64,000 nucleotides of DNA from Thiogranum sp. (GTDB lineage Bacteria > Pseudomonadota > Gammaproteobacteria > DSM-19610). The notes under the pieces are model-generated. The model was not told where the DNA came from. It saw only the letters and a program-made list of their open reading frames with translations, and searched no databases. A program made the position numbers and the translations under genes. The stretch is taken from positions 310,001-374,000 of the forward strand of contig JASBSS010000035.1 of NCBI GenBank assembly GCA_030148805.1. Direction: 5' to 3'. Within the stretch, counting starts at the first letter, position 1, and each line of letters opens with the position of its first letter. Positions 1 to 64,000 of this stretch are shown in pieces.

Positions 1-271
1 ATTGCGCGACCGTGGCCTCATAGATGCTGCTGTCGAGACGGATGCGTTGCGGCGCATAGCCGAGCGCCGCGGCGATCAGGCGCGCCGTGTCCTGCGCGCG
101 CCGTGCCGGACTGCTGACGATGAGATCAAAGCATACGCCCTGTTGCTTCAGGCGGGCCCCCATCATGGGGGCGTTGTCCCGTCCGCGCGCGTTCAGCGGG
201 CGCTCGAAGTCGCTCAAACGGCTGTCTTTCCAGCTCGACTTGGCGTGCCGGATCAGCGTCAGCGCGCGCAT
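1..271 (-). CDS. sixA: SixA-type phosphohistidine phosphatase (partial, C-terminus outside window)
   Basis: The first 90 codons are present and the rest runs off the left edge. The N-terminus reads MRALTLIRHAKSSW, and RHAK at residues 8-11 is the histidine-phosphatase RHG-type signature of the SixA branch. It is followed by the family segments FERPLNARG and SSPARRAQDT. SixA proteins remove phosphate from phosphohistidine on signalling proteins (the ArcB HPt domain in E. coli). The start ATG (271-269) overlaps the TGA of the upstream P-type ATPase by one base (TGATG), so the two are probably translationally coupled. Substrate in this organism is unknown. Confidence 0.85.
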   Translation of the reverse strand, partial: MRALTLIRHAKSSWKDSRLSDFERPLNARGRDNAPMMGARLKQQGVCFDLIVSSPARRAQDTARLIAAALGYAPQRIRLDSSIYEATVAQ

Positions 272-2970
272 CAGCCTGGCCGTACTGCCCGGTCGCGGTG
301 TCGCAGCCAGGCTTTCTCCAATTCTACCGCGAGGAACACCGCCAACCCCGCGCCCAGCGACAATAGCCAATGGAAGGGTTCCAGTGTCCGGGTCTGGAAG
401 AGCGACTGCAGCGGGCCGCTATAGGTGAACAGCAACTGGAACAGCACCACGACGGCCAGGGCGATCAGGGCATAACGGTTGCCCGTCAGGGCGCGCCAGT
501 TCAAGGAAGACGCCTTCAGGTAGCGCGTGTTGAACAAATAGAAAGCCTCGCCCACCACCAGCGTGTTGACGGCTAGGGTTCGGGCCAACTCGATCGACTG
601 CCCCTGCTCGCGTGCCCAGATGAACAGGCCGAAGGTCGCGATCACCATCAGCAGTGACACCAAGGTGATGCGCTCGAGTAATAATCCGGAAAGCAGCGAT
701 TCCTGCGCGCGTCGGGGTGGGCGGCGCATGACATCCTTCTCGGCGGGTTCGAAGGCCAGCGACAGGGCCAGCGTCACGGCGGTTATCATGTTCACCCAGA
801 GTATCTGCACCGGCGTGATCGGCAACAGGTATCCCAGCAACACGGCCGCCACGATGACCAGAGCCTCGGCGCCGTTGGTCGGCAGGATGAATAGAATCGA
901 TTTGCGGATGTTGTCATAGACGCGGCGTCCCTCCTCGACGCCGGCGACGATCGAGGCGAAGTTGTCGTCGGTGATCACCATCTCGGCGGCTTCTTTCGCC
1001 GCCTCGGTGCCCTTGCGCCCCATCGCCACCCCGACATCGGCGCGTTTGAGCGCCGGGGAGTCGTTGACGCCGTCGCCGGTCATGGCGGTGACCTGCGCGC
1101 GCGCCTGCAGCGCCTGCACCAGGCGCAGTTTGTGCTCGGGGCTGGCGCGGGCGAACACATCGGTTTCGAGCACCAGTTGCTGTAGCACCGTATCGTCCAG
1201 CGATTCGAGTTGTTCGCCGGTGATCGCCGTGGTTCCGGCATGGATACCCAGGCGCGCGCCTATAGCGCGCGCGGTGGTGATATGATCGCCGGTGATCATC
1301 TTTACCGCGATTCCCGCCTGGTGACAGGCGGCGATCGCTTGCTGGGCGTCCTCGCGGGGCGGGTCGGAAAAGCCGAACAGACCCAGCAGCGTCAGGCCTT
1401 GCTGGACATCGTCGAAGGCCAGCGAGCGGCAATGATCCTGCGCGCCGCGAAACGCGACGGCCAACACCCGTTGCCCTTGTTCGCCCAAGTCCTGTTGTTT
1501 GCGGTGCCAGTAGTCCAGGTGCAGTGGGCGCTCTTCGCCCTCGCAGCGTTCGCTGGAGCACATGGCGAACAACCGCTCCGGTGCGCCCTTGATATAGACG
1601 AACGCGTGGCCGGCATGATCGTGATGCAGGGTGGCCATGAAGCGGTGGGCGGAATCGAACGGAATGCTGTCATCGCGCGGCCATTCCCGGCGCTCGTGCT
1701 CCTCATCAAGACCGCTTTTGCGCGCCAGCGAAACCAGCGCGGCATCCATGGTGTCACCGTGCGGCTGCCACTGCTGGGCTGAGTCGCAATGCAACTCGGC
1801 GTCGTTACACAGCACGCCGGCGCGCACCAGCTCCGCTAGTCCCGGGCAATCGGATAAGGCTATCGGCGCCCCCCGGCTCAGTAATTCGCCTTCGGGGGCG
1901 TAACCGGCGCCACTGACTTCGACATCGCACTCGGCGTTCACGAGACGGGTGACCGTCATTTCGTTGCGCGTCAAGGTGCCGGTTTTGTCCGAGCAGATCA
2001 CGCTCACCGAACCCAGGGTCTCCACCGCCGGCAACCTGCGGATGATCACGTGGCGGCGCGCCATGGACTGCACCCCGATCGCCAGGGCGATGGTGATGAT
2101 CGCCGGCAGTCCCTCCGGGATGGCGGCCACGGCCAGGGCCACGCCGGCAAGAAACATCTGGTCCAGAGGTTCACCGTGAAGCGTCACCCCGAACACGAAG
2201 GTCAGGCCGGCGAGCAGGAGAATACCGGCGGTCAATATTCGGCCAAAGCGGGCGATTTCGTTCAGTAACGGCGTGGTCAAGGGGTTGACCGAACCTAGCA
2301 GTTCGCTGATGCGACCGACCTGGGTCTTCTCTGCGGTGGAGACCACCAGGCCCAATGCCTGCCCGTAGGTCACGAGCGTGCCGGAATAGGCCATGTTGAA
2401 GCGTTCGGCGACCGGTGCGTTTTCGGGAACGCGGGCGGTGGCTTTTTCCACCGGGAGCGACTCCCCGGTCAGTGCCGCTTCGTCGACACGCAGATCGCGC
2501 ACCCGCAGCAGTCGCAGGTCGGCGGGCACGCGGTCACCGGCCTCCAGCTGCACCAGATCGCCGGGGACCAGCTCACTGGCGGGGATCTGCCGGCGGTGAC
2601 CGTCGCGCAGCGCCATAGCCGAGAGCGACAGCAGATTGCGGATGGCGTCCATGGCACGTTCGGCCTTGCCCTCCTGGAGAAAGCCGATGACGGCGTTGAT
2701 CAGCACCACCGCGAAGATGACACTGCTGTCTACCCAGTGTCCCAGCAGGGCGGTCACCGCGCCCGCGACCAGCAGGATGTAGATCAGCACGTTGTGGAAT
2801 TGGGCGAGAAATCGCAGCCAGGCCTTCGGTCCCGGTGGCGGTTTCAGGGTGTTGGGGCCGTATTGTTCCAGGCGCCGTCGCGCCTGCTCCTGGGACAGAC
2901 CGTCGAGGCCGCTGTTGAGCTCTCGCAGCGCCTCTTCGGTGCTTAAGGTGTGCCAGTGGGGTTCGCGCAA
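271..2970 (-). CDS. Cation-transporting P-type ATPase (P2-type, Ca2+/cation pump family)
   Basis: This is an 899-residue P-type ATPase. It has an N-terminal cation-ATPase domain (residues about 5-70), TGES of the actuator domain near 168-171, PEGLP in transmembrane helix 4 near 285-289, the phosphorylation site DKTGT near 328-332, KGAPE near 461 and TGDGVNDSPALK near 631-642. PEGLP and the long C-terminal membrane block favour the P2 class (Ca2+/Mn2+ or Na+/K+-like) over heavy-metal pumps, which carry CPC. The open frame extends to a GTG at 3054. I chose TTG at 2970 because AAGGAG (2978-2983) sits correctly before it and the protein then begins REPHWHTLS, like homologues. Its stop overlaps the sixA start. 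The ion is not determinable from sequence alone. Confidence 0.88.
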   Translation of the reverse strand: MREPHWHTLSTEEALRELNSGLDGLSQEQARRRLEQYGPNTLKPPPGPKAWLRFLAQFHNVLIYILLVAGAVTALLGHWVDSSVIFAVVLINAVIGFLQEGKAERAMDAIRNLLSLSAMALRDGHRRQIPASELVPGDLVQLEAGDRVPADLRLLRVRDLRVDEAALTGESLPVEKATARVPENAPVAERFNMAYSGTLVTYGQALGLVVSTAEKTQVGRISELLGSVNPLTTPLLNEIARFGRILTAGILLLAGLTFVFGVTLHGEPLDQMFLAGVALAVAAIPEGLPAIITIALAIGVQSMARRHVIIRRLPAVETLGSVSVICSDKTGTLTRNEMTVTRLVNAECDVEVSGAGYAPEGELLSRGAPIALSDCPGLAELVRAGVLCNDAELHCDSAQQWQPHGDTMDAALVSLARKSGLDEEHERREWPRDDSIPFDSAHRFMATLHHDHAGHAFVYIKGAPERLFAMCSSERCEGEERPLHLDYWHRKQQDLGEQGQRVLAVAFRGAQDHCRSLAFDDVQQGLTLLGLFGFSDPPREDAQQAIAACHQAGIAVKMITGDHITTARAIGARLGIHAGTTAITGEQLESLDDTVLQQLVLETDVFARASPEHKLRLVQALQARAQVTAMTGDGVNDSPALKRADVGVAMGRKGTEAAKEAAEMVITDDNFASIVAGVEEGRRVYDNIRKSILFILPTNGAEALVIVAAVLLGYLLPITPVQILWVNMITAVTLALSLAFEPAEKDVMRRPPRRAQESLLSGLLLERITLVSLLMVIATFGLFIWAREQGQSIELARTLAVNTLVVGEAFYLFNTRYLKASSLNWRALTGNRYALIALAVVVLFQLLFTYSGPLQSLFQTRTLEPFHWLLSLGAGLAVFLAVELEKAWLRHRDRAVRPG

Positions 2971-3149
2971 TCGACTGCTCCTTCGGATTCGGTTGAGCGT
3001 CAGGGCGGCATGGGGAACCCAGCGCGAGGCCATCCGGATGGCGTCAGGATACACGTTTTACAGCGGGAGTGGGCCCTGGGACCGACCGCGCCCCGACGGG
3101 CTCGCCGCGCCCGTGCGCCGCTACCCATCGGCCATGCCCGATGGCGTTC

Positions 3150-4283
3150 TCAGATGAAGCTGGAGAGTTCGCTGCGGATGGTTTCGGCCAAATGCGTGGC
3201 GGCGCCGAGGTCCTCGCCCAGACAGGTGTAGTGGCCCATTTTCCTCCCCGGGCGGGCGCGCTGTTTGCCGTACAGATGCAGCTTGGCCTCGGCGTGACAC
3301 AGCAGGCGCTCCCAGGCGGGCGTGCCTTGCTCCCACAGATCGCCGAGCAGGTTGACCATGACCGCCGGCGACAGCAACCGGGTGGAGCCGGGTGGCAGTC
3401 CGCACAGCAGGCGCACCTGTTGTTCGAACTGGCTGGTGAGGGTGGCGTCGAGGGTGTAATGGCCACTGTTGTGCGGCCTTGGCGCCATTTCGTTGATCAG
3501 CAGTTGGCCGCTGGTGGCGTGGAAAATCTCCACTGCCAGGACGCCGCAATAGTCCATGGCGGTGGCCAGTTGGAGTGCCATGTCGGTGGCTTGTGTCGCC
3601 ACTTCGGCGGGTATATTGGCCGGTACCCGGGTGGTGTCGAGAATGCCATTGACATGCAGGTTCTGGCCTACCGGATAGGTCGCGACCTCGCCGTCGACGC
3701 TGCGCGCGAGCACCACGGAGATTTCCCGCGCCAGATCGATGCGTTCTTCCAGGACGCAGGGTGTTTCCTGCAGCGCGCGGAACGCCGCGCGCGCCTGCTG
3801 CGCATCGGCCACCACATACTGGCCCTTGCCGTCGTAGCCGAGTTGGGCCGTTTTCAGGATGGCCGGCAGGCGCAGCTCGGCGCAGGCCGCTTCCAGTTCG
3901 GCGGCGTTGCTGACGACGCAAAAGGGCGCGGTGGCCAGCCCCTGCTCGCGGATGAAGCGCTTTTCGCGGATCCGGTCGCGCGCGATCGCCACCGCTTGCG
4001 GCGAGGGCCGCACCGGGATGTGGCTGTCGAAGTACTCCAGCGTCTGGGCTGGTACGTTCTCGAACTCGGTGGTCACGGCGGCACAATGGGCGCGCATTTC
4101 CCGCAGCGCCTCGGCATCGTCGTAGCCAGCTTGCAGGTGGCGGTCGGCCAGCGCCCCGGCCGGGCTCTGAGGGTCAGGGTCCAGCACCCAGACGCGATAG
4201 CCCATGCGGCGGGCGGCCAGGCAGAACATGCGCCCGAGCTGGCCGCCGCCGAGCACGCCAAGAATCGCGTCGGGGGTGATCAC
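3150..4283 (-). CDS. purK: N5-carboxyaminoimidazole ribonucleotide synthase (PurK)
   Basis: This 377-residue ATP-grasp enzyme makes N5-CAIR from AIR, bicarbonate and ATP in de novo purine synthesis. The N-terminal nucleotide-binding motif [11 protein letters not shown] is followed by [21 protein letters not shown] (ATP-grasp loop) and the Mg/ATP-binding [12 protein letters not shown], all diagnostic of PurK. The start is GTG at 4283: the sequence GTGA is shared with the purE stop, giving a 4-base overlap and translational coupling. The open frame continues upstream of this GTG without family similarity, so the longer form is rejected. It forms a purE-purK operon, as in many proteobacteria. 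Confidence 0.95.
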
Positions 4284-4774
4284 GAGCCGGGTGGCAGTTC
4301 CATGTTCAGCGCCATGTCGGTTTGCTCGGCGCGGAAACGATCCAGTCGCGCGGCCAGTTCGGCGTTCTCGCGCGCCAGCAGGCTGACGGCGAACAGGGCG
4401 GCATTGGCGGCTCCGGCGGAACCGATGGCGAAAGTGGCCACGGGAACGCCCTTGGGCATTTGCACGATTGAGAGCAGCGAGTCCATTCCCCGCAGATGGC
4501 GGGACGGCACCGGCACGCCCAGCACCGGCAGCGTGGTCTTGGCCGCCAGCATGCCGGGCAGGTGGGCGGCGCCGCCGGCGCCGGCGATGATGCAGGCCAG
4601 GCCCCGATCGCGCGCCCCGGCGGCGTAATCGAACAGCAGATCCGGGGTCCGGTGGGCCGAAACCACCCGTGCCTCGAACGCGACACCGAAGCGTTCCAGG
4701 TGCGCGGCGGCGGCCTGCATGACCTCCCAGTCGCTGTTGCTGCCCATCACCAGACCGACTTGTATGGCGCCCAT
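4280..4774 (-). CDS. purE: 5-(carboxyamino)imidazole ribonucleotide mutase (PurE)
   Basis: This 164-residue class I PurE converts N5-CAIR to CAIR. It shows the phosphate-binding GSNSDW at residues 11-16, the catalytic SAHRTP at 39-44, the [11 protein letters not shown] loop and a [15 protein letters not shown] segment. The start ATG at 4774 gives [16 protein letters not shown], matching the normal family N-terminus. The open frame runs 39 codons further upstream without similarity. Its last codons overlap purK by four bases. It diverges from purC across about 140 bp, which would allow joint control of three purine genes. Confidence 0.95.
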
Positions 4775-4837
4775 AAGCGCTCCAAAGCGCAAGGAAAACG
4801 CCCATTCTACCATCCTCGTGCATGGTCGCCACAAGGA

Positions 4838-4867
4838 TTCGCGGTACTCCCACAGTGCCGGTACAAT
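4838..4867 (+). promoter_or_regulatory. Possible sigma70-type promoter for purC
   Basis: In the purE-purC divergent gap, TACAAT (4862-4867) resembles a -10 box. The weak TTCGCG (4838-4843) lies 18 bases upstream. The start codon of purC is about 48 bases downstream. The -35 match is poor and I see no clear PurR-type palindrome, so this is only a candidate. Confidence 0.3.
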
Positions 4868-4914
4868 GCGCCACGGCCATGACGGCCGCAACCCGGTCGG
4901 TGGAGCCTTTTGCC

Positions 4915-5817
4915 ATGCAGGACATCCTTTATGAGTCGGATCTTCGCAGCCTGCCGCTGTTGGCGCGCGGCAAGGTTCGCGACATCTACGGCATCGACGA
5001 CGCGCATCTGCTGATCGTCACCAGCGACCGGCTATCGGCCTTCGATGTGGTTCTGCCCGACCCGATACCGGGGAAAGGGGCGGTACTGACCGCGGTGTCC
5101 AATTTCTGGTTCGAGCGTACCCGCGGGCTGGTACCCAATCATCTGGCGGACCTGTCGCTGACCGAAGTGCTGCCGGACGCGAGCGAACGCGCGCAGGTGG
5201 AGGGGCGCGCCATTGTGGTGCGCAAACTGCGGGCATTGCCGGTGGAGGCTATCGTGCGCGGTTACCTGATCGGCTCCGGTTGGAAGGACTACCAGGCCAA
5301 CGGCGCGGTCTGCGGCATCGCGCTGCCGCCCGGCCTGCGCCTGGCCGAGCGCCTGCCGGAGGCGATTTTCACGCCCTCGACCAAGGCCGCGGCCGGGGCT
5401 CATGACGAGAATATCGATTTCGCCCAGGCCCAGGATCTGCTGGGCGCCGACGTCGCTGCGCGCATGCGTGAACTCAGCCTGCGGATCTACAACGAGGCGG
5501 CCGCTTTCGCCCGCGAGCGCGGCATTCTGATCGCCGATACCAAATTCGAGTTCGGTCTGGACGACAGCGGGCAGTTGTGGCTCATCGACGAAGTGCTCAC
5601 GCCCGATTCCTCCCGCTTCTGGCCCCAGGACGACTATCGGGTCGGCGTCAGTCCGCCGAGTTTCGACAAGCAGTTCGTGCGTGACTACCTGGAGACGCTC
5701 GACTGGGACAAGACCTCCCCCGGGCCGGCGCTGCCGCCCGAAATCATCGCCCGCACCGCGCAAAAATACCGCGAGGCGCTCAAGCGCTTGACTGGCCAGG
5801 ACTTGCCGGCGCCCTGA
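4915..5817 (+). CDS. purC: Phosphoribosylaminoimidazole-succinocarboxamide synthase (PurC)
   Basis: This 300-residue SAICAR synthetase ligates aspartate to CAIR with ATP, the step after PurE/PurK. Visible motifs are [11 protein letters not shown] (P-loop-like N-terminus), [37 protein letters not shown], the IFTPSTKA segment and DTKFEFG...[13 protein letters not shown]. Length and motif order match the longer bacterial/yeast-like PurC group. The start is ATG 4915 ([16 protein letters not shown]); the upstream in-frame extension has no similarity. It is transcribed divergently from purEK. Confidence 0.95.
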
Positions 5818-5954
5818 CCGGTGCTGCGCACGAGCACACTTCAGCAGTTCGGTCGTTAATATTCCTCCGCAAATGCCGCTAAGGGCCGTAACCAGCGGCG
5901 TGCGGCCGCCATCCGCCGTTGCCGCCGTGGGATCCACTGAAAGGAGATAGACCC

Positions 5955-6269
5955 ATGCGTAATCTCGGTAGAACACTGTCCGGCTGTCTGTTGGCGGCCG
6001 TCTTTGCCCTGAGCTCCCTGGCCTTGCCGGTGACCGCGGGCGCCAGCGATTATTATATGGATGCGACTGCCGAGCCCAGCGGGGGCGATATGCTGGCCGA
6101 TGCGTTTCTGCTGCGACCGGTCATGTTGGTCGGTTCGGTAGTGACGGTCGCCACCTTTGTGGTCACGCTGCCGTTCAGCGCCCTGGGCGGTAACGTGAAA
6201 GAATCAGCGGACAAACTGGTGGTCGAGCCGTTGAAATACACCTTTGTCCGCCCGCTGGGCGACATCTAG
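5955..6269 (+). CDS. Small exported protein of unknown function
   Basis: This is a 104-residue protein with a strong ribosome binding site (AAGGAG at 5941) eight bases before the ATG. Residues 1-29 form a Sec signal peptide (basic start, hydrophobic core, cleavage probably after TAGA). After it comes an acidic segment, then one hydrophobic stretch (LLRPVMLVGSVVTVATFVVTLPF) that could be a membrane anchor, and a short charged tail. Similar short proteins occur widely in gammaproteobacteria without a known role. It is not obviously in an operon, since the next gene converges on it. Confidence 0.7.
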   Translation: MRNLGRTLSGCLLAAVFALSSLALPVTAGASDYYMDATAEPSGGDMLADAFLLRPVMLVGSVVTVATFVVTLPFSALGGNVKESADKLVVEPLKYTFVRPLGDI

Positions 6270-6274
6270 CGGCC

Positions 6275-6290
6275 GCCGGCTTCAGCCGGC
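6275..6290. terminator. Hairpin between convergent genes
   Basis: GCCGGC-TTCA-GCCGGC forms a perfect 6-bp stem. It lies just after the stop of the exported protein and across the last codons of the convergent protease gene. No T-tract follows, so an intrinsic terminator is possible but not certain. Confidence 0.35.
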
Positions 6291-6725
6291 AAACAGCCAG
6301 AAATAACCGCTGTTGTAAAACGCGTGCAGGAGGATCGGCGCGGCCAGACGGCCGCTGCGGTCTTTGAACAACCCGAATACCAGCGAAGGTGCTAACACGG
6401 CGGCCGCCCACAGCGGCGGGTGGCTGAAAAAGTGCAAGGCAGTGAACAGCAGGCTGGTCAGGATGTTGGCATGCGTCAAGGGGCCGAGCGACCAGGGGCG
6501 CAGGTGCTGATGCGCCAGGTCCTGGATCAGCCCGCGAAAGACCAGCTCCTCGACCAGGGGATAGAGCAGGGCCGGATAGACGAAGCGCCACGGCTCGCGC
6601 AGCGGCCAGCCCAGATCCGGTTGCCGGCCGGTCAGCAGATACAACCCCAGCCAGTAGGTCAGCGCGGCTGCGAGGGCGACGAAAAACAATGGATCACGCC
6701 AGAAGCGCGGACGGAAATCGCTCAC
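6282..6725 (-). CDS. Small CPBP-family intramembrane glutamic protease, probable MrtJ (JDVT-CTERM system)
   Basis: This is a 147-residue, mostly hydrophobic protein with the three CPBP (Abi/CAAX protease) signatures: PLVEELVFRG near residues 56-65 (catalytic Glu pair plus Arg), LLFTALHFFSHP near 92-103, and LLHAFYNSGYFW near the C-terminus. It is much shorter than ordinary CPBP proteases. Its size and the SHPPLWAAAV...PSLVFG...ILLHAFYN layout match my recollection of the MrtJ family, proposed to cleave JDVT-CTERM proteins. No JDVT-CTERM substrate is evident in this window, so the subfamily assignment is inference while the CPBP assignment is solid. Confidence 0.7.
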   Translation of the reverse strand: MSDFRPRFWRDPLFFVALAAALTYWLGLYLLTGRQPDLGWPLREPWRFVYPALLYPLVEELVFRGLIQDLAHQHLRPWSLGPLTHANILTSLLFTALHFFSHPPLWAAAVLAPSLVFGLFKDRSGRLAAPILLHAFYNSGYFWLFAG

Positions 6726-6797
6726 CCCCCTATCCTACGGCAAAGCGAGAACGCCGGCACCTGAGGGCGTGTCGCGGCTTCCTCGTGCGTTGCGCTA

Positions 6798-7658
6798 TCA
6801 GGCGACGCGGGATTTGGGCAGCAGCGCGGCGCAGGCTTCCTGGAACTGGGCATCGGCCTCCGCGACCACCGGTTCCATGATCTCGACGCTCAGACCGGTG
6901 CGCTCCCAGGCGCCCGGTTCCAGTGCCGGTACCTGACCGGTGCCGCTGGCGGTACCGCGCGCCATGCCGGCGATGACATCGGCCAGATGGACGGTGGCGG
7001 TTTCCAGTCGGTAGCGTTCGGCGAGCGAGGGTTGGTGGTGGTGCAGCGCCACCTGGCGAAAGCTCTCCGGCAGATTCCAGCAGCGCATCAACTCGGCGCC
7101 GACCTCACCGTGATCGAAACCGAAAATTTCCCGTTCCGCCAGGTGCAGCGGCAGGCGCTTGTCCCTGGCGGTCTCCAGGGCCTGGCGCGAGAGTTCCGGT
7201 TGCTGCTGGTAGAGGACCAGGGAGCCGATATCGTGGAGCAGACCCATGATGAAACAGCGTTCCGTGTTGGGGGCCCGCAGGTAGCGCGACAGCAGGCGCG
7301 CGACAATACCCGCGTAGAGATTGTGTTCCCAGAAGGTGTACATGTTGACCAGCGGATTGGGCAGCCGGGAAAACACTTCGATGGCGCTTGCGCCGATCAC
7401 CAGGTCGGTCAGCTCCAGCGTGCCGACGATGGTGATGGCGCGGGAAATGGTGTCGATGCGCGACGGAAAGCCATAGAAGGCGCTGTTGACGATTTTCAGC
7501 AGCCTGGCGGTGAGGGCCGGATCCTCGGCGAGGATTTCGCCGATGTCCGAAGCCGAGGCCTCGGCGCTGTTGATCAGCTCCATGGCGCGCATCACGGCGC
7601 TCGGCAGGGACGCCAGTTCCAGCGAGTCGTTGACCAGATCTTGGGCAGCAAGCGTCAT
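6798..7658 (-). CDS. HDOD domain protein
   Basis: The 286-residue protein carries one HDOD domain (about residues 12-210). Markers are SLPSAVMRAMELIN, LAEDPALTARLLKIVNSAFYG, ISRAITIVGTLELTDLV and FIMGLLHDIGSLVLY. HDOD proteins are HD-related, usually non-catalytic scaffolds in signalling, motility or cell-cycle control. Here the LLHDIG motif keeps the HD pair, but the full metal-site set of HD-GYP enzymes is not evident. No partner domain is present. It is a single gene with its own upstream region (7659-7953), shared divergently with cytochrome c. Confidence 0.85.
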   Translation of the reverse strand: MTLAAQDLVNDSLELASLPSAVMRAMELINSAEASASDIGEILAEDPALTARLLKIVNSAFYGFPSRIDTISRAITIVGTLELTDLVIGASAIEVFSRLPNPLVNMYTFWEHNLYAGIVARLLSRYLRAPNTERCFIMGLLHDIGSLVLYQQQPELSRQALETARDKRLPLHLAEREIFGFDHGEVGAELMRCWNLPESFRQVALHHHQPSLAERYRLETATVHLADVIAGMARGTASGTGQVPALEPGAWERTGLSVEIMEPVVAEADAQFQEACAALLPKSRVA

Positions 7659-7953
7659 CGATTACCTTCCGTGTCCGTGGTCCGATACAGACATGCCAAT
7701 GCGTGCGCGCGAACGCCAAATCCGCCGCAGGCGTCGTCATTCAGCAACAACCCGATTCGCGCCTGCCAACTTGCCATCTTTACCGCCATCCCTGCCAGTC
7801 GGTACCCGCGGGATTCGGGCGCCACGACGTATACTACTTATAAACTTCTGATCTTACAATAATAAATACTGATGCCCGACGAATTTACAGCGTCCGGGGG
7901 GTCTGCGAAAATAGATTATCGGGGTTTTGTCCCGACACTGTGGAGAGATAAGT

Positions 7954-8262
7954 ATGAAGAAGTTGTTAACAGCCGGCCTGATGGGTGTCGCCCTGGTTGG
8001 TGCAAGTAGTGCCATGGCCGCCGGCGATGCCGCCGCAGGTAAGGCGAAAGCCGCTACCTGTGCCGGATGTCACGGTGCCAATGGCGTCAGTGCCAATCCG
8101 TTGTGGCCGAACCTCGCCGGCCAGAAGGACGCCTACCTGGTCAAGCAGCTCAAGGCGTTTCGCGACGGTACCCGTTCCGATCCGATGATGACGCCCATGG
8201 CGAAACCGCTGAGCGACGCCGATATCGACAATCTGGCGGCGTATTATTCCAGCCTCAAGTAA
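7954..8262 (+). CDS. Periplasmic monoheme cytochrome c (class I, c553/c4-like)
   Basis: This is a 102-residue precursor. Residues 1-22 are a Sec signal peptide ending SSAMA, followed by a compact class I cytochrome c. The heme-binding CAGCH is at 36-40, and the methionine ligand is probably in the [12 protein letters not shown] segment (78-82). The C-terminal helix [13 protein letters not shown] is typical of this fold. It would shuttle electrons in the periplasm. The ATG is preceded by a GGAGAGATAAGT ribosome site, and a strong bidirectional terminator follows the stop. Confidence 0.92.
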
Positions 8263-8285
8263 TCATCGGTGGGCAGGAATAAAAG

Positions 8286-8310
8286 ATCCGGCTTCAGGGC
8301 CGGATTTTTT
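8286..8310. terminator. Bidirectional rho-independent terminator
   Basis: ATCCGGC (8286-8292) and GCCGGAT (8299-8305) form a perfect 7-bp stem with a 6-base loop. A T-run to 8310 serves the cytochrome gene, and an A-run on the left (8278-8285) serves ctaA on the minus strand. Confidence 0.85.
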
Positions 8311-9364
8311 ATTCCTGGGTGTTACGTAGGCGGTGATTGAGCAGCAGCGTCAACGTCAGCACCAGCAGAGCTCCCGTCTGATGCAGCGACGCCAGCGCCA
8401 CCGGGACGTGCTGCAGCAGGGTGCTGATTCCCAGCGCGACCTGCACGCCGACCATCAGCATCAGCAGGTGGGTGGTAGTGCGCACGGCCGGCGCGGGGCG
8501 CTGGCGCCAGCACCACAGCCAGAACAGCAGCACCGAGGTGAAGGTTAGCGTCGCCAGTACGCGGTGGTCGAACTGGACCGTGGCGATGTTTTCGAACAGA
8601 TTGCGCCAGCCGGGCTGTAGTATCCAGCCGGCGGGCGGGAGCCAATGGTCGCCCATTTTCGGGAAGGTGTTGTAGGCGTGACCGGCTTTCAGGCCGGCGA
8701 CGAAGCCACCGGAGACGATGGTGGTGGCGACCAACGCGAGCAACAGCATGGCCGCCTTTTTCAATCCCGGCGTCGCGTTGGCGGGCGGGTCGCCGCGATC
8801 CGCGAAGACCAGGTCATACAGTAGCCACAGCAGATAGGCATAGATCACCAGCGCGAGGCTGAGGTGGGCGGTGAGGCGGTACTGGCTGACGTGCGGGTTG
8901 TCCACCAGGCCGCTTTTGACCATGTACCACCCGAGCAGGCCTTGCAGGCCGCCGAGCACGAAGGCGAAACCGAGGCGCGCCGCCAGCCGCGCGCTAAGCC
9001 TGCGGCGCCAGAGAAAATACAGCAACGGCAGCAGGAATACCGTGCCGATGGTGCGCCCGAGCAGCCGATGGCTGTACTCGAACCAGTAAATCGATTTGAA
9101 ACCGTGCAGGTCCATGCCGACGTTGACCTTGAGGTATTCGGGGGACTGACGGTACTTGGCGAACACCTCTTCCCAGGCCGCCTGGTCGAGCGGCGGCACC
9201 ACGCCGAAAATCGGATCCCATTCCACCATCGACAGGCCGGAGCCCGTCAGGCGGGTGACGCCGCCCAAGATCACCATGGCAAAAATCATGCTGCAGCAGA
9301 GCAGCAGCCACAGGGCGACCTGGCGCCGGGCGCGGGGGTCCATTTGTTCGGGAAATCGACTCAT
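8309..9364 (-). CDS. ctaA: Heme A synthase (CtaA/Cox15 family)
   Basis: The 351-residue integral membrane protein has about eight transmembrane helices. It matches the proteobacterial/mitochondrial Cox15 type: LGGVTRLTGSGLSMVEW near the N-terminus, EYSHRLLGR (heme-ligand His), GGLQGLLGWYMVKSGL, RLTAHLSLAL (His), FDHRVLA and LHQTGALLVL near the C-terminus. It converts heme O to heme A for aa3-type cytochrome oxidases, implying aerobic respiration. I used ATG 9364 (MSRFPEQMDPRARR); a longer in-frame start at 9385 is possible. No cox structural genes are in the window. Confidence 0.93.
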   Translation of the reverse strand: MSRFPEQMDPRARRQVALWLLLCCSMIFAMVILGGVTRLTGSGLSMVEWDPIFGVVPPLDQAAWEEVFAKYRQSPEYLKVNVGMDLHGFKSIYWFEYSHRLLGRTIGTVFLLPLLYFLWRRRLSARLAARLGFAFVLGGLQGLLGWYMVKSGLVDNPHVSQYRLTAHLSLALVIYAYLLWLLYDLVFADRGDPPANATPGLKKAAMLLLALVATTIVSGGFVAGLKAGHAYNTFPKMGDHWLPPAGWILQPGWRNLFENIATVQFDHRVLATLTFTSVLLFWLWCWRQRPAPAVRTTTHLLMLMVGVQVALGISTLLQHVPVALASLHQTGALLVLTLTLLLNHRLRNTQE

Positions 9365-9467
9365 GATGACTGACTCTGGCGCCAAAATCCGACATTGTAG
9401 CCGAACTCCCTGTGCTATGCTGCCTGGGAACAGTCATTTTCCCTGCGGGAGCTCAGGAACGGCGGTC

Positions 9468-9971
9468 ATGGTCGGGCGCAGTCTGTTGATATTGCTTTTG
9501 GCGGTTGGCGGGTTCTGGTTGGCAGCCAGTCGGCTGGCATCCGTTCCCGAGATTCGTCCGGCGCCGCTGGTGGAGGCGCAGCCGGAGCGGATCGCGCCCA
9601 GCGGCCCGCCAGCCTATAACCTTCTTGCCGACATTCGCGTCGGTAGCGTCGCCGAGCTGCAGCTGTTGTTCGACCGGGTCGAACAGCTGCTCGACCGCCC
9701 GCTCAGCGACGGCGAGCAGCCGCTGGTCTCGCTGGTGCTCCATGGCCAGGAGGTGCAGTTTTTCGCCCTGCGTAACTATGACAAATATAAAGGTGTGGTG
9801 GACCGGGCGGCCAAGCTGGCCGCGCTCGGCGCCGTGGACATCAGTATCTGCCGCACACAAATGGAAAGCTATGGGATCGAGCCCGATCAGGTGCCCGGTT
9901 TTCTGCGTCAGGTGCCGTACGGACCGGGGGAAGTGGAGCGCCTGCGCGACAAAGGCTACGTCTCCATGTAG
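9468..9971 (+). CDS. DsrE-like domain protein with N-terminal membrane anchor or signal
   Basis: This is a 167-residue protein. Residues 1-20 are hydrophobic (signal peptide or anchor), residues 21-50 are Pro-rich, and residues about 52-165 form a DsrE/DsrF-like fold (ADIRVGSVAEL, PLVSLVLHGQEVQFFA, ICRTQMESYGI, LRQVPYGPGEVERL). Cys near the ICRTQM segment could be the reactive or sulfur-carrying residue seen in related proteins. The DsrE fold is used in sulfur transfer, and this exported subgroup has no settled function. The ATG at 9468 was chosen because the hydrophobic N-terminus begins there; the open frame is much longer upstream. Confidence 0.7.
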   Translation: MVGRSLLILLLAVGGFWLAASRLASVPEIRPAPLVEAQPERIAPSGPPAYNLLADIRVGSVAELQLLFDRVEQLLDRPLSDGEQPLVSLVLHGQEVQFFALRNYDKYKGVVDRAAKLAALGAVDISICRTQMESYGIEPDQVPGFLRQVPYGPGEVERLRDKGYVSM

Positions 9972-9989
9972 CGGGCCTGGGCGTGCGGT

Positions 9990-10256
9990 TCAGACCAGCT
10001 CGGCGTGCTCTACCTGGCCGTAGCGGTCCAGGGTCAGACGCAGGCAGCCCTGGTGCGGAATGCGGCCAGCGATGCGGCCGCCGCCTTCCATGAGAATCTC
10101 CTCGAACTGCACGAATGCCAGTACATGGTGGTCGTTCTGTTCGAGGATTTCATAGTCCAGGGTTTTGTTGTCGATCCAGCCGTTGTGGGCGCAGAAGGCG
10201 GTCAGCTCGCGGCAGGCCATGAGATACCGCTCCACGTGTTCCATCAAGTAGTGCAT
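9990..10256 (-). CDS. Hypothetical protein, 88 residues
   Basis: This is a soluble protein of 88 residues with no recognised domain. It is acidic to neutral with His and Glu clusters (EHVERYLMACRELTAFC, EQNDHHVLAF) and ends with a beta-rich tail. It does not look like a membrane or exported protein. The annotated ATG (10256) has only a weak ribosome site. A strong Shine-Dalgarno sequence 80 bases upstream instead drives a 27-codon ORF that runs into this gene in another frame, so the real N-terminus may differ or translation may be coupled. Confidence 0.5.
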   Translation of the reverse strand: MHYLMEHVERYLMACRELTAFCAHNGWIDNKTLDYEILEQNDHHVLAFVQFEEILMEGGGRIAGRIPHQGCLRLTLDRYGQVEHAELV

Positions 10257-10327
10257 GAGGGCTCTTGCGGGAGATTCTCGGGATCCGACTTTAGCGTGGC
10301 AATCGGGTCCGTCTCGATGACGAGCAT
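10244..10327 (-). CDS. Possible 27-codon leader ORF
   Basis: ATG at 10327 is preceded on the minus strand by AAGGAGGTAACGC, a near-perfect ribosome binding site. The ORF encodes 27 residues (MLVIETDPIATLKSD...) and its stop (10246-10244) lies just inside the 88-residue gene (start 10256). It could be a translationally coupled leader peptide, or the true N-terminus of the downstream protein separated by a frameshift. No similarity is recognised. Confidence 0.35.
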   Translation of the reverse strand: MLVIETDPIATLKSDPENLPQEPSCTT

Positions 10328-10511
10328 GCGTTACCTCCTTGACTGAAAATCAGCGCAGGTCTTGGCAGGTCTCTGTGGACCTGCAAGCAGTATAGATGGT
10401 GCGCGATGATGTGCAAGGCGACAGGGTTGCGTCTGATTTCTGACGCTTGAAGGGCCGCTGGGCTGTGGCCGTGCCGCACGCACCGCGGGGCCCGCGCCGG
10501 TGGCGGGCGCC

Positions 10512-11642
10512 TTACAGAAACAAGGTCAATACGCCGGTATACCCATAGAGGCGTTGATTGAAGATTTCGCCGTTGGCGAAAAAACCTACCAGGGGGAATT
10601 CACCCAGGGCGGCGTGGATCATTTTCACTTCCGCGGAGTCGCCGCCGAACAGATCCTCGCCCCGGCCCAGGCAGGAATAGTACAATCCCGCGCGCGGTCG
10701 GGCGCCACGCAGCCGGGTCTTCAGGCCATCGAGCATCCGTTGCATGTCTTCCCAGGCGGTGTGGCCGTCGCGGCGACAAAACTGGATTTTCTGCCCGGGG
10801 TGTACCAGGTCGCCGATGGCGAGGCGTTTGCCGCCGGTATCGATGCCGATGAGATTGCGCACCAGGTAGTCCCCGGTGTCCGAGCCCTCCACCGGCAGGC
10901 CGGCAAAAATATAACCTGCGGCGCGGTTCAGGTCGCGCGCCAGGATTTCGCCGATATCCTCCTTGAAGACCTCGAGCGCCGGCCGATGGTCGATGCTGTT
11001 GACGATATTGTTGTGGCAATCGGTGATGCTGCGTTTTTCCGCGATCGGGCTGCAGCCCTGGCTGAGTGCCGTAGCCAGAGTCACGCGGTTGTTGAACACC
11101 ACCCCGGAAAGACCGTTTTCCAACAGTTCGTCGGCGACCTGCGGATGGCTGCCGCGCGACGAGCTCAGCCCGCCCACCAGGTAACCGCCGGGCAATTCCG
11201 CATACAGCTGTTTGAGTAGCTCCGGTAGCATGCCATTGCTCGGGTCGCCATGCAGCACCGCCACGTGGCTGGCGGAGTCGCCCAGCCAGGGGTCCCAGGT
11301 GGCCGGCAGATGGTCGGCCGCGCGACCGTAGAAACTCAGTACCCTGAAACTGTCTTCGGGGAAGCAGCCGATCATCACCGCCAGCGCGGGTTGCTGGTGG
11401 TATTCCCGCTGAGTGACGCAGATGCCGATGCCGACGGTGCCGCTCCAGTGCGCCACGCCGGTCGCCTGGCGCAGGCGTTCGAGAATGCGCTGCAGATGAT
11501 CGGCATGATCGTCGCTGACGTAAACGAAGCCGAGGTTGGCCGCTGACGGAATCTCCCCCAGCTGCGCCAGGCAGGTCGTTACCCCTTGCTCCCAATCAGC
11601 GCTTTGCGCATGGCCGAGGAGAAAATTCTGATCGTTACTCAT
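10512..11642 (-). CDS. FIST-domain sensory protein
   Basis: The 376-residue soluble protein matches the FIST_N plus FIST_C architecture: an N-terminal half to about residue 205 (NLGFVYVSDDHADHLQRIL, PALAVMIGCFPED, LLKQLYAELPGGYLVGGLSS) and a C-terminal half from about 215 (GCSPIAEKRSIT, RAAGYIFAGLPVEGSD, CLGRGEDLFGG, LVGFFANGEIF). FIST proteins are proposed small-ligand sensors, often for amino acids, usually fused to or next to signalling domains. Here it stands alone, so no output is visible. It is followed at a distance by prk on the same strand, which is probably not an operon partner. Confidence 0.85.
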   Translation of the reverse strand: MSNDQNFLLGHAQSADWEQGVTTCLAQLGEIPSAANLGFVYVSDDHADHLQRILERLRQATGVAHWSGTVGIGICVTQREYHQQPALAVMIGCFPEDSFRVLSFYGRAADHLPATWDPWLGDSASHVAVLHGDPSNGMLPELLKQLYAELPGGYLVGGLSSSRGSHPQVADELLENGLSGVVFNNRVTLATALSQGCSPIAEKRSITDCHNNIVNSIDHRPALEVFKEDIGEILARDLNRAAGYIFAGLPVEGSDTGDYLVRNLIGIDTGGKRLAIGDLVHPGQKIQFCRRDGHTAWEDMQRMLDGLKTRLRGARPRAGLYYSCLGRGEDLFGGDSAEVKMIHAALGEFPLVGFFANGEIFNQRLYGYTGVLTLFL

Positions 11643-11717
11643 AGCGAACTGGCGAAAAAAGAGGGGCCCACCGACCGGCTGAGCGCCCCCTTCGCTTGAC
11701 TAAGGTCGATCCGCGGG

Positions 11718-12596
11718 TCAGGCGCTTTTTCGCGCCTCCAGCATGCGTTCGATGATGGGAGCCAGAATGATTTCCATGGCGAAGCCCATTTTGCCGCCGG
11801 GAACGACGATGGAGTTGCGCCGTGACATGAACGAGGCGTCCAGCATGTTCAGCAGGTAGGGGAAGTCGATCTCCAGTTTCTTCGGATCGCGGAAACGGAT
11901 GACGACAAAACTTTCATCGGGCGTGGGGATGTCGCGCGCGATAAAGGGGTTGGAGGTGTCGACCGTGGGTACGCGCTGGAAGTTGATGTCGGTGCGCGAG
12001 AACTGCGGCGTGATGTAGTGCACGTAGTCGTGCATGCGGCGCAAAATGGTGTCGGTCACCGCCTCGGCGGAATAACCCCGCTGGGCGCAATCCCGATGGA
12101 TTTTCTGGATCCATTCCAGATTGACGATCGGCACCACACCGATCAGCAGATCCACGTACTGGGCCACGTTCACCGAGCCGTCGACGGCGCCGCCGTGCAG
12201 CCCCTCGTAGAACAGCAGATCGGTCCCCGGCGGAATGCTCTCCCAGGGGGTGAATTCGCCCGGCTTCTGGCCGAAAGGCTCGGCTTCCTCGTCGCTGTGC
12301 AAATAGTAGCGGCGTTCGCAGCTGCCGGTCTCGGCGTAGGTCTTGAACGTCTCGGCCAGCTTGTCGAACAGGTTGGCCTCAGGACCGAAATGGCTGAAAT
12401 TGCGGTTGCCTTCGTTTTCCGCCCGCGACATAGCCTCCTTCATGGCGACGCGGTCGTAGCGATGGTAGCTGTCGCCCTCGATGACCGCGGGGTTGACCCC
12501 TTCACGGCGGAAAATGTGCTCGAAAGCCACTTTGACGGTCGTGGTGCCGGCGCCGGATGATCCCGTAACGGCGATCACAGGGTGTTTCTGGGACAT
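11718..12596 (-). CDS. prk: Phosphoribulokinase (proteobacterial type I)
   Basis: The 292-residue enzyme phosphorylates ribulose-5-phosphate to RuBP for the Calvin-Benson cycle. The Walker A motif TGSSGAGTTT is at residues 11-20. It is followed by VIEGDSYHRYDR, NFSHFGPEANLFD, the Walker-B-like YEGLHGG and the C-terminal IVVPGGKMGFAMEIIL. Length and motifs are those of the octameric proteobacterial form, not the longer plant/cyanobacterial form. RuBisCO genes are not in the window. A good minus-strand promoter lies about 175 bases upstream. This gene is the main reason to infer autotrophy. Confidence 0.95.
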   Translation of the reverse strand: MSQKHPVIAVTGSSGAGTTTVKVAFEHIFRREGVNPAVIEGDSYHRYDRVAMKEAMSRAENEGNRNFSHFGPEANLFDKLAETFKTYAETGSCERRYYLHSDEEAEPFGQKPGEFTPWESIPPGTDLLFYEGLHGGAVDGSVNVAQYVDLLIGVVPIVNLEWIQKIHRDCAQRGYSAEAVTDTILRRMHDYVHYITPQFSRTDINFQRVPTVDTSNPFIARDIPTPDESFVVIRFRDPKKLEIDFPYLLNMLDASFMSRRNSIVVPGGKMGFAMEIILAPIIERMLEARKSA

Positions 12597-12769
12597 GCCA
12601 ATCTCCTCAAAACTAAAAACGCAAAAGTGTCGGGCGCCCTACCTGGACGAGGCAGGCACAGCGCCGGAATGCTTGAATTTTGTCGCGCGAACACCGGCAG
12701 TTAGAGCGGCGGGCCGGGCGGCGTCCGAAACGGCGTATTGAACCATGTTGGCCGTTGGCCGACAACTTC

Positions 12770-12798
12770 ATTATAACTTTTTGTTTTATATTGGGAAA
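12770..12798 (-). promoter_or_regulatory. Promoter upstream of prk
   Basis: On the minus strand a perfect TATAAT (12775-12770) lies 17 bases downstream of TTTCCC (12798-12793). This is in an AT-rich patch that stands out from its GC-rich surroundings. It points toward prk with a 5' leader of about 165 bases. The -35 box is weak. Confidence 0.5.
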
Positions 12799-12820
12799 GA
12801 CGAGGGCGGTCGGAGGGCGG

Positions 12821-13534
12821 CTAAGACCGGCGGCGATAAAACAGATCGCTGACCCGATGTCCCAGCCGCTCACCGCGCTGTTCGAATTTGGTTCGCGGGC
12901 GTGGCGCTCGCGGGTTCGCGCCAGCCGCATCGGGGGCCAGTTGCGGGCACTGATCGAGCACCTGGCGCATGTGGTGCGCATAGGGCTGCCAGTCGGTCGC
13001 CAGATGAAACAGGCCGCCCGGTTTGAGTTTGCGCGCGATCAGCGCGGCGAACTCGGGCTGCACGATGCGTCGTTTATGGTGTTTCTTCTTCGGCCAGGGG
13101 TCGGGGAACAGCAGCAGCACCCGCTCCAGGCTGGCGTCGTCCAGGCAATGGTGCAGGATCTCCAGGGCGTCGTGGCAGTAGACGCGGACGTTACCGAGGG
13201 CGCCGGCGTCCAGCGCCTGCAACAGCTGGCCGACACCGGGCCGGTGGACTTCGATCCCGATGAAATCCTGCGTGGGTTCGGCGGCGGCCATCGCCGCCAG
13301 GCTGCGGCCGTTGCCGAAACCGATTTCCAGGGTCAAGGGCGCGCGGCGCCCGAACACGCTCGTCGGGTCCAGGCGCTGTCCCGGCAACAGTCCGTAGCGC
13401 GGCCACAGACGCTCAAGCGCGTTCTGCTGGCCGGGCGTGAGGCGGCCTTCGCGGCGGACAAAGGAGCGGATCCGCCGGGGGAACGGCGCGGGATTAGAAA
13501 AAGGTTCCGTCAAGAGGCGAGGACGCGCTGGCAA
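12821..13534 (-). CDS. trmB: tRNA (guanine(46)-N7)-methyltransferase
   Basis: The 237-residue SAM-dependent enzyme makes m7G46 in tRNA. Family landmarks are [14 protein letters not shown] at the N-terminus, [13 protein letters not shown] (SAM motif I), [29 protein letters not shown] (the signature PDPW...KxxHxKRR) and [12 protein letters not shown] near the end. No ATG is available at the N-terminus. The best start is TTG at 13534, with TTG 13513 as an alternative, and both overlap the end of thiG. It is probably cotranscribed with thiS-thiG. Confidence 0.92.
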
Positions 13535-14306
13535 AGCGCTTTTTCGGAATCCGGCCGGCCAGCCAGGATTCGCGCCCGGCTTCGATGGCCTTTTTCATCG
13601 CCGAGGCCATCAGCACCGGTTCGCGCGCGCCCGCGATGGCGGTGTTCATCAGTACGCCGTCGCAGCCCAGTTCCATGGCGATGGCGGCGTCCGAGGCGCA
13701 GCCGACGCCGGCGTCGACCAGAATGGGGACCTTGGCGTTTTCGATGATGGTGCGGATATTGTGGGGATTGCGGATCCCCAGGCCCGAGCCGATCGGCGCC
13801 GCCAAGGGCATGACCGCGACGCAGCCCATGTCCTCCAGACGCTTGGCGATGATCGGGTCGTCGTTAGTGTAGACCATCACCCGGAAGCCCTCGGCGATCA
13901 GCGTGGCCGCCGCCTCCAGGGTCTGGACTATGTCCGGAAACAGGGTTTTCTCATCGCCCAGGACCTCCAGTTTCACCAGCGTATGGCCGTCGAGCAGCTC
14001 GCGCGCCAGCCGACAGGTGCGCACCGCCTCTTCGGCGCTGTAGCAACCGGCGGTATTGGGCAGGTAGGTGTAGCGCTGTGGCGGCAGCACATCCAATAGA
14101 CTGGGTTCATCCTGATGCTGACCGATGTTGGTGCGACGGATGGCGACGGTGACGATCTGCGCGCCGCTGGCCTCCACGGCCAGGCGGGTCTGCTCGAGAT
14201 CGCGGTACTTGCCGGTGCCGACCAGCAGGCGTGACTGGTAGGCGCTGCCGTCGATGATCAGGTCATCGGAATTCGCCGCGCTGGCGGTGGACATTACGCT
14301 GGACAT
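13494..14306 (-). CDS. thiG: Thiazole synthase ThiG
   Basis: This 270-residue TIM-barrel enzyme builds the thiamin thiazole from DXP, dehydroglycine and ThiS-thiocarboxylate. Visible features are [51 protein letters not shown] (with the Schiff-base lysine), the phosphate-binding [14 protein letters not shown] and [21 protein letters not shown] 14306 was chosen because an AGGAG site precedes it; an earlier in-frame start would overlap thiS. It lies directly downstream of thiS and overlaps trmB. Confidence 0.95.
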
Positions 14307-14322
14307 AGGGGCATGCTCCTGT

Positions 14323-14529
14323 TCACTGGCCGCCGCCGCCAATGGCGCGCACGATCTCGATGCGGTCGCCGGGCTGGAAATAGTGGCTGTCGAAGCGACT
14401 GCGCGGCACGATTTCCCGATTCACCTCCATCGCCAGGCGGGTCGACTGCAGGCCCAGGTGGGCGATCAGCGCGCTGGCGCTGAGCCCGTCGGGCAGCTGC
14501 TCGGGTTTGCCGTTGATGACAAGTTCCAT
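14323..14529 (-). CDS. thiS: Sulfur carrier protein ThiS (with an extra C-terminal Gln)
   Basis: This is a 68-residue ubiquitin-like carrier ([15 protein letters not shown]..., [23 protein letters not shown]). ThiS donates sulfur to ThiG as a C-terminal thiocarboxylate, which normally requires the chain to end in Gly-Gly. Here the last codons read GGC GGC GGC GGC CAG TGA, so the translated protein ends GGGGQ. Either Gln is removed after translation, or the family tolerates it here, or the stop codon has drifted. Start ATG 14529. It is followed by thiG 17 bases on. Confidence 0.9.
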
Positions 14530-14589
14530 GGCGCCGCATTCTACCCGAAAAGTTGCATCAGCGTGGATTCCATGCACAAATAACAGGTT

Positions 14590-16422
14590 ATGCACGAGCG
14601 CCAGGAAGATCTGATCAATGTCGAGGCGGCGGTGACCCTCGACGGTCTGTTCAATCAGCGCGTCCACCGCAGTCCCCAGGCACCGGCCTATCGCTATTTC
14701 GATCGCACCGGGCAAGGCTGGTGCGCTATCAGCTGGCGCGAAACCGCCGACCGGGTCATGCGCTGGCGGGCGGCGCTCGCGGGCGAGGCGCTGGAGGCGG
14801 GCGCGCGGGTCGCCATCCAGTTGCGCAACGGGCTCGACTGGGTCTGTTTCGATCAGGCGGCTCTTGCCGAGGGACTGGTGTCGGTGCCGCTGTACCCGGA
14901 CGATCGTCCCGACAATCTCGCCTATATCCTCAACGACGCCGCCGTACGCCTGCTGCTGGTGCAGAATCTGGCTCAGTGGCGGAAGCTGGCAGCGACACTG
15001 GCCGGGAACGAAGGTCTGCAACGCGTGTTGATCCGCGATACGCCCGCCGCCGCCGAGAAGACCGCGGCGCTGGCGGCGGACGCGCGGGTGCGATTCCTGG
15101 CCGACTGGCTGCCGGCGCGGGTCTCACCGCGCGCGGCGCGGCGCGGCGATGCCCACGCCCTGGCGAGCATCGTCTATACCTCGGGTACCACCGGGCACCC
15201 CAAGGGGGTGATGCTGAGTCATTATAATATGCTCTCGGTGGCGCACGCCGTGCTGGCCTCCATCGAGGTCTATCCGCAGGATCTGTTCCTGTCCTTTCTG
15301 CCGCTTTCGCACACCCTCGAGCGCACCGCCGGCTATTACCTGCCGATGATGGCCGGCGCCTGTGTCGCGCACGCGCGTTCGGTGGCCCAACTGGCCGAGG
15401 ACCTGCAACAGGTCCGGCCCAGCGTGCTGATTGCCGTGCCGCGGGTGTTCGAGCGTATCCACCGCCGCCTGCTCGATCGGCTGGGGTCAGCTTCGCCCGT
15501 GGCGCGCGGTCTGTTCCACGCAGCGGTGGTGGCCGGGTGGCACGAGTTTCGGCGCCGGCAGGGCGACGCCGGCTGGCGCCCCGATCAGCTCTATCATCCG
15601 CTGCTGCGTAAGCTTGTGGGTGACAAAATCAGCGCCAGGCTGGGCGGCAAGCTGCGCTACGCCGTCAGTGGCGGCGCGCCGCTGCCCCTGTATGTGGCGC
15701 GCACCTTCATCGGTCTGGGCGTGGAAATTCTGCAGGGTTACGGCTTGACCGAGACCAGTCCGGTGATCAGCGTGAATCTGCCGGGGCACAATGATCCCGC
15801 CAGTGTCGGTCCGCCGTTGCGCGGCATCGAGGCTAGGATTGGCGCAGACAGCGAACTGCTGGTCAAGACGCCCGGTGCCACCCTCGGCTACTGGAACAAT
15901 CACGCCGCCACCTCGGAGTTGATCGACGCCCAGGGCTGGCTGCACACCGGCGACCAGGCGCGCATCGGCAGCGAAGGCCGGCTTTACATCACCGGCCGTC
16001 TCAAGGACATCCTGGTGATGTCCAACGGCGAAAAGATTCCGCCCGCCGACATGGAGACGGCGATCTGCGCCGATCCTTTGTTCGATCAGGCGCTGGTGGT
16101 CGGCGAGGGTCGTCCTTGTCTGGGGGCGGTATTGGTGCTCAATCGGGAGCGCTGGTTCGGCTTTGTCAAGGAGCTGGGACTGGATCCGTACCAGTCTCAG
16201 GTGCTCCAGGACCCTCGAGTGCACAAAAAGGTACTGGCGCGGGTCAAGGCACAACTGCGCGCGTTTCCCGGCTATGCCCGGGTGCGGTGTCTGGTACTCA
16301 GCCTGGAGCCCTGGAGTGTCGACAACGACTTGCTCACGCCGACACTGAAAAAACGGCGGGCCGTCCTGGTGGAAAAATTCGCCGCCGCGATCGACGCGGC
16401 CTTTGCCGCTGCCCTGGGGTGA
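14590..16422 (+). CDS. Long-chain acyl-CoA synthetase / AMP-dependent ligase (FadD15/ACSL-like)
   Basis: The 610-residue member of the ANL superfamily activates a carboxylic acid as acyl-AMP and then a thioester. The P-loop-like YTSGTTGHPKG is at 196-206. It is followed by the QGYGLTETSP motif, the hinge and Asp region GWLHTGDQARI, and ITGRLKDILVMSNGEKIPP. The FLPLSHTLERTAGYY segment and overall length fit the long-chain ACSL group rather than acetyl-CoA synthetases. It is divergent from thiS, with a gap of only 60 bases. The substrate is inferred, not shown. Confidence 0.88.
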   Translation: MHERQEDLINVEAAVTLDGLFNQRVHRSPQAPAYRYFDRTGQGWCAISWRETADRVMRWRAALAGEALEAGARVAIQLRNGLDWVCFDQAALAEGLVSVPLYPDDRPDNLAYILNDAAVRLLLVQNLAQWRKLAATLAGNEGLQRVLIRDTPAAAEKTAALAADARVRFLADWLPARVSPRAARRGDAHALASIVYTSGTTGHPKGVMLSHYNMLSVAHAVLASIEVYPQDLFLSFLPLSHTLERTAGYYLPMMAGACVAHARSVAQLAEDLQQVRPSVLIAVPRVFERIHRRLLDRLGSASPVARGLFHAAVVAGWHEFRRRQGDAGWRPDQLYHPLLRKLVGDKISARLGGKLRYAVSGGAPLPLYVARTFIGLGVEILQGYGLTETSPVISVNLPGHNDPASVGPPLRGIEARIGADSELLVKTPGATLGYWNNHAATSELIDAQGWLHTGDQARIGSEGRLYITGRLKDILVMSNGEKIPPADMETAICADPLFDQALVVGEGRPCLGAVLVLNRERWFGFVKELGLDPYQSQVLQDPRVHKKVLARVKAQLRAFPGYARVRCLVLSLEPWSVDNDLLTPTLKKRRAVLVEKFAAAIDAAFAAALG

Positions 16423-16541
16423 GGCGGCTGTAAGCCCCTTCGACAGACCCGCCGTTCGGCCCCAATCCCTAAGCCGCTGTTCTGCCGTCATTATGCTCAA
16501 TTTCTTGTAGGATGCAGATGCCTTAGGCTGTCGGACAGATT

Positions 16542-16557
16542 GACAGTGACAACTGTC
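16542..16557. promoter_or_regulatory. Short inverted repeat upstream of the VPEP-CTERM gene
   Basis: GACAGT-GACA-ACTGTC is a perfect 6-bp inverted repeat in the 250-bp gap before 16674. It is followed by an AT-rich stretch (16570-16605) in which a promoter could lie. A protein-binding site is possible but unproven. Confidence 0.3.
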
Positions 16558-16673
16558 TCATAGTGGCAACTAAATGAATTAAAAGATAAAACTATAGTGG
16601 AGCGGAATTTGCACAGATTTGGGGATTCCCGCCCCGCAACCCACGGGGCCAGCTTTACGGAGCGCCCCACGCC

Positions 16674-17312
16674 GTGACACCCACTGCTTTGTTAGCCTCG
16701 CTGTCCGCCACCATCTGGTTGGCGCTGAGCAGCTTTTCGGTGCAGGCCGCTTCCGTGGCCTATTTTCTGGATCAGTCGAACGACATGCCGAATGGGGTCA
16801 ATTATCTCAAGGTCACGGTCAGCGACAGCCTGGCCAATCTCGGCGATATCGACTTCCGCGTCGACGTGCTGACAGCCAACTTTCCTTCGCCCGGTAGCAA
16901 CTTCGGCATGCAGGCGTTCTCGTTCAACTACGACACCAGCTTTAACGTCACCCCGACCAACATCGTCAATATCGACCCCTCGACCTGGACCATCAGCCAG
17001 GATGCGAACGCCGGCGGCGGTTTTGGCAGGTTCGAGTTTCAGCTTTCCGGTACCGGTTCCAGCCGCGCGGAGCTGATGACCTTTTCCATCACCGGCGTCA
17101 ACGGCGACACGCCGTCGACCTATGCGATGGGATCGACGTTGAATCCGGTGGCGGTGGAGTTCTTCGCCGCGCACGTGGCGGGGTACGACGCCGGCAATGG
17201 GGTGACCAGCGCCCAGTTCGCGGGTTCCAAGCCGGTGCCGGTGCCCGCGGCACTCTGGCTGCTAGGCAGCGGCTTGCTGGGTCTGGTGGGGTGGGTGCGC
17301 CGCAGAAACTGA
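16674..17312 (+). CDS. Exported protein with VPLPA/PEP-CTERM-type sorting tail
   Basis: The 212-residue protein starts at GTG with a signal peptide (hydrophobic core, cleavage near VQAAS). A secreted beta-rich domain without recognised catalytic motifs follows. The C-terminal tail has the sorting layout: VPVPAALWLLGSG (VPxPAxxWLLGSG), a hydrophobic helix (LLGLVGWV) and RRRN. Such tails are processed by EpsH-type exosortases and link proteins to exopolysaccharide. No exosortase is in this window. The ligand or role is unknown. A strong terminator follows. Confidence 0.8.
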   Translation: MTPTALLASLSATIWLALSSFSVQAASVAYFLDQSNDMPNGVNYLKVTVSDSLANLGDIDFRVDVLTANFPSPGSNFGMQAFSFNYDTSFNVTPTNIVNIDPSTWTISQDANAGGGFGRFEFQLSGTGSSRAELMTFSITGVNGDTPSTYAMGSTLNPVAVEFFAAHVAGYDAGNGVTSAQFAGSKPVPVPAALWLLGSGLLGLVGWVRRRN

Positions 17313-17334
17313 TTTCAGGGGAGATTCCAGGCAG

Positions 17335-17367
17335 GAAAAAAGGCGGTCCTCGGACCGCCTTTTTTTG
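17335..17367. terminator. Bidirectional rho-independent terminator
   Basis: AGGCGGTCC (17341-17349) and GGACCGCCT (17352-17360) form a perfect 9-bp stem. A T-run follows to the right and an A-run to the left. It ends both the VPEP-CTERM gene and the convergent OmpA-type gene. Confidence 0.92.
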
Positions 17368-17372
17368 CCCGC

Positions 17373-18056
17373 TCAGGTCAGCGGTGTCAGGCGTATTTCG
17401 ACCCGTCGGTTCTGGGCCCGCCCCTCGGCGGTGTCGTTGCTGGCGATCGGCGCGTGCTCTCCCATGCCCTGGGTGACGATGCGCTGCGGCAGCACCCGTT
17501 GGCTCTCCAGATAGCGGGCGACACTGCTGGCGCGCGCTTCCGACAGGCGCTGGTTGTACGCGTCCGGGCCGGTGCTGTCGGTGTGGCCGATGACATCGAC
17601 ATAGGTCTTTTCGTATTCGTTGATCACCAGCGCCACGGAGTCCAGTACCGAGTAGAAGCCCGAGGCGATACTGCTGGAGTCGGTGGCGAAAGTGATATTG
17701 CTCGGCATGTTCAGGATGATGGAGTCGCCGACGCGGGTGACGCTCACGCCCGTGCCTTGCAGGCGGGCGCGCAGCTTGGCTTCTTCCTTGTCCATGTAAT
17801 CGCCCACGGCGGCGCCGGTGAGCGCGCCGAGGCCGGCGCCGATCAAAACGCCCTTGCGCTTGCCGCCGCTGAGGATGGCGCCCGCCACGGCACCGCCCAG
17901 GGCGCCCACGCCGGCGCCAATGGAGGCGTTGGCGGTTTTACGCTCGCCGGTATAGGGATCGGTGGTCTGGCAGCCGGCCAGGATCAGGACGGCGGCCGTG
18001 GACAGGCCGATCAGCCGCAGGCTGGAAGGTCGCCGCCGGGTCATGGAATACAGCAT
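17373..18056 (-). CDS. OmpA-family lipoprotein (YiaD-like peptidoglycan-binding)
   Basis: This is a 227-residue protein. The lipobox LILAGC places the lipidated Cys at residue 29. A glycine-zipper region (about 45-88: GAGVGALGGAVAGAIL, GAGLGALTGAAVGDYM) follows, then a C-terminal OmpA domain (about 115-225) with ITFATDSSSI, VIGHTDSTGPDAYNQRLSEARA, GMGEHAPIASNDTAEGRAQNRRVEI. The Asp and Arg residues for diaminopimelate binding are present. It probably tethers the outer membrane to peptidoglycan. ATG 18044 is an alternative start that gives a shorter signal. Confidence 0.9.
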   Translation of the reverse strand: MLYSMTRRRPSSLRLIGLSTAAVLILAGCQTTDPYTGERKTANASIGAGVGALGGAVAGAILSGGKRKGVLIGAGLGALTGAAVGDYMDKEEAKLRARLQGTGVSVTRVGDSIILNMPSNITFATDSSSIASGFYSVLDSVALVINEYEKTYVDVIGHTDSTGPDAYNQRLSEARASSVARYLESQRVLPQRIVTQGMGEHAPIASNDTAEGRAQNRRVEIRLTPLT

Positions 18057-18233
18057 AGGGAGTCCTCATTCAATGTACCCGGTCAGCATACACCAGGTGC
18101 CGACCGCTGTGGATGGCGAAGGCGCGCGCCGATGGCCGTTTGTTGCCGCTGCCCGACAGGGCGGGCGCGGATGACGGTTTGAGTCCAGGTTCGCCGGCGA
18201 GTTCCCGGGCGGTTCCGGCAGGGGCCCCGGGAG

Positions 18234-19022
18234 TCAGCGCTGGTCCGGCTCCTGGGCCCGGGCCAGGTCGTCCGGGGTGCCGATGTCGAGAAACGGGTGC
18301 TGCGAGACGGCCACGGCTTGCACGTCCATCCCCGCAGTGATGGCGGCGTTCACCAGGTCGCCAATATGCAGCTCGGGCGCGGCCGCCGCCCGGTGTTGGT
18401 GGTCGGCCAGAAAGGCGTGCATGAAGTCGCTGAAGCGTGGTGTCCAGAGGGCGACGCCCCAGGTCTGACGCAGGTCGGTCGCCGCCGGTTTGATGAGAAT
18501 TTCGCGCAAGCGCCGGTGTTCGTCGATGCGGACCATGTCCACCTTCCCGGGTCGGTCGGCCGGAAACAGGCCCAGCACCACGTCGGCCCCGCTGCGCCGC
18601 TGGTGCTGCACCAGGGGGGTGAAGACATCGCCGTCGGCGAAGCACATGTCCGGGAACCCGAGCGCCACCAGGCGCCCGCGCACGAAGGGGTAGGCCTGGT
18701 CGACGCTGTAAGGCGCGCCCCACGGCCGCCCCATCAGCAGATAGGCCAGGTGCAGGTCGAATCGCGAGCCGTCGCCCAGATGCGCCGGGATATCCCACTT
18801 GCCGTCCCGGATCACCAGATAGACCTCGCCGATACCGCCCCGGCGCATGGCTCGCAGCAGGTGTTCGCACACCGCAGTCCGGTCGCCCGGCGCCTGCGGG
18901 TGCGCCGCCGCCACCAACTCCTTGCTGCCGCCCAGCCCTTGCAGCCGGGTGGCGCGACCGGCCATGGGCACGACGCCGACGATTTCCGGTTGCTCGACTG
19001 GCGCGGACTGTGCTTCACTCAC
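18234..19022 (-). CDS. Nucleotidyltransferase, sugar-1-phosphate NTP-transferase family
   Basis: The 262-residue protein has an NTP_transferase fold. The N-terminal VVPMAGRATRLQGLGGSKEL resembles the nucleotide-binding GxGxRLxPLT...K motif, but it is altered (GRATRLQ, no PLT). Further markers are LVIRDGKWDIPAHL, LGFPDMCFADGDVF (metal Asp) and a TWGVALWTPRF segment. It is RfbA/GalU-like without the diagnostic residues of a specific enzyme, so the sugar is unknown. It could supply activated sugar to the UDP-sugar genes 3 kb away, but they are not in one operon. Confidence 0.75.
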   Translation of the reverse strand: MSEAQSAPVEQPEIVGVVPMAGRATRLQGLGGSKELVAAAHPQAPGDRTAVCEHLLRAMRRGGIGEVYLVIRDGKWDIPAHLGDGSRFDLHLAYLLMGRPWGAPYSVDQAYPFVRGRLVALGFPDMCFADGDVFTPLVQHQRRSGADVVLGLFPADRPGKVDMVRIDEHRRLREILIKPAATDLRQTWGVALWTPRFSDFMHAFLADHQHRAAAAPELHIGDLVNAAITAGMDVQAVAVSQHPFLDIGTPDDLARAQEPDQR

Positions 19023-19118
19023 GGGGTTTCATCTTGACCGATTTTCGCCGACCGCGGGCGCCCAGATGGTGACGATGGCAGGCCGGTTTCTGTAGACTGT
19101 TGCGCATTGTGACAGATC

Positions 19119-19192
19119 GCGGGTGTAGTTCAATGGTAGAACTGGAGCTTCCCAAGCTTCAAACGTGGGTTCGATTCCCATCACCCGCTCCA
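19119..19192 (+). tRNA. tRNA-Gly (anticodon CCC)
   Basis: The 74-nt cloverleaf includes an encoded CCA end. The acceptor stem GCGGGTG pairs with CACCCGC, the D-arm is GTTC/GAAC, and the anticodon stem GGAGC/GCTTC carries loop TTCCCAA (anticodon CCC). The T-arm contains GTTCGATTC. It closely resembles E. coli glyU. Confidence 0.95.
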
Positions 19193-19209
19193 ATTCACAG
19201 GGATGAAGC

Positions 19210-21291
19210 ATGAAAAAGCTGTTGCGCGTTCTCGCCTGGTTGATCGGCGCCGCGGTGTTGCTGATCGTGATCGCCGCGGTGGTGGTCCCCTTGGTGGTCG
19301 ATCCCAACGACTACCGGGATGAAATCGCCATGGCGGTGGAGAAGCACACCGGCCGTAAATTGACCATGGAGGGGGACCTGGAACTGTCGGTGTTTCCCTG
19401 GCTGGCGGTGGAGATCGGTCCGACCCGGCTGGCCAATGCGCCCGGTTTCTCCGAGCGGCCATTCGCCGCGGTAAAGCGGGTCAGTCTTCGCCTCAAGTTA
19501 TTGCCCTTGTTGCGCCGTCAGGTGGAAATGGACACGGTGGTGCTCGACGGTCTGCGGCTGTCGCTGGAAACCCGCGCCGACGGCAAGAACAATTGGGCGG
19601 ATCTGGCGGCCACGCAGGGCGCCGAGCCCGCCGCGCGCGAAACCGATACTGGTAGCCCGGCGGCGCTGGCGGGACTGGCCATCGGCGGCGTAGACATTAG
19701 CGACGCGGCGGTGATCTATGACGACAGGCAGACCAAGGCGCAGTATCGCGTTGACGACTTGGAGCTGAAAGTGGGCGCGATCGCACCGGGCGCCACCGTT
19801 CCGGTGAGCGGCTCGATGCAGGTGGATGTGGCCGAGCCGGCGGTGAAAGGGCCGGTGAAGCTGGCCGGCCGGGTCACCCTGTCCGATAACAGCGAGCGCC
19901 TGACGTTGACGGGGATGCAGTTTGACACCGCTCTCAAGGGCGCGGGCCTGCCCGGCGGCACGCTGGACTCGCAGGTGAACTTCGATGCCGTCGTGGATTT
20001 GCAAAACGGCACCCTGGAGGCTCCGGAGTTGGTGGCGCAACTGCCGGATCTGAAGTTGCAGGCGGCCGTCTCCGGCAAACAGCTGTTCACCCAGCCGGCG
20101 ATCAACGCCGATCTTCGCCTCGCCCCGTTCTCGCCGCGCAAACTGTTGCAGGGGCTGGGCGTTTCGTTGCCCCCGTCGGCCGATGCCAAGGTGCTGGAGA
20201 AAGCCGACGCCAGTCTGAAGCTGGCGGCGGGGACCGACAGCGTCCAGATCAACGACCTGCGGGTGAAGCTGGACGAGTCCAACCTCAGTGGGACTGTCGG
20301 CGTGAGCCGCTTCGCCAAGCCGATGGTGCGCTTCAAGCTGAACCTGGACGCGATCGATGCCGATCGCTATCTGCCGCCACCCGCCGAGGAGCCGGCGGCA
20401 CCGGTCACGCCGACCGCCGCGGCCGCCGCCGGCGCCGAGTTGTTCCCGGTGGAGACGCTGCGCAACCTGGACATCGACGGCACCCTGGCGATCGAGCGGC
20501 TGAAGATATCGCGCCTGACCAGCCGTGAGATCCTGCTCAAGCTCAGTGGCAAGGGAGGTCAGTTGCGACTGCATCCGGCGCAGGCGAAGCTCTATGGTGG
20601 CCGCTACGAGGGCAACCTGGGTCTGGATGTGCGTGGCGCGCAGCCGAAGATCTCGCTCGACGAGAAACTCGTCGACGTCCAGATAGGCCCGCTGTTGAAA
20701 GACTATCAGGGCAAGGACACGCTCACCGGCAAGACCCGGGCGCACATCGCGCTCACCACCGGCGGGCAGACCGCCGAGGCGTTGAAGAAGAATCTCAACG
20801 GCAATCTCGATTTCGCCTTCACCGATGGCGCGGTCAAGGGCTTCAATCTGGCCGCGTTGATACGGCGCGCCGCCGCGCAGATCAAGGGCGAGCCGCCGCC
20901 GGCCGAGGGCGGACCCAACCAGACGGATTTTTCCGAAATGACCGGTACCGCGACGATCGCCGATGGCGTGATCAGCAATCGCGACCTGCTAGCCAAGAGT
21001 CCGCTGCTGCGCGTGCAGGGCGAGGGCACGGCCGATCTCATCGGTGAAACCCTGGATTATCTGCTCACCGCGAAAGTGGTCGGCAGCCTGGAGGGCCAGG
21101 GCGGCAAGGGCCTCGACGAGATCAAGGGGGTCGCGATTCCGGTCGGTATCAGCGGCGCTTTCGCCAAACCGAAATTTCAGGTACGGCTGGACAAGGTGCT
21201 GAAGGAAACGGCCGGCCAAGAGATCAAGCAGAAAATCGAAAAGAAACTGGAGAAGAAATTCGGTGACCAGTTCAAGGGGCTGTTCCAGTAA
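19210..21291 (+). CDS. AsmA family protein
   Basis: The 693-residue protein has an N-terminal membrane anchor (residues about 5-30) and a large periplasmic AsmA-type domain. Markers are DPNDYRDEIAMAVEKHTGRKLTM near the start and, in the C-terminal AsmA_2 region, LSGKGGQLRLHPAQAKLYGGRYEG, DYQGKDTLTGKTRAHIALTT and SPLLRVQGEGTADLIGETLDY. AsmA proteins are bridge-like, of the repeating beta-groove/TamB class, and affect phospholipid transport and outer-membrane assembly. The gene follows tRNA-Gly by 17 bases. Its end overlaps the next gene by 29 bases. Confidence 0.9.
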   Translation: MKKLLRVLAWLIGAAVLLIVIAAVVVPLVVDPNDYRDEIAMAVEKHTGRKLTMEGDLELSVFPWLAVEIGPTRLANAPGFSERPFAAVKRVSLRLKLLPLLRRQVEMDTVVLDGLRLSLETRADGKNNWADLAATQGAEPAARETDTGSPAALAGLAIGGVDISDAAVIYDDRQTKAQYRVDDLELKVGAIAPGATVPVSGSMQVDVAEPAVKGPVKLAGRVTLSDNSERLTLTGMQFDTALKGAGLPGGTLDSQVNFDAVVDLQNGTLEAPELVAQLPDLKLQAAVSGKQLFTQPAINADLRLAPFSPRKLLQGLGVSLPPSADAKVLEKADASLKLAAGTDSVQINDLRVKLDESNLSGTVGVSRFAKPMVRFKLNLDAIDADRYLPPPAEEPAAPVTPTAAAAAGAELFPVETLRNLDIDGTLAIERLKISRLTSREILLKLSGKGGQLRLHPAQAKLYGGRYEGNLGLDVRGAQPKISLDEKLVDVQIGPLLKDYQGKDTLTGKTRAHIALTTGGQTAEALKKNLNGNLDFAFTDGAVKGFNLAALIRRAAAQIKGEPPPAEGGPNQTDFSEMTGTATIADGVISNRDLLAKSPLLRVQGEGTADLIGETLDYLLTAKVVGSLEGQGGKGLDEIKGVAIPVGISGAFAKPKFQVRLDKVLKETAGQEIKQKIEKKLEKKFGDQFKGLFQ

Positions 21292-21898
21292 GCGCGCGCC
21301 CCTTACGCTGGTAGTCCTGGGGACGCTGTGGGCCCCGGCGCAGGCCGCGCAGATCACGCTGGCCAGCGCCGAGCGGGAGGGGCAGCGTTATGGTGTCCAG
21401 GTAGAGGCGCTGCTGGCCGCTCCCCCGGCCGACGTGCGCCGGCTGCTGACGGACTACTCCCATTTGGGACGGATCAACCCGAGCATCAAGTCCAGCGAAG
21501 TGCTGCCCTCCGCGCGGCCCGGCATCGCGCGGGTGCGTATCGTGAGCCAGGTGTGCGTGTGGGTGTATTGCAAGCGGCTGCACCAGGTGCAGGACATGTC
21601 CGAGAGCGATGGCGGCGTGCTCGAAGCCACGGTGCTGCCGCAAGCGAGCGATTTCCGCTATGGCCATGCACGCATCGCGCTGCGGGCCGTGCCGGGGGGG
21701 ACGGCGTTCAGCATGCACGGCGAACTCGAACCGGATTTCTGGATACCCCCTTTTATCGGCCCCTGGTTGATCAAACGCAAACTTCTGGAGGAGGCGCAAG
21801 TGACAATCGAACACCTGGAGCGGGTGGCGCCGCGTTCCGCGCACGCTTCCAAGGCCGAGGCCGCACGCCCGCCGGCGACGGAAAATCCGGTCCGATGA
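21263..21898 (+). CDS. Exported SRPBCC/START-like protein (polyketide cyclase-type fold)
   Basis: The 211-residue protein begins at GTG 21263 inside the end of the asmA-like gene. It has a signal peptide (LTLVVLGTLWAPAQAAQ) and then a single SRPBCC domain: VEALLAAPPADVRRLLTDYSHLGRINPSI, RVRIVSQVCVWVYCKRLHQVQDM, and a helix with KRKLLEEAQVTIEHLERVA. Domains of this type bind hydrophobic ligands. It is probably translationally coupled to the AsmA protein, which hints at an envelope lipid role, but this is inference. The tail is Ala/Pro-rich. Confidence 0.72.
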   Translation: MTSSRGCSSKRAPLTLVVLGTLWAPAQAAQITLASAEREGQRYGVQVEALLAAPPADVRRLLTDYSHLGRINPSIKSSEVLPSARPGIARVRIVSQVCVWVYCKRLHQVQDMSESDGGVLEATVLPQASDFRYGHARIALRAVPGGTAFSMHGELEPDFWIPPFIGPWLIKRKLLEEAQVTIEHLERVAPRSAHASKAEAARPPATENPVR

Positions 21899-21920
21899 GA
21901 CCGGTTGCCGGGAACGGCCC

Positions 21921-23198
21921 ATGCTGAGCGTGGAAAACGCGCGCATCGGCGTGATCGGCCTGGGTTATGTCGGGCTGCCGTTGGCGGTGGCCTTCGCCAG
22001 GCACTTGCCGACCACGGGTTTCGATCGGGACCGGCGGCGTATCGAGCAGCTGCGGGCCGGGTGCGACAGCACGCGGGAGGTCGACGCCGCGGAGTTGGCC
22101 GCCGCCGAGCAACTGCGGCTGACGACCGAGCCGGCGGCGCTGGCGCACTGCAATGTCTTCATTCTCAGCGTGCCGACGCCGGTCGATCGCCACCAGCGCC
22201 CCGAGATGAGCGCGCTGCGCGCCGCCTGCGCGCTGGCGGGCGAACGGCTGCAACCGGGTGGCCTGGTCATTGTCGAGTCCACCGTCTATCCGGGGGCGAC
22301 CGAAGAGGTGTGCGTGCCGATTCTGGAGCAACACTCGGGGTTGACGCTGAACCAGGATTTCTTCGTCGGCTACAGTCCGGAGCGCATCAACCCGGGCGAT
22401 CGCGAGCACCGCTTGGAGACGGTCGTCAAGGTGACCGCCGGGTCGACGCCGGCGGCGGCCGATTTCGTCGATGCGCTGTACCGTCTGGTCACCCGGGCCG
22501 GTACCCACAAGGCCGCCAGCATTCGCGTGGCGGAAGCGGCCAAGGTGATCGAGAACACCCAGCGCGATTTGAATATCGCCCTGGTCAACGAGCTGGCGGT
22601 GATCTGCAACCGGCTCGGGATAGACACGCTGGAAGTGCTCGAAGCGGCCGCCACCAAGTGGAATTTTCTGCCCTTCCGGCCGGGCCTGGTGGGCGGGCAT
22701 TGTGTGGGCGTCGACCCCTATTACCTGACCTACAAGGCGCAGGAGCTCGGCCACCATCCGGAAGTGATTCTCGCCGGACGCCGCATCAATGATACCATGG
22801 GGCGCTACATCGCCGGCGAGGTCTGCCGGCTGATGAATCGCGCGCAACTGCCCTTGTGCGAGGCGCGGATTCTGGTGTTGGGGCTGGCGTTCAAGGAGAA
22901 CTGCCCCGATCTGCGTAACAGCGGCGTGGTCGGCCTGATCCGTGCGCTGGAGGACTGGGGCGTCGCGGTCGACGTGTATGACCCCTGGGTCGATCCGCAA
23001 GAGGCCGAACGCGAATATGCCATCCGGCCGGTGGACGCGCCCGCCGCGGCGTCTTACGACGCCGTGGTGGTGGCGGTCGCCCACGCGGAGTTCGTGCAGC
23101 TCGGGGAGACGGGCATCCGCGCATTCGCCAAACCGGGTGGCGTGCTCTACGATGTCAAGCACGTACTGCCGCGTGCAGCGGTTGACGCGCGCCTGTGA
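21921..23198 (+). CDS. UDP-N-acetylhexosamine 6-dehydrogenase (TviB/WbpO-type nucleotide-sugar dehydrogenase)
   Basis: The 425-residue UDP-glucose/GDP-mannose dehydrogenase family member oxidises C6 of a UDP-sugar to the uronic acid. It shows an NAD-binding [13 protein letters not shown] (10-22), [46 protein letters not shown] and the catalytic-Cys loop [12 protein letters not shown]. The C-terminal domain has [15 protein letters not shown]. These details fit the VipA/TviB-WbpO branch (UDP-GlcNAc/UDP-GalNAc) better than Ugd. It sits 22 bp before a 4-epimerase, a standard pair for capsule or LPS uronic-acid sugars. Confidence 0.88.
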
Positions 23199-23220
23199 CG
23201 ATTCACTATTAGGGAGCGAT

Positions 23221-24228
23221 ATGAAAGTTCTGATTACCGGCGCCGCGGGTTTCATCGGCAGCGCCCTGGCGTTGCGCCTGCTGGAACGGGGCGATACCGT
23301 CATCGGCATCGACAACCTCAACGACTATTATGACCCCTCGCTGAAGGAAGCGCGGCTGGCGCGTACGCTGGAGTATGCCGCCTTCACCGATATCCGCATC
23401 GACCTGGAAGACCGCGAGGGGATGGCTGAGTTGTTTTCCACCCACCGCCCGGAGCGGGTGGTGAACCTGGCCGCCCAGGCCGGGGTGCGTTATTCGCTGG
23501 AAAACCCCAACGCCTATGTCGACACCAACCTCGTCGGCTTCATGCATATCCTTGAAGGCTGCCGACACAGCGGGGTCGAACACCTGGTCTACGCCTCCAG
23601 CAGCTCGGTCTATGGCTCCAACACCAAGATGCCGTTTTCCGTGCACGACAATGTCGACCATCCGGTGAGCATCTATGCCGCCACCAAGAAGGCCAACGAG
23701 CTGATGGCGCACACCTACAGCCACTTGTATCGGCTGCCGGTCACCGGTCTGCGCTTCTTTACCGTGTACGGCCCCTGGGGCCGGCCGGACATGGCGCTGT
23801 TCAAGTTCACCCAGAAGATTCTTGCCGGCGAGCCGATCGATGTCTTCAACTACGGCAAGCACCGGCGCGATTTCACCTACATCGACGATATCGTCGAAGG
23901 CGTGATCCGCACGCTCGATCGCATCCCCCAGCCCAACCCCGACTGGTCCGGCGACAACCCCGACTCGGCCAGCAGTACCGCGCCCTATGCCCTATATAAC
24001 ATCGGCAACAACCAGCCGGTGGAGCTGATGCGCTACATCGAGGTGTTGGAGGACTGCCTGGGCAGGAAGGCCGAGAAGAACCTGTTGCCGCTGCAGCCAG
24101 GCGACGTGCCCGACACCTATGCCGACGTGCAGGATCTGGTGCGCGACGTCGGCTACAAGCCGGATACGCCGATCGAAAAAGGCGTGGCGAACTTCGTCGC
24201 CTGGTATCGGGAGTATTTCGGCGTTTGA
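23221..24228 (+). CDS. UDP-uronate 4-epimerase (CapI/WbpP-like SDR epimerase)
   Basis: The 335-residue extended SDR has Rossmann motif TGAAGFIG (6-13), [42 protein letters not shown], the catalytic Ser and Y-x3-K in [28 protein letters not shown], and [10 protein letters not shown]. This pattern is that of UDP-glucuronate 4-epimerases (CapI, LspL). The ATG at 23221 starts [10 protein letters not shown], so the longer open frame upstream is rejected. It acts after the dehydrogenase to make the galacto-configured uronic acid. It has its own GGGAGC ribosome site. Confidence 0.9.
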
Positions 24229-24242
24229 GTCGGGCCGGGCGC

Positions 24243-25355
24243 ATGACAGGCGACAACTTCTCGCGCCGGGTACTGGCGTGGTTCGAGCGACACGGCCGCA
24301 AGCATCTGCCCTGGCAGCAACAGGTCACGCCCTATCGGGTCTGGGTGTCGGAAATCATGCTGCAGCAGACCCAGGTGCAGACGGTCATCCCTTACTATGA
24401 GCGCTTCCTGCAGCGCTTTCCCGACCTGCAGGCCCTGGCCGACGCGCCGCTCGACGACGTGCTGCACCATTGGTCCGGGCTGGGCTACTACGCTCGCGCG
24501 CGCAACCTGCACCAGGCCGCCCGTGTGGTGCGCGATCAACACCAGGGCGAGTTTCCCCGCGAGTTCGACGCCGTCTGTCAGCTGCCCGGCATCGGGCGCT
24601 CGACCGCCGGCGCCATTCTTTCGCTGGCCTGCCAGCAGCGTTTCGCCATTCTGGACGGGAACGTCAAGCGGGTGCTGGCGCGCTTTTACGCCGTCGAAGG
24701 TTGGCCGGGCAAGAGCGCGGTGCTGAAACAGCTTTGGGAGCTGTCCGAAGCCGTGACGTCTGACGAGCGCGTGGCCGAGTTCAACCAGGCGATGATGGAC
24801 CTGGGCGCCACCGTCTGTACCCGGGGCAGGCCGGACTGCGCCCGCTGCCCGTTGAGCGACGCTTGCCGCGCCCACGCCGCCGGCACCCAGGCGCGCTATC
24901 CGCAGCCCAAGCCGCGCGCGCGTCTGCCCCAGCGGGAAACCCACATGCTGCTGCTGGTGGACGGCCAGGCCGCCTACCTCGAACGCCGGCCGGCCCAGGG
25001 CATCTGGGGCGGGTTGTGGAGCTTTCCCGAGTTCGACAGCCGGGAGGCCTTGCTGGCCTGGTGCGACGCGCGCGCGCTGGACACCGCCGGGATCGAAACC
25101 CAGCCGCCACTGGGCCACACCTTCAGTCATTTCCACCTGACCATCACCCCCCATCGGCTGGCGCTGAAAAACCCCGGGTTTTCCGTGATGGAAGGCTCCG
25201 GCCGGTGGTATACACTGGGGCGCGCCGAGGCCGTGGGCCTGGCCGCACCGGTACAGCGCCTGCTCGGGCGCCTGCAACGAACGACGAACGAGGACAATCA
25301 GCATGGCGCGAATGGTCAACTGCGTGAAACTGGGCAAAGAAGCCGAAGGGCTTGA
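24243..25355 (+). CDS. mutY: A/G-specific adenine glycosylase (MutY)
   Basis: The 370-residue protein removes adenine mispaired with 8-oxoG. N-terminal features include [24 protein letters not shown] with the catalytic Glu, the helix-hairpin-helix [12 protein letters not shown], the catalytic Asp in [10 protein letters not shown], and a [4Fe-4S] loop with Cys in the C-x6-C-x2-C-x5-C spacing. The C-terminal NUDIX-like domain (from about 225) recognises 8-oxoG and shows [10 protein letters not shown] chose ATG 24243; a start at 24225 is possible. Its 3' end overlaps yggX by 53 bp, a classic mutY-yggX pair. Confidence 0.95.
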
Positions 25356-25575
25356 TCGGCCGACCTACCCCGGCGAGCTGGGCAAGCGGATCTTCGACTC
25401 GGTCTCGAAAGAGGCCTGGCAGCAGTGGATGGGGCAGCAGACCATGCTCATCAACGAATACCGCCTCTCGCCCATGGACCCCAAGGCGCGCGAGTTTCTC
25501 GAAGAACAGATGGAGAAATTCTTTTTCGGCGAAGGCGCCGAAACCCCCGCCGGTTACGTACCGCCGGCGAAATAA
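25303..25575 (+). CDS. yggX: Fe(2+)-trafficking / oxidative damage protection protein (YggX)
   Basis: This is a 90-residue protein with [10 protein letters not shown], the conserved Cys at position 7, [17 protein letters not shown], and [16 protein letters not shown]...MEKFFFG. YggX protects Fe-S enzymes such as MutY from oxidation and is usually encoded next to mutY, as here. The start lies within mutY in another frame. Confidence 0.95.
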
Positions 25576-25672
25576 CCGGCGCCGTTCCCTAAGCGCCCGT
25601 TTTTGCGTAAAAAACCGCCCGCGCGCTTGACTGCGCCCGAGACACCCGGTTTAATACGCGCTCCTTCCCGCA

Positions 25673-25748
25673 GGCCAGGTAGCTCAGTTGGTAGAGCAGG
25701 GGACTGAAAATCCCCGTGTCGGCAGTTCGATTCTGTCCCTGGCCACCA
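25673..25748 (+). tRNA. tRNA-Phe (anticodon GAA), island integration site
   Basis: The 76-nt cloverleaf has an encoded CCA. The acceptor GGCCAGG pairs with CCTGGCC, the D-arm is GCTC/GAGC, and the anticodon stem GGGGA/TCCCC holds loop CTGAAAA (anticodon GAA). Its 3' part from 25704 is repeated exactly at 38219-38264. Confidence 0.96.
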
Positions 25749-25749
25749 T
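25704..25749. repeat. attL (46-bp core repeat in tRNA-Phe)
   Basis: The bases from the anticodon loop to one base past the CCA end are identical to 38219-38264. The tRNA gene stays whole on this side. Confidence 0.95.
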
Positions 25750-25794
25750 ACTTATCAACAAGATAAAAGTTTTCTTCTGTTAATCCCTGTGTCA

Positions 25795-25815
25795 CTCGGT
25801 ACACTTTCGGTACAC
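25795..25815. promoter_or_regulatory. Left pair of CGGTACAC sites (probable integrase/Xis arm sites)
   Basis: CGGTACAC occurs at 25797-25804 and 25808-25815, 11 bp apart, just before the integrase start. An identically spaced pair preceded by the same CT lies at 38078-38098 by the right end. Recombinase arm-type or excisionase binding is the simplest reading. Confidence 0.6.
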
Positions 25816-25834
25816 CTACGTACAGGAAGACGTT

Positions 25835-26878
25835 GTGGCAACAATTACAAGGACCCCTTCTAGCACATGGAAGGCCGTCATCCGCAAGCGCGGCTGGCCG
25901 ACCACAGTTAAAACCTTCCGCACCAAACGCGATGCCGAAGACTGGGCGCGGCGCACCGAAGATGACATGGTGCGCGGCGTGTACATCGATCGCGCGGGGT
26001 CGGATCGTATCCTGCTCAGGAAAGCGCTGGACCGCTACCTAAGTGAGGTGTCCTCCACCAAGCGCGAGAGCACGGCTTATGCCGAACAGCATAAGGCCAA
26101 AGCCCTGAAGGCCAAACTGGGGGCCTACAGCCTGGCCGCCATCACTCCAGATCTGGTCGCCGAGTACCGCGACGAACGGCTGGAGGCAGGCAAATCGCCC
26201 AGCACGGTGCGGCTGGAGCTGTCCCTGCTGTCGCACCTGTTCACCATCGCCATCAAGGAATGGCGCATCGGACTCTTCTACAACCCCGTCGGAAACATCC
26301 GCAAACCGGCGCCGGCCAAGGGACGCGACCGTCGCCTGACGGTGGAAGAGGAAAAAAGGCTCCTCAAAGCGTGTGACAAACACTCCAACCCGATGCTCGG
26401 CTGGATCGCGCGTATTGCGCTCTACACCGGCATGCGCACTGGCGAGATCAAATCACTGACACGCCGGCAGGTGAACCTGCAAAAGCGCACCGTGCACCTG
26501 AGTGAGACCAAAAACGGTTGCGCCCGCACTGCGCCCCTCACCCGCCAAGCTGCCGATGTCTTTCGCGCAGCACTGGCTCATGCTGTGCGCCCCATGAAAA
26601 CCGAGCTGATCTTCTGGGGAGAACCCGGTCGCGACGGAAACCGCCGACCCTATGAGTTTCGACCCGCTTGGCACCGCACACTGAGGGAGGCCAGTATCAA
26701 GGGGCTGCGCTTTCATGATCTCCGTCACGAAGCTGTTTCCCGTTTGGCCGAGGCCGGCCTCGGCGATCAGGAAGTCGCTGCTATCTCAGGCCACAAGTCC
26801 ATGCAGATGCTGAAGCGTTACACTCATCTGCGAGCCGAGGACCTGGTCGAGCGGCTGGATCAGCTGATGGGGCGGTAA
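25835..26878 (+). CDS. Island tyrosine recombinase / integrase
   Basis: The 347-residue phage-type integrase begins at GTG 25835. It has an N-terminal arm-binding region, a core-binding SAM-like domain (about 55-150) and a catalytic domain (about 165-345). All catalytic residues are visible: Arg201 (TGMRTGE), Lys226 (ETKNG), His294-x-x-Arg297 (HDLRHEA), His320 (SGHKS) and Tyr329 (LKRYTHL). It sits about 85 bp from attL, the usual position for tRNA-targeting integrases, and should catalyse the 46-bp att exchange. Confidence 0.95.
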   Translation: MATITRTPSSTWKAVIRKRGWPTTVKTFRTKRDAEDWARRTEDDMVRGVYIDRAGSDRILLRKALDRYLSEVSSTKRESTAYAEQHKAKALKAKLGAYSLAAITPDLVAEYRDERLEAGKSPSTVRLELSLLSHLFTIAIKEWRIGLFYNPVGNIRKPAPAKGRDRRLTVEEEKRLLKACDKHSNPMLGWIARIALYTGMRTGEIKSLTRRQVNLQKRTVHLSETKNGCARTAPLTRQAADVFRAALAHAVRPMKTELIFWGEPGRDGNRRPYEFRPAWHRTLREASIKGLRFHDLRHEAVSRLAEAGLGDQEVAAISGHKSMQMLKRYTHLRAEDLVERLDQLMGR

Positions 26879-27044
26879 CCTCAAGAAGCGGACCTGAAGG
26901 GGTAGTTTGCCTCGCCAGTTTTAAGCTATCCAGTGGAGTTATCTAAAGAAAAAACCCCGCACTTTGGTGATTGGATTTTCTATAGTCAGCGCTTGATGCG
27001 CTAGGCAGTCTCGTGTCTCGACATCCAACCCTAGGAGATCACGG

Positions 27045-27299
27045 ATGATGCAAGACATCGAAAGCCCCAGCATAGGCGCGTTTGAAAGCCAAATCACCGA
27101 GCGTTATGGTCTGTTGCTGTCACAGACCCAACTCGCCGAACTGCTCGGCCGCACCACCGGCGGTCTGCGTTACAGTCTGAGTTACCCGAGCGACCCGCAG
27201 ACCCGCGCATTGAAGGCCTGTGGACGCAAGATCGGCCGGCGCGTCTACTACCCGGCCAACGAGGTCGCCCGGATCATCATCGGCACCGGCAATACATGA
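27045..27299 (+). CDS. Small helix-turn-helix protein (AlpA/excisionase-like)
   Basis: This is an 84-residue protein. Residues about 24-75 read as a winged HTH of the MerR/AlpA type (LLLSQTQLAELLGRTTGGLRY... then RKIGRRVYYPANEVARIII), in which the last strand is the usual Y-P-x-x-V wing. Such proteins regulate integrase or act as excisionase. It overlaps the next start by ATGA, implying an operon. Its ATG has an AGGAGATC ribosome site. Function is inferred from fold and position. Confidence 0.65.
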   Translation: MMQDIESPSIGAFESQITERYGLLLSQTQLAELLGRTTGGLRYSLSYPSDPQTRALKACGRKIGRRVYYPANEVARIIIGTGNT

Positions 27300-28015
27300 G
27301 CAATACCATCGTTCGCGCGCCCCGGCGCTATCGGTTCGTCATTATTGATCAGCGTGCCATCGAGGACACCCGCCTGTCCTGGGCAGCCCGGGGCCTGCTC
27401 GGCTACCTGCTGTCCCGCCCGGACGACTGGAAGGTGCTGGTCAACGATCTGCGCAAACGTGGCGACCTGGGGCGCGACGGGGTCTATCGCTTGCTTCGGG
27501 AACTCCGGGATGCGGGCTATGTGCGATTCATACGCTCGCGTGACCAGCATGGCCGCATCCGCGGCGGTACCTACCTTGTCCAGGAAATCGTCAGTTCACC
27601 ACATCCGGATTTGCCGGATACGGTTGAGCCGGAACTGGCTGCACCGGGTCCGGTCGACCCGCGTGCATTACCTAATACTGAGGAAGACCTAAGAGAAACG
27701 ACGACAACTACTACACCGACTCATACCAAAGGGGGCTGTAGTGCGAAAAACGGCAGCCTCGAATTTGCCGCCTGGGTGCCGGAGGAACTGAGAGCACGAG
27801 CCTTGGACAAGGTCGCCCGACTCGATGCAGTTGCAGCGCAGCTCGTTATCGACGAATGGGCCGGCATCATGGCCAGCGGTCGTATCGAAACCTCGCCACT
27901 CGGGTACCTGCATGCGCTGGTCAGTCGCTTCGAGTCCGGTGAATTCCGGTTGCAATATGCCGGCGAGGTTGCGCAGATGCGGCTCTCGGGAACTGTTCCC
28001 ACGTGGAACACATGA
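27296..28015 (+). CDS. Winged-helix protein, possible replication-initiator (phage O-like)
   Basis: The 239-residue protein has an N-terminal wHTH (about 5-100): RRYRFVIIDQRAIEDTRLSWAARGLLGYLLSRP, then DDWKVLVNDLRKRG, RDGVYRLLRELRDAGYV and RGGTYLV. A Pro/Thr-rich linker (about 110-145, with a run of seven Thr/Pro-rich codons) leads to a C-terminal helical domain. This layout is common in ICE and prophage genes next to origins. It is followed immediately by direct repeats and palindromes, consistent with an origin-binding role. It is not proven to be a replication protein. Confidence 0.6.
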   Translation: MSNTIVRAPRRYRFVIIDQRAIEDTRLSWAARGLLGYLLSRPDDWKVLVNDLRKRGDLGRDGVYRLLRELRDAGYVRFIRSRDQHGRIRGGTYLVQEIVSSPHPDLPDTVEPELAAPGPVDPRALPNTEEDLRETTTTTTPTHTKGGCSAKNGSLEFAAWVPEELRARALDKVARLDAVAAQLVIDEWAGIMASGRIETSPLGYLHALVSRFESGEFRLQYAGEVAQMRLSGTVPTWNT

Positions 28016-28164
28016 CTGACTTTAGGATCGTGACGTAAGTGGCTGAATGTCGGTAGCGGCGATGGATCCTCCCGCGTGTGCGCCGTGTTCGAATTTCGAC
28101 ACCCGCTGCGCTGCTCACACGTGGAGCACACCATTAACTTTAAGATCGCGATGTAACTGATTGA
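28001..28164 (+). repeat. Imperfect 46-bp direct repeat pair
   Basis: The copy at 28001-28046 and the copy at 28119-28164 start ACGTGGA and share ACTTTA-GATCG-GA-GTAA-TG-TGA in register, at about 75-80 percent identity by eye, 118 bp apart. The first begins inside the last codons of the wHTH gene. They could be binding sites for that protein (iteron-like). Confidence 0.6.
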
Positions 28165-29004
28165 GCCTTGGTTCGCCCGAAGGCTGTCCGAACGCTGCGC
28201 CTGCAGCCGGTGTGACAGGCCAACGCCTGGCGCAGCGGAAGCACGCGTCGACACGAGGTTCGGCCAGCGAATCGGCGATCCCTGTCGCGACAGCACGCCA
28301 GAGACTGATGACCCAGTGCGAACGGCCGTGTCACTACCCAAGCGCAGCGCGGTAGTGACGCGGCCGCATTCAGGGTCCAAGTGCGCAAGATGCGGGAAAG
28401 ATTCTAAGCCACGACCGAATGCCACCGAAATGATGACGTCGCCTGCTAAACAAATTTAGCAGCCTTGGGAATGACAAACCGCGTGTGGCGTGTCTATACT
28501 GCCAGCACATCATCGGTTTTATCCGCGGCCACTGCGGCAAAGTGGCAAGCAAGGCACCCTTCGGACCGTGTAACGGTGCATCGGCGCAAGCTGCGGTCCA
28601 TCTTCCACAACGGACAGCTCCTTCGGGGGCGTCCATCTTCACAGGCATCCGCCTGTTTCAACTCACGAGCCTCGTGCCCGACGGTCGCCTCTGGCCATCG
28701 TTTTGCCGTGCTCATTTTCCAATTAACGCGGATTCTATCCGCTGACTTTAAAGGAGGTGTAACCACACTCAAGTACCGCCCGTTTCGGGCACGTTGGATT
28801 GCGCAGGGCCACTTCTCAACTGAGGACGTCCCGCGTTGCCTCTGACCAGGCATTGTCAGGTCGACCGGGGTTGTGCCCCATGACCGTTCCGCGCGCCCTG
28901 AGCGTTGTTGCAAATAACGCGAGGAAGTGCCCTTGGGGTGCTAGCGGACCTGTCAGCTCCGGCTGCCAGGTGGTCAGCAACACTAACCTGAAAGGAGAAC
29001 ACGA
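28016..29004. other. About 1 kb non-coding, palindrome-rich region
   Basis: I see no convincing gene here. Open frames on both strands are low-quality and overlapping. Structure is abundant: arms CGCTGCGCC (28193-28201) and GGCGCAGCG (28229-28237); the palindrome CTGTCGCGACAG (28282-28293); arms GTCACTACC (28330-28338) and GGTAGTGAC (28351-28359) extended by CGGCC/GGCCG; and CTGCTAAA-CAAA-TTTAGCAG (28443-28462). A lone AAAGGAGG lies at 28750-28757 without a clear start. An origin of replication or transfer, or a structured RNA, is possible. Confidence 0.55.
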
Positions 29005-29871
29005 ATGAGGGACCTGAACTACCAACTCAAACAACTGTGCCGCCAGTGCCGGGAGGGGAGCTATGCCACCCAGTCCAACCGGGAGCACCTGCTGACACTG
29101 GCGGCCAACGAACTCCATGCCCTCGGCTATCGGGGGATGACGGCGCGCTCCCTGAAACCAAAACACATAGAGGCCCTGGTCAAACACTGGTTCGCCGAAG
29201 GGCTCTCCATCGGGACCATCAAGAACCGCATGGCCGCGCTCCGCTGGTGGGCCAGGAAGGTCGACAAACAGAACGTCGTTGCCCGATCGAATGAGCACTA
29301 CGGCATCCCGGACCGGCGCTTCGTGACCAACGAATCGAAGGCGAAGACAGTGACCCGCGAACAGCTGGACAAGGTCCGCGACGAACACGTGCGCATGAGC
29401 CTGGAACTGCAGCAGGCTTTTGGCTTGCGCCGGGAGGAGGCCATGAAGTTCCAGCCGAGCTTCGCCGACCGGGGCGACCACCTGATGCTCAAGGCGAGCT
29501 GGACGAAGGGTGGCCGGGAACGGACCATCCCGGTCCGGACCGAGGAACAGCGTGATCTACTGATCCGCGCCCGTAATCTGGCCGGTTTCGGTTCGCTCAT
29601 CCCCAGCAACCGCAACTACGTCCATCAGCTCCGAGTCTATGAGGGCAATACCTGCCGGGCCGGGCTCTCCAAGATGCACGGCCTGCGGCATGCCTACGCC
29701 CAGAACCGCTACGAGGAGCTGACCGGGTGGAAGGCGCCGGCCGCCGGCGGACCCGATAGAAAGTCACTGACACCGGAGCAGCGCGAGGTCGACCGCGAGG
29801 CGCGGCTGACTATCAGCCGCGAGCTCGGCCACGAGCGCGAAGCCGTCACGGCGGCCTACCTGGGCCGCTGA
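29005..29871 (+). CDS. Second tyrosine recombinase (Integrase_1-type, phage integrase N-terminal domain)
   Basis: The 288-residue protein has an N-terminal SAM-like domain (about 1-95) with YATQSNREHLLTLAANELHALGY and SIGTIKNRMAALRWWARK, then a catalytic domain. Candidate catalytic residues are Arg142/143 (FGLRREE), Lys168 (WTKGG), His225-x-x-Arg228 (HGLRH), His276 (LGHER) and Tyr285 (AAYLGR), only four residues from the end. This matches the integrase family found inside ICEs, often away from att sites. The ATG is preceded by AAAGGAGA. A role in resolution or internal rearrangement is inference. Confidence 0.8.
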   Translation: MRDLNYQLKQLCRQCREGSYATQSNREHLLTLAANELHALGYRGMTARSLKPKHIEALVKHWFAEGLSIGTIKNRMAALRWWARKVDKQNVVARSNEHYGIPDRRFVTNESKAKTVTREQLDKVRDEHVRMSLELQQAFGLRREEAMKFQPSFADRGDHLMLKASWTKGGRERTIPVRTEEQRDLLIRARNLAGFGSLIPSNRNYVHQLRVYEGNTCRAGLSKMHGLRHAYAQNRYEELTGWKAPAAGGPDRKSLTPEQREVDREARLTISRELGHEREAVTAAYLGR

Positions 29872-29946
29872 GTCCGGGGTGTCGCCAAGGCTTGGGTTGA
29901 TTACTCCAGGCTGGACACCAGACCTAAGCGAGACCGATCCGCGCCG

Positions 29947-30303
29947 CTACGGGTCGAACGTGCTCCGCAGCGAACCGAGCGGCCGCGGTGGCACCGCGCT
30001 CAGCAGCTTTGCCACCGACAGATCGAAGGCGCGCGCGATCTTGTCCGCCGTGCCGATCGAGGTGTTGATCTCCGCACGTTCGATCGCGCCGATCAAGGTG
30101 CGATTCAACCCCGCCGCCAATCCGAGCGCCTCCTGGGACCAGCGCCGCAGCATGCGCAGATAGCGGATATTGCTCCCCAGCACCTTGCAGATTTCTGGAA
30201 TCGGATGACTGGCGTCATAGGTTGATGCCGGTTCGTGGACCCAGCAATCAGGGGAAAAAGTGTCCGCCGAATAATCGGCGTAGCGATACGCGTGTGCGGG
30301 CAT
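29947..30303 (-). CDS. XRE-family transcriptional regulator
   Basis: This is a 118-residue protein with one lambda-repressor-like HTH in its second half: VLGSNIRYLRMLRRWSQEALGLAAGLNRTLIGAIERAEINTSIGTADKIARAFDLSVAKLL. The N-terminal 40 residues are Tyr/Asp-rich (AYRYADYSADTFSPD) and unrecognised. The start ATG 30303 follows a strong AGGAGG. An intrinsic-terminator hairpin lies upstream in its own 5' leader. It probably controls the island or itself. A broken relative of its C-terminus exists just outside the island at 38369-38584. Confidence 0.82.
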   Translation of the reverse strand: MPAHAYRYADYSADTFSPDCWVHEPASTYDASHPIPEICKVLGSNIRYLRMLRRWSQEALGLAAGLNRTLIGAIERAEINTSIGTADKIARAFDLSVAKLLSAVPPRPLGSLRSTFDP

Positions 30304-30341
30304 GGGTGTGCCTCCTGTCAGCAAGTCAAACAGTGGCCCAC

Positions 30342-30379
30342 AAAAAGCGGCCCCGGTCCGTTGCCGGACTCGGGGCCGC
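30342..30379 (-). terminator. Intrinsic terminator in the leader of the XRE gene (possible attenuator)
   Basis: On the minus strand GCGGCCCCG pairs with CGGGGCCGC around an inner GTCCG/CGGAC stem with a one-base bulge (30347-30379). TTTTT follows (30346-30342). It lies 39 bases upstream of the XRE start, and no minus-strand gene lies further upstream. A TATACA -10-like box is at about 30420-30425. The 30304-30638 gap holds nothing else that I recognise besides this leader and the start region of the divergent kinase-like gene. Confidence 0.6.
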
Positions 30380-30638
30380 CTGGAATACCCACGCCACCGG
30401 GACATGCGGATGCAGGCCCGGTGTATACTGGACGCAGCCTCGAGTCTTGCTCTGTTCAAGCTCGGGGTTAGTCGTTCCGGGGGTGTTGCTGCACCTTCGG
30501 GACGACGCTTTTCATGAGATCAAACGAACTATCAGTGTGGCGCCCGAAAAAGTCAAGCTGTGCTCTATATATGTTACAAGATCGTAGCGCGCCCGTCTGG
30601 GCTGCCGTCTGTGGCCTTCCGGCATAGGGATAACGAAC

Positions 30639-31235
30639 ATGCGTAAGAAACTGATATACCTAACAGGTGCTCCTGCCACTGGCAAATCCTCGGTGGGGCG
30701 ACGGCTAGCGCAACATCGAGATGATATCGAGTTCATATCTTACAGCACAGAATTGGTTGCCTATATTAATAGCAAGAGACAAGATTCCAAATTGAATGAC
30801 ACGAAAATTCGTGAGCTGTCCTCTCTTGCCGTCACTCCAGAAGACATCGAGGAAGTAGATACTGAGCTAGTTGGGCGATGTCGTGCAGAGAACAGGCGAA
30901 AGCATATTCTTATTGATAGTCATCCGGTAACGAAAGAGGCCTACGGTTTCAGAGTAACGGGCTTCCGGCTAGATGTTCTTCAGGCACTATCACCAGATTT
31001 GATCCTTTGTTTGTATGCGTCACCTGGCGTTATCAGTCAAAGAATACGAGCGGACTCTGGCGGGAGACCGCTTCCGGAGGCATTTGAACTCGAAATGCAT
31101 AACCAAACGCAGGCAAGCCTAGCTGCAAGCTACGGTATAATTGTCGGATGCCCCGTATACTTAATCGATAGCAGCAGGACGCTGGATATCGTAATTCAAG
31201 CCGTGCTCGAACGTTGCAAGTTAGATTCGCAATAA
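30639..31235 (+). CDS. P-loop kinase, adenylate-kinase-like (archaeal AdkA-type layout)
   Basis: The 198-residue protein has a Walker A GAPATGKS at 10-17, an ILIDSH segment (about 92-97) in the position of the AdkA IVDTH motif, LSPDLILCLYASPGVISQRI resembling the archaeal LNPDIIIIVETS stretch, and a basic lid-like region (RADSGGRPLP). It appears to be a nucleotide or nucleoside kinase of the AAA_17/AdkA kind. It is much AT-richer than the chromosome. A housekeeping role is unlikely in an accessory cargo, so a role in defence or modification is inferred. The substrate is unknown. Confidence 0.65.
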   Translation: MRKKLIYLTGAPATGKSSVGRRLAQHRDDIEFISYSTELVAYINSKRQDSKLNDTKIRELSSLAVTPEDIEEVDTELVGRCRAENRRKHILIDSHPVTKEAYGFRVTGFRLDVLQALSPDLILCLYASPGVISQRIRADSGGRPLPEAFELEMHNQTQASLAASYGIIVGCPVYLIDSSRTLDIVIQAVLERCKLDSQ

Positions 31236-31292
31236 GATATGTTCCATTTATTGCGTGAAGCTGCCGCCAATAGCGTACTACAGCGCAGTTGT

Positions 31293-32033
31293 CTACATTG
31301 GTATCGATAGCTGCGGCAAGGAAGCTGCGACGCTCGGATGGTATGAAATATTATTTTTTATCCGATCAATCTCATGTTTCCAGGCAACGACATCACCGAC
31401 GTGCGCAGCAGCAAATGCTCGGTTGATGTCGTTATAGCTGATTTCGATAGCCTTCGCTAGGCGAACCTGTCCCTCACCACAAAGATTCGCCTGGAACCCT
31501 ACTTCATATGGCTTTTCTTCCCCTGTATAGACTTCATCGCGCGCTACTACTGATGTGACTTGTGAGAAACCAACGGGTTTCCCAGTTCTCAAATTGCGCA
31601 ATTCGGCAGCGTTTAGCGTATTTCCCCGGTATTGGGTTAGCGATTCAGAGCTTGAGCAGATCAACGCGTGATGCGAGCGTTTTCGGCGGTCAGTTTCGGT
31701 GTGCCCTCTGCTTGTCAAAAGCGAATAACGAGGCAGCATGTGCTCTGACCCGTTTCGATCATAGTAAGTAAGCCAAAGTAGTAAATTGTTTGGGGACTTA
31801 TCTATTGCTTTCGGCTTGGCCCTCATGGCCGTAAAAACAACAACAGGATTGGCAACCGTACTTATGAGCTCGGTCATACTTTCACCTAAAGGAGTGCCTA
31901 CCCCCCAAGTGAAGGTACCACCGTTCGCTTTGCGCTCCACCTCTTTCCTTCGAAGAATCGCTTCAAGATCTTCGCCAGACTCAGCGCCCATTTTGCTCCA
32001 GCAAAATACACGCGGAATACCGTCGTGGTGCAT
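31293..32033 (-). CDS. Protein of unknown family (shares motifs with 34114-34680)
   Basis: I do not recognise this 246-residue soluble protein. Near the N-terminus it has GEDLEAILRRKEVERK then FTWGVGTPLGES (residues about 21-53). The same order occurs in the gene at 34114-34680 as ESLEDIIKRKQDE then IFWGYGGN. Both later show a hydrophobic strand followed by a helix and a G-rich turn (HHALICSSSESL here, RYAMVIGGLTED there). No transmembrane segment or known catalytic motif is seen. It is convergent with the kinase-like gene and divergent from the small HTH gene. Start ATG 32033; ATG 31991 would remove part of the first strand. Confidence 0.6.
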   Translation of the reverse strand: MHHDGIPRVFCWSKMGAESGEDLEAILRRKEVERKANGGTFTWGVGTPLGESMTELISTVANPVVVFTAMRAKPKAIDKSPNNLLLWLTYYDRNGSEHMLPRYSLLTSRGHTETDRRKRSHHALICSSSESLTQYRGNTLNAAELRNLRTGKPVGFSQVTSVVARDEVYTGEEKPYEVGFQANLCGEGQVRLAKAIEISYNDINRAFAAAHVGDVVAWKHEIDRIKNNISYHPSVAASLPQLSIPM

Positions 32034-32067
32034 AGCCTTGCCCCTAGCGAGATATGCAAATATGCAT

Positions 32068-32085
32068 TATTATAGTCAATAAATG
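32068..32085 (+). promoter_or_regulatory. -10 element abutting the start of the small HTH gene
   Basis: TATTAT (32068-32073) lies 9 bases before the ATG at 32083, so transcription would begin at or near the start codon. There is no Shine-Dalgarno sequence, which suggests a leaderless transcript. The 50-bp divergent gap also contains overlapping ATGCA repeats (32054-32067). Confidence 0.4.
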
Positions 32086-32424
32086 CAGAAAGTGCAAAGG
32101 CCAATTTTAGATATCGTAAAGGATCTTCGGGCGCACTATAGCGCGGCTGGAGTGTCGCAAACGGCTTATTCAGAGGCGTCAGGCGTACACCAGTCCACGG
32201 TTTGCCGAATGCTTGCGCCAAATTATCAACCGAGAAGGCTCTCGCAGGGCCTTCGTAAACTATGCGAGTATGCAGAGATAGAGATCTATATGCATTCCCC
32301 CGTTGATCCAAGAAACAGTAAAGATCTAATGGATGCATTAGAATATGTTTGGGACGGGACGGAGCGGCATTCGAAGGCGTTGGCCAGAGTAATAAGAGAT
32401 CTCGGCAAGCTGTCGTCATGCTAG
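32083..32424 (+). CDS. Small HTH protein
   Basis: This is a 113-residue protein. Residues 8-55 look like a phage-repressor-type HTH (ILDIVKDLRAHYSAAGVSQTAYSEASGVHQSTVCRML, then QPRRLSQGLRKLCEYAEI). The C-terminal half is helical and charged. It probably regulates the divergent unknown gene and the downstream metallopeptidase-PIN pair, whose first gene begins 33 bp after it. Unlike its downstream neighbour it has no visible ribosome site, fitting a leaderless message. Confidence 0.6.
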   Translation: MQKVQRPILDIVKDLRAHYSAAGVSQTAYSEASGVHQSTVCRMLAPNYQPRRLSQGLRKLCEYAEIEIYMHSPVDPRNSKDLMDALEYVWDGTERHSKALARVIRDLGKLSSC

Positions 32425-32457
32425 GTTGTTCAACAAGGGATAGCTAAGGAGGACGAA

Positions 32458-33477
32458 ATGGTGCGCAAGAATGATCCAAGCGACATCTTCAGGCTATTAG
32501 ATAGCGTCGGCCTCTCTAAGTCGTACGTTAGCTCCCTGCTTCCCGGCTGGTGGGATGACCAGGCGGCCAGCAATACAGCGGGGCTGTCGGAATTTAAGTT
32601 ACTGTTGTCTCGGAACCTTGGGGTTGATATTGAAGGGCTGTCGGCTGATGAGCCGGAACTCAAGTTTAGACTGCCCCACGTTCGACGACTAAAGAGAAGT
32701 GTCAAATATGACGAGACTCAGCTAACTCCCGCTGTGTCGATCAGTCTTTCTGCAGCTAGGATGGCTATTGCAGCATGTACAAAGGAATACCGCCCCCTCC
32801 CGTCTGCGATGGAACTACGAAAGGTAATTTTCGATGCTTACAAAGCAAAATACGTATCTCTGCGAGCACTGATACGCACATGCTGGGATCATGGGATTCC
32901 TGTTATACATGTCTCCGGCTTCCCGGACGGGATGCCAAAAATGGACGGGATGGTTGTCTCGATCAAGGAGAGACCGGCCATTGTTCTCGCCAAACAGACG
33001 CAATTCCAAGCTTGGATGGCCTTCATATTGGCCCACGAGATGGGGCATCTGAGTAATGGTCATTGCTCAAATGGGGAGATGTTGGTTGATGAGTCGCTTG
33101 ATGAGACCTCACTAAAAGAGGGCGAAGGTGACAAGGAAGAGAGGGAAGCCGACCAGTATGCATTGGTGCTGTTGGCAGGAGACGAAGAGCTCGCGATTGA
33201 CTTTCCCGGCACAATGAAGCCTAAGGAAATTTCGCGTTACGCAATGGATTATCATCGACAACATCGAGTCGATGCTGGGCATGTTATCCTGAATTATGCA
33301 TATCGCTCTGGTGAATGGCAAAGATCCATAGCGGCCCTGAAAGTCCTTGATGACAAGAAGAGGGCTATCCCGGATATTGTGCAGGCTATGATGCATGAAC
33401 TTGATCCCCAGCGTCTGTCGGATACGTCTTTAGCATTCCTTTTCAAGATGTGTGGCGTAAAAGCAGAAGCGGCATAA
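32458..33477 (+). CDS. ImmA/IrrE-family metallopeptidase with N-terminal HTH-like domain
   Basis: The 339-residue protein has an N-terminal region (about 1-80) resembling an HTH (IFRLLDSVGLSKSYVSSLL). A COG2856 zinc peptidase domain follows: HEMGH at 193-197 inside FILAHEMGHLSNGH, with the third ligand in EEREADQYA near 229-236. Such proteins cleave or derepress XRE repressors (ImmA) or act as antitoxins beside PIN-like toxins. A good AAGGAGG precedes the ATG. The next gene, 6 bp on, encodes a PIN-like protein, so the two form a tight pair, probably toxin-antitoxin-like. Confidence 0.82.
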   Translation: MVRKNDPSDIFRLLDSVGLSKSYVSSLLPGWWDDQAASNTAGLSEFKLLLSRNLGVDIEGLSADEPELKFRLPHVRRLKRSVKYDETQLTPAVSISLSAARMAIAACTKEYRPLPSAMELRKVIFDAYKAKYVSLRALIRTCWDHGIPVIHVSGFPDGMPKMDGMVVSIKERPAIVLAKQTQFQAWMAFILAHEMGHLSNGHCSNGEMLVDESLDETSLKEGEGDKEEREADQYALVLLAGDEELAIDFPGTMKPKEISRYAMDYHRQHRVDAGHVILNYAYRSGEWQRSIAALKVLDDKKRAIPDIVQAMMHELDPQRLSDTSLAFLFKMCGVKAEAA

Positions 33478-33483
33478 CCCGCA

Positions 33484-34113
33484 ATGCAAAAAAGTCTCGT
33501 TGACAACGATGTCGCACTGAAGCTCTCGCAGTATTTTCTTATAGACGAGTTTTTTCAGGTGTCTGGAGGACCAGAAAGTGTCTATATCTTACCGACGCTA
33601 AAGTTTCGCTTCCATTTGGGTGATGACCAAAAGGCGCTCAAATACACTAGGGGAGAAACGGAACTAGACACGCTGCGAGCGTTTGTGTCGAGCGTAAATG
33701 AGATAGACACTGAACCCTCCAACGCCCTGCTTTCCGAATTTACTGACATAGATGAAATTGACTCCGGCGAGGCTGTGTTATTCGCGCTCACGGCTAGTGA
33801 CGATAATTCGTTGACGGTAACGGGTGATAAGCGCGCATTAATCGCACTGGCGGGATTGGGTATTGCAAAAGGTGTTTCTGGGCGACTGAGCGGACGGCTT
33901 AAATGCTTGGAACAAGCAGTTGCGGAAATGCTAATTGCCTGCCATCAATCTGAGGTTATCGAAAAAGTTGCTGGGAAAGGATGGGACAGATCGCTACGTG
34001 CGTGCTTCTCGTCTCGAGAACCACAAGTGATCCTGGAAGGGCTCAACAGCTACTACCGCGATCTTAACAGAAACTGTGGTTATTTGCTGGCACCCTTCCC
34101 GCCATCAGGTTAG
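33484..34113 (+). CDS. PIN-like domain protein, probable nuclease toxin partner
   Basis: This is a 209-residue protein. The spacing of acidic residues matches a PIN fold: Asp7/Asp9 (SLVDNDVALKL), Glu96 (IDSGEAVLFAL) and Asp115 (TVTGDKRAL). PIN domains are Mg-dependent ribonucleases in many toxin-antitoxin systems. The C-terminal third is helical with no recognised domain. It follows the ImmA-type gene by 6 bp on the same strand and abuts the convergent 34114-34680 gene. The fold is inferred from pattern, not a full alignment. Confidence 0.65.
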   Translation: MQKSLVDNDVALKLSQYFLIDEFFQVSGGPESVYILPTLKFRFHLGDDQKALKYTRGETELDTLRAFVSSVNEIDTEPSNALLSEFTDIDEIDSGEAVLFALTASDDNSLTVTGDKRALIALAGLGIAKGVSGRLSGRLKCLEQAVAEMLIACHQSEVIEKVAGKGWDRSLRACFSSREPQVILEGLNSYYRDLNRNCGYLLAPFPPSG

Positions 34114-34680
34114 CTATTTCAAGAACACTGCATATGGTGCCATAAGTGGCGCATAAAGGCCGATATGCTTTATATCACCTGGGTCAGGTTCTTCCCGAGA
34201 CTCGACAATCTCAAAACAGCCCTTATCGACGCGGCCTTTGATATATTCGTTTCCAAGGCGCCCCCTTGATGGCCCGACTGCAACAAGCGCCTGCCTCAAG
34301 TTGAAGTCAAATTCATCTTCCGTCAGACCTCCTATGACCATGGCATAACGAGAACCCCGTACTTTGATGCCATCTGGTACAGGATACCAGGAGACTCCGT
34401 CATCAGAGTATTCTTGCGCCAACTCAGGTTCGGCATAATGCTTGGAGTTCATCTCGTGCATGACAAGGTGTACATGCTTGCCTTCCGCCTCGAAACTCCT
34501 GGCGAAAGGTTGAACTAGCTTTGTGGGATGGCAGGTATTCCCTCCATACCCCCAGAATATCATTTTCGCCTTGGCATATTCGTCCTGTTTGCGCTTGATT
34601 ATGTCTTCCAGGCTTTCACGTGCGTGAATGCCAACCTTCATGAAGATCACGCCTTCCCCAGGCATAATAAGGTCGTTCAT
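34114..34680 (-). CDS. Protein of unknown family (relative of 31293-32033)
   Basis: The 188-residue protein is not recognised. N-terminal features are VGIHARESLEDIIKRKQDEY then IFWGYGGNTCHP. A beta-alpha pattern follows (KHVHLVMHEMNSKH), then GVSWYPVPDGIKVRGSRYAMVIGGL, a VGPSRGR turn and a YIKGRVDKGCFEIVE strand. The ES-x-ED-h-h-x-R/K-K and F-x-WG-x-G elements are shared with 31293-32033. It is 3 bp after the stop of the BpsA-like gene on the same strand, so they form a two-gene operon. A conserved interaction or shared substrate is inferred. Confidence 0.6.
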   Translation of the reverse strand: MNDLIMPGEGVIFMKVGIHARESLEDIIKRKQDEYAKAKMIFWGYGGNTCHPTKLVQPFARSFEAEGKHVHLVMHEMNSKHYAEPELAQEYSDDGVSWYPVPDGIKVRGSRYAMVIGGLTEDEFDFNLRQALVAVGPSRGRLGNEYIKGRVDKGCFEIVESREEPDPGDIKHIGLYAPLMAPYAVFLK

Positions 34681-34683
34681 TGC

Positions 34684-35514
34684 CTACTCCAGTTTTACGA
34701 GTTCGTAAGAGTCATCCGTAGCTTTGCCATAGTTAAGGTCGGATAGCTCTCGTACATAATGAATCGTCAACGGATTGTTGCGACCGTAAAAGTTATTTAG
34801 CCTTTCTGTAGAAAGGCGTTCCGATGAGCCTGGTGCCATATTGGTGTCGTGGCGGCGAAATAAACACGTGCACGAGCGTAGGTCCGGCGCGTCATCTAAA
34901 TGGTATAGATGGAGTTGCGGTACCATTTCAGCCACAAGAAACCCCATGTCGGCTGCGCGGCGCTGACTTGCGCCGATGACTTCCTGAGTCCACGGTAGCG
35001 ATGGGTCGTCTGCTATGACGATTGCGCCTTCGGATTCGTTTTCGGTCGCTTCAATTCCACGTTCTAAGAATACAAAAACACTCTCACCGCCGTTACTAGC
35101 CCCCCAGGGTGGATTGGTGTAGAACGCATCAAACTTGCCAAACATTCCATCGGGTAAAGGATCAACAACGTTATAAAGATGTGCCGACATCTTGTCTGAG
35201 AACCCATATTTTTCAGCAAAGCGGATTACGGAGTTTACAATCCGCTCGTCAAAATCCAGCAAAGTGATGCTATTGGGGCAGGAGTTAAATATTCCCTGCG
35301 AGCCGAGATGCATAACGGATAGCCCGATCGCGTCACCGTCTCCGATGAATACTATGTTCTTGTTGTTGAATCGCTCAGCGATATAGTGAGCTTGAATGAC
35401 CATGTCAGCGACCTTCATGTAAATTTGGTCAAATTCACGTAAAGGTCTTGGTCGGTTAACAACAACGTCAGAAATAGCGTTTAGAGCTTCGCGTAGATCA
35501 AATTCCCTAGACAT
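34684..35514 (-). CDS. BpsA-like / class I SAM-type transferase with NPPWG motif
   Basis: The 276-residue protein has a Rossmann-type transferase core: VFIGDGDAIGLSVMHLG (57-71), LLDFDERIVNSVI (85-97) and FDAFYTNPPWG (128-138). The layout parallels the archaeal/Thermus branched-polyamine synthase BpsA (GDDDLTS, DIDER, DPP). Here the catalytic DPP is replaced by NPPW, the motif of N6-adenine/N4-cytosine and other amino methyltransferases. A Cys-rich stretch (LRSCTCLFRR) lies near 215. It could transfer an aminopropyl or methyl group. The target is unknown. It is the first gene of the operon with 34114-34680. Confidence 0.65.
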   Translation of the reverse strand: MSREFDLREALNAISDVVVNRPRPLREFDQIYMKVADMVIQAHYIAERFNNKNIVFIGDGDAIGLSVMHLGSQGIFNSCPNSITLLDFDERIVNSVIRFAEKYGFSDKMSAHLYNVVDPLPDGMFGKFDAFYTNPPWGASNGGESVFVFLERGIEATENESEGAIVIADDPSLPWTQEVIGASQRRAADMGFLVAEMVPQLHLYHLDDAPDLRSCTCLFRRHDTNMAPGSSERLSTERLNNFYGRNNPLTIHYVRELSDLNYGKATDDSYELVKLE

Positions 35515-35788
35515 CTTGCTCCTTGTAATCGCTAAAGACCATATAAATTATATGCTTAAGGAGGGTACCGAATAACGCTTTCCCATACAACTGATAGTTC
35601 CGCAGGTCCGAGGCCATCCTTTCGTTGGCGGAACGCTACGAAGTAATCCTAGTTTGCTGGGCGCGTTTGGCTAGTAGTGAGAGTCCCTAGCACAAGCGTG
35701 GTAACTGACTGATTATTTTGGTTCTTAACAAGTGCAGAGAATCGCCCGAGCCCCCACCAGACCTATTTCATGGTCTACAGAGTCTCGC
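35515..35788. other. Gap before the Fic operator, no gene seen
   Basis: About 270 bp separate the BpsA-like gene from the Fic operator. It holds the AT-rich divergent control region (AAATTATAT near 35547) for the minus-strand operon. An isolated AAGGAGG lies at 35559-35565 with no start codon at the right distance. I see no coding or RNA gene. Confidence 0.4.
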
Positions 35789-35869
35789 GCGCCACTTTAA
35801 GTGGCGCAATTATTGAAATACGCCACTTAAATGCTAATATTGTGGCGCAATAAGCGTATCGCGCCACAA
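35789..35869. promoter_or_regulatory. Operator array of GTGGCGC half-sites upstream of Fic gene
   Basis: GCGCCACTT-T-AAGTGGCGC (35789-35807) is a perfect palindrome. CGCCACTTAA (35821-35830) is a half-site. TTGTGGCGC (35840-35848) and GCGCCACAA (35861-35869) form a second palindrome with a 12-bp spacer that ends just before the ribosome site GAGG. Five half-sites in 81 bp point to autoregulation by the N-terminal wHTH of the Fic protein. Confidence 0.75.
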
Positions 35870-35879
35870 CGAGGACTAG

Positions 35880-37283
35880 ATGCCCAAGCAGGTTCCCCAG
35901 GCCGAGCTCGATGCTGTGCTCCAGGCGGTTGCCAGATATCCAGATGGGGTATCTATTGAGGAGCTCAGTGGTGCGCTGGAAATCAATCTTCCGCGCCGCA
36001 CCCTGCAGCGCCGACTGGCGTCGCTGGTCGAGAGAAATTTACTGGCCATTGAGAGGCGTGGTCGGGGCAGCCGCTATCGGCTGCCAGCAATAGAAATCGA
36101 AGTTCAACCTTCGCCTGGGGGCCTCGCGGTTACGGGGCGCCCAGCTCAAACCGAAGCTTACATACCCGTTTCCCGAGAGGGAGATATCATCAAACAGGCT
36201 GTCCGTGCGCCGATTCAGGAGCGTCATCCGGTGGGATACAACCGGGCGTTCCTCGATGATTACCGACCCAACGATACCTTCTACCTTCCGCCGGATGCCC
36301 GGGAGCGACTCCTGGAGTGTGGGCGTTCGCCGGATGGGGAGCGCCCGGCCGGGACCTACGCACGGCAGATCTTCAATCGCTTGCTGATTGATCTTTCCTG
36401 GAACTCCAGCCGTCTGGAGGGTAACACCTATTCGCTACTCGAAACGGAGCGCCTGCTGGAGCTGGGGGAGGTAGCTGAGGGCAAAGATGCGCTGGAAGCA
36501 CAGATGATATTGAACCACAAGGCCGCGATCGAGTTGTTGGTCGAACAGGCCGAGGAGGTGGGTTTCAATCGCTACACCATTCTTAATCTGCACGCTTTGC
36601 TTTCGGACAACCTGCTCGGTAATCCGCAAGCCTGCGGGCGCCTGCGGACTATCGGTGTTGGAATCAGCGGGACGGTATACCATCCGTTAGAGGTACCCCA
36701 GCTTATCGAAGAATGCTTCCAGCAGGTTCTTGATACCGCGGCGGCCATTAAAGATCCGTTCGAGCAGGCCTTTTTCGTGATGGTGCATCTTCCTTATTTG
36801 CAGCCGTTTGAAGATGTCAACAAGCGCGTTTCCCGGTTGGCCTCGAATTTGCCGCTGGTTCGGTTGAACCTGTGTCCGCTATCATTCGTGGATGTGCCTG
36901 AACGCGCCTATGTTGACGGTATTCTCGGAGTGTATGAACTCAATCGCGTCGACTTGCTGCGCGATGTATTCATCTGGGCGTATGAGCGTTCATGTGCGCG
37001 CTATTCGGCAGTACGTCGTTCGCTGGGGGAGCCAGATGCCTTCCGGCTTCGTCACCGCGCACTCATGGCGGAAGCAGTATCCGAAATCGTCCGCAACCGT
37101 ATGGACAAAAAGACCGCTACCGCATTCATACGGCGACGCGCTACAGAAAATGTGTCGTCAGAGGACCAGGCGCGTTTCGTCGAGGTCGTGGAAACCGAGC
37201 TTATGAATCTTCATGAAGGAAACATCGCACGATACCGCTTGAGGCCGTCTGAATACCAGGGGTGGAGAGAAATCTGGCACTAA
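35880..37283 (+). CDS. wHTH-Fic protein with degenerate Fic active site
   Basis: The 467-residue protein has an N-terminal winged helix (about 8-68), a central Fic domain and a C-terminal helical region. The inhibitory motif SSRLEG (S/TxxxEG) is at 176-181. The Fic core, normally HPFxxGNGR, reads QPFEDVNKR at 308-316. The catalytic His is replaced by Gln and the first Gly by Val, while Phe, Asn and Arg remain. AMP transfer is therefore doubtful, and the protein may be a regulator or use altered chemistry. The clear palindromic operator upstream supports a repressor role. GC content is closer to the chromosome than the preceding cargo. Confidence 0.85.
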   Translation: MPKQVPQAELDAVLQAVARYPDGVSIEELSGALEINLPRRTLQRRLASLVERNLLAIERRGRGSRYRLPAIEIEVQPSPGGLAVTGRPAQTEAYIPVSREGDIIKQAVRAPIQERHPVGYNRAFLDDYRPNDTFYLPPDARERLLECGRSPDGERPAGTYARQIFNRLLIDLSWNSSRLEGNTYSLLETERLLELGEVAEGKDALEAQMILNHKAAIELLVEQAEEVGFNRYTILNLHALLSDNLLGNPQACGRLRTIGVGISGTVYHPLEVPQLIEECFQQVLDTAAAIKDPFEQAFFVMVHLPYLQPFEDVNKRVSRLASNLPLVRLNLCPLSFVDVPERAYVDGILGVYELNRVDLLRDVFIWAYERSCARYSAVRRSLGEPDAFRLRHRALMAEAVSEIVRNRMDKKTATAFIRRRATENVSSEDQARFVEVVETELMNLHEGNIARYRLRPSEYQGWREIWH

Positions 37284-37323
37284 CCCACTATCTATTCTTG
37301 CTGCGAGATAACAGGCATGGAGA

Positions 37324-37361
37324 ATGCCCGTATTGGGTGTAGTCATGCTCAATATGGGCAT
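37324..37361. terminator. Hairpin after the Fic gene
   Basis: ATGCCCGTATTG (37324-37335) and CAATATGGGCAT (37350-37361) pair over 12 positions with one G-T. There is no T-tract. It may end the Fic transcript or be an operator for the next gene. Confidence 0.35.
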
Positions 37362-37508
37362 CTCGGATTGCCGGATTGAGGGTATTTGGACAGCCGACCA
37401 GTTGTTGGTGTGTTTTTCGACAGTCATAAAGGATTTTCGACCATTATCTCCGTTTGTCAACATGGAGAGGGTCCGCAAGATGTCCGGCGCAACCTTCGCA
37501 GGTGACGA

Positions 37509-38027
37509 ATGCAGCTGATCCGATGCACCATGAAACTCCAGAAGGAAATGGGCCTGAAGCATTCCGACCTGTCTACTGAGGAATCGCACTTCTCGTACCT
37601 CGGTCCCTGGCACGCCAACCTGATTTACATGAACCGGCGCAAGTGCGTCTTGTTTGCCAACGACAAAACGCTGTTCAATTTCATTGTGCCGGATGTCTCG
37701 AGAGCAACGATTAGAGAGCTCGATAGATTGTTCAGGAGTTACCTGAGTTGCGTCCTTGCAGATGAAGGCCTATCCGAGGCCGATCGGGCCAGGATACTTT
37801 CAGAGTACGACCAGATCGGATTTGCGAATACCAACAGCAAGAGCGTGCTCGGTTCGATGAACGACCTGGCGTTTCATTACATGCACAACATCCTGGAAGC
37901 GGGCGGCGTGCACAGTCCTGCGGTGCCAGGGATCATCCGCCAACTCAATCGTATGCCGATGAGTGCAATCAAGGAGGTGTTCCCGATAGAGGCGTTGAAG
38001 GCGAGGTGTCAAAACGAAGTCCACTAA
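37509..38027 (+). CDS. DUF6933-like protein
   Basis: The 172-residue protein begins MQLIRCTMKLQKEMGLK and has WHANLIYMNRRKCVLFANDKT followed by a long helix (LDRLFRSYLSCVLADEG). This layout matches my recollection of DUF6933, a small family of unknown function found in accessory regions. The last part (SVLGSMNDLAFHYMHNI) is also typical. It is the last gene before attR. The preceding 225-bp gap holds only the hairpin and a doubtful 64-codon ORF. No catalytic residues are apparent. Confidence 0.6.
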   Translation: MQLIRCTMKLQKEMGLKHSDLSTEESHFSYLGPWHANLIYMNRRKCVLFANDKTLFNFIVPDVSRATIRELDRLFRSYLSCVLADEGLSEADRARILSEYDQIGFANTNSKSVLGSMNDLAFHYMHNILEAGGVHSPAVPGIIRQLNRMPMSAIKEVFPIEALKARCQNEVH

Positions 38028-38077
38028 GCGGCTGCTCCACGCTTTCGAAATATCATAAACAATTCTTATCGCCAATC

Positions 38078-38098
38078 CTCGGTACACTAGCGGTACAC
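38078..38098. promoter_or_regulatory. Right pair of CGGTACAC sites
   Basis: CGGTACAC occurs at 38080-38087 and 38091-38098 with the same 11-bp offset as the left pair near 25797. A further inverted CTGTACCG is at 38163-38170. They are probably integrase or excisionase arm sites. Confidence 0.6.
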
Positions 38099-38218
38099 TG
38101 CCGAATGCTCCCCATCTGCGGCAACCTCGGTTAACCTATTGAATCAAGACAATTTACGCAAACTGTACCGAAGAACCCCTGTTCCAAGACAATCAGTAAC
38201 TTATTGATTTTACAGCCC

Positions 38219-38264
38219 CTGAAAATCCCCGTGTCGGCAGTTCGATTCTGTCCCTGGCCACCAT
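38219..38264. repeat. attR (46-bp core repeat)
   Basis: This is an exact copy of 25704-25749, the 3' end of tRNA-Phe including CCA, without the 5' half. It marks the right end of the island. Confidence 0.95.
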
Positions 38265-38368
38265 TTAATCAACTAGGCCAGCCGGCTCCACTTCCATCTG
38301 TATTCGCCACGGAAGACCAGTGGCATCGTGGCCAGACATTCATCGATCCAGTTGGAGCGGTGACCCCG

Positions 38369-38584
38369 TTACCGTCTTCGATAACCAGCCTGATTCGAGT
38401 CGGTCAATACCTGGCCGACGCCGCAACCATCGAAAGCATCGCGCATCGCAACGAGGTTGGCGGGTGGTTTGACCGTCAGTAACTCTGTTACCGAAAGGCC
38501 GAATGTCTGCCCAATTTTCTCCGCCGTGCAAAGAGCTGCGAGTACAGGTGCTAAATGGAGTAATTTTCGATCTACTCGACTCAT
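38369..38584 (-). pseudogene. XRE-type regulator remnant
   Basis: The 71-codon ORF lacks most of a helix-turn-helix but retains a tail like that of the island XRE regulator: AEKIGQTFGLSVTELLTVKPP here, ADKIARAFDLSVAKLLSAVPP at 29947-30303. The N-terminus (MSRVDRKLLHLAPVLAALC) joins directly to it, consistent with an internal deletion of the HTH. It is divergent from the Fic gene, so it may once have been its regulator. Confidence 0.5.
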
Positions 38585-38694
38585 TTGGTAAATACTTCGA
38601 TGTTAATGCGCGCTTTTCGATAAAGAAACTATCTATTATTCGATATTGATGCTAAATTTCGATTAATTTTCGATCTCTGTGATAGATTTTCGAT
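38566..38694 (+). repeat. Array of seven TTCGAT sites upstream of the second Fic gene
   Basis: TTCGAT occurs at 38566, 38596, 38616, 38639, 38658, 38669 and 38689, mostly about 10 or 20 bp apart, in an AT-rich stretch. The last copy lies between the GTG (38679) and ATG (38697) start candidates, so ATG 38697 is the likelier start and the array is probably an operator. Confidence 0.6.
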
Positions 38695-38696
38695 CT

Positions 38697-40259
38697 ATGC
38701 GGCTAGAATTGGAATCGCCTGCCAGTTTTCAGGACAAGCTCGTTCCGAAGGGGGCGAAGCTTGCCGGTTGGGCGGCGCTTGTTCATGCGCTCGGTCTTCA
38801 GGCGCCGGTCAGGCACCCCAGCTGTGTTTCGCAGAAACACGTTCTGGGTAGCCAGCGAGAGGAAGGTGGTTTCCGTCTCTTCGACAAGCGCTACCAGCCC
38901 GGCGACCAGCTTGCCGATCATCTGACCTTTGCCCTGCGCCACGAAACTATCGACCTGCTGATATTGAAGCGCGCTTTTGAGGCGGTGCCTAAAGCCGCCC
39001 TGGAAGCTTACGTCCGATCCACGCCAACGGGCGCGCAGACGCGTCGCACTTGGTTTTTCTTTGAACTGCTGACCGGGCAGACACTGGACGTTGATGATGT
39101 GCCGAATGTCAAGGCCGTCGAGGCGCTGGACGCCAAAGTGTATTTCACCGGAAAGGCTACACTCTCCAGGCGTCACAAAGTTCGGGATAACCTGCTCGGT
39201 AGCGGTGAGTGGTGTCCCGTCATACGCAGAACGCAACAGCTTGAAGCGTTCACTGCGCTGGGGCTGGCGGAACGCGCTGCGGAAACCATCGGACGCACCG
39301 GGCAACACCTGGTCTCACGCGCCGCCAGTTTCCTGCTGCTGGCGGACAGTCGTGCAAGTTTCGAGATCGAAGGCGAGCATGCACCGCGTAACCGACTGGA
39401 ACGGTGGGGGCGGGCGGTGCTGCAGGCCGGCAATAACGCGCTCACGCTTGATGAGATCATTCGTCTTCACGGCGTCCTGATTGAGGACAAACGGTTTGTC
39501 TTTCCGGGGCTGCGGCCCGACGGAGTATTCCTTGGCGAGCGCGATCATCTCGGTGATCCCTTGCCCGAATTTATTGGCGCCCGACCTCAGGATCTAGAGG
39601 ACCTCTGTGCAGGTTTGCTCGCCGCCAATAATCGAATGCGCGATGACGGGCTCGATCCCGTCCTTCAAGCAGCGGCGACAGCCTTTGGTTTTATCTACGT
39701 TCACCCGTTCCAGGATGGAAATGGTCGCGTACACCGTTGCCTGATCCACCACGTCCTGGCGGAGCGCCAGTATACGCCCCCAGGGATGGTCTTCCCGGTG
39801 TCCTCCGTCATGCTGGATCGGATCGAAGATTACCGAACGGCATTGCAGAATCATTCCGCTCCCCTGATGGATTACATCGAGTGGCGTCCGACGCCTGACA
39901 AAAATGTCGAGGTGCAGAATGATACCGTCGACCTGTATCGCTATTTCGATTGCACACAGGCAGCGGAATTTCTCTATGCCTGCGTCCGGCGCACGGTCGA
40001 GCAGGATCTGCCCAGGGAGATCGAATATCTCCACCGGCACGATGAAGCCATGGCCAGAATCAGAGAGCTGATCGAGATGCCAGATCGACTGGCGCAGAAC
40101 CTGATTCTGTTTATTCGCCAGAATGACGGCACGCTGTCTAAGAGAAAGCGGGAAAAAGAATTCTCCGCGCTGACGGATGAGGAGGTTCATAATCTGGAGA
40201 CCATCGTTCAGGGTGCTTTCGAAGGCTTTGAAAGCCTGGATAAGACTGATCGGGTATAA
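38697..40259 (+). CDS. Fic-family AMP-transferase, intact active site
   Basis: The 520-residue Fic protein has the canonical core HPFQDGNGR near 336-344 and an inhibitory motif SFEIEG (S-x3-E-G) near 221-226. Fic enzymes transfer AMP from ATP to a target Ser/Thr/Tyr and are held inactive by the inhibitory helix until activated. The N-terminal 190 residues are an unrecognised domain (about 45-185: KHVLGSQREEGGFRLFDKRY, HETIDLLILKRAF). ATG 38697 is chosen over GTG 38679. It lies outside attR and so is not part of the island proper, yet it is accessory-like and flanked by a regulator remnant. Confidence 0.88.
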   Translation: MRLELESPASFQDKLVPKGAKLAGWAALVHALGLQAPVRHPSCVSQKHVLGSQREEGGFRLFDKRYQPGDQLADHLTFALRHETIDLLILKRAFEAVPKAALEAYVRSTPTGAQTRRTWFFFELLTGQTLDVDDVPNVKAVEALDAKVYFTGKATLSRRHKVRDNLLGSGEWCPVIRRTQQLEAFTALGLAERAAETIGRTGQHLVSRAASFLLLADSRASFEIEGEHAPRNRLERWGRAVLQAGNNALTLDEIIRLHGVLIEDKRFVFPGLRPDGVFLGERDHLGDPLPEFIGARPQDLEDLCAGLLAANNRMRDDGLDPVLQAAATAFGFIYVHPFQDGNGRVHRCLIHHVLAERQYTPPGMVFPVSSVMLDRIEDYRTALQNHSAPLMDYIEWRPTPDKNVEVQNDTVDLYRYFDCTQAAEFLYACVRRTVEQDLPREIEYLHRHDEAMARIRELIEMPDRLAQNLILFIRQNDGTLSKRKREKEFSALTDEEVHNLETIVQGAFEGFESLDKTDRV

Positions 40260-40373
40260 GAACATTAGAAGCAAGGGTTTTCGGACTTTTGGCGTTCACC
40301 CCATCCATCCGTCAATCATGCGACCGGTCCCGCCTTTGAGCCGCAGGGGGCGCCGTGCTTGTCGTCGCCGGAT

Positions 40374-41552
40374 TCAGTTGGCGCCGTTGTCGAGTGCGCC
40401 CGTGTCCGGTGGCAGGCGCAGGGACACGAGCAGCGTCGCGACCACCACCAGCATGCCCAGCGATGCCATGGTCGCCACCGGACCCGCGCCGAGGCCGGCG
40501 GCGAGCGAGTAGACTCCGGAAGCGATGAGCATGGCCAGGTTCTCGAAGAAGTTCTGAATGGCCACCGCGCCTCCGCTGCCGATTGTGCGATGACCGATTT
40601 CCTGCAATGCGGCATTGATCGGCACCACGAACAGGCCACCGCACACGCCGGCAAGAAACAGTGCGGCGCGCGCGGGCCAGAGTGAATCCAGGCTCGCGAG
40701 CAGCATGATCACAAACCCCATGGCATAGGCGGCAAGGCGCGCGCGGCGTAGATAGGCCATGGGGATCAGTCTGGGCACCAGTACTGCGCCCACCGCAATC
40801 CCGACGGCGACGAACAGCGTGAGCAGCGCAATGTCGGTGGTCGCGTGCAGAAACAGGACCGCCGGTGCCCAGGCGACCAGCAGCACGCGCAATACCGTCG
40901 CGGCGGCCCAGAACAGGCTCACGCCCAGGGTGGAGAAGCGCGCCCGTGGGGTCGCCAGCAGGCCACGCATCTGGCGTACGAAATCGCCGAGCGCCCGCCC
41001 GCTAGCGCCGCCCGCCACCCGCGCATGCCTGATGGTGAGCGCGATGGACGCCGAACCGAGGTACAGCGCGACCACGGCCGAGAGCGCGAGCGTCACCGAG
41101 TATTCGGCCAGTGCCGCGCCGACGAGGGTGCCGGCGAGAATCGCGACAATGGTGGAACCCTCGATCCAGCCGTTCGCCTTCACCAGGATCTGCGCGTCGA
41201 TGAGTTCCGGCAGGATGCCGTATTTCGCCGGGCTGTAAGCGGCGGCCCCCAGGCCGATGACGGCATAGGCGAATAGCGGTTCGACCTGGAACAGCAGCAG
41301 TGCCCCGCCGATGGCCTTGATGAGGTTGGCGCTGAACAGCACTTTCGGTTTGGGTCGACTGTCTGCGTAGCGGCCCACCCAGGGCGCGCAGGTCACGAAC
41401 GCGACCAGAAAGGCGGCTTGCAGAGCGGGGATGTACCAACTGCCGACGCTCGCTTGCTGCATGACCAGCGTAATGGCGGTGAACAGCACGGCGTTGTCGG
41501 CAAAAGCGGTAAGGAACTGTGCCGCCAGCACTCGGTAGAAGTTGGTGTTCAT
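40374..41552 (-). CDS. lplT: Lysophospholipid transporter LplT
   Basis: The 392-residue MFS protein has about 12 transmembrane helices. The N-terminus (FYRVLAAQFLTAFADNAVLFTAI) and AYSPAKYGILPELI, ILVKANGWIEGSTI fit LplT. LplT flips lysophosphatidylethanolamine into the cytoplasm for re-acylation by Aas. It is coupled to aas by an ATGA overlap, the usual arrangement. Confidence 0.9.
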   Translation of the reverse strand: MNTNFYRVLAAQFLTAFADNAVLFTAITLVMQQASVGSWYIPALQAAFLVAFVTCAPWVGRYADSRPKPKVLFSANLIKAIGGALLLFQVEPLFAYAVIGLGAAAYSPAKYGILPELIDAQILVKANGWIEGSTIVAILAGTLVGAALAEYSVTLALSAVVALYLGSASIALTIRHARVAGGASGRALGDFVRQMRGLLATPRARFSTLGVSLFWAAATVLRVLLVAWAPAVLFLHATTDIALLTLFVAVGIAVGAVLVPRLIPMAYLRRARLAAYAMGFVIMLLASLDSLWPARAALFLAGVCGGLFVVPINAALQEIGHRTIGSGGAVAIQNFFENLAMLIASGVYSLAAGLGAGPVATMASLGMLVVVATLLVSLRLPPDTGALDNGAN

Positions 41553-43696
41553 GCCTGTGCCTCCACCAGTCGGGTGGCGGCGACATAGTCGATTTTTCCG
41601 CTGCCGAGCACTGGGATGGCTGCCACCGCCAGGATACGTCTTGGCACATAGAGTTCGGCGACGCCTTCGGTTTGCGCCTGTGCGAGCAGCGCGGCGCGCT
41701 CAGCGTTGGCTGCCGTGGTGAGTAACACGATCTGCTCGCCCTTGCGTTCATCGGGTATGGCGACGGCCGCGTGCAAGGTGTCCGGCCAGGTCTTGCCCGC
41801 CAGCATTTCCACCGTGGTGAGGGAAACCATTTCACCGGCCACCTTGGCGAAGCGCTTGGCGCGGCCGCAAATACGAACGAAGCCGTCGCTGTCGATGGTC
41901 ACGATGTCGCCGGTGTCATACCAGCCGGGACCCAGTTCGGTGGCTGGTGGTACGAGAACGCCCGGTCTGTCGTTGAGCAGATAACCACGCATTACGTTTG
42001 GGCCCCGCACCTGCAGCCGCCGACCCTCCTCCAGCCCGGGTACCCGGATCAGGCGGTATTCCACGCCCGGCATCAGGCGGCCGACGGTGCCGGGCCGATT
42101 GGCCAGCGGTGTGTTGGCGGCGAGTACCGGGCTGGTTTCGGTCGCGCCGTAGCCCTCGAAGATCCGAATCCCAAACTTGTCCTGCCAGGTGCGACGCACC
42201 TCCTCCTGCAGTTTTTCAGCGCCGGCGAACACGTAGCGCACGCTGTAGAAATCATAAGGATCGGCGAAGCGTGCATAGCCTGCCAGGAAAGTGTTGGTGC
42301 CAAACAGGATGCTGGCGTTGGTGTCATAGGCGACCTCCGGTACGACCCGCAGGTGCAGCGGCGAAGGATAGAAGAAGACCCGCACCCCGGAGGTCAGCGG
42401 CAGCAGCATGCCCGCAGTCAGGCCAAAAGAGTGGAACAGCGGTAGCGCGTTGAGCGCCACGTCCTGAGCGGTGAAATCGACACGCGAAGCCAGCTGGTGA
42501 ATGTTGGAGAGCAGGTTATGGTGCGAGAGCACCACGCCCTTGGGCGTGCCTTCAGAGCCGGAGGTGAACAGCACTACGGCCGGATGATGAGGATCGCGTT
42601 CCGCGCCGCGTTTCAGCGGGGCATTTAAGTGGCAGGCGACGAAGGCGTGCAGTTTGGTGCCCCAGCCGATGGTGTCGGCAATATCCTCCAGATAGAGCAG
42701 TTCCACCCGGTGAGTCAGCGCTGCGACCAGGGGCTCCAGTCTTGCCTTCTCGATGAACCGCCGCGAGGTGACTACCCGTCTTAGCTGGGCAGTCTCGCAA
42801 GCCGATGTCAGCCCCCGAGCACCGACGGTGTAATTCAACATGGCGGGTACCCGGCCTTGTAATTGCAGGGCCCAGAAGGTGGCGACCGCGGCGAGTGTGG
42901 TCGGAAGTAGTACGCCCAGCGTCTCGCCCGGATCGGTGAGTTTCGCCAGCCGCCCGCCGAGCGCATGGGATCGTACCAGCAGGGCGTTATAATTGAGCGG
43001 TGTGCGGTTTACGTCCTCGGCGATGATGTGGCGGCCGCCGTGGATGCGTCGTGCTTCCAGCAGTCGTTCGACCAGCGTCTGATCCCGATTGGCGGTCTCG
43101 AACATCATGTCGGCCATTAACTCGGTCAGCAGACGGCCGGCCTTCTCCCGGCGGGCGCGGCCGCGGTAGCGGTCTTCGACCACCAGACAGCGCGGCGGCT
43201 GTACGTTCAGGCGGATCTTGGGGAACCAGTTCAGACGGGTGCGTGAGCGCAAGCGCGAGAACGGTGTGTACTGGGCGCCTTCGATGCGGATCGGCACGAT
43301 GGTGGCGTGGGTGCGCTCGGCCACCAGACCCGGACCGGGATAGACCTTCATCAACGAGCCCGTGACGGTGATGCGGCCCTCGGGGAAGATCACCACGCAG
43401 CCACCCTGCTCGACCCGGCGAATCAACGCGCGGATCGAAAGCGGATTGCCAGGATCGAGCGGAAACAGACTGGCGAACCGGGCCCCGATGCGTCCCATCC
43501 AACTGCGGGCCACGTAGGTGTTGATGGCGAAGGTGGCCGGCATGGGCAGAAAGGCATAGAACAATAGCGCGTCCAGCAGTGAGGTGTGGTTGGCGATCAC
43601 CAGGGTGCGCTCGGTGGAGGTCTTCAGGTGCTCGCACCCGGTGATCTCAACCCGGTAAAGGCTACGCAGCAGGACGCGCAGAAGGAATTTCAGCAT
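41549..43696 (-). CDS. aas: Bifunctional acyl-ACP synthetase / 2-acylglycerophosphoethanolamine acyltransferase (Aas)
   Basis: The 715-residue fusion has an N-terminal PlsC-type acyltransferase (about 1-190) with NHTSLLD (H-x4-D at His37/Asp42) and FPEGRIT. A C-terminal AMP-binding domain follows with FTSGSEGTPKGVVLSH, FEGYGATETSPV and WYDTGDIVTID. It re-acylates lysophospholipid using acyl-ACP it makes itself. Start ATG 43696 (MLKFLLRVLL) was chosen over 43723 because the amphipathic start fits homologues. An AT-rich 120-bp region lies upstream, shared with the XRE gene's 3' end. Confidence 0.93.
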   Translation of the reverse strand: MLKFLLRVLLRSLYRVEITGCEHLKTSTERTLVIANHTSLLDALLFYAFLPMPATFAINTYVARSWMGRIGARFASLFPLDPGNPLSIRALIRRVEQGGCVVIFPEGRITVTGSLMKVYPGPGLVAERTHATIVPIRIEGAQYTPFSRLRSRTRLNWFPKIRLNVQPPRCLVVEDRYRGRARREKAGRLLTELMADMMFETANRDQTLVERLLEARRIHGGRHIIAEDVNRTPLNYNALLVRSHALGGRLAKLTDPGETLGVLLPTTLAAVATFWALQLQGRVPAMLNYTVGARGLTSACETAQLRRVVTSRRFIEKARLEPLVAALTHRVELLYLEDIADTIGWGTKLHAFVACHLNAPLKRGAERDPHHPAVVLFTSGSEGTPKGVVLSHHNLLSNIHQLASRVDFTAQDVALNALPLFHSFGLTAGMLLPLTSGVRVFFYPSPLHLRVVPEVAYDTNASILFGTNTFLAGYARFADPYDFYSVRYVFAGAEKLQEEVRRTWQDKFGIRIFEGYGATETSPVLAANTPLANRPGTVGRLMPGVEYRLIRVPGLEEGRRLQVRGPNVMRGYLLNDRPGVLVPPATELGPGWYDTGDIVTIDSDGFVRICGRAKRFAKVAGEMVSLTTVEMLAGKTWPDTLHAAVAIPDERKGEQIVLLTTAANAERAALLAQAQTEGVAELYVPRRILAVAAIPVLGSGKIDYVAATRLVEAQA

Positions 43697-43819
43697 GACG
43701 ATCTCCCTGGTGGCGGACGGCAAATGGTGAGTCGAGTATGGGAGAAAGGCCAGTATTTATGAACCAATTATGAAAAAATATCGCATAATTAGCCAATAGG
43801 TATCGTTATACAATACTTT

Positions 43820-44560
43820 TCAGTTGCTGGAGCGTAGCAACGGCTTGAATACCCCGACTTCCCAAGGGCGCATCGCCAGCAGGAAGCCGACATTGTGGCG
43901 TTTCGCCAACGGCAAATGGGCATCCTGGCGATGCAGTTCGCTGAACTCCTTGCTCAGCGCCTGCATTCGCTTCCGCACCACCTCGACAGAGGCGTCGCCG
44001 AGCAGACCGAAGAGGAACAGACGCTGTTCCAGTTCGCCACCAAAGCGTGATTTGAGAAATTGGTTCTTGATCTGGGCCTCGAAGAAGCGGTCAATCGGTC
44101 CGTTGGGCAGCCAGCGGAAGTCATCGTCGATGCGCAGCTTGATGCGGTTGTTGGGCAGCAGGTCGATGATCTTGAGCTTGTCCAGCCGTGCCAGGCAGCG
44201 AATGCACTCGGTCCTCGAGATCCGGTAGTTGTCGATGATGTCCTCAAAGCGCAGCCGGTTGCGCACGCTGACCGCCACCAGCAGCAGTTTTTCGTCGCTG
44301 ACCAGCTCTTGCTCTTGTGCTTCGGTGAGCTGACTGATGCGCTGGCGCGACTCCTCGTATAGCTGGAACAGGTCGGTCAGCTCCATTTGCAACAGCTGAC
44401 ACAGCGCCTCCAGCCGCTCCAGGGTGAAACGACGCGTGGCGAACATACGTTTCACATTGGCCTCGCTCATCCCCAGCCGATGTGCGACCTGGGCATAGGT
44501 CAGGCCCTGACGTTTAAGGGCTTGTTTGAGCGTGTCGATCAGTGCGCTTGCTTGTGCCAT
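43820..44560 (-). CDS. XRE-family regulator with C-terminal ligand/oligomerisation region
   Basis: The 246-residue protein has an N-terminal HTH (about 8-65): IDTLKQALKRQGLTYAQVAHRLGMSEANVKRMF. A long C-terminal domain of about 170 residues is unrecognised (RFEDIIDNYRISRTECIRCLARLDKLKIIDLLP looks winged-helix-like). It may regulate aas-lplT immediately downstream, since the same strand and a 120-bp AT-rich gap support that. CCAAT-containing sequences recur on both sides (near 43762 and 44607), which could be its sites. Confidence 0.8.
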   Translation of the reverse strand: MAQASALIDTLKQALKRQGLTYAQVAHRLGMSEANVKRMFATRRFTLERLEALCQLLQMELTDLFQLYEESRQRISQLTEAQEQELVSDEKLLLVAVSVRNRLRFEDIIDNYRISRTECIRCLARLDKLKIIDLLPNNRIKLRIDDDFRWLPNGPIDRFFEAQIKNQFLKSRFGGELEQRLFLFGLLGDASVEVVRKRMQALSKEFSELHRQDAHLPLAKRHNVGFLLAMRPWEVGVFKPLLRSSN

Positions 44561-44705
44561 GGCAGATCTCCCGGGTGGTTTGGCTGGAAAGTATAGCTTT
44601 AATAAACCAATCGGTCATATATAGACGACATTTTGAATTTAAGTTTATTTTACCGATGCTGGCGATGAGAATGGCGGCGTCAACAACAACCATGAGGCCA
44701 ATAAG

Positions 44706-45548
44706 ATGCCGCACCCCCTTCGCCGCTCCGTACCCTTTTTCTGTGCGCTGATTGCCTTATTCGTGCTCTCCGGCTGTGCCACGCAGGCCATGCGGCACAA
44801 CAGCAGCAGCGTGGTTCACTACCTCTATCCGGACAAGGACAAACCCCTCGAAACAGCCACGATTCCCCGCTTGTCCTTGCCGCTGCGCGTGGGAGTGGCC
44901 TTTGTTCCAGAGAGCGCGGGACGCAATCCCGGCTTTACGGCGTCTGACAAGAACCGCCTGTTGGATGAGGTCGCGGAACGCTTCAGGCAGCGTCGCTTCG
45001 TCGCGTCCATTGAGATCGTGCCTTTGGTCTATCTCAGGCCGGGGGGGAGTTTTGTCAATCTCGATCAGTTGCGCAATCTGTACGGCATCGACGTCATGGT
45101 ACTGGTGTCCTATGACCAGACCCAATTCACCGATGGGGGTGTGGCCTCGATCGCCTATTGGACCCTGGTGGGTGCCTACATAGTCCCCGGTGAAAAGAAT
45201 GATACCCACACTCTGATGGATGCCGCCGTCTACGACATCGCCAGTCGAAAGATGTTGTTCCGCGCCCCCGGAATCAGTCATATTAAGGGTCACGCTACGC
45301 CTGTGAACCAGTCTGAGCAACTGCGCAAGGACAGCGTAAAAGGCTTCGAGCGTGCCAGTGCCGACCTGATCACGAACCTGGATGAACAACTGCAACGATT
45401 CAAGCAACGGGTCAAGAATCGTCCCCAGGATTACCAGATCGTGCATAGCAGCGGTTATACCGGCGGCGGCAGCGTCGATGGCGTCCTGATGGTATTGGTG
45501 GCCCTGCTGGCGGTTGGCGCCAACATCATCAAGCGCAGTAGGGTCTGA
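44706..45548 (+). CDS. Rhombotarget lipoprotein (GlyGly-CTERM substrate)
   Basis: The 280-residue protein has a lipoprotein signal (LFVLSGC, Cys24) and a C-terminal tail YTGGGSVDGVLMVLVALLAVGANIIKRSRV-like in order: Gly-Gly-Gly-Ser, a hydrophobic helix, then basic residues. This is the GlyGly-CTERM layout recognised by rhombosortase. The body (about 60-230) includes LSLPLRVGVAFVPES, FRQRRFVASIEIVP and YDQTQFTDGGVASIAYWTLVGAYI, as in the rhombotarget lipoprotein family. It overlaps the rhombosortase start by one base, so protease and substrate are coexpressed. The effector function is unknown. Confidence 0.85.
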   Translation: MPHPLRRSVPFFCALIALFVLSGCATQAMRHNSSSVVHYLYPDKDKPLETATIPRLSLPLRVGVAFVPESAGRNPGFTASDKNRLLDEVAERFRQRRFVASIEIVPLVYLRPGGSFVNLDQLRNLYGIDVMVLVSYDQTQFTDGGVASIAYWTLVGAYIVPGEKNDTHTLMDAAVYDIASRKMLFRAPGISHIKGHATPVNQSEQLRKDSVKGFERASADLITNLDEQLQRFKQRVKNRPQDYQIVHSSGYTGGGSVDGVLMVLVALLAVGANIIKRSRV

Positions 45549-46162
45549 TGAGTCGAGTGCCGGTGTACACGTTGTCGCTGCTGGCGCTCGCAGCTGTGGC
45601 CGCGGCGATCCCCTCTGTCGGTGCGCTGCTCGTCTATGATCGTGATGCCATCCTGAAGGGTGAGCTCTGGCGCCTGCTGAGCGGGCATCTGGTGCACTTT
45701 TCCGTATTTCACTTGATTGCGGACCAATTCGCTCTGGGTGGCGCCGGTTGCCTGATCGAGCGCCGGCTACGACGAGCGACTGTCTGGCTCTATCTGGCGA
45801 TGGCCGGAGCGATCGGGATCGCCTTGTTGCTGTTCGAGCCCCGGCTGGCGCGCTTTGGCGGGCTGTCCGGTCTGGCCTATGGCAGCGTCTTCTATCTGGC
45901 GCTGTCACATCTGCGCCGGGGGATGCCCGCGCGGGCGTTGGCGTTGACTGTGCTGAGCGCACTCTTGCTCAAGTTGCTTGTTGACGGTATTCAGCCTGTG
46001 TCGTTTCTGGGTGGTCCCGGTTTTCAGTCCTTCGTTCCTGTGCCTCTTAGTCACCTTATCGGCGTGATTGTGGCAGGCGCTTGGCTCGTAGTAAGTCCCA
46101 AGGAGAATCATTGTGTCCCTGCTGAAACGTCTGTCCGTCGCCCTGGTTCTTCGCATCGATAA
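45548..46162 (+). CDS. rrtA: Rhombosortase (rhomboid-type GlyGly-CTERM protease)
   Basis: The 204-residue membrane protein has about six helices. The catalytic Ser107 is in ARFGGLSGLAYG and His169 in VPLSHLIG, forming the Ser-His dyad. An N-terminal H-x3-4-H motif (SGHLVHFSVFHLIADQ) resembles that of GlpG. Rhombosortase removes the GlyGly-CTERM tail. The start ATG overlaps the upstream stop (TGATG). The C-terminal residues run into the following lipase-encoding region. Confidence 0.88.
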   Translation: MSRVPVYTLSLLALAAVAAAIPSVGALLVYDRDAILKGELWRLLSGHLVHFSVFHLIADQFALGGAGCLIERRLRRATVWLYLAMAGAIGIALLLFEPRLARFGGLSGLAYGSVFYLALSHLRRGMPARALALTVLSALLLKLLVDGIQPVSFLGGPGFQSFVPVPLSHLIGVIVAGAWLVVSPKENHCVPAETSVRRPGSSHR

Positions 46163-46301
46163 GTTTCTAGGACAGAACCAGTCTGCCGACATCCCTACGG
46201 GTCTCACTCATCTCCACTTGTGGCCAGGGACGCGAGCGGGAGGCCTGCCGTCGCCTCAAAGCCTTGTGCGCTCGACGGCGCTCGCCGGTGAGGAGGTAAG
46301 C

Positions 46302-47138
46302 GTGAGTAGGACCAACCCGGGACTGTGGCGCGTTATCGCCTTTTTCTTTGGGGTGGCAACGCTGCTGGTGCCCGCTTGCGCCAGCGCCTCCGACTGCGTG
46401 ATTCTTCTCCATGGTCTGGCCCGCACCGAGGCCTCGATGAAAAAGATGGCGGCAGCTCTGAGCGGCGCCGGCTACCAGGTAGTCAATGTCGATTATCCTT
46501 CTCGCGCCCACACTGTCGAGCGGTTGGCCATGGCGTATGTGCCGGGTGCGGTCGCGACGTGCAGCAAAGCCCAGGGAAAAACCCATTTTGTAACTCACTC
46601 CATGGGCGGCATCCTGGTGCGTTACTATCTGGCGCATCGGCAGATCGAGCAGCTCGGCAAGGTGGTGATGCTCAGCCCGCCGAATCGGGGCAGCGAAGTC
46701 GTGGACAAGCTGCGAGACTGGCCAGGTTTTTCCGCGTTCAATGGCCCCGCAGGGCAGGAGTTGGGTACCGACAGGAACAGTGTTCCGAACCGTCTGGGCT
46801 CCGTGGACTATCCGGTGGGGATCATTACCGGAAACGTTAGTATAAATCCGATACTTTCGTGGCTGATTCCTGGGGCGGACGACGGCAAGGTATCCACGGA
46901 GCGGGCGAAACTGGAAGGCATGACGGACTTCCTGGTGGTACCGCACTCGCATCCGCTGACTATGAACAGTGACGAGGTGATCCGGCAGACCGTTTTCTTT
47001 CTGCGCGATGGGAGGTTCAACACACGGCCTCCAGCAGCATTTCTTGTAGCCAACCCCGAGGCTGCTGCCTCGGGGTCCAAGACGACACAAAAGGTTCCGG
47101 TGGATGCTACTGACAACCCGGATCCGCGGCGTCGATGA
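46302..47138 (+). CDS. Secreted alpha/beta-hydrolase, lipase-like
   Basis: The 278-residue protein begins at GTG 46302 after GAGGAGGTAAGC. It has a signal peptide (GLWRVIAFFFGVATLLVPACASA). The hydrolase has the oxyanion HG in VILLHGLARTEASM, the nucleophile elbow THSMGGIL, and Asp/His candidates in the C-terminal half (TDFLVVPHSHPLT). It resembles PGAP1-like or triacylglycerol-lipase folds acting outside the cytoplasm. An in-frame ORF extends 63 codons upstream, but the ribosome site supports the shorter form. Its 3' end overlaps the convergent gene by 32 bp. Confidence 0.78.
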   Translation: MSRTNPGLWRVIAFFFGVATLLVPACASASDCVILLHGLARTEASMKKMAAALSGAGYQVVNVDYPSRAHTVERLAMAYVPGAVATCSKAQGKTHFVTHSMGGILVRYYLAHRQIEQLGKVVMLSPPNRGSEVVDKLRDWPGFSAFNGPAGQELGTDRNSVPNRLGSVDYPVGIITGNVSINPILSWLIPGADDGKVSTERAKLEGMTDFLVVPHSHPLTMNSDEVIRQTVFFLRDGRFNTRPPAAFLVANPEAAASGSKTTQKVPVDATDNPDPRRR

Positions 47139-48900
47139 GACCGTCGTAGTCATTGTCGACGCCATCCGAGCAGGTGCTGCCCACGCTCAGGCTTTCGGCG
47201 CCCGGGTTGTTGCAGATGAACGGATCGGGAATGGCGTTCCATAAGGCATCGTAATAGGCGAGATAATAGCTGCCGATGCCGTTGCTGACGGCCCCGCCTT
47301 TGAGCCACAGGGTGTTTTCGTCGTTCTTGTCGTTGCCGGCGCCGGTGAAGTTCTGCGAGCCGATGATCAGGTTGTCGCCGTCGGCGAGCAACGCCTTCAT
47401 GTGCATCTTGCCGTTCCAGTTCTCGATCTTGACCGGGATGCCGGCCGCGCATAGCTGCGGGTGCTTGCTGTACTGGCTGCCCGCTCCCGTGGCGTCCATG
47501 ATCACCCGGATGTTGGCGCCGCGCGCGCTCGCCGCCAGGATGGCGTCGGTGATCGGTTGGCTGGTGAGATAGAAGATGGCCACGTCCAGCGTAGTGTCGG
47601 CGCTGTCGATGGCGGGGATGATAGCGTGGTTCATGGCGTCGTCGGTGGGCGAGAAATAGGATTCCACCGCGGTGCCGTCGCTGTAGGTCGGCAATACGTG
47701 CTGGGTATTGTCCGACTTGGCGGTATGCGACAAGCCGTCGACCCACATCTCATTGAACTCGATGGTGTAGACGTTGGCCAGATTGGCCGAATGGATCAGC
47801 AGGTTCCAGTTGGCGTTGTATTCGCCACCGATGCCGGTGTCGCTGTAGTTGGTCGAACCGACCGAGACCCACTGGCCGTCGATGACGAAGAACTTGTTGT
47901 GCATGATGTAGCTGTAACCCTTGCCGGTGGCGGCGTTGATGTCGAACCTGACCCAGTTGTCGCCGTTGCCGTCGGTGCCCAGGGCGTCGATCACCGCCTG
48001 GGTGTCGCAGCCGTTGGTATCGGTATAGGTGTAGGTGCCGTCGCTCTGCTGGTCGACGTGACCGCGCACGACCACGCCGCGCGCCTGGGCCTGCACCAGG
48101 GCGCTTTTGAACGCGCACTGGTTGCGAAAGCCGTAGACCGAAAAATCGATGGAGCGGGTTGCCGCGTTGATGCGCGCCAGCATCGCCTGGGCCATGGGCA
48201 GGTTGCTGGCGCTCGACGGCGTGGACTGGGGATCGATCACCGTGGATGCCGTCAGACCGCCGGCGAATTCCAGATCGTAGGAGAAGTCCTCCAGTGCCGT
48301 CGGTGGCGGCGGGGTGGGGGTGGACGCTGCGTTCTGCGGGGTCCCGTAGCCCAAGCTATTGGCGTAGGCGACGCTGCCGTTGGTCCAGTTGGTGGCGGTG
48401 GTTCCGTCCAGCGAGGGGTCGACGCGCTCCATGGTGGCCTTGCTCGTGTTGTCGCCCGCGTCCCAGGTGGGGTTGGTCTGATCCTGCAGGGTGTTGCCGG
48501 CATCGGTCAGCGAGAGGGTTTCGCCGCCGTTTCCCAGGGCGCCGGTGTAGATCTGGTCGGCGGTCAGACCGGGGACGGTGGTGTCGTCGGTGCGTTCGAG
48601 CAGAAAATGCCCGTGGGCGGGAATCGTCCCCTGGAGCGCGATGCTGGGGGTTCCGTCGGCGGCGCTCAGCACCCAACCGGTGAGATCGATGACATTGGCC
48701 GTATTGTTGTACAGCTCCAGCCACTCATCGGCAGTGCTGGCGCTGGTTCCCATCCAGGCGATTTCGGAAATGACGACGTCTTTTTGCAGGGCATTGGCGT
48801 AGGGGATGCCGGCCAGGACGCCGAGGGAAAAAATCAGTAAACGGGCGGCGCGTTTGCGGCAGCGAACGGGCGAAGACGGGGTGAGGATGCGTGGGTCCAA
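47107..48900 (-). CDS. Secreted lamin-tail plus phospholipase-D-like protein
   Basis: The 597-residue exported protein has a signal peptide (about 15-38) and a lamin-tail (LTD) domain about 40-150 (VVISEIAWMGTSASTADEWLELYNNT, IDLTGWVLS). A Pro-rich linker (193-200) leads to two PLD HKD modules. The first is HNKFFVIDG at 334-342 with SVGSTN, and the second HMKALLADG at 500-508 with IIGSQN. The C-terminus ends in a Cys-bounded CSDGVDNDYDGLID, a calcium-binding-like motif. It may be a secreted nuclease or phospholipase. It overlaps the lipase 3' end, so the two are antisense over 32 bp. Confidence 0.85.
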   Translation of the reverse strand: MDPRILTPSSPVRCRKRAARLLIFSLGVLAGIPYANALQKDVVISEIAWMGTSASTADEWLELYNNTANVIDLTGWVLSAADGTPSIALQGTIPAHGHFLLERTDDTTVPGLTADQIYTGALGNGGETLSLTDAGNTLQDQTNPTWDAGDNTSKATMERVDPSLDGTTATNWTNGSVAYANSLGYGTPQNAASTPTPPPPTALEDFSYDLEFAGGLTASTVIDPQSTPSSASNLPMAQAMLARINAATRSIDFSVYGFRNQCAFKSALVQAQARGVVVRGHVDQQSDGTYTYTDTNGCDTQAVIDALGTDGNGDNWVRFDINAATGKGYSYIMHNKFFVIDGQWVSVGSTNYSDTGIGGEYNANWNLLIHSANLANVYTIEFNEMWVDGLSHTAKSDNTQHVLPTYSDGTAVESYFSPTDDAMNHAIIPAIDSADTTLDVAIFYLTSQPITDAILAASARGANIRVIMDATGAGSQYSKHPQLCAAGIPVKIENWNGKMHMKALLADGDNLIIGSQNFTGAGNDKNDENTLWLKGGAVSNGIGSYYLAYYDALWNAIPDPFICNNPGAESLSVGSTCSDGVDNDYDGLIDAADPGCQ

Positions 48901-49247
48901 AGTGAATACTCCTTAGCAAACGGATTGTGGATCTGACGATCGCGGGGCATGTTAGCGGAGGAGTTTTACCAACGGATTGCAATGACGCGCCTATCTCGAT
49001 GACCGGCTGTTGCCGGCGCATCGACAAATCGATCACGGGTTGGAGGAAGGAAGAAACGCAACGGCTACCCGCTCACTTCGCGATGGCCGATGGCCGATGG
49101 CCGATGGCCGATGGCTCATAGCTCATGGCTCATGGCTCATGGCGGTGATACGGCGCGAGGGCGAGAGGCTAGCGGGGGGGGGCGGTCCCAGGCGAGACGG
49201 CGTCGTTTGATGCCGCGTGATGCCGTTTGACGGGGTTGGAAAAGACG
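48901..49247. other. Intergenic region with heptamer repeats
   Basis: The 347-bp gap separates the PLD-type and cytochrome genes, which are both on the minus strand. It holds the tandem heptamer repeat at 49082-49144. Otherwise I see no gene, terminator or clear promoter. Confidence 0.5.
49082..49144 (+). repeat. Heptanucleotide tandem repeat (GATGGCC/CATGGCT units)
   Basis: Four perfect GATGGCC units are followed by GATGGCT, CATAGCT and three CATGGC-type units, all 7 bp in register. The unit drifts from GATGGCC to CATGGCT along the array. It could vary in number by slippage. Confidence 0.9.
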
Positions 49248-50966
49248 CTAGCGCCTTGCGGTACCTTTGTCGGCACCGGCGGCCACCACCGAATGTCCGC
49301 CGCCCCAATCCAGCCGGATGTCCCACTTGTAGACCTTCTCCAGCGGCAAAGTGACCGTTTCCACATTGTCGACGCGGTCGTAGACGTGCTCGGGCGGACT
49401 CAGGATGGCGTCCCGGCCGTAGATGAAGTCCTGGTCCTCGACAATTAGCTTATAGGCCTTGTTGAGCGACAGCGCGCGTTCCTTTGAGGGCATGAGCAGC
49501 TCATAGACGTCCCGGGCGGCTCTCACCTTGTCCACGTCCAGGGAACCGTCGGCACGAAACCAGCGCCGTTTCATTTCGTCGTTGTTGCGGAACTCGCTGC
49601 CGCCCCCAACCCGTTCGAGATAGGTCTCTATCTCGCCCCGGATCTCGTTGCGCGTGGGTGCGTCGCGCATGCCCCGAAGATCGATATAGCCCCAGCCTGC
49701 GGCGCCGTCGATCTTGCGGGCGAAGCTGAAGGTCTTGTCGATCGTCGAGCCGATCGATCCGTGACAGCCCATGCAGAAGGTATTCTCCTCGAAGGTGGCG
49801 ACCCGCAACTCGCCCTTGCGGTTCTCGATGAAGCCCTGGACGGACCAGCCGAAGCCGTTGTCGAGCCCATGGTCGCCGAGATTCGTGTAGCCCGGCAGGT
49901 GGCCCATTTCCTTCTCCATGATTTCGACGTCATAGTAGCGGGCGTATACGGGTTTGTTGTAGAAGCGCCATTTGCGCATGTAACGGACTTCCTTCATGCG
50001 GGTGGAGATGCCTGGGCTGCCCTCGCCATCGAGCCCGATATATCTCACCGTGTGGAGAAACTCGGTCCCGGCGGGGTACAGGTATGGCTCGAGATATTCG
50101 CCTTCGGCGGCGCCGACGTAGGCGTTGGTGTCGGTGATGCGCGTGGCAATGGACAATTCACCGTCGCCGTCGAGATCCCGGGCGACCTCCTTTTCGTCCA
50201 CGGGAAGCGTGCCAATGGTCCGCACGCCCTTGATGGTCGCCTCGACAATGGCCAGGTTGGCGCGGTAGACGTCCCGGCTGTAGCGGCCTGACTTGTCCTG
50301 ACGGAAGCGAGGGGCCAGGCGGATCATCACGTCGTCGGTCGAGCCGTTGGTCGGCCAGAAGGTACTGGGCATGGGCTTGTAATTGAACGCCACCCAATGA
50401 CTGCCATCTTTGGCAAAGCCGTATTTGTCGAAAGCCTGCGCGCCCTGGTGCAGATTCTCTAGATCCGGGATCCAGCCGGTGAAGCCGGTCGCCTTCAGCT
50501 TGGCGCCCAAGGCGCTGTAATTGTCATCAGCTACCCAGTCAAGAATCTGGTCATCGGAAATTCCGCTGAGGCGTTCTGAGCGGTCCTCGAACAGGTTTTT
50601 CCAGTGGTTCCGGGTTCCCAGGTCGCTGAAGCTGTAGTTGTGCTGCAGCTCACCGTCGTTCATCACGTTCTCGTGGCCGATGCTGTTCTGGTGGCAGACG
50701 TAACAGGGATTGAAGCTCTGCTCGGTGCGGGTGTAGCACTGGGGGGGAATGACGGCTTCGCGATTGTACATCGCGGTCACCGGGTGGACGTCGGCCAGGC
50801 TGGGCTTGAGCGCGTCGGTGGTGCGCAAGCGCTCCAGCAGGACTTCGTGCAGCGGTTTTTTTCGGTGGGTATCCGCGGCGGCCTCGGCCGCCAACGCGGC
50901 GGTTGGCACCGGCCCCCAAAGTGTGACAAGAACGATGGAACCGCTGGCGAGTGTTTTCCTGAGCAT
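49248..50966 (-). CDS. Exported diheme c-type cytochrome, large, of unknown function
   Basis: The 572-residue protein has a signal peptide (1-27) and two heme-binding motifs, CYVCH (88-92) and CMGCH (398-402). Most of the remainder is unrecognised, with Trp- and Tyr-rich segments. Similar large dihemes occur in sulfur and methane oxidisers. A domain between the hemes includes RQDKSGRYSRDVYRANLAI and EYLEPYLYPAGTEFLHTVRYIGLDG. No redox partner is adjacent. The function cannot be assigned. Confidence 0.75.
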   Translation of the reverse strand: MLRKTLASGSIVLVTLWGPVPTAALAAEAAADTHRKKPLHEVLLERLRTTDALKPSLADVHPVTAMYNREAVIPPQCYTRTEQSFNPCYVCHQNSIGHENVMNDGELQHNYSFSDLGTRNHWKNLFEDRSERLSGISDDQILDWVADDNYSALGAKLKATGFTGWIPDLENLHQGAQAFDKYGFAKDGSHWVAFNYKPMPSTFWPTNGSTDDVMIRLAPRFRQDKSGRYSRDVYRANLAIVEATIKGVRTIGTLPVDEKEVARDLDGDGELSIATRITDTNAYVGAAEGEYLEPYLYPAGTEFLHTVRYIGLDGEGSPGISTRMKEVRYMRKWRFYNKPVYARYYDVEIMEKEMGHLPGYTNLGDHGLDNGFGWSVQGFIENRKGELRVATFEENTFCMGCHGSIGSTIDKTFSFARKIDGAAGWGYIDLRGMRDAPTRNEIRGEIETYLERVGGGSEFRNNDEMKRRWFRADGSLDVDKVRAARDVYELLMPSKERALSLNKAYKLIVEDQDFIYGRDAILSPPEHVYDRVDNVETVTLPLEKVYKWDIRLDWGGGHSVVAAGADKGTARR

Positions 50967-51228
50967 TCTGGACGACCGCTGTAAGACAGATGACCGGAAT
51001 TATGGTGGTTGCCGATGACTTTTTTATGACGACTCCGGGTCGCCGCGCGCCCCCTGTCAGGCGCCGCCTACCACATACATTTCTTTATCGAATCGCAATG
51101 AAACGGTAAGCCCCCGTTAACATTTCGTGCAGATACTGGGCGCACGTGGCCATGTGCCGGGCCGCGCAACGCTGTTGCGGTGACATCATGTCGCACGCCG
51201 AATTCAACCAATACTCTGAGGATACGAA

Positions 51229-52770
51229 ATGACTATCAAGCGCAGTGCAGTCAGTGCGGCGATCGTCTGTGCGATCTCCGCATCCGCGAACGCGGGTACC
51301 GATATTTTCTTCAACCCATTGACCCAGTCTTCGGCGGTCGCCACGCCGAACCATCCCAACGAACTGAACAATCCCTGGCAGGTGCCGGCCGGATTGAGCC
51401 AGGAAAACCTGACCAACCTGCTGGAAATCCAGAATGACGTCTACCAGTCGGTGGTGCGCTGGGACGGCAGCAACAATGCCGCCATGTTCGACATGATCGC
51501 CTATGATCCCACCGGCAAGTATCTGTTCATTCCCCACGAGACGTTCGTCAACGCTGGCGTCTCCCGTTACGATATCGCCAACGATTTCAACCAGGTGTTG
51601 TTCGCCGGCGATCAGGGCGGCTTGAATGGCGACTGGAGCAACGACTGGGGTGCGTTGGATCCGGCGCGTTTCACGCCCAACGGCACCGTCTGGGCCGGCG
51701 AGGAATGGTCCGGTGAAGGTCGCGTCATCGAGATCATGAACCCGTATGCCGATCCCGCCGACGTCCAGATCCGCGAGATGCACAGCATCGCCAATGTCTC
51801 CCACGAAGGGATCGGCTTCAGTAAACAGAAAGGCAATGTCGTCTACTATGTCGACGAGAACAACTCCGGCTCCATCTACAGGTTCGTCGGTGCCGCGGAC
51901 GGCGATTTCGACAACGGCCAGACCTTCGTCCTCGCGGTCGATGGGTTCGCCGGCGACGCGGCGGCCAATTGGAACCAGAATGGCAACGGCGAGGTCCGCA
52001 CCGGTGCCGCCACCTGGGTGGCCATCACGGATGCGAGCGGCAAGCCCACGACGACGGCCGATCCTTTCGCCGCCGGCCAGTCCAACGGCCGCGCCGCTGC
52101 GGACGAAGTCAACGCCACGCCCTTCGGTCGGCCGGAAGACGTCGAGGTCGGCACCCTGGCCAGCGGCAACGAAGTCCTGTTCGTGGCCGCGACCTCCGAG
52201 CAGACGGTCTACTCCATCGAGATGACCGGTGCCGACACGGCTTTCGTCCGCGTGTTCGCCGACGAGTCCAACACGCCGAAGAATCTGGGCTTCCCTGCTA
52301 CCACGGGGCACCTGACTTCGCCGGACAATCTCGCCCAGGATGCGCTCGGCAACATCTTCATCGTCGAGGACAAGCCCAACGGCGACGACATCGGCGGCGA
52401 TATCTGGTTCGCCCGCGACACCGACAACGACGGCGTGGCCGAGTCCATCGACCATTTCATGAGCATCCAGGTCGACGGCGCCGAGGCCACCGGCATGGTC
52501 TTCAATCCCGTCAAGCCGACCGAGTTCGTGGTCGCCGTCCAGCACCCGGACTCCACCAACATCAGCAAGGTCGATCCGGCGCTGGGTTTCGGTGACGCGG
52601 TGTGGCGTTTCGACCTGAGCAACATCGTGCCGCCGATCTGCAACGACCAAGTCGACGAGCACAAGAAGACCAAGACCTGCACCGACAATGAATCGACGTA
52701 TGTCGAACGTCTGACTGAAGCGACCCAAGACAAGGGCAAGACCCGGCGCCAGGAGAAAGACGACGACTGA
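51229..52770 (+). CDS. PhoX-family (DUF839) exported phosphatase-like protein
   Basis: The 513-residue protein has a short Sec signal (ending ANA), not the Tat signal typical of PhoX. The body is beta-propeller-like with DPTGKYLFIPHE, NGTVWAGEEWSGEGRVIEI, YYVDENNSGSIYRFV, RPEDVEV, LTSPDNLAQDALGNIFIVED and FARDTDNDGV, which follow PhoX/DUF839 order. PhoX is a calcium- and iron-dependent alkaline phosphatase. Without an alignment I cannot verify all metal ligands. The C-terminus is Lys/Asp-rich. It follows a divergent gap of 262 bp. Confidence 0.75.
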   Translation: MTIKRSAVSAAIVCAISASANAGTDIFFNPLTQSSAVATPNHPNELNNPWQVPAGLSQENLTNLLEIQNDVYQSVVRWDGSNNAAMFDMIAYDPTGKYLFIPHETFVNAGVSRYDIANDFNQVLFAGDQGGLNGDWSNDWGALDPARFTPNGTVWAGEEWSGEGRVIEIMNPYADPADVQIREMHSIANVSHEGIGFSKQKGNVVYYVDENNSGSIYRFVGAADGDFDNGQTFVLAVDGFAGDAAANWNQNGNGEVRTGAATWVAITDASGKPTTTADPFAAGQSNGRAAADEVNATPFGRPEDVEVGTLASGNEVLFVAATSEQTVYSIEMTGADTAFVRVFADESNTPKNLGFPATTGHLTSPDNLAQDALGNIFIVEDKPNGDDIGGDIWFARDTDNDGVAESIDHFMSIQVDGAEATGMVFNPVKPTEFVVAVQHPDSTNISKVDPALGFGDAVWRFDLSNIVPPICNDQVDEHKKTKTCTDNESTYVERLTEATQDKGKTRRQEKDDD

Positions 52771-52808
52771 GTCCGGTCGGGATCTTTCCGGCTCTATCGA
52801 CCCTGAGG

Positions 52809-52835
52809 CCCCTGCACGGCATTGCCGGGCAGGGG
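52809..52835 (+). terminator. Hairpin after the PhoX-like gene
   Basis: CCCCTGC (52809-52815) and GCAGGGG (52829-52835) form the stem, with an inner CGGC/GCCG pair. A short TTTCT follows. It is a probable intrinsic terminator. Confidence 0.65.
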
Positions 52836-52975
52836 TTTCTATATCGCGCGGGGGGAATTGACGCCGGCAGTCGCGCGCGTCGACGTAAGTGAAAGGCGAG
52901 CCGCCTTATTCCGGCGCCGCGCGGAGTGTCTGGGTGATGTAGGTACGGGTGCGCTTTGGTCGGGTTTTCCGCGGG

Positions 52976-53257
52976 CTAGTGGCCACCGCCGTGCTTGGTA
53001 GGCGCTTCGCTGTGCTTCGCGTCGCCGGGTGCGAGCTGTGCGATCGCCAGGAGCACATCCCCGAGCCTGTCGGGCTCGCCGTCAGCCATGCCCTCTTCCT
53101 CGGCGACTTCCAGCTCGCGCGCATCCGCTTCCCATTGCCGCAGCAGCTTCAACTTCTGGGCGGTGCTCAGGCGGGAGTCGGCAAGAATCGCCGCCGGCGA
53201 GGCGTAGACCGCAGCCGGGTCGCGCAACGCTTTGTCGTAATTAGAGGATTCCTTCAC
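52976..53257 (-). CDS. Small conserved protein of unknown function
   Basis: The 93-residue protein begins at GTG 53257 (VKESSNYDKALRDPAAVY). It is helical and acidic, with SPAAILADSRLSTAQKLKLLRQWEADARELEVAEEEGM. This segment is widespread in sulfur-oxidising and other proteobacteria without a known role, as far as I recall. No membrane segment or motif is visible. The upstream ORF to 53510 is not convincing. Confidence 0.65.
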   Translation of the reverse strand: MKESSNYDKALRDPAAVYASPAAILADSRLSTAQKLKLLRQWEADARELEVAEEEGMADGEPDRLGDVLLAIAQLAPGDAKHSEAPTKHGGGH

Positions 53258-53514
53258 CGACGAATACCAACAATGGTGGTGTAACCGATTCAAAACGGTA
53301 CACGCAAGCCCTTTCGCGCGCATTGTGAATTTTCAATGCGTCCCTCCAAGACGGGTCGGGTGGCGCAGGTGCGCGCGAAAACAGGCGCTCCTGGGCGCCG
53401 TGCCGGTTGACGGAAATGGCGGTAACGGTCGGCTTGCGCTGACCGGCGGAAATCTCAGGCAACGCCGCGGCGGATCGATCCCCGCCGACTCCAGCGTTCC
53501 CGCGAGTCACCTTT

Positions 53515-54288
53515 TCATTGGATATCCACCGTTTCGCTCCAGTTGCTTTCCGGCAGAAATTGCGCTTCCTCGCGCACCGAGGCCGCTTCGTCCAGGCGTC
53601 CCAGCGCTTCGAGAATATGGCTTTTCAACAACATGGCTTCCTTGTGTTGCGGATTGAGCGATAGCGCCTGGTTGACGCGCTGCAGGGCCTGTTCGTCCTG
53701 TTCCAACAGATAGAGCGTCAACGCCAGGTTGTGATACCCCTTCTCGTAACTGGGGTCGATCTGCACCGTGGCGGTGAAATGCTCCAGGGCGCTGCCGTAC
53801 TCCTTACGCTTGGCGTAGACCACGCCCAGGTCGTCGTGCGCCTCGGCGTTTTCCGGGTCCAGTTCGATGGCCCGCTTCAGGTCTTTCTCGGCGTTCTCGA
53901 AATCGCCTTTCCACATGTAGCGCACGCCGCGCTTGGTATGCGCCAGCGAGCTGTCCGGATGGCGTTTGATGTACAGCGAAATGTCTTCGATGCCCTCGGT
54001 GATGAAGCCCTGGCGTGCCTTGGCCATGCCGCGGCCCAGGTAGGCTTCATCGGCGTTGGGATCGAGCTCGATAGCGGTGTTGTAGTCCTCCACGGCGTCG
54101 AACAGTTCGTTGACATCGAAATAGGCGTCGCCGCGTTTGACGTAGAGCTGGGCGTTGTTTTTGTCCTTGGCGATACGGGCCGTCAGCGCGTCGATCGCCG
54201 GCGTCGCCGCGGCCGTCTGCATCAGCAGTGCCATCAAAGGAAAGAATAACAGCCTGCCTAGGCCCTGGTTGAAAGCGTTGTCGTTCAT
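53515..54288 (-). CDS. Exported tetratricopeptide-repeat protein
   Basis: This is a roughly 257-residue protein with a signal peptide (residues about 9-28, RLLFFPLMALLMQTAAA). At least five TPR units follow: AQLYVKRGDAYFDVNELFDAVEDYNTAIELDPN, then EAYLGRGMAKARQG, AHTKRGVRYMWKGDFENAEKDLKRAIELDPE, AHDDLGVVYAKRKEYGSALEHFTATVQIDPS and others. TPRs mediate protein contacts. I chose ATG 54288, whose preceding AGGGACG fits; ATG 54309 is an alternative. Confidence 0.85.
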   Translation of the reverse strand: MNDNAFNQGLGRLLFFPLMALLMQTAAATPAIDALTARIAKDKNNAQLYVKRGDAYFDVNELFDAVEDYNTAIELDPNADEAYLGRGMAKARQGFITEGIEDISLYIKRHPDSSLAHTKRGVRYMWKGDFENAEKDLKRAIELDPENAEAHDDLGVVYAKRKEYGSALEHFTATVQIDPSYEKGYHNLALTLYLLEQDEQALQRVNQALSLNPQHKEAMLLKSHILEALGRLDEAASVREEAQFLPESNWSETVDIQ

Positions 54289-54611
54289 CGTCCCTGTGGT
54301 TTTCGTCATTACAATCGGCCTCTGCTGGTTATGTTTGTCAAGAATACGCGAAGAAAGCCGCTGACCGAGCCTTTTCAGTGAACCGCAATCCCTTCGGTCC
54401 GGGCCGCCTGTAACGCGTACTTAGGTTTTAGATGAATGGCAGGCCCATACAATTCCCTAGAAATGATGTGTGAGTTGGCGTGGACGCTGCCCGCGCGCCT
54501 CGTAGGCCGGCCGGAACTAAAGAAACAACCTTAAACGGCGATATGGGACCTGGGGTAAGAAGTACACACAAAGTCACCGCCCCACCATCCAAACATACAG
54601 GGGGTATTGTT
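54289..54611. other. Gap between TPR and TusA-like genes
   Basis: About 320 bp hold the upstream region of both divergent genes. I see AT-rich patches (54425-54460 and 54518-54540) but no palindrome, gene or clear promoter pair. Confidence 0.35.
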
Positions 54612-54854
54612 ATGTCTGAAGTCCTGCTCGAGGCCGACGTCGAACTCGACGCGCGCGGCCTGAACTGTCCCATGCCGATTCTCAAAGCCAAAAAGGGCAT
54701 GCGCGAACTCCAGCCCGGCCAGATCATGCACGTGATCGCCACGGATTCGGGCTCTGCCAATGATTTTCCGCTGTTCTGCAAGCAGTCCGGAAACGAGTTG
54801 ATCGAATCCAGCCAGGAAGGCGGCGAGTTTCATTTCTATATACGCAAGGGCTGA
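54612..54854 (+). CDS. TusA-family sulfurtransferase
   Basis: The 80-residue sulfur carrier has the conserved Cys19 in NCPMPILKAKKG (CPxP), followed by GQIMHVIATDSGSANDF and FHFYIRK. TusA proteins relay persulfide sulfur to tRNA or oxidation pathways. CPMP rather than CPEP places it in the broader TusA/YedF group. In sulfur oxidisers such genes work with DsrE or Rhd proteins. The start ATG 54612 follows GGGGGTATTGTT. A strong 12-bp hairpin follows. Confidence 0.9.
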   Translation: MSEVLLEADVELDARGLNCPMPILKAKKGMRELQPGQIMHVIATDSGSANDFPLFCKQSGNELIESSQEGGEFHFYIRKG

Positions 54855-54861
54855 ACCGGGT

Positions 54862-54892
54862 GCGCTGCCGTCCCGAGTCAGGACGGCAGCGC
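54862..54892. terminator. 12-bp hairpin after the TusA-like gene
   Basis: GCGCTGCCGTCC (54862-54873) and GGACGGCAGCGC (54881-54892) pair perfectly with a 7-base loop. No T-run follows, so a strong stem is certain but intrinsic termination is only probable. Confidence 0.65.
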
Positions 54893-55227
54893 GGGTTCGC
54901 GCCCACGGCCAGTCGCTTTTTCGGCGCCGCCAGCCTGGTGTAGGTCATCCGCTGGCCTCAAAGTGGGTCAGGCGTTCGAGCCTCGACTCGGAACGTTTGC
55001 CCGCATGTGGCCGCGGCCCGGCCCTCACTCGAGACGTTTCTTTTCCTGTTTAGGTGCTCGAAGACTTTCCCGTCGTTACTGAACCGACGGGACGATTCGG
55101 CATCAAAGTCCACATGGTCGACGGCAAATGACCCTCGCTTGCGCTGGGGGCTCGGACTTTCCGATTTCCTGGTATCGGCTATCATTGAGCCGCCAAGGCG
55201 TCGCGCCTTGGACAGGAACCGAAAGGG
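54893..55227. other. Upstream region of the RND operon, with hairpins
   Basis: TCCCGTCG (55068-55075) and CGACGGGA (55085-55092) form one stem. CCAAGGCG-TCG-CGCCTTGG (55193-55211) forms another just upstream of the AGGAACC ribosome site. A possible -10 TATCAT is at 55180-55185, with TTTCCG about 16 bases before. No gene is seen. Confidence 0.45.
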
Positions 55228-56316
55228 GTGACCTTGAAAGGCTTTGCACTGCTCATCTGCGTCTGGCTGTTCCCACTGGTGCTGGCAGCGGCCCCGCCGC
55301 CCACGGTCAGCGCCACCTCCGGAAGCTGGAGTGCCGAGACGCGGGCCTATGCCAGGGTCAGTGCCGGCCAGGAAGCCGTAATGAGTCTGCCGTTTGCCGC
55401 CCAGGTTCTGGCGGTGAAGGTCCAGCCGGGTGTCCGGGTGGCAGCCGGCGACGAACTGGTGCGCGTCGACGCGCCCGAACTGCGTCAGCGCCTGGCCGAC
55501 TGGCAGCAGGGACGGCACCAACTCGAATTGGCGCGTCAACGCCTCAGCGTGCTGACCCAGGCCGAGCGCGAGCAGGCGGTCACCCGGCATGAACGGCTGC
55601 TCGGCGCGCAGGGTGTCGCCCAGGCGCAGGCCGGGGCGCGCCGTGCCTGGGAGCGGCTGGCGGCGGATCTGGACTATCTCCACACCGGGGCCGAGCCGGA
55701 GGCGTTGGCGAGGCGCCTGGATAAACAGGGCATCCGCGCGTTGGCGCAGGCCCTTGGTGTATTGCGCGCGCCCTTCAGCGGTGTGGTCGCCGGACCTGCC
55801 GTGGTGCCCGGACAGCAGGTGGCCGCGGGCCAGGCGCTGGTGGAACTGGAGAGCCTGGACCAGGCCTACCTCGAAGTCGGCGTCGCCAGCGACGCTCTGG
55901 ACGCCTGGCAGGGTGGCGAAACCGTCTGGCATTCAACCAGCGGGCTGGTGATCCTGGTACCTGTCCCTGCCGCGCCCCGCTACGACCCGGGTACCGGTTT
56001 ATGGCTGTTACGCTACAGCGCGACCAGCAGCGCGCTGGCGCGACGCGACGGCGACTGGGTGCGGGTACGCCACCAGGGGACGGCGTGCCCGGTGCTCTGG
56101 GTCCCGTCGAGCGCCGTGGTCGCGCGCAACGGCAAGAGCTGGTGCCTGGTCAAGCAGGGCGATGACTTCAAGCCGGTGGCGGTCCATGTCGGCAGCCCCC
56201 GTGCGGGCCGCGTGCCGGTGCTCGACGGTCTCGCAGCGGGCGCGCAGGTGGTCAGCGAGGGTGCCTACGAGTTGCTCTATCGCGATATCAAGTCCTTGAT
56301 CCGGTTCGAGGACTGA
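55228..56316 (+). CDS. RND efflux periplasmic adaptor (membrane fusion protein)
   Basis: The 362-residue protein has a signal peptide (1-21) and an MFP layout. A lipoyl/barrel-sandwich half-motif (VKVQPGVRVAAGDELVRVDAPELRQRL) is near 66-92, with a helical hairpin to about 165. The second half-motif is FSGVVAGPAVVPGQQVAAGQALVELESLDQ, and a C-terminal membrane-proximal domain follows. It starts at GTG 55228 with weak spacing to AGGAACC. It precedes the RND pump by 6 bp, so both are one operon. No outer-membrane channel is encoded nearby. The substrate is unknown. Confidence 0.88.
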   Translation: MTLKGFALLICVWLFPLVLAAAPPPTVSATSGSWSAETRAYARVSAGQEAVMSLPFAAQVLAVKVQPGVRVAAGDELVRVDAPELRQRLADWQQGRHQLELARQRLSVLTQAEREQAVTRHERLLGAQGVAQAQAGARRAWERLAADLDYLHTGAEPEALARRLDKQGIRALAQALGVLRAPFSGVVAGPAVVPGQQVAAGQALVELESLDQAYLEVGVASDALDAWQGGETVWHSTSGLVILVPVPAAPRYDPGTGLWLLRYSATSSALARRDGDWVRVRHQGTACPVLWVPSSAVVARNGKSWCLVKQGDDFKPVAVHVGSPRAGRVPVLDGLAAGAQVVSEGAYELLYRDIKSLIRFED

Positions 56317-56322
56317 GCGCGG

Positions 56323-59300
56323 ATGCTGGAGCGGCTGCTACGCCAACCCAAGGCGATGCTGCTCGGCCTGGCGTTGCTCGCGCTGGGCGGCGTCGCCAGC
56401 GTGCCGGACCTGCCGGTGGACCTGTTCCCAGCGCTCGACTATCCGTTGGTCAACATCATCACCCACTACCCGGCCGGCACCGCCCAGGACATCGAGCAAC
56501 TGGTGATCCGCCCGATCGAAAACGGCGTGCTTGGGCTGACCCATCTGCGGCGGGTGCGGTCCACCTCGGCGCCCGGTTTCTCGCAAGTGACGGTGGAATT
56601 CACTCAGGACGTGGACGCCTTGCGGGCGCGCCAGCTGGTCGACGGCGCTCTGACCGCCGTGAGCCTGCCCTCCGGCGTGCGGCCCCAACTGGAGAATATC
56701 GGCACTTCCCTGGCCCTGCTCTCGACCTATACCCTCAGCGGCGGCGATCCGGTGGCGCTGCGCGCCTGGGTCGAGTATCAGTTGGCGCCGCAGCTGGCCG
56801 CCTTGCCGGGCGTGGCGCGGGTGCCGGTGATGGGCGGGGCTCTGGCCGCCTGGCGAATCGACGTCGATCCGCTCAGCCTCAAGCGTCACCGCTTGTCGTT
56901 GCCGGCGATAGCCGCCGCGATCCGCGCGGCGAACGTCCTGGACACCGGTGGCACCCTGGAGAGCCAGGGCCGCGATCTGCTGGTGCGTACCGACAGCCGC
57001 TTACTGACCTTGGATGGCTTGCGCCAGGTGACGGTCGGGCACGGCGGCGACGGCCGCCCGCTGCGTCTGGCCGACGTCGCCCACGTCTACGCCGGGGCCG
57101 TGCCCCAGCGCTATGTCATCACCCGCGATCGTCTGCCCGCCGTGGCCTTCAGTATCCAGAAACAGCCCGGCGCCAGCACGCTGCGCGTCTCGCGCGCGGT
57201 CGACGCGGTGTTGGCCGCCACCCCCTTGCCGGCGGGCGCCAGGCTGAGCAAGTTCTACGATCAGGCGGAGATCATCTCGCTGGCCTACCGCAACATGCGC
57301 GACAACCTCCTGTTCGGCGCGGCGCTGGCACTGGTGGCGGTGTTTCTGATTCTGGGGCGCAACCGCGCCAGTCTGGTCATCGCGCTGAGTCTGCCGCTGA
57401 CGCTGCTGGCCAGTTTCTGGCTGCTGGGGCGTCTGCACCTGGGACTGAACCTGATGACACTCGGCGCGCTCACCGTGGCCATCGGCATGCTCGCCGACGA
57501 CGCCATCGTGGTGTTGGAGAACATCGAGCGCCACCGCGCGCTGGGCAAATCCGCCTGGCAAGCGGCGCTGGAGGGCACGCGCGAAATCTTCTCCGCCGAC
57601 GTGGCCGGCAGTCTGACCGTGCTGGCCGCCTTCGTCCCGCTGGTGCTGGTCGGCGGTCTCGCCGGTCGCCTGACCCACGCCTTCGGCATCACCTTCAGTG
57701 TGCTGTTGCTGTTTTCCCTGCTGGTCTCGGTGACGCTGATCCCGCTGGCGGCGGCCTATGGGGGCGAGCGCCGCGCGGTTGCCACCGGCGGCGGTGCGGG
57801 CGACAAGCTGGCGCAGGCTTTCGAGCGTCTCAATCTGCGTCTGTTGGACGGGTTCTTGCGTCACAAGAAGCTGGCGCTGCTGCTGGTTCTATTGGTCTTG
57901 CTGACCAGTCTGGCGTTGCTCGCCTTCAATCCGGCGCGCCTGCTGCCCCTGCTGGACGAGGACAGTCTGCTGCTGAGCTATCAGCTGGCGCCGGGTACGT
58001 CGTTGGCCGAGAGCGATCGTCTGGGCGACGAACTCGAGCGCCGTCTGCTGGCGCTGCCGGCGATCGCCGCGGTCTATCGGCGCACCGGCTCGCCGCAGTC
58101 GTCGTATTACATCGAGCGTCCCGACGAAGGCGAGCTGGTGCTGCGGCTGGATCGGTCCAGGGCCGCCGACGTGCTCGCCACCCGCGACCGTATCCAGCGC
58201 CTGCTCGACGCCACGCCGGGCGTGGTCGGGCGGGTCAACGAGCCGACCACCGAGAAACTGGATGAGTCCTTGTCCGGTCTGCCGGCCCTGTTTGGCATCA
58301 CGCTCTATGGCAACAATCTGTCGGACCTGTATGCGGCGGCGCGAAGGGTCGAAGCCGCCGCGCGACAGGTCGCGGGCGTGAGCGAGGTGGTCAACAACAC
58401 CCGGATCCCGGTGGACCAGCTGCGCGTGCGGCCCGATAGCGCCGCGCTGGCGCGCTTCGACGTCAGTCCGGCGCAGGTGGCGCAAGCGGTACGCCTGGCG
58501 GTGCAAGGCGAGACGGTGACGCAGGCGTTCATCGATCAGCGGCCGGTGGCGGTGTTTTTGCGCTACGCCAAGGACGCGCGCGATACCCTGCCGGCCTTGC
58601 GCGAAGTACAGGTCAGCGACGGCCGGGGTGGCCTGGTGCCGCTCGGCGAGCTGGCGCAGCTTGAGTCGTCGTCGAGTTATCCGACGATCGAGCATCAGCG
58701 GGGTTTGAGATCCTTGACCCTGACCGCGAGCCTCGATGGCAACCCGGTGACGATCGTGGGCCGGCTGGACCGGGCGCTTGGCGCGCTGGATCTGCCCGCC
58801 GGTATCCAGTGGCGTTACACCGGCCAGTATGGAGAACTGCTGCATACCGGCACGCAGTTGCTGTGGGCGTTGCTCGTCGCCGCGCTGCTGGTCTACGGCA
58901 TCATCGCCATCGAACTGGGGAGTTGGCTCGATCCGCTGATCGTGCTGGTGAAGCTGCCGTTGGATTTCAGCGGCGCCGCACTTGCGCTGTTTGTCACCCG
59001 CCAGCCGCTGGACCTCACGGTGGCGCTGGGTTTTCTCACCCTGGTGGGGGTGGCGACCAACAACGGCGTGATGCTGCTGACCTTCATTCGTCGCTTTCGC
59101 GAACAGGGGCTGGATGCCGTGGCGGCGGTGCGCGCGGCCGTGCGCGTGCGCTCCCGGCCCATGCTGCTGACCCAGCTCAGTACGCTGCTGGCGCTCATTC
59201 CCGCCGCCCTTGGCCTCGCGCACGGGCCGCAGCTGCTGCAGCCGCTGGGGATCATGCTGTTCGGCGGATTGAGCGCGGGCACCTTGTTGACGCTGAATCT

Positions 59301-59364
59301 GTTGCCGGTGATGTATTTGATGACGGAGGCGCGCCGCAAGGCTCCCGCCCGCCCCCCGGCGTAG
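56323..59364 (+). CDS. RND-family efflux permease
   Basis: The 1013-residue protein has about 12 transmembrane helices and two large periplasmic loops. The N-terminus has LPVDLFPALDYPLVNIITHYPAGTAQDIEQLVIRPIE, as in AcrB/MdtB-type pumps. TM4 carries ADDAIVVLENIER with the paired Asp residues (about 394-395) of the proton relay. It also has the second-half TLVGVATNNGVMLLTF. It works with the adaptor 55228-56316 and presumably a TolC-like channel elsewhere. This family exports drugs, solvents or metals. Nothing here fixes the substrate. Confidence 0.92.
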   Translation: MLERLLRQPKAMLLGLALLALGGVASVPDLPVDLFPALDYPLVNIITHYPAGTAQDIEQLVIRPIENGVLGLTHLRRVRSTSAPGFSQVTVEFTQDVDALRARQLVDGALTAVSLPSGVRPQLENIGTSLALLSTYTLSGGDPVALRAWVEYQLAPQLAALPGVARVPVMGGALAAWRIDVDPLSLKRHRLSLPAIAAAIRAANVLDTGGTLESQGRDLLVRTDSRLLTLDGLRQVTVGHGGDGRPLRLADVAHVYAGAVPQRYVITRDRLPAVAFSIQKQPGASTLRVSRAVDAVLAATPLPAGARLSKFYDQAEIISLAYRNMRDNLLFGAALALVAVFLILGRNRASLVIALSLPLTLLASFWLLGRLHLGLNLMTLGALTVAIGMLADDAIVVLENIERHRALGKSAWQAALEGTREIFSADVAGSLTVLAAFVPLVLVGGLAGRLTHAFGITFSVLLLFSLLVSVTLIPLAAAYGGERRAVATGGGAGDKLAQAFERLNLRLLDGFLRHKKLALLLVLLVLLTSLALLAFNPARLLPLLDEDSLLLSYQLAPGTSLAESDRLGDELERRLLALPAIAAVYRRTGSPQSSYYIERPDEGELVLRLDRSRAADVLATRDRIQRLLDATPGVVGRVNEPTTEKLDESLSGLPALFGITLYGNNLSDLYAAARRVEAAARQVAGVSEVVNNTRIPVDQLRVRPDSAALARFDVSPAQVAQAVRLAVQGETVTQAFIDQRPVAVFLRYAKDARDTLPALREVQVSDGRGGLVPLGELAQLESSSSYPTIEHQRGLRSLTLTASLDGNPVTIVGRLDRALGALDLPAGIQWRYTGQYGELLHTGTQLLWALLVAALLVYGIIAIELGSWLDPLIVLVKLPLDFSGAALALFVTRQPLDLTVALGFLTLVGVATNNGVMLLTFIRRFREQGLDAVAAVRAAVRVRSRPMLLTQLSTLLALIPAALGLAHGPQLLQPLGIMLFGGLSAGTLLTLNLLPVMYLMTEARRKAPARPPA

Positions 59365-59477
59365 GGGCGCCGCCCGCCTGTTAACGGTGCCGTAATACTA
59401 ACCACCGATAATGGCCTTACGGGGCAGGCGAGGGGGACGGGCCGGGGATTTATCCTCCCGCTACTACGGCGACAACA

Positions 59478-61235
59478 ATGCAGCACGACATTTCATCCGC
59501 CATCGACGACGCCGGCAGTCTGCTGAAGTATGTGCAGCCGGTACACCCGACGACGCCGATGCTCGAGGTATTCGAGCGTTTCATCAGTCAGGCAAGCCTC
59601 TACGCCATCCCCGTGGTGGACGGCGAGTCTCCAGTGGGGTTGATCAACCGCAACAAGCTGATCGAACTGTTCAGCAAGCCGTTCACCCGCGAGCTGTACG
59701 GGCGCAAGCCCATCAGCGACATGATGGATGCCAAGCCGATCATAGTCCCGGTCGACGAAAGCATCGATGATCTGGCGCGCATCATCATCGACGCCGGCAT
59801 GCAGTACATGTACGACGGCTTCATTCTGACCCGCAAAAACCTCTACGTGGGGATGGGGACCGGTCATGACCTGCTCAACGCGATCACCGAGCGCAAGCAG
59901 GCGCATCTCTATCATCTGGCGCACTACGACCAGCTTACCGGTCTGCCTAACCGGCTCCTGCTGCTGGATCGGCTCACCCACGCCTGCTCGCAGGCGGCGC
60001 GGCGGGAAAAGCTGGTGGCGCTGCTGTTTATCGATCTGGATCGTTTCAAGCTGGTCAATGACACCCACGGACACATGGTAGGTGATCTGCTGTTGAAGGA
60101 GATCGCCGCCAGGCTGAAATCCTGCCTGCGCCGCAACGACACCATCGGCAGACTGGGCGGCGACGAATTCACCGTTATCTTGGAGGATATTCCCTGTGTC
60201 GAGGTCGCCACGCAGGTGGCGCAGAAGATTCTCCAGAGTCTGTCGCGGTCGATGAAAATCGAGCGGCACGAGCTGTTTGTCAGCGCCAGTATCGGGATCG
60301 CCATTTTCCCCTTCGGCGACGATACCAGCGAGACCTTGATCAAAAAGGCCGATGCCGCCATGTATTCGGCCAAGCAGCGCGGCAGGAACTGTGTCCAGTT
60401 CTTCTCCTGGGAAATGAGCGCGGCGGTCTTTGAGCGCCAGCGTATCGAGAACAGTCTGCGCTACGCGCTGGAGCGTGACGAGTTCGTGATCCACTATCAG
60501 CCGTTGGTCGAACTCAAGACCGGTGCGGTAGTGGGGTTGGAGGCCTTGCTGCGCTGGAGTCACCCGGAGATGGGGCTGGTCTCGCCCGATGTGTTTATCC
60601 CGGTGGCCGAGGAATGCGGTCTGATCCATGAGATCGGTGCGCAGGTGCTGCGGACCGCGTGTCGCCAGAATCGGGCCTGGCAGGAGGCCGGCTTGCCGCC
60701 GGTGAAAATCGCGGTGAATCTGTCGGCGTGCCAGATGGAGCCCAGTCTGCCCTCGCTGGTGCAGTCCGTCCTCGGCGAGACCGGTCTGCAGGCGCGTTAT
60801 CTGGAGCTCGAGCTGACCGAGAATATCCTGTTGGAAAATGTCGAGGAGTCGATCGGCATTCTGCATCAGCTCAGCGACATGGGCGTGCAGGCCTCCATCG
60901 ACGATTTCGGTACCGGCTATTCCTCATTGAGCTATTTGCAGCGCCTGCCGATTCGTACGCTGAAGATCGACCGCTCCTTCCTCCGGGCGATCCAGTCGCC
61001 CGAGGACGATCCGACCATAGTCGCCACCATCATCGCCATGGCCCACAGCATGAAACTGGACGTGATCGCCGAAGGGCTGGAGACCCGCTATCAGCTGGAG
61101 CTGCTGGATTCGCACCAGTGCGATTGCGCGCAGGGCTATTACTTCAGTCGCCCCTGTCCCGGGGACGCGGTCCCCGAGCTGTTGCGCAACCGCTATGTGG
61201 TTGCCACCGATACCCTGCGACTGGAGCGCGGTTAG
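59478..61235 (+). CDS. CBS-GGDEF-EAL cyclic-di-GMP signalling protein
   Basis: The 585-residue protein has an N-terminal CBS-like pair (about 15-135: VHPTTPMLEVFERFISQASLYAIPVVD). It is followed by GGDEF (about 150-310) with RLGGDEF at 225-231, and EAL (about 325-575) with EALLRW at 355-360, NLSACQM, TENIL and DDFGTGYSS. Both catalytic motifs appear intact, so it could make and break cyclic di-GMP, with CBS domains sensing adenine nucleotides or energy status. Its stop overlaps the convergent gene by 4 bp. Confidence 0.92.
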   Translation: MQHDISSAIDDAGSLLKYVQPVHPTTPMLEVFERFISQASLYAIPVVDGESPVGLINRNKLIELFSKPFTRELYGRKPISDMMDAKPIIVPVDESIDDLARIIIDAGMQYMYDGFILTRKNLYVGMGTGHDLLNAITERKQAHLYHLAHYDQLTGLPNRLLLLDRLTHACSQAARREKLVALLFIDLDRFKLVNDTHGHMVGDLLLKEIAARLKSCLRRNDTIGRLGGDEFTVILEDIPCVEVATQVAQKILQSLSRSMKIERHELFVSASIGIAIFPFGDDTSETLIKKADAAMYSAKQRGRNCVQFFSWEMSAAVFERQRIENSLRYALERDEFVIHYQPLVELKTGAVVGLEALLRWSHPEMGLVSPDVFIPVAEECGLIHEIGAQVLRTACRQNRAWQEAGLPPVKIAVNLSACQMEPSLPSLVQSVLGETGLQARYLELELTENILLENVEESIGILHQLSDMGVQASIDDFGTGYSSLSYLQRLPIRTLKIDRSFLRAIQSPEDDPTIVATIIAMAHSMKLDVIAEGLETRYQLELLDSHQCDCAQGYYFSRPCPGDAVPELLRNRYVVATDTLRLERG

Positions 61236-61864
61236 CCGCGCCCGGGTCTGTTTCGCGCAGGCATCAGACTGAGCAGGCCAAACACGCCGCTGGCGAGCAG
61301 CCAGAGGGGCGCCGGCACAGGCACCGGAGCGGTGACGGCCGTACCCTCGAGGGACCACTGAGTGTAGGCGTCCTGTCCGCCCAGCGTCACCGGGTCGGCG
61401 CCCCGCCAGCGCAAGGCGAAGCGACGGTTCGCATCGACGGGCGTGATCAACCCGGACTGGCCCTGGTAGAAGGTTTGTGCCACCAGTCCGGTGCCGGCGT
61501 CGTAGCTTTGCAGGTACCAGGCGCCCAGGTCGAGGCTGAGGGAGCCGTATTCCACGCTGCCAGTGGGCCAGGCGTGGGGTCCGGCGTCGAGCGGCGGGGC
61601 GCTGGGCGCGGTCAAGACGCCCAGGCCGAGCGCGCCGTCGACGCGGTCGGCGACGATTTCCCCGCGGCGCTGATAACTGTACATCCGTAAACCGCCGGCG
61701 CCGAAGTCGTAACGGCGTAGCACGATGCCGCTGGCGTCGGTCAGGTCCAGCGTCAGCGTGTCGATGTCCAGGCTGTTTACCGGTTGCGCGTGCGCAGGCG
61801 GCATGATTGCGCCTGCGCCCAGCGCAACGATGATGATCGAGTCGCGGAGAAAAGCGGATTTCAT
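61232..61864 (-). CDS. Exported protein with VPEP/PEP-CTERM-like tail
   Basis: The 210-residue protein has a signal peptide (1-30, ends PAHAQ), a beta-rich middle without known motifs, and a C-terminal tail VPVPAPLWLLASG followed by a hydrophobic helix and RNRPGRG. This is the same sorting pattern as 16674-17312, with an altered basic end. The start ATG 61864 gives the normal signal; the open frame extends upstream without it. It could be cotranscribed with the phosphatase 61884-63479, which ends 20 bp upstream. No exosortase is in the window. Confidence 0.72.
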   Translation of the reverse strand: MKSAFLRDSIIIVALGAGAIMPPAHAQPVNSLDIDTLTLDLTDASGIVLRRYDFGAGGLRMYSYQRRGEIVADRVDGALGLGVLTAPSAPPLDAGPHAWPTGSVEYGSLSLDLGAWYLQSYDAGTGLVAQTFYQGQSGLITPVDANRRFALRWRGADPVTLGGQDAYTQWSLEGTAVTAPVPVPAPLWLLASGVFGLLSLMPARNRPGRG

Positions 61865-61883
61865 GATGACCCCCAAAGCGGAT

Positions 61884-63479
61884 TTATGCCAGAGTGATTG
61901 TTGCCAATTCGTTGTCGACCACGACCCGGTTGCTGCCGGCGCGCGTTTCCACGCGCGCCCCGAGCCAGCTGCGGAAATTGCGCGAGGCGATGTTGTCCAC
62001 ATACCACCACTCCGACTGCACGCGTTCCCGGCGCACGTCGAGCAGCAGGTAGCCGTGGGTCTTGAGCTCGACATATTTCATGTGCGGATTCATGGTCGGG
62101 ATCAGCTGCGCCAGCGGGTCGGCGGCCGGCTCCGGGAAACCCGGCGACGTGACCGACGGGGTGACGAATTCCACCGCCAGCGGGCCCAGCCCCAGAGGCG
62201 GCTGCGGCAGGGCGTTGAGCGGTTGACCCGAGTCGAGGTAGATCTCCATCGCCCAGGAACTGTGGATATCGCCGGTGAGGATCACCACATTGTCGATGGC
62301 CCGGGCGCGGATGTGTTCCAGTATCCGTAAACGCGCCTCCGGATAACCGTCCCACTGGTCCATGTTGAGGCTGACCATGTCCTCGGTCACCGGAATGCCC
62401 GCGGCCTGCAGGTCGGGTACGTTCAGGCCCTTGAGCTGACCGAACATCACCTGCTGGCCGACCAGGCGCCAGTCGGCCTGCGAGCGGTTCAACCGCTCCA
62501 GGAACCAGTCCTCCTGGGGCGCGCCCAGCAGGGTGCGCTGCGGGTCGTTGCGCGCCGGATCGGCAGGCTGGGAGACCTGCTGATCGCGCCCCTCGAGACG
62601 GGTGTCGAGCAGAATCAGGTCGGCCAGCGTTCCCCAGCTGAGGGTACGATACATGCGCCCTTCACGGATTGGCATCCATTCGTAATAGGCCTGGATGGCG
62701 GCCGCCTTGCGTACGAACCAGTCGCCCTCGCCGGGATTGTGGTTCTCCGCGCCCCCGGTCCAGGCGTCATTGGCGACTTCGTGATCGTCCCAGACGGTGA
62801 TGAACGGTTGCAACCGATGCAGCAGCGCCAGATCGGGATCGAGCTTGTACTGCCCGTGGCGATTGCGATAATCCTCGAGCGTCAGGGTCTCGTGGGGAGG
62901 TGTCGGAATCCGCCCCAGCGCCGTGCCGTCGCCATAATCGCCGTTGGCGTATTCATAGAGATAATCGCCCAGATGCAGGACGGCGTCGATGTCGCCGCGC
63001 AAGGCCAGGGCGCGATAGACATTGAAGTAGCCTTGTGGGTAGTTGGCGCAGGACACCACGCCCAGGCGCAGATTTTCCGCTGCTCCGACCGGGGCGGTAC
63101 GCGTGCGCCCGATGGGCGAGGTATAGCCGAAGGCACGAAAACGGTAATAATAGGTGCGACCGGGGTGCAGTCCGTCGACGTCCACCTTGACGGTGTAATC
63201 GCGACCCGCGTGGGTTGTCAACTGGCCGTAGCGCGCCGTGTCGCGCATTTCCCGATCGGTGGCCACTTCCCATTGTACCGCCACACTGTCGTCGGAGGTC
63301 CCGCTGATCCGCGACCAGATGACGACGCGCTCGGGCAGCGGATCGCCGCTGGCCACGCCGTGCACGAAGGGGGTCGTGAAGCCCTGGGCCTCGCGGCCGC
63401 TGTCGGCGCGAAGCGCAAAAGGCCAAAGTGCGGCCGCACCGGCGCTGCGTAGAATGAACTCACGTCGATTGATGGGCAT
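61884..63479 (-). CDS. PhoD-family alkaline phosphatase
   Basis: The 531-residue protein begins with a Tat-type signal NRREFILRSAGAAALWPF. It then has a PhoD N-terminal domain (about 40-130, PFVHGVASGDPLPERVVIW) and a metallophosphatase domain: VVSCANYPQGYFNVYRALA, LHLGDYLYEY, TVWDDHEVANDAW, ILTGDIHSSW and YVELKTHGY. These are the metal-binding motifs of PhoD. It should be exported folded and release phosphate from diesters or monoesters. It precedes a further metallophosphoesterase on the same strand. Confidence 0.92.
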   Translation of the reverse strand: MPINRREFILRSAGAAALWPFALRADSGREAQGFTTPFVHGVASGDPLPERVVIWSRISGTSDDSVAVQWEVATDREMRDTARYGQLTTHAGRDYTVKVDVDGLHPGRTYYYRFRAFGYTSPIGRTRTAPVGAAENLRLGVVSCANYPQGYFNVYRALALRGDIDAVLHLGDYLYEYANGDYGDGTALGRIPTPPHETLTLEDYRNRHGQYKLDPDLALLHRLQPFITVWDDHEVANDAWTGGAENHNPGEGDWFVRKAAAIQAYYEWMPIREGRMYRTLSWGTLADLILLDTRLEGRDQQVSQPADPARNDPQRTLLGAPQEDWFLERLNRSQADWRLVGQQVMFGQLKGLNVPDLQAAGIPVTEDMVSLNMDQWDGYPEARLRILEHIRARAIDNVVILTGDIHSSWAMEIYLDSGQPLNALPQPPLGLGPLAVEFVTPSVTSPGFPEPAADPLAQLIPTMNPHMKYVELKTHGYLLLDVRRERVQSEWWYVDNIASRNFRSWLGARVETRAGSNRVVVDNELATITLA

Positions 63480-63512
63480 TGGCGCCTCCGGATAGCGTGG
63501 TCAGGAAGGAAC

Positions 63513-64000
63513 TCAGGGTGTTCGTGGCAGGCTCTTCTCGAACGCCTGGGTGGGAATCCCGCTCAGCGGGTCGACCGTATACGCGGTGGCGGTGAACCGG
63601 TCGCCGTCCAGTTCGATCCAGAAAAAGCCCAGGGTGCCGTCGGCCTGCCAGTAGCTCGGGTTGCGCGCCGCATCGCCGAAGCTGCGGGTTTTGGCGCCTG
63701 CCCCGGAGATGATGAAGAAGGTCTTGCCACAATCGCTCACCGGCTTGAGCCACTCCAGGTCGTGATCGTGGCCGCTGAACAGCACATCCACTTTGCCGCA
63801 CACCGATTGTTCGAGAAAAGCTTTGTAATAGCGACCGCTGGCCTGTTCGGACAGGACGCCGGCGCCGCTGTCGTAATGGCCGGCGTCGCCGTGCTGGCCA
63901 TTGGAAATATAGGGGTGGTGCGCAAAGGCGATCTTCCAGCGGCCGGTGGACGCGTGCAGCGCCTCCTGCACCCACTGGAATTGCTCACGGCCATAGATGG
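63513..64000 (-). CDS. Metallophosphoesterase (partial, N-terminus outside window)
   Basis: The 162 C-terminal codons are present, and the start is past the right edge. The segment has YGREQFQWVQEAL, KIAFAHHPYISNGQHGD, a DVLFSGHDHDLEWL motif (GHDH of calcineurin-like phosphoesterases), and FIISGAGAKTRSFG. It resembles purple-acid/Acp5-type phosphatases. It runs in the same direction as the PhoD gene, 33 bp apart. Exported status cannot be judged without the N-terminus. Confidence 0.82.
   Translation of the reverse strand, partial: IYGREQFQWVQEALHASTGRWKIAFAHHPYISNGQHGDAGHYDSGAGVLSEQASGRYYKAFLEQSVCGKVDVLFSGHDHDLEWLKPVSDCGKTFFIISGAGAKTRSFGDAARNPSYWQADGTLGFFWIELDGDRFTATAYTVDPLSGIPTQAFEKSLPRTP

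Follow-up and report, generated by a model that had tools for sequence, protein, structure and literature searches.

N4-bis(aminopropyl)spermidine synthase (BpsA) is, by sequence and by fold, the described enzyme closest to the protein considered here. In the Thermococcus enzyme, Asp159 and Asp160 of the GDDD motif position the aminopropyl moiety of dcSAM, Asp225, together with other residues, makes the polyamine amine more nucleophilic, and the aminopropyl group is carried by acidic C-terminal residues (2026 review, PMC12979288). At the level of gene clusters, the combination of HTH, COG2856 and PIN proteins was proposed in 2009 as a three-component toxin-antitoxin arrangement (PMC2701414), ssDNA-triggered repressor cleavage has been reported for PprI and CapP (PMC10904395), and two PUA-like domains are encoded together with AAA_17 and XRE in (PIN)-GNAT-EVE operons (PMC7641849). 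The locus described here lies in a 64,000-nucleotide stretch of Thiogranum sp. DNA (contig JASBSS010000035.1, positions 310,001 to 374,000), which is called the window throughout and to which all coordinates refer. The original prediction was confined to a BpsA-like protein, here P1, and an adjoining protein, P2, and its interpretation is partly supported. Beyond it, P1 turned out to belong to a mobile, conserved gene cassette whose further products include a nuclease that resembles PIN and a peptidase of the ImmA type, and the whole has the appearance of a toxin-antitoxin or defence system that is as yet undescribed.

The P1 reading frame (34684..35514, minus strand) is real and encodes 276 amino acids from an ATG start, with the motifs GDGDA (residues 58-62), LLDFDER (85-91) and TNPPWG (133-138) in this order. 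The parallel with BpsA that had been drawn from this motif order was confirmed: P1 matches Pfam BpsA_C (PF01861) with an E-value of 8.2e-24 (84.6 bits, cut-off 27), phmmer against the PDB returned 2qm3 (5.8e-14) and the BpsA entry 5xnc (3.2e-12), and in the structure prediction that had been proposed as a check, the AlphaFold2 model (pLDDT 84.6) has the BpsA fold, the best seven PDB matches in Foldseek all being BpsA (E 7e-13 to 3e-12). The kinship of P1 and BpsA is far above chance level. Ranked below BpsA in Foldseek are generic class I methyltransferases, METTL5 and an RNA methyltransferase from an archaeon among them, and the matches also include small-molecule methyltransferases; METTL5 is likewise the next-best profile match after BpsA (E 0.05). 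According to the original prediction, clear placement among DNA methyltransferases or in a housekeeping family with a known role would have spoken against it. The nearest structures are instead BpsA and then these generic class I enzymes, and no clear DNA-methyltransferase placement was obtained by PDB sequence, profile or fold search. A PADLOC match to 'mad2' (2e-7) is confined to the shared methyltransferase core and was taken as generic.

Relatives of P1 were collected by searching one genome per species, which gave 52 loci, and the window protein was aligned with 40 representatives (47-68% identity, at least six phyla). In all 41 sequences G58, D59, G60 and D61, D87, F88, D89 and R91, and N134, P135, P136, W137 and G138 are invariant. 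The replacement of DPP by NPPW, noticed in the original prediction, thus holds throughout these relatives, and GDGD and NPPW are family-defining features rather than a local quirk, because they are invariant across 41 sequences and at least six phyla. P1 shares with BpsA (PF01861; 5xnc, 5xnf, 6j27, 2qm3) the catalytic-domain fold and the motifs RPxPLxxFDQxY, GD.D and LDxDER, and it carries in addition its own HxYHLDDAPDLxSC motif and a conserved N-terminal segment. The RefSeq name of P1, bis-aminopropyl spermidine synthase family protein, is probably misleading.

P2 (34114..34680, minus strand) is the 188-residue protein to which P1 had been said to be coupled. This coupling was borne out: P2 starts 3 bp past the end of P1 in the window, the median spacing over 42 loci is -4 bp, and P2 adjoins P1 wherever the contig extends far enough, degenerate loci excepted. 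As the original prediction had implied in calling the partner unknown, no matching family for P2 was found in Pfam, NCBIfam, PADLOC or PHROG. P3 (31293..32033, minus strand), a protein of 246 residues with no name in any family library used, is a distant paralogue of P2 (hhalign probability 97.9%, E 3.5e-13); no meaningful Pfam match was obtained for 44 members of P2 or for 42 of P3. Positions of the elements I-x2-R-K-x2-E and W-G-x-G are invariant across P2, P3 and a phage homologue of P2. YTH domains and the Lon N-domain belong to the PUA-like fold class, and both recur among the top Foldseek matches of the confident P2 model (AlphaFold2 pLDDT 91.6), at a weak level (best E 0.29, TM below 0.3). 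Profile comparison of P2 and P3 covered EVE and ASCH and gave hhalign probabilities of at most 1%, in a test so insensitive that EVE against ASCH fails as well; P2 was not retained as an EVE or ASCH protein in the absence of a profile match. A PUA-like reader identity is to be taken as a lead rather than a result. The PDB profile search with P2 yielded antibody chance matches only, and the viral structure library nothing.

The remaining genes of the unit are transcribed from the plus strand. A small HTH protein (32083..32424) is encoded by the first gene of an HTH-ImmA-PIN operon, divergent from P3; it has a weak Pfam HTH_31 match and homologues by phmmer at 25 loci, 24 of them aligned with the window protein. 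An HTH gene is present in the window and at about half of the loci; in several cassettes of actinobacteria and alphaproteobacteria it is missing or escaped detection. A search for an operator palindrome between P3 and the HTH gene revealed short repeats only. The following gene (32458..33477) encodes an ImmA/IrrE/CapP-like zinc peptidase whose HExxH residues H193, E194 and H197 are invariant in 40 members. It is related to the CapP and RmrA models, with matches to PADLOC capP (1.5e-7), PDB CapP (0.0037, profile search) and phrog_18577 (1e-65). The operon ends with the PIN-like nuclease (33484..34113), convergent with P2, in which D7, D9, E96, G114-D115 and D168 are invariant among 39 members and T113 is nearly so. 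Pfam PIN was matched by 3 of the 39 (best E 9.7e-4), which is weak support at the family level, and a PDB profile search gave no match. An accessory AAA_17 or adenylate-kinase-like P-loop kinase is encoded at 30639..31235 (Pfam AAA_17 1.3e-14); it has a homologue at 16 of 45 testable loci, on a side that varies.

The constancy of this gene set was tallied by profile searches over 58 loci, 45 of which were testable, having an unbroken P1 gene followed by 3.6 kb or more of sequence. P1, P2, the PIN-like nuclease, the ImmA-like peptidase and P3 occur together in 44 of these; at the exception, L015, P1 matches over residues 2-223 only. Clustering of all open reading frames at 52 loci revealed a fixed set of neighbours with flanks beyond that are not conserved, and the conserved unit comprises five to seven genes (30639-35514 in the window). 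In the standard order, P1 and P2 are followed by the oppositely oriented PIN, ImmA and HTH genes (read in that order) and then by P3 in the direction of P1. In a Pseudomonas-type variant (L002, L003 and plasmid L074), P1, P2 and the kinase gene run in one direction, P3 is reversed, and HTH, ImmA and PIN follow in the first direction; in an alphaproteobacterial variant, P3 lies inside the ImmA-PIN operon and HTH is undetected. Median spacing is -4 bp between the convergent P2 and PIN genes and 1 bp between PIN and ImmA. Pairwise distances of the families correlate (r 0.75-0.95), as expected of block inheritance.

The cassette was found in Proteobacteria, Cyanobacteria, Actinobacteria, Acidobacteria and Myxococcota, and P1 is rare: among 398 genomes sampled in the phylum it occurs in 3. 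Phyla are mixed in the P1 tree, where the window protein and one from Mariprofundus form a group inside a supported set of 14 rows that also contains Cyanobacteriota, other Pseudomonadota and Chloroflexota; the contig of the Chloroflexota locus (L004) ends after PIN, which cuts the cassette there. The cassette gives P1 a genomic home in which its partners stay the same in five or more bacterial phyla; among these partners are the P2 and P3 families, unnamed in the libraries used. Decaying cassettes were also observed: at L044:5992-6812 and L046:5992-6812 the P1 frames are broken, P2 is intact and the other partners are gone, P2 thus outlasting P1.

Parts of the cassette also occur on their own. 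In 12 of 12 prophage loci, ImmA and PIN were found without the other cassette genes; in L186 the pair lies between terminase-like and portal-like genes, as judged from reading the open reading frames. The prophage ImmA-PIN pair is likely a toxin or defence pair. P1 need not be an antitoxin, because ImmA-PIN survives without P1 and P2 in these 12 loci, and the candidate role of P1 as the obligate antitoxin of PIN is weakened. The pairs of the prophage contigs (L182-L193) fall into PHROG families 18577 and 15597, whose functions are both unannotated. HTH and P3 were found once as a divergent pair alone (genome G324, L137:7568-8890), with a C-terminally extended P3. P2 was found once without P1, on the phage contig L105 (IMGVR_UViG_3300031834_001588, 983-3366), where its homologue overlaps by 4 bp the gene for a 607-residue protein with LAGLIDADG and N6_N4_Mtase domains and an SPPY motif; a gene for a Gp23-type capsid protein adjoins this unit. 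L105, a single contig, gives independent support to the view that P2 likely works with amino-methyltransferases and that nucleic acid is a likely target. The combination of homing endonuclease, methylase and P2 on this contig is in itself unusual. Since its gene pairs are separable, the system is directly testable.

In the window, the cassette sits in a low-GC block and is carried as cargo by a 12.5-kb island that lies in tRNA-Phe. The left att repeat (25704..25749, plus strand) is the 3' part of the tRNA-Phe gene (25673-25748), and its exact 46-bp copy (38219..38264, plus strand) marks the island end; a tyrosine integrase (25835..26878, plus strand; Pfam Phage_integrase 2.7e-31) is encoded just inside the left repeat. 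In the same-genus genomes L091 and L092, similarity to the window stops at or just past the tRNA, and tRNA was the sole RNA family found between 25 and 41 kb of the window. Other genes of the region include a second integrase (29005-29871; Phage_int_SAM_2 / Integrase_1) beside an HTH_3 protein (29947-30459), a Fic-domain-like protein with an N-terminal HTH-like region inside the island (35880-37283), another just beyond the right repeat (38679-40259), where GC is still lowered, and between these two a DUF6933 protein (37509-38027; PADLOC PDC-S63 5e-20). Elsewhere, the cassette is carried by plasmids of Pseudomonas, Rhizobium, Sinorhizobium and Agrobacterium and by two contigs of viral collections, and the flanks of other loci contain integrases, resolvases and TniQ, together with single DISARM, BREX and type II MTase matches from a scan without background control.

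The chemistry of P1 was assessed residue by residue against BpsA, with the numbering anchored on GDDD and a PDB chain offset of 20. Asp159 of BpsA corresponds to Gly60 in P1 and Asp225, in DPP, to Asn134, both invariant in the 41 sequences, whereas Asp160 is retained as Asp61. The N-terminal domain of BpsA is missing, as P1 residue 8-10 aligns with BpsA chain residue 125-130, and most members have three to four acidic residues among the last 12 with no conserved run. The SAM carboxylate requires glycine at the motif I position that corresponds to Asp159, and Asn-Pro-Pro-Trp is an amino-methyltransferase form of motif IV; with its Rossmann fold, NPP-aromatic motif IV and motif I glycine, P1 has the structural features of class I amino-methyltransferases. 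The original prediction had left methyl and aminopropyl transfer side by side. Methyl transfer is now favoured, and SAM-dependent amino-methylation is the better prediction for P1, because of the changes of Asp159 to Gly and Asp225 to Asn, the absent N-terminal domain and the lack of a conserved acidic run at the C-terminus. If this reading is true, P1 would exemplify a polyamine-synthase fold turned into an apparent amino-methyltransferase, and it is probably such a converted relative. The opposite reading, in which P1 would still take the aminopropyl group from dcSAM and pass it to a base, polyamine or protein, the Asn/Trp motif altering the acceptor only, could appeal to the closeness of BpsA, the retained Asp61 and the RefSeq name; GDGD and NPPW disfavour it, as does the invariant loss of the residue essential for holding the aminopropyl group, and we consider it improbable. 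It is more improbable still, indeed hardly credible, that P1 is an ordinary housekeeping, small-molecule or protein methyltransferase present by chance. NPP-aromatic motifs occur in protein-Gln methyltransferases too, and the small-molecule enzymes among the fold matches would fit, but this explanation is already disfavoured by the rarity of the protein and by its location in the cassette in all but one of the 45 intact, testable cases. From its genomic context, a nucleic-acid target is favoured for P1.

Our preferred explanation, to which we give about an even chance, is a mobile writer, reader and nuclease cassette, similar in logic to toxin-antitoxin or restriction-modification systems, with P1-P2 as the methyltransferase writer. 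P1, a class I methyltransferase that may have arisen in the BpsA aminopropyltransferase family, would place the methyl group of SAM on an exocyclic amino group, nucleic acid being the most likely substrate, and P2 would provide target recognition. P3, whose gene stands back-to-back with that of the small HTH protein, would be the reader and regulator, recognising targets of the same kind and controlling expression, while the ImmA/CapP-like peptidase may act as the switch and the PIN-like nuclease as the effector. Absence of the mark, or activation of the peptidase by stress, would release the nuclease to cleave RNA, with growth arrest or cell death as the outcome, and the whole could function as a mobile addiction or defence cassette. 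Of this account, computation has established the fold and motif changes of P1, its tight coupling to P2, the homology between P2 and P3, the constancy and mobility of the cassette, its separable pairs and the catalytic signatures of peptidase and nuclease; SAM as the donor, the nucleic-acid target, recognition by P2 and P3, the sequence of events and the addiction or defence role are inferred. A narrower proposal, that of a self-contained RNA restriction-modification system in which P1, with P2 as a new recognition subunit, would mark host RNA, P3 would read the mark and the peptidase-controlled PIN protein would attack unmarked RNA or halt translation during phage infection, is doubtful. DNA as the target is unlikely too, yet deserves more credit than that proposal: P1-P2 would methylate DNA, P3 and HTH would read the state of DNA at promoters, and the PIN-like protein would act on invader DNA or RNA, in a restriction-modification-like or modification-sensing system. 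That the sole P2 homologue found without P1 accompanies a DNA methylase, that HTH-P3 exists as a divergent pair and that DISARM, BREX and type II MTase matches flank some loci would agree with such a target, but the nuclease resembles PIN, a family known chiefly for cleaving RNA, and P1 is without a recognisable target-recognition domain unless P2 is one. The cassette might otherwise be neither defence nor toxin and serve mobile elements as a regulatory or maintenance module, a repressor-peptidase switch with the modification genes as cargo. Peptidase-HTH switches do govern ICEBs1 and stress regulons (PMC2701414, PMC10904395), and the window has an integrase and att sites; this reading is nevertheless improbable, since the block occurs in unrelated flanks and is not tied to one element type, and ImmA-PIN is free-standing in prophages.

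Set against known systems, the writer, reader and nuclease cassette favoured here has no single counterpart among the anti-phage systems of PADLOC-DB 2023, where the matches were partial and at the domain level (capP, RmrA, mad2, VakA) and no model matched P2, P3 or the window PIN protein; no description of it was found in the open-access literature searched. For P1, the likeness to BpsA is offset by the absent N-terminal domain, the changes of GDDD to GDGD and DPP to NPPW, the lack of a conserved acidic run at the C-terminus and the location in a mobile cassette. With METTL5-type N6-adenosine and other NPP-aromatic methyltransferases it shares the motif I glycine at the SAM carboxylate and the NPP-aromatic motif IV, but its sequence is nearest to BpsA and it has its own HxYHLDDAPDLxSC motif and N-terminal segment. 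The CapH/CapP and PprI/DdrO repressor-peptidase pairs (PMC10904395) resemble the cassette in the peptidase family and the neighbouring HTH, although the similarity is remote and CBASS genes are absent. The (PIN)-GNAT-EVE operons with ASCH, AAA_17 and XRE (PMC7641849) likewise combine PIN, a modifying enzyme, two modification-reader domains (a role that P2 and P3 would fill by analogy), AAA_17 and HTH, with a mobile distribution; in the cassette the modifier is of the BpsA type rather than GNAT, P2 and P3 are not detectably EVE or ASCH, and an ImmA-type peptidase is added. The predicted HTH-COG2856-PIN systems (PMC2701414) also unite an Xre-like HTH with a Zn peptidase and a PIN protein within a single operon, and measured against them the cassette has the HExxH peptidase and the invariant PIN acids D7, E96 and D115, though the Pfam PIN match is weak; what the cassette adds to this arrangement is the constant P1-P2 pair and P3.
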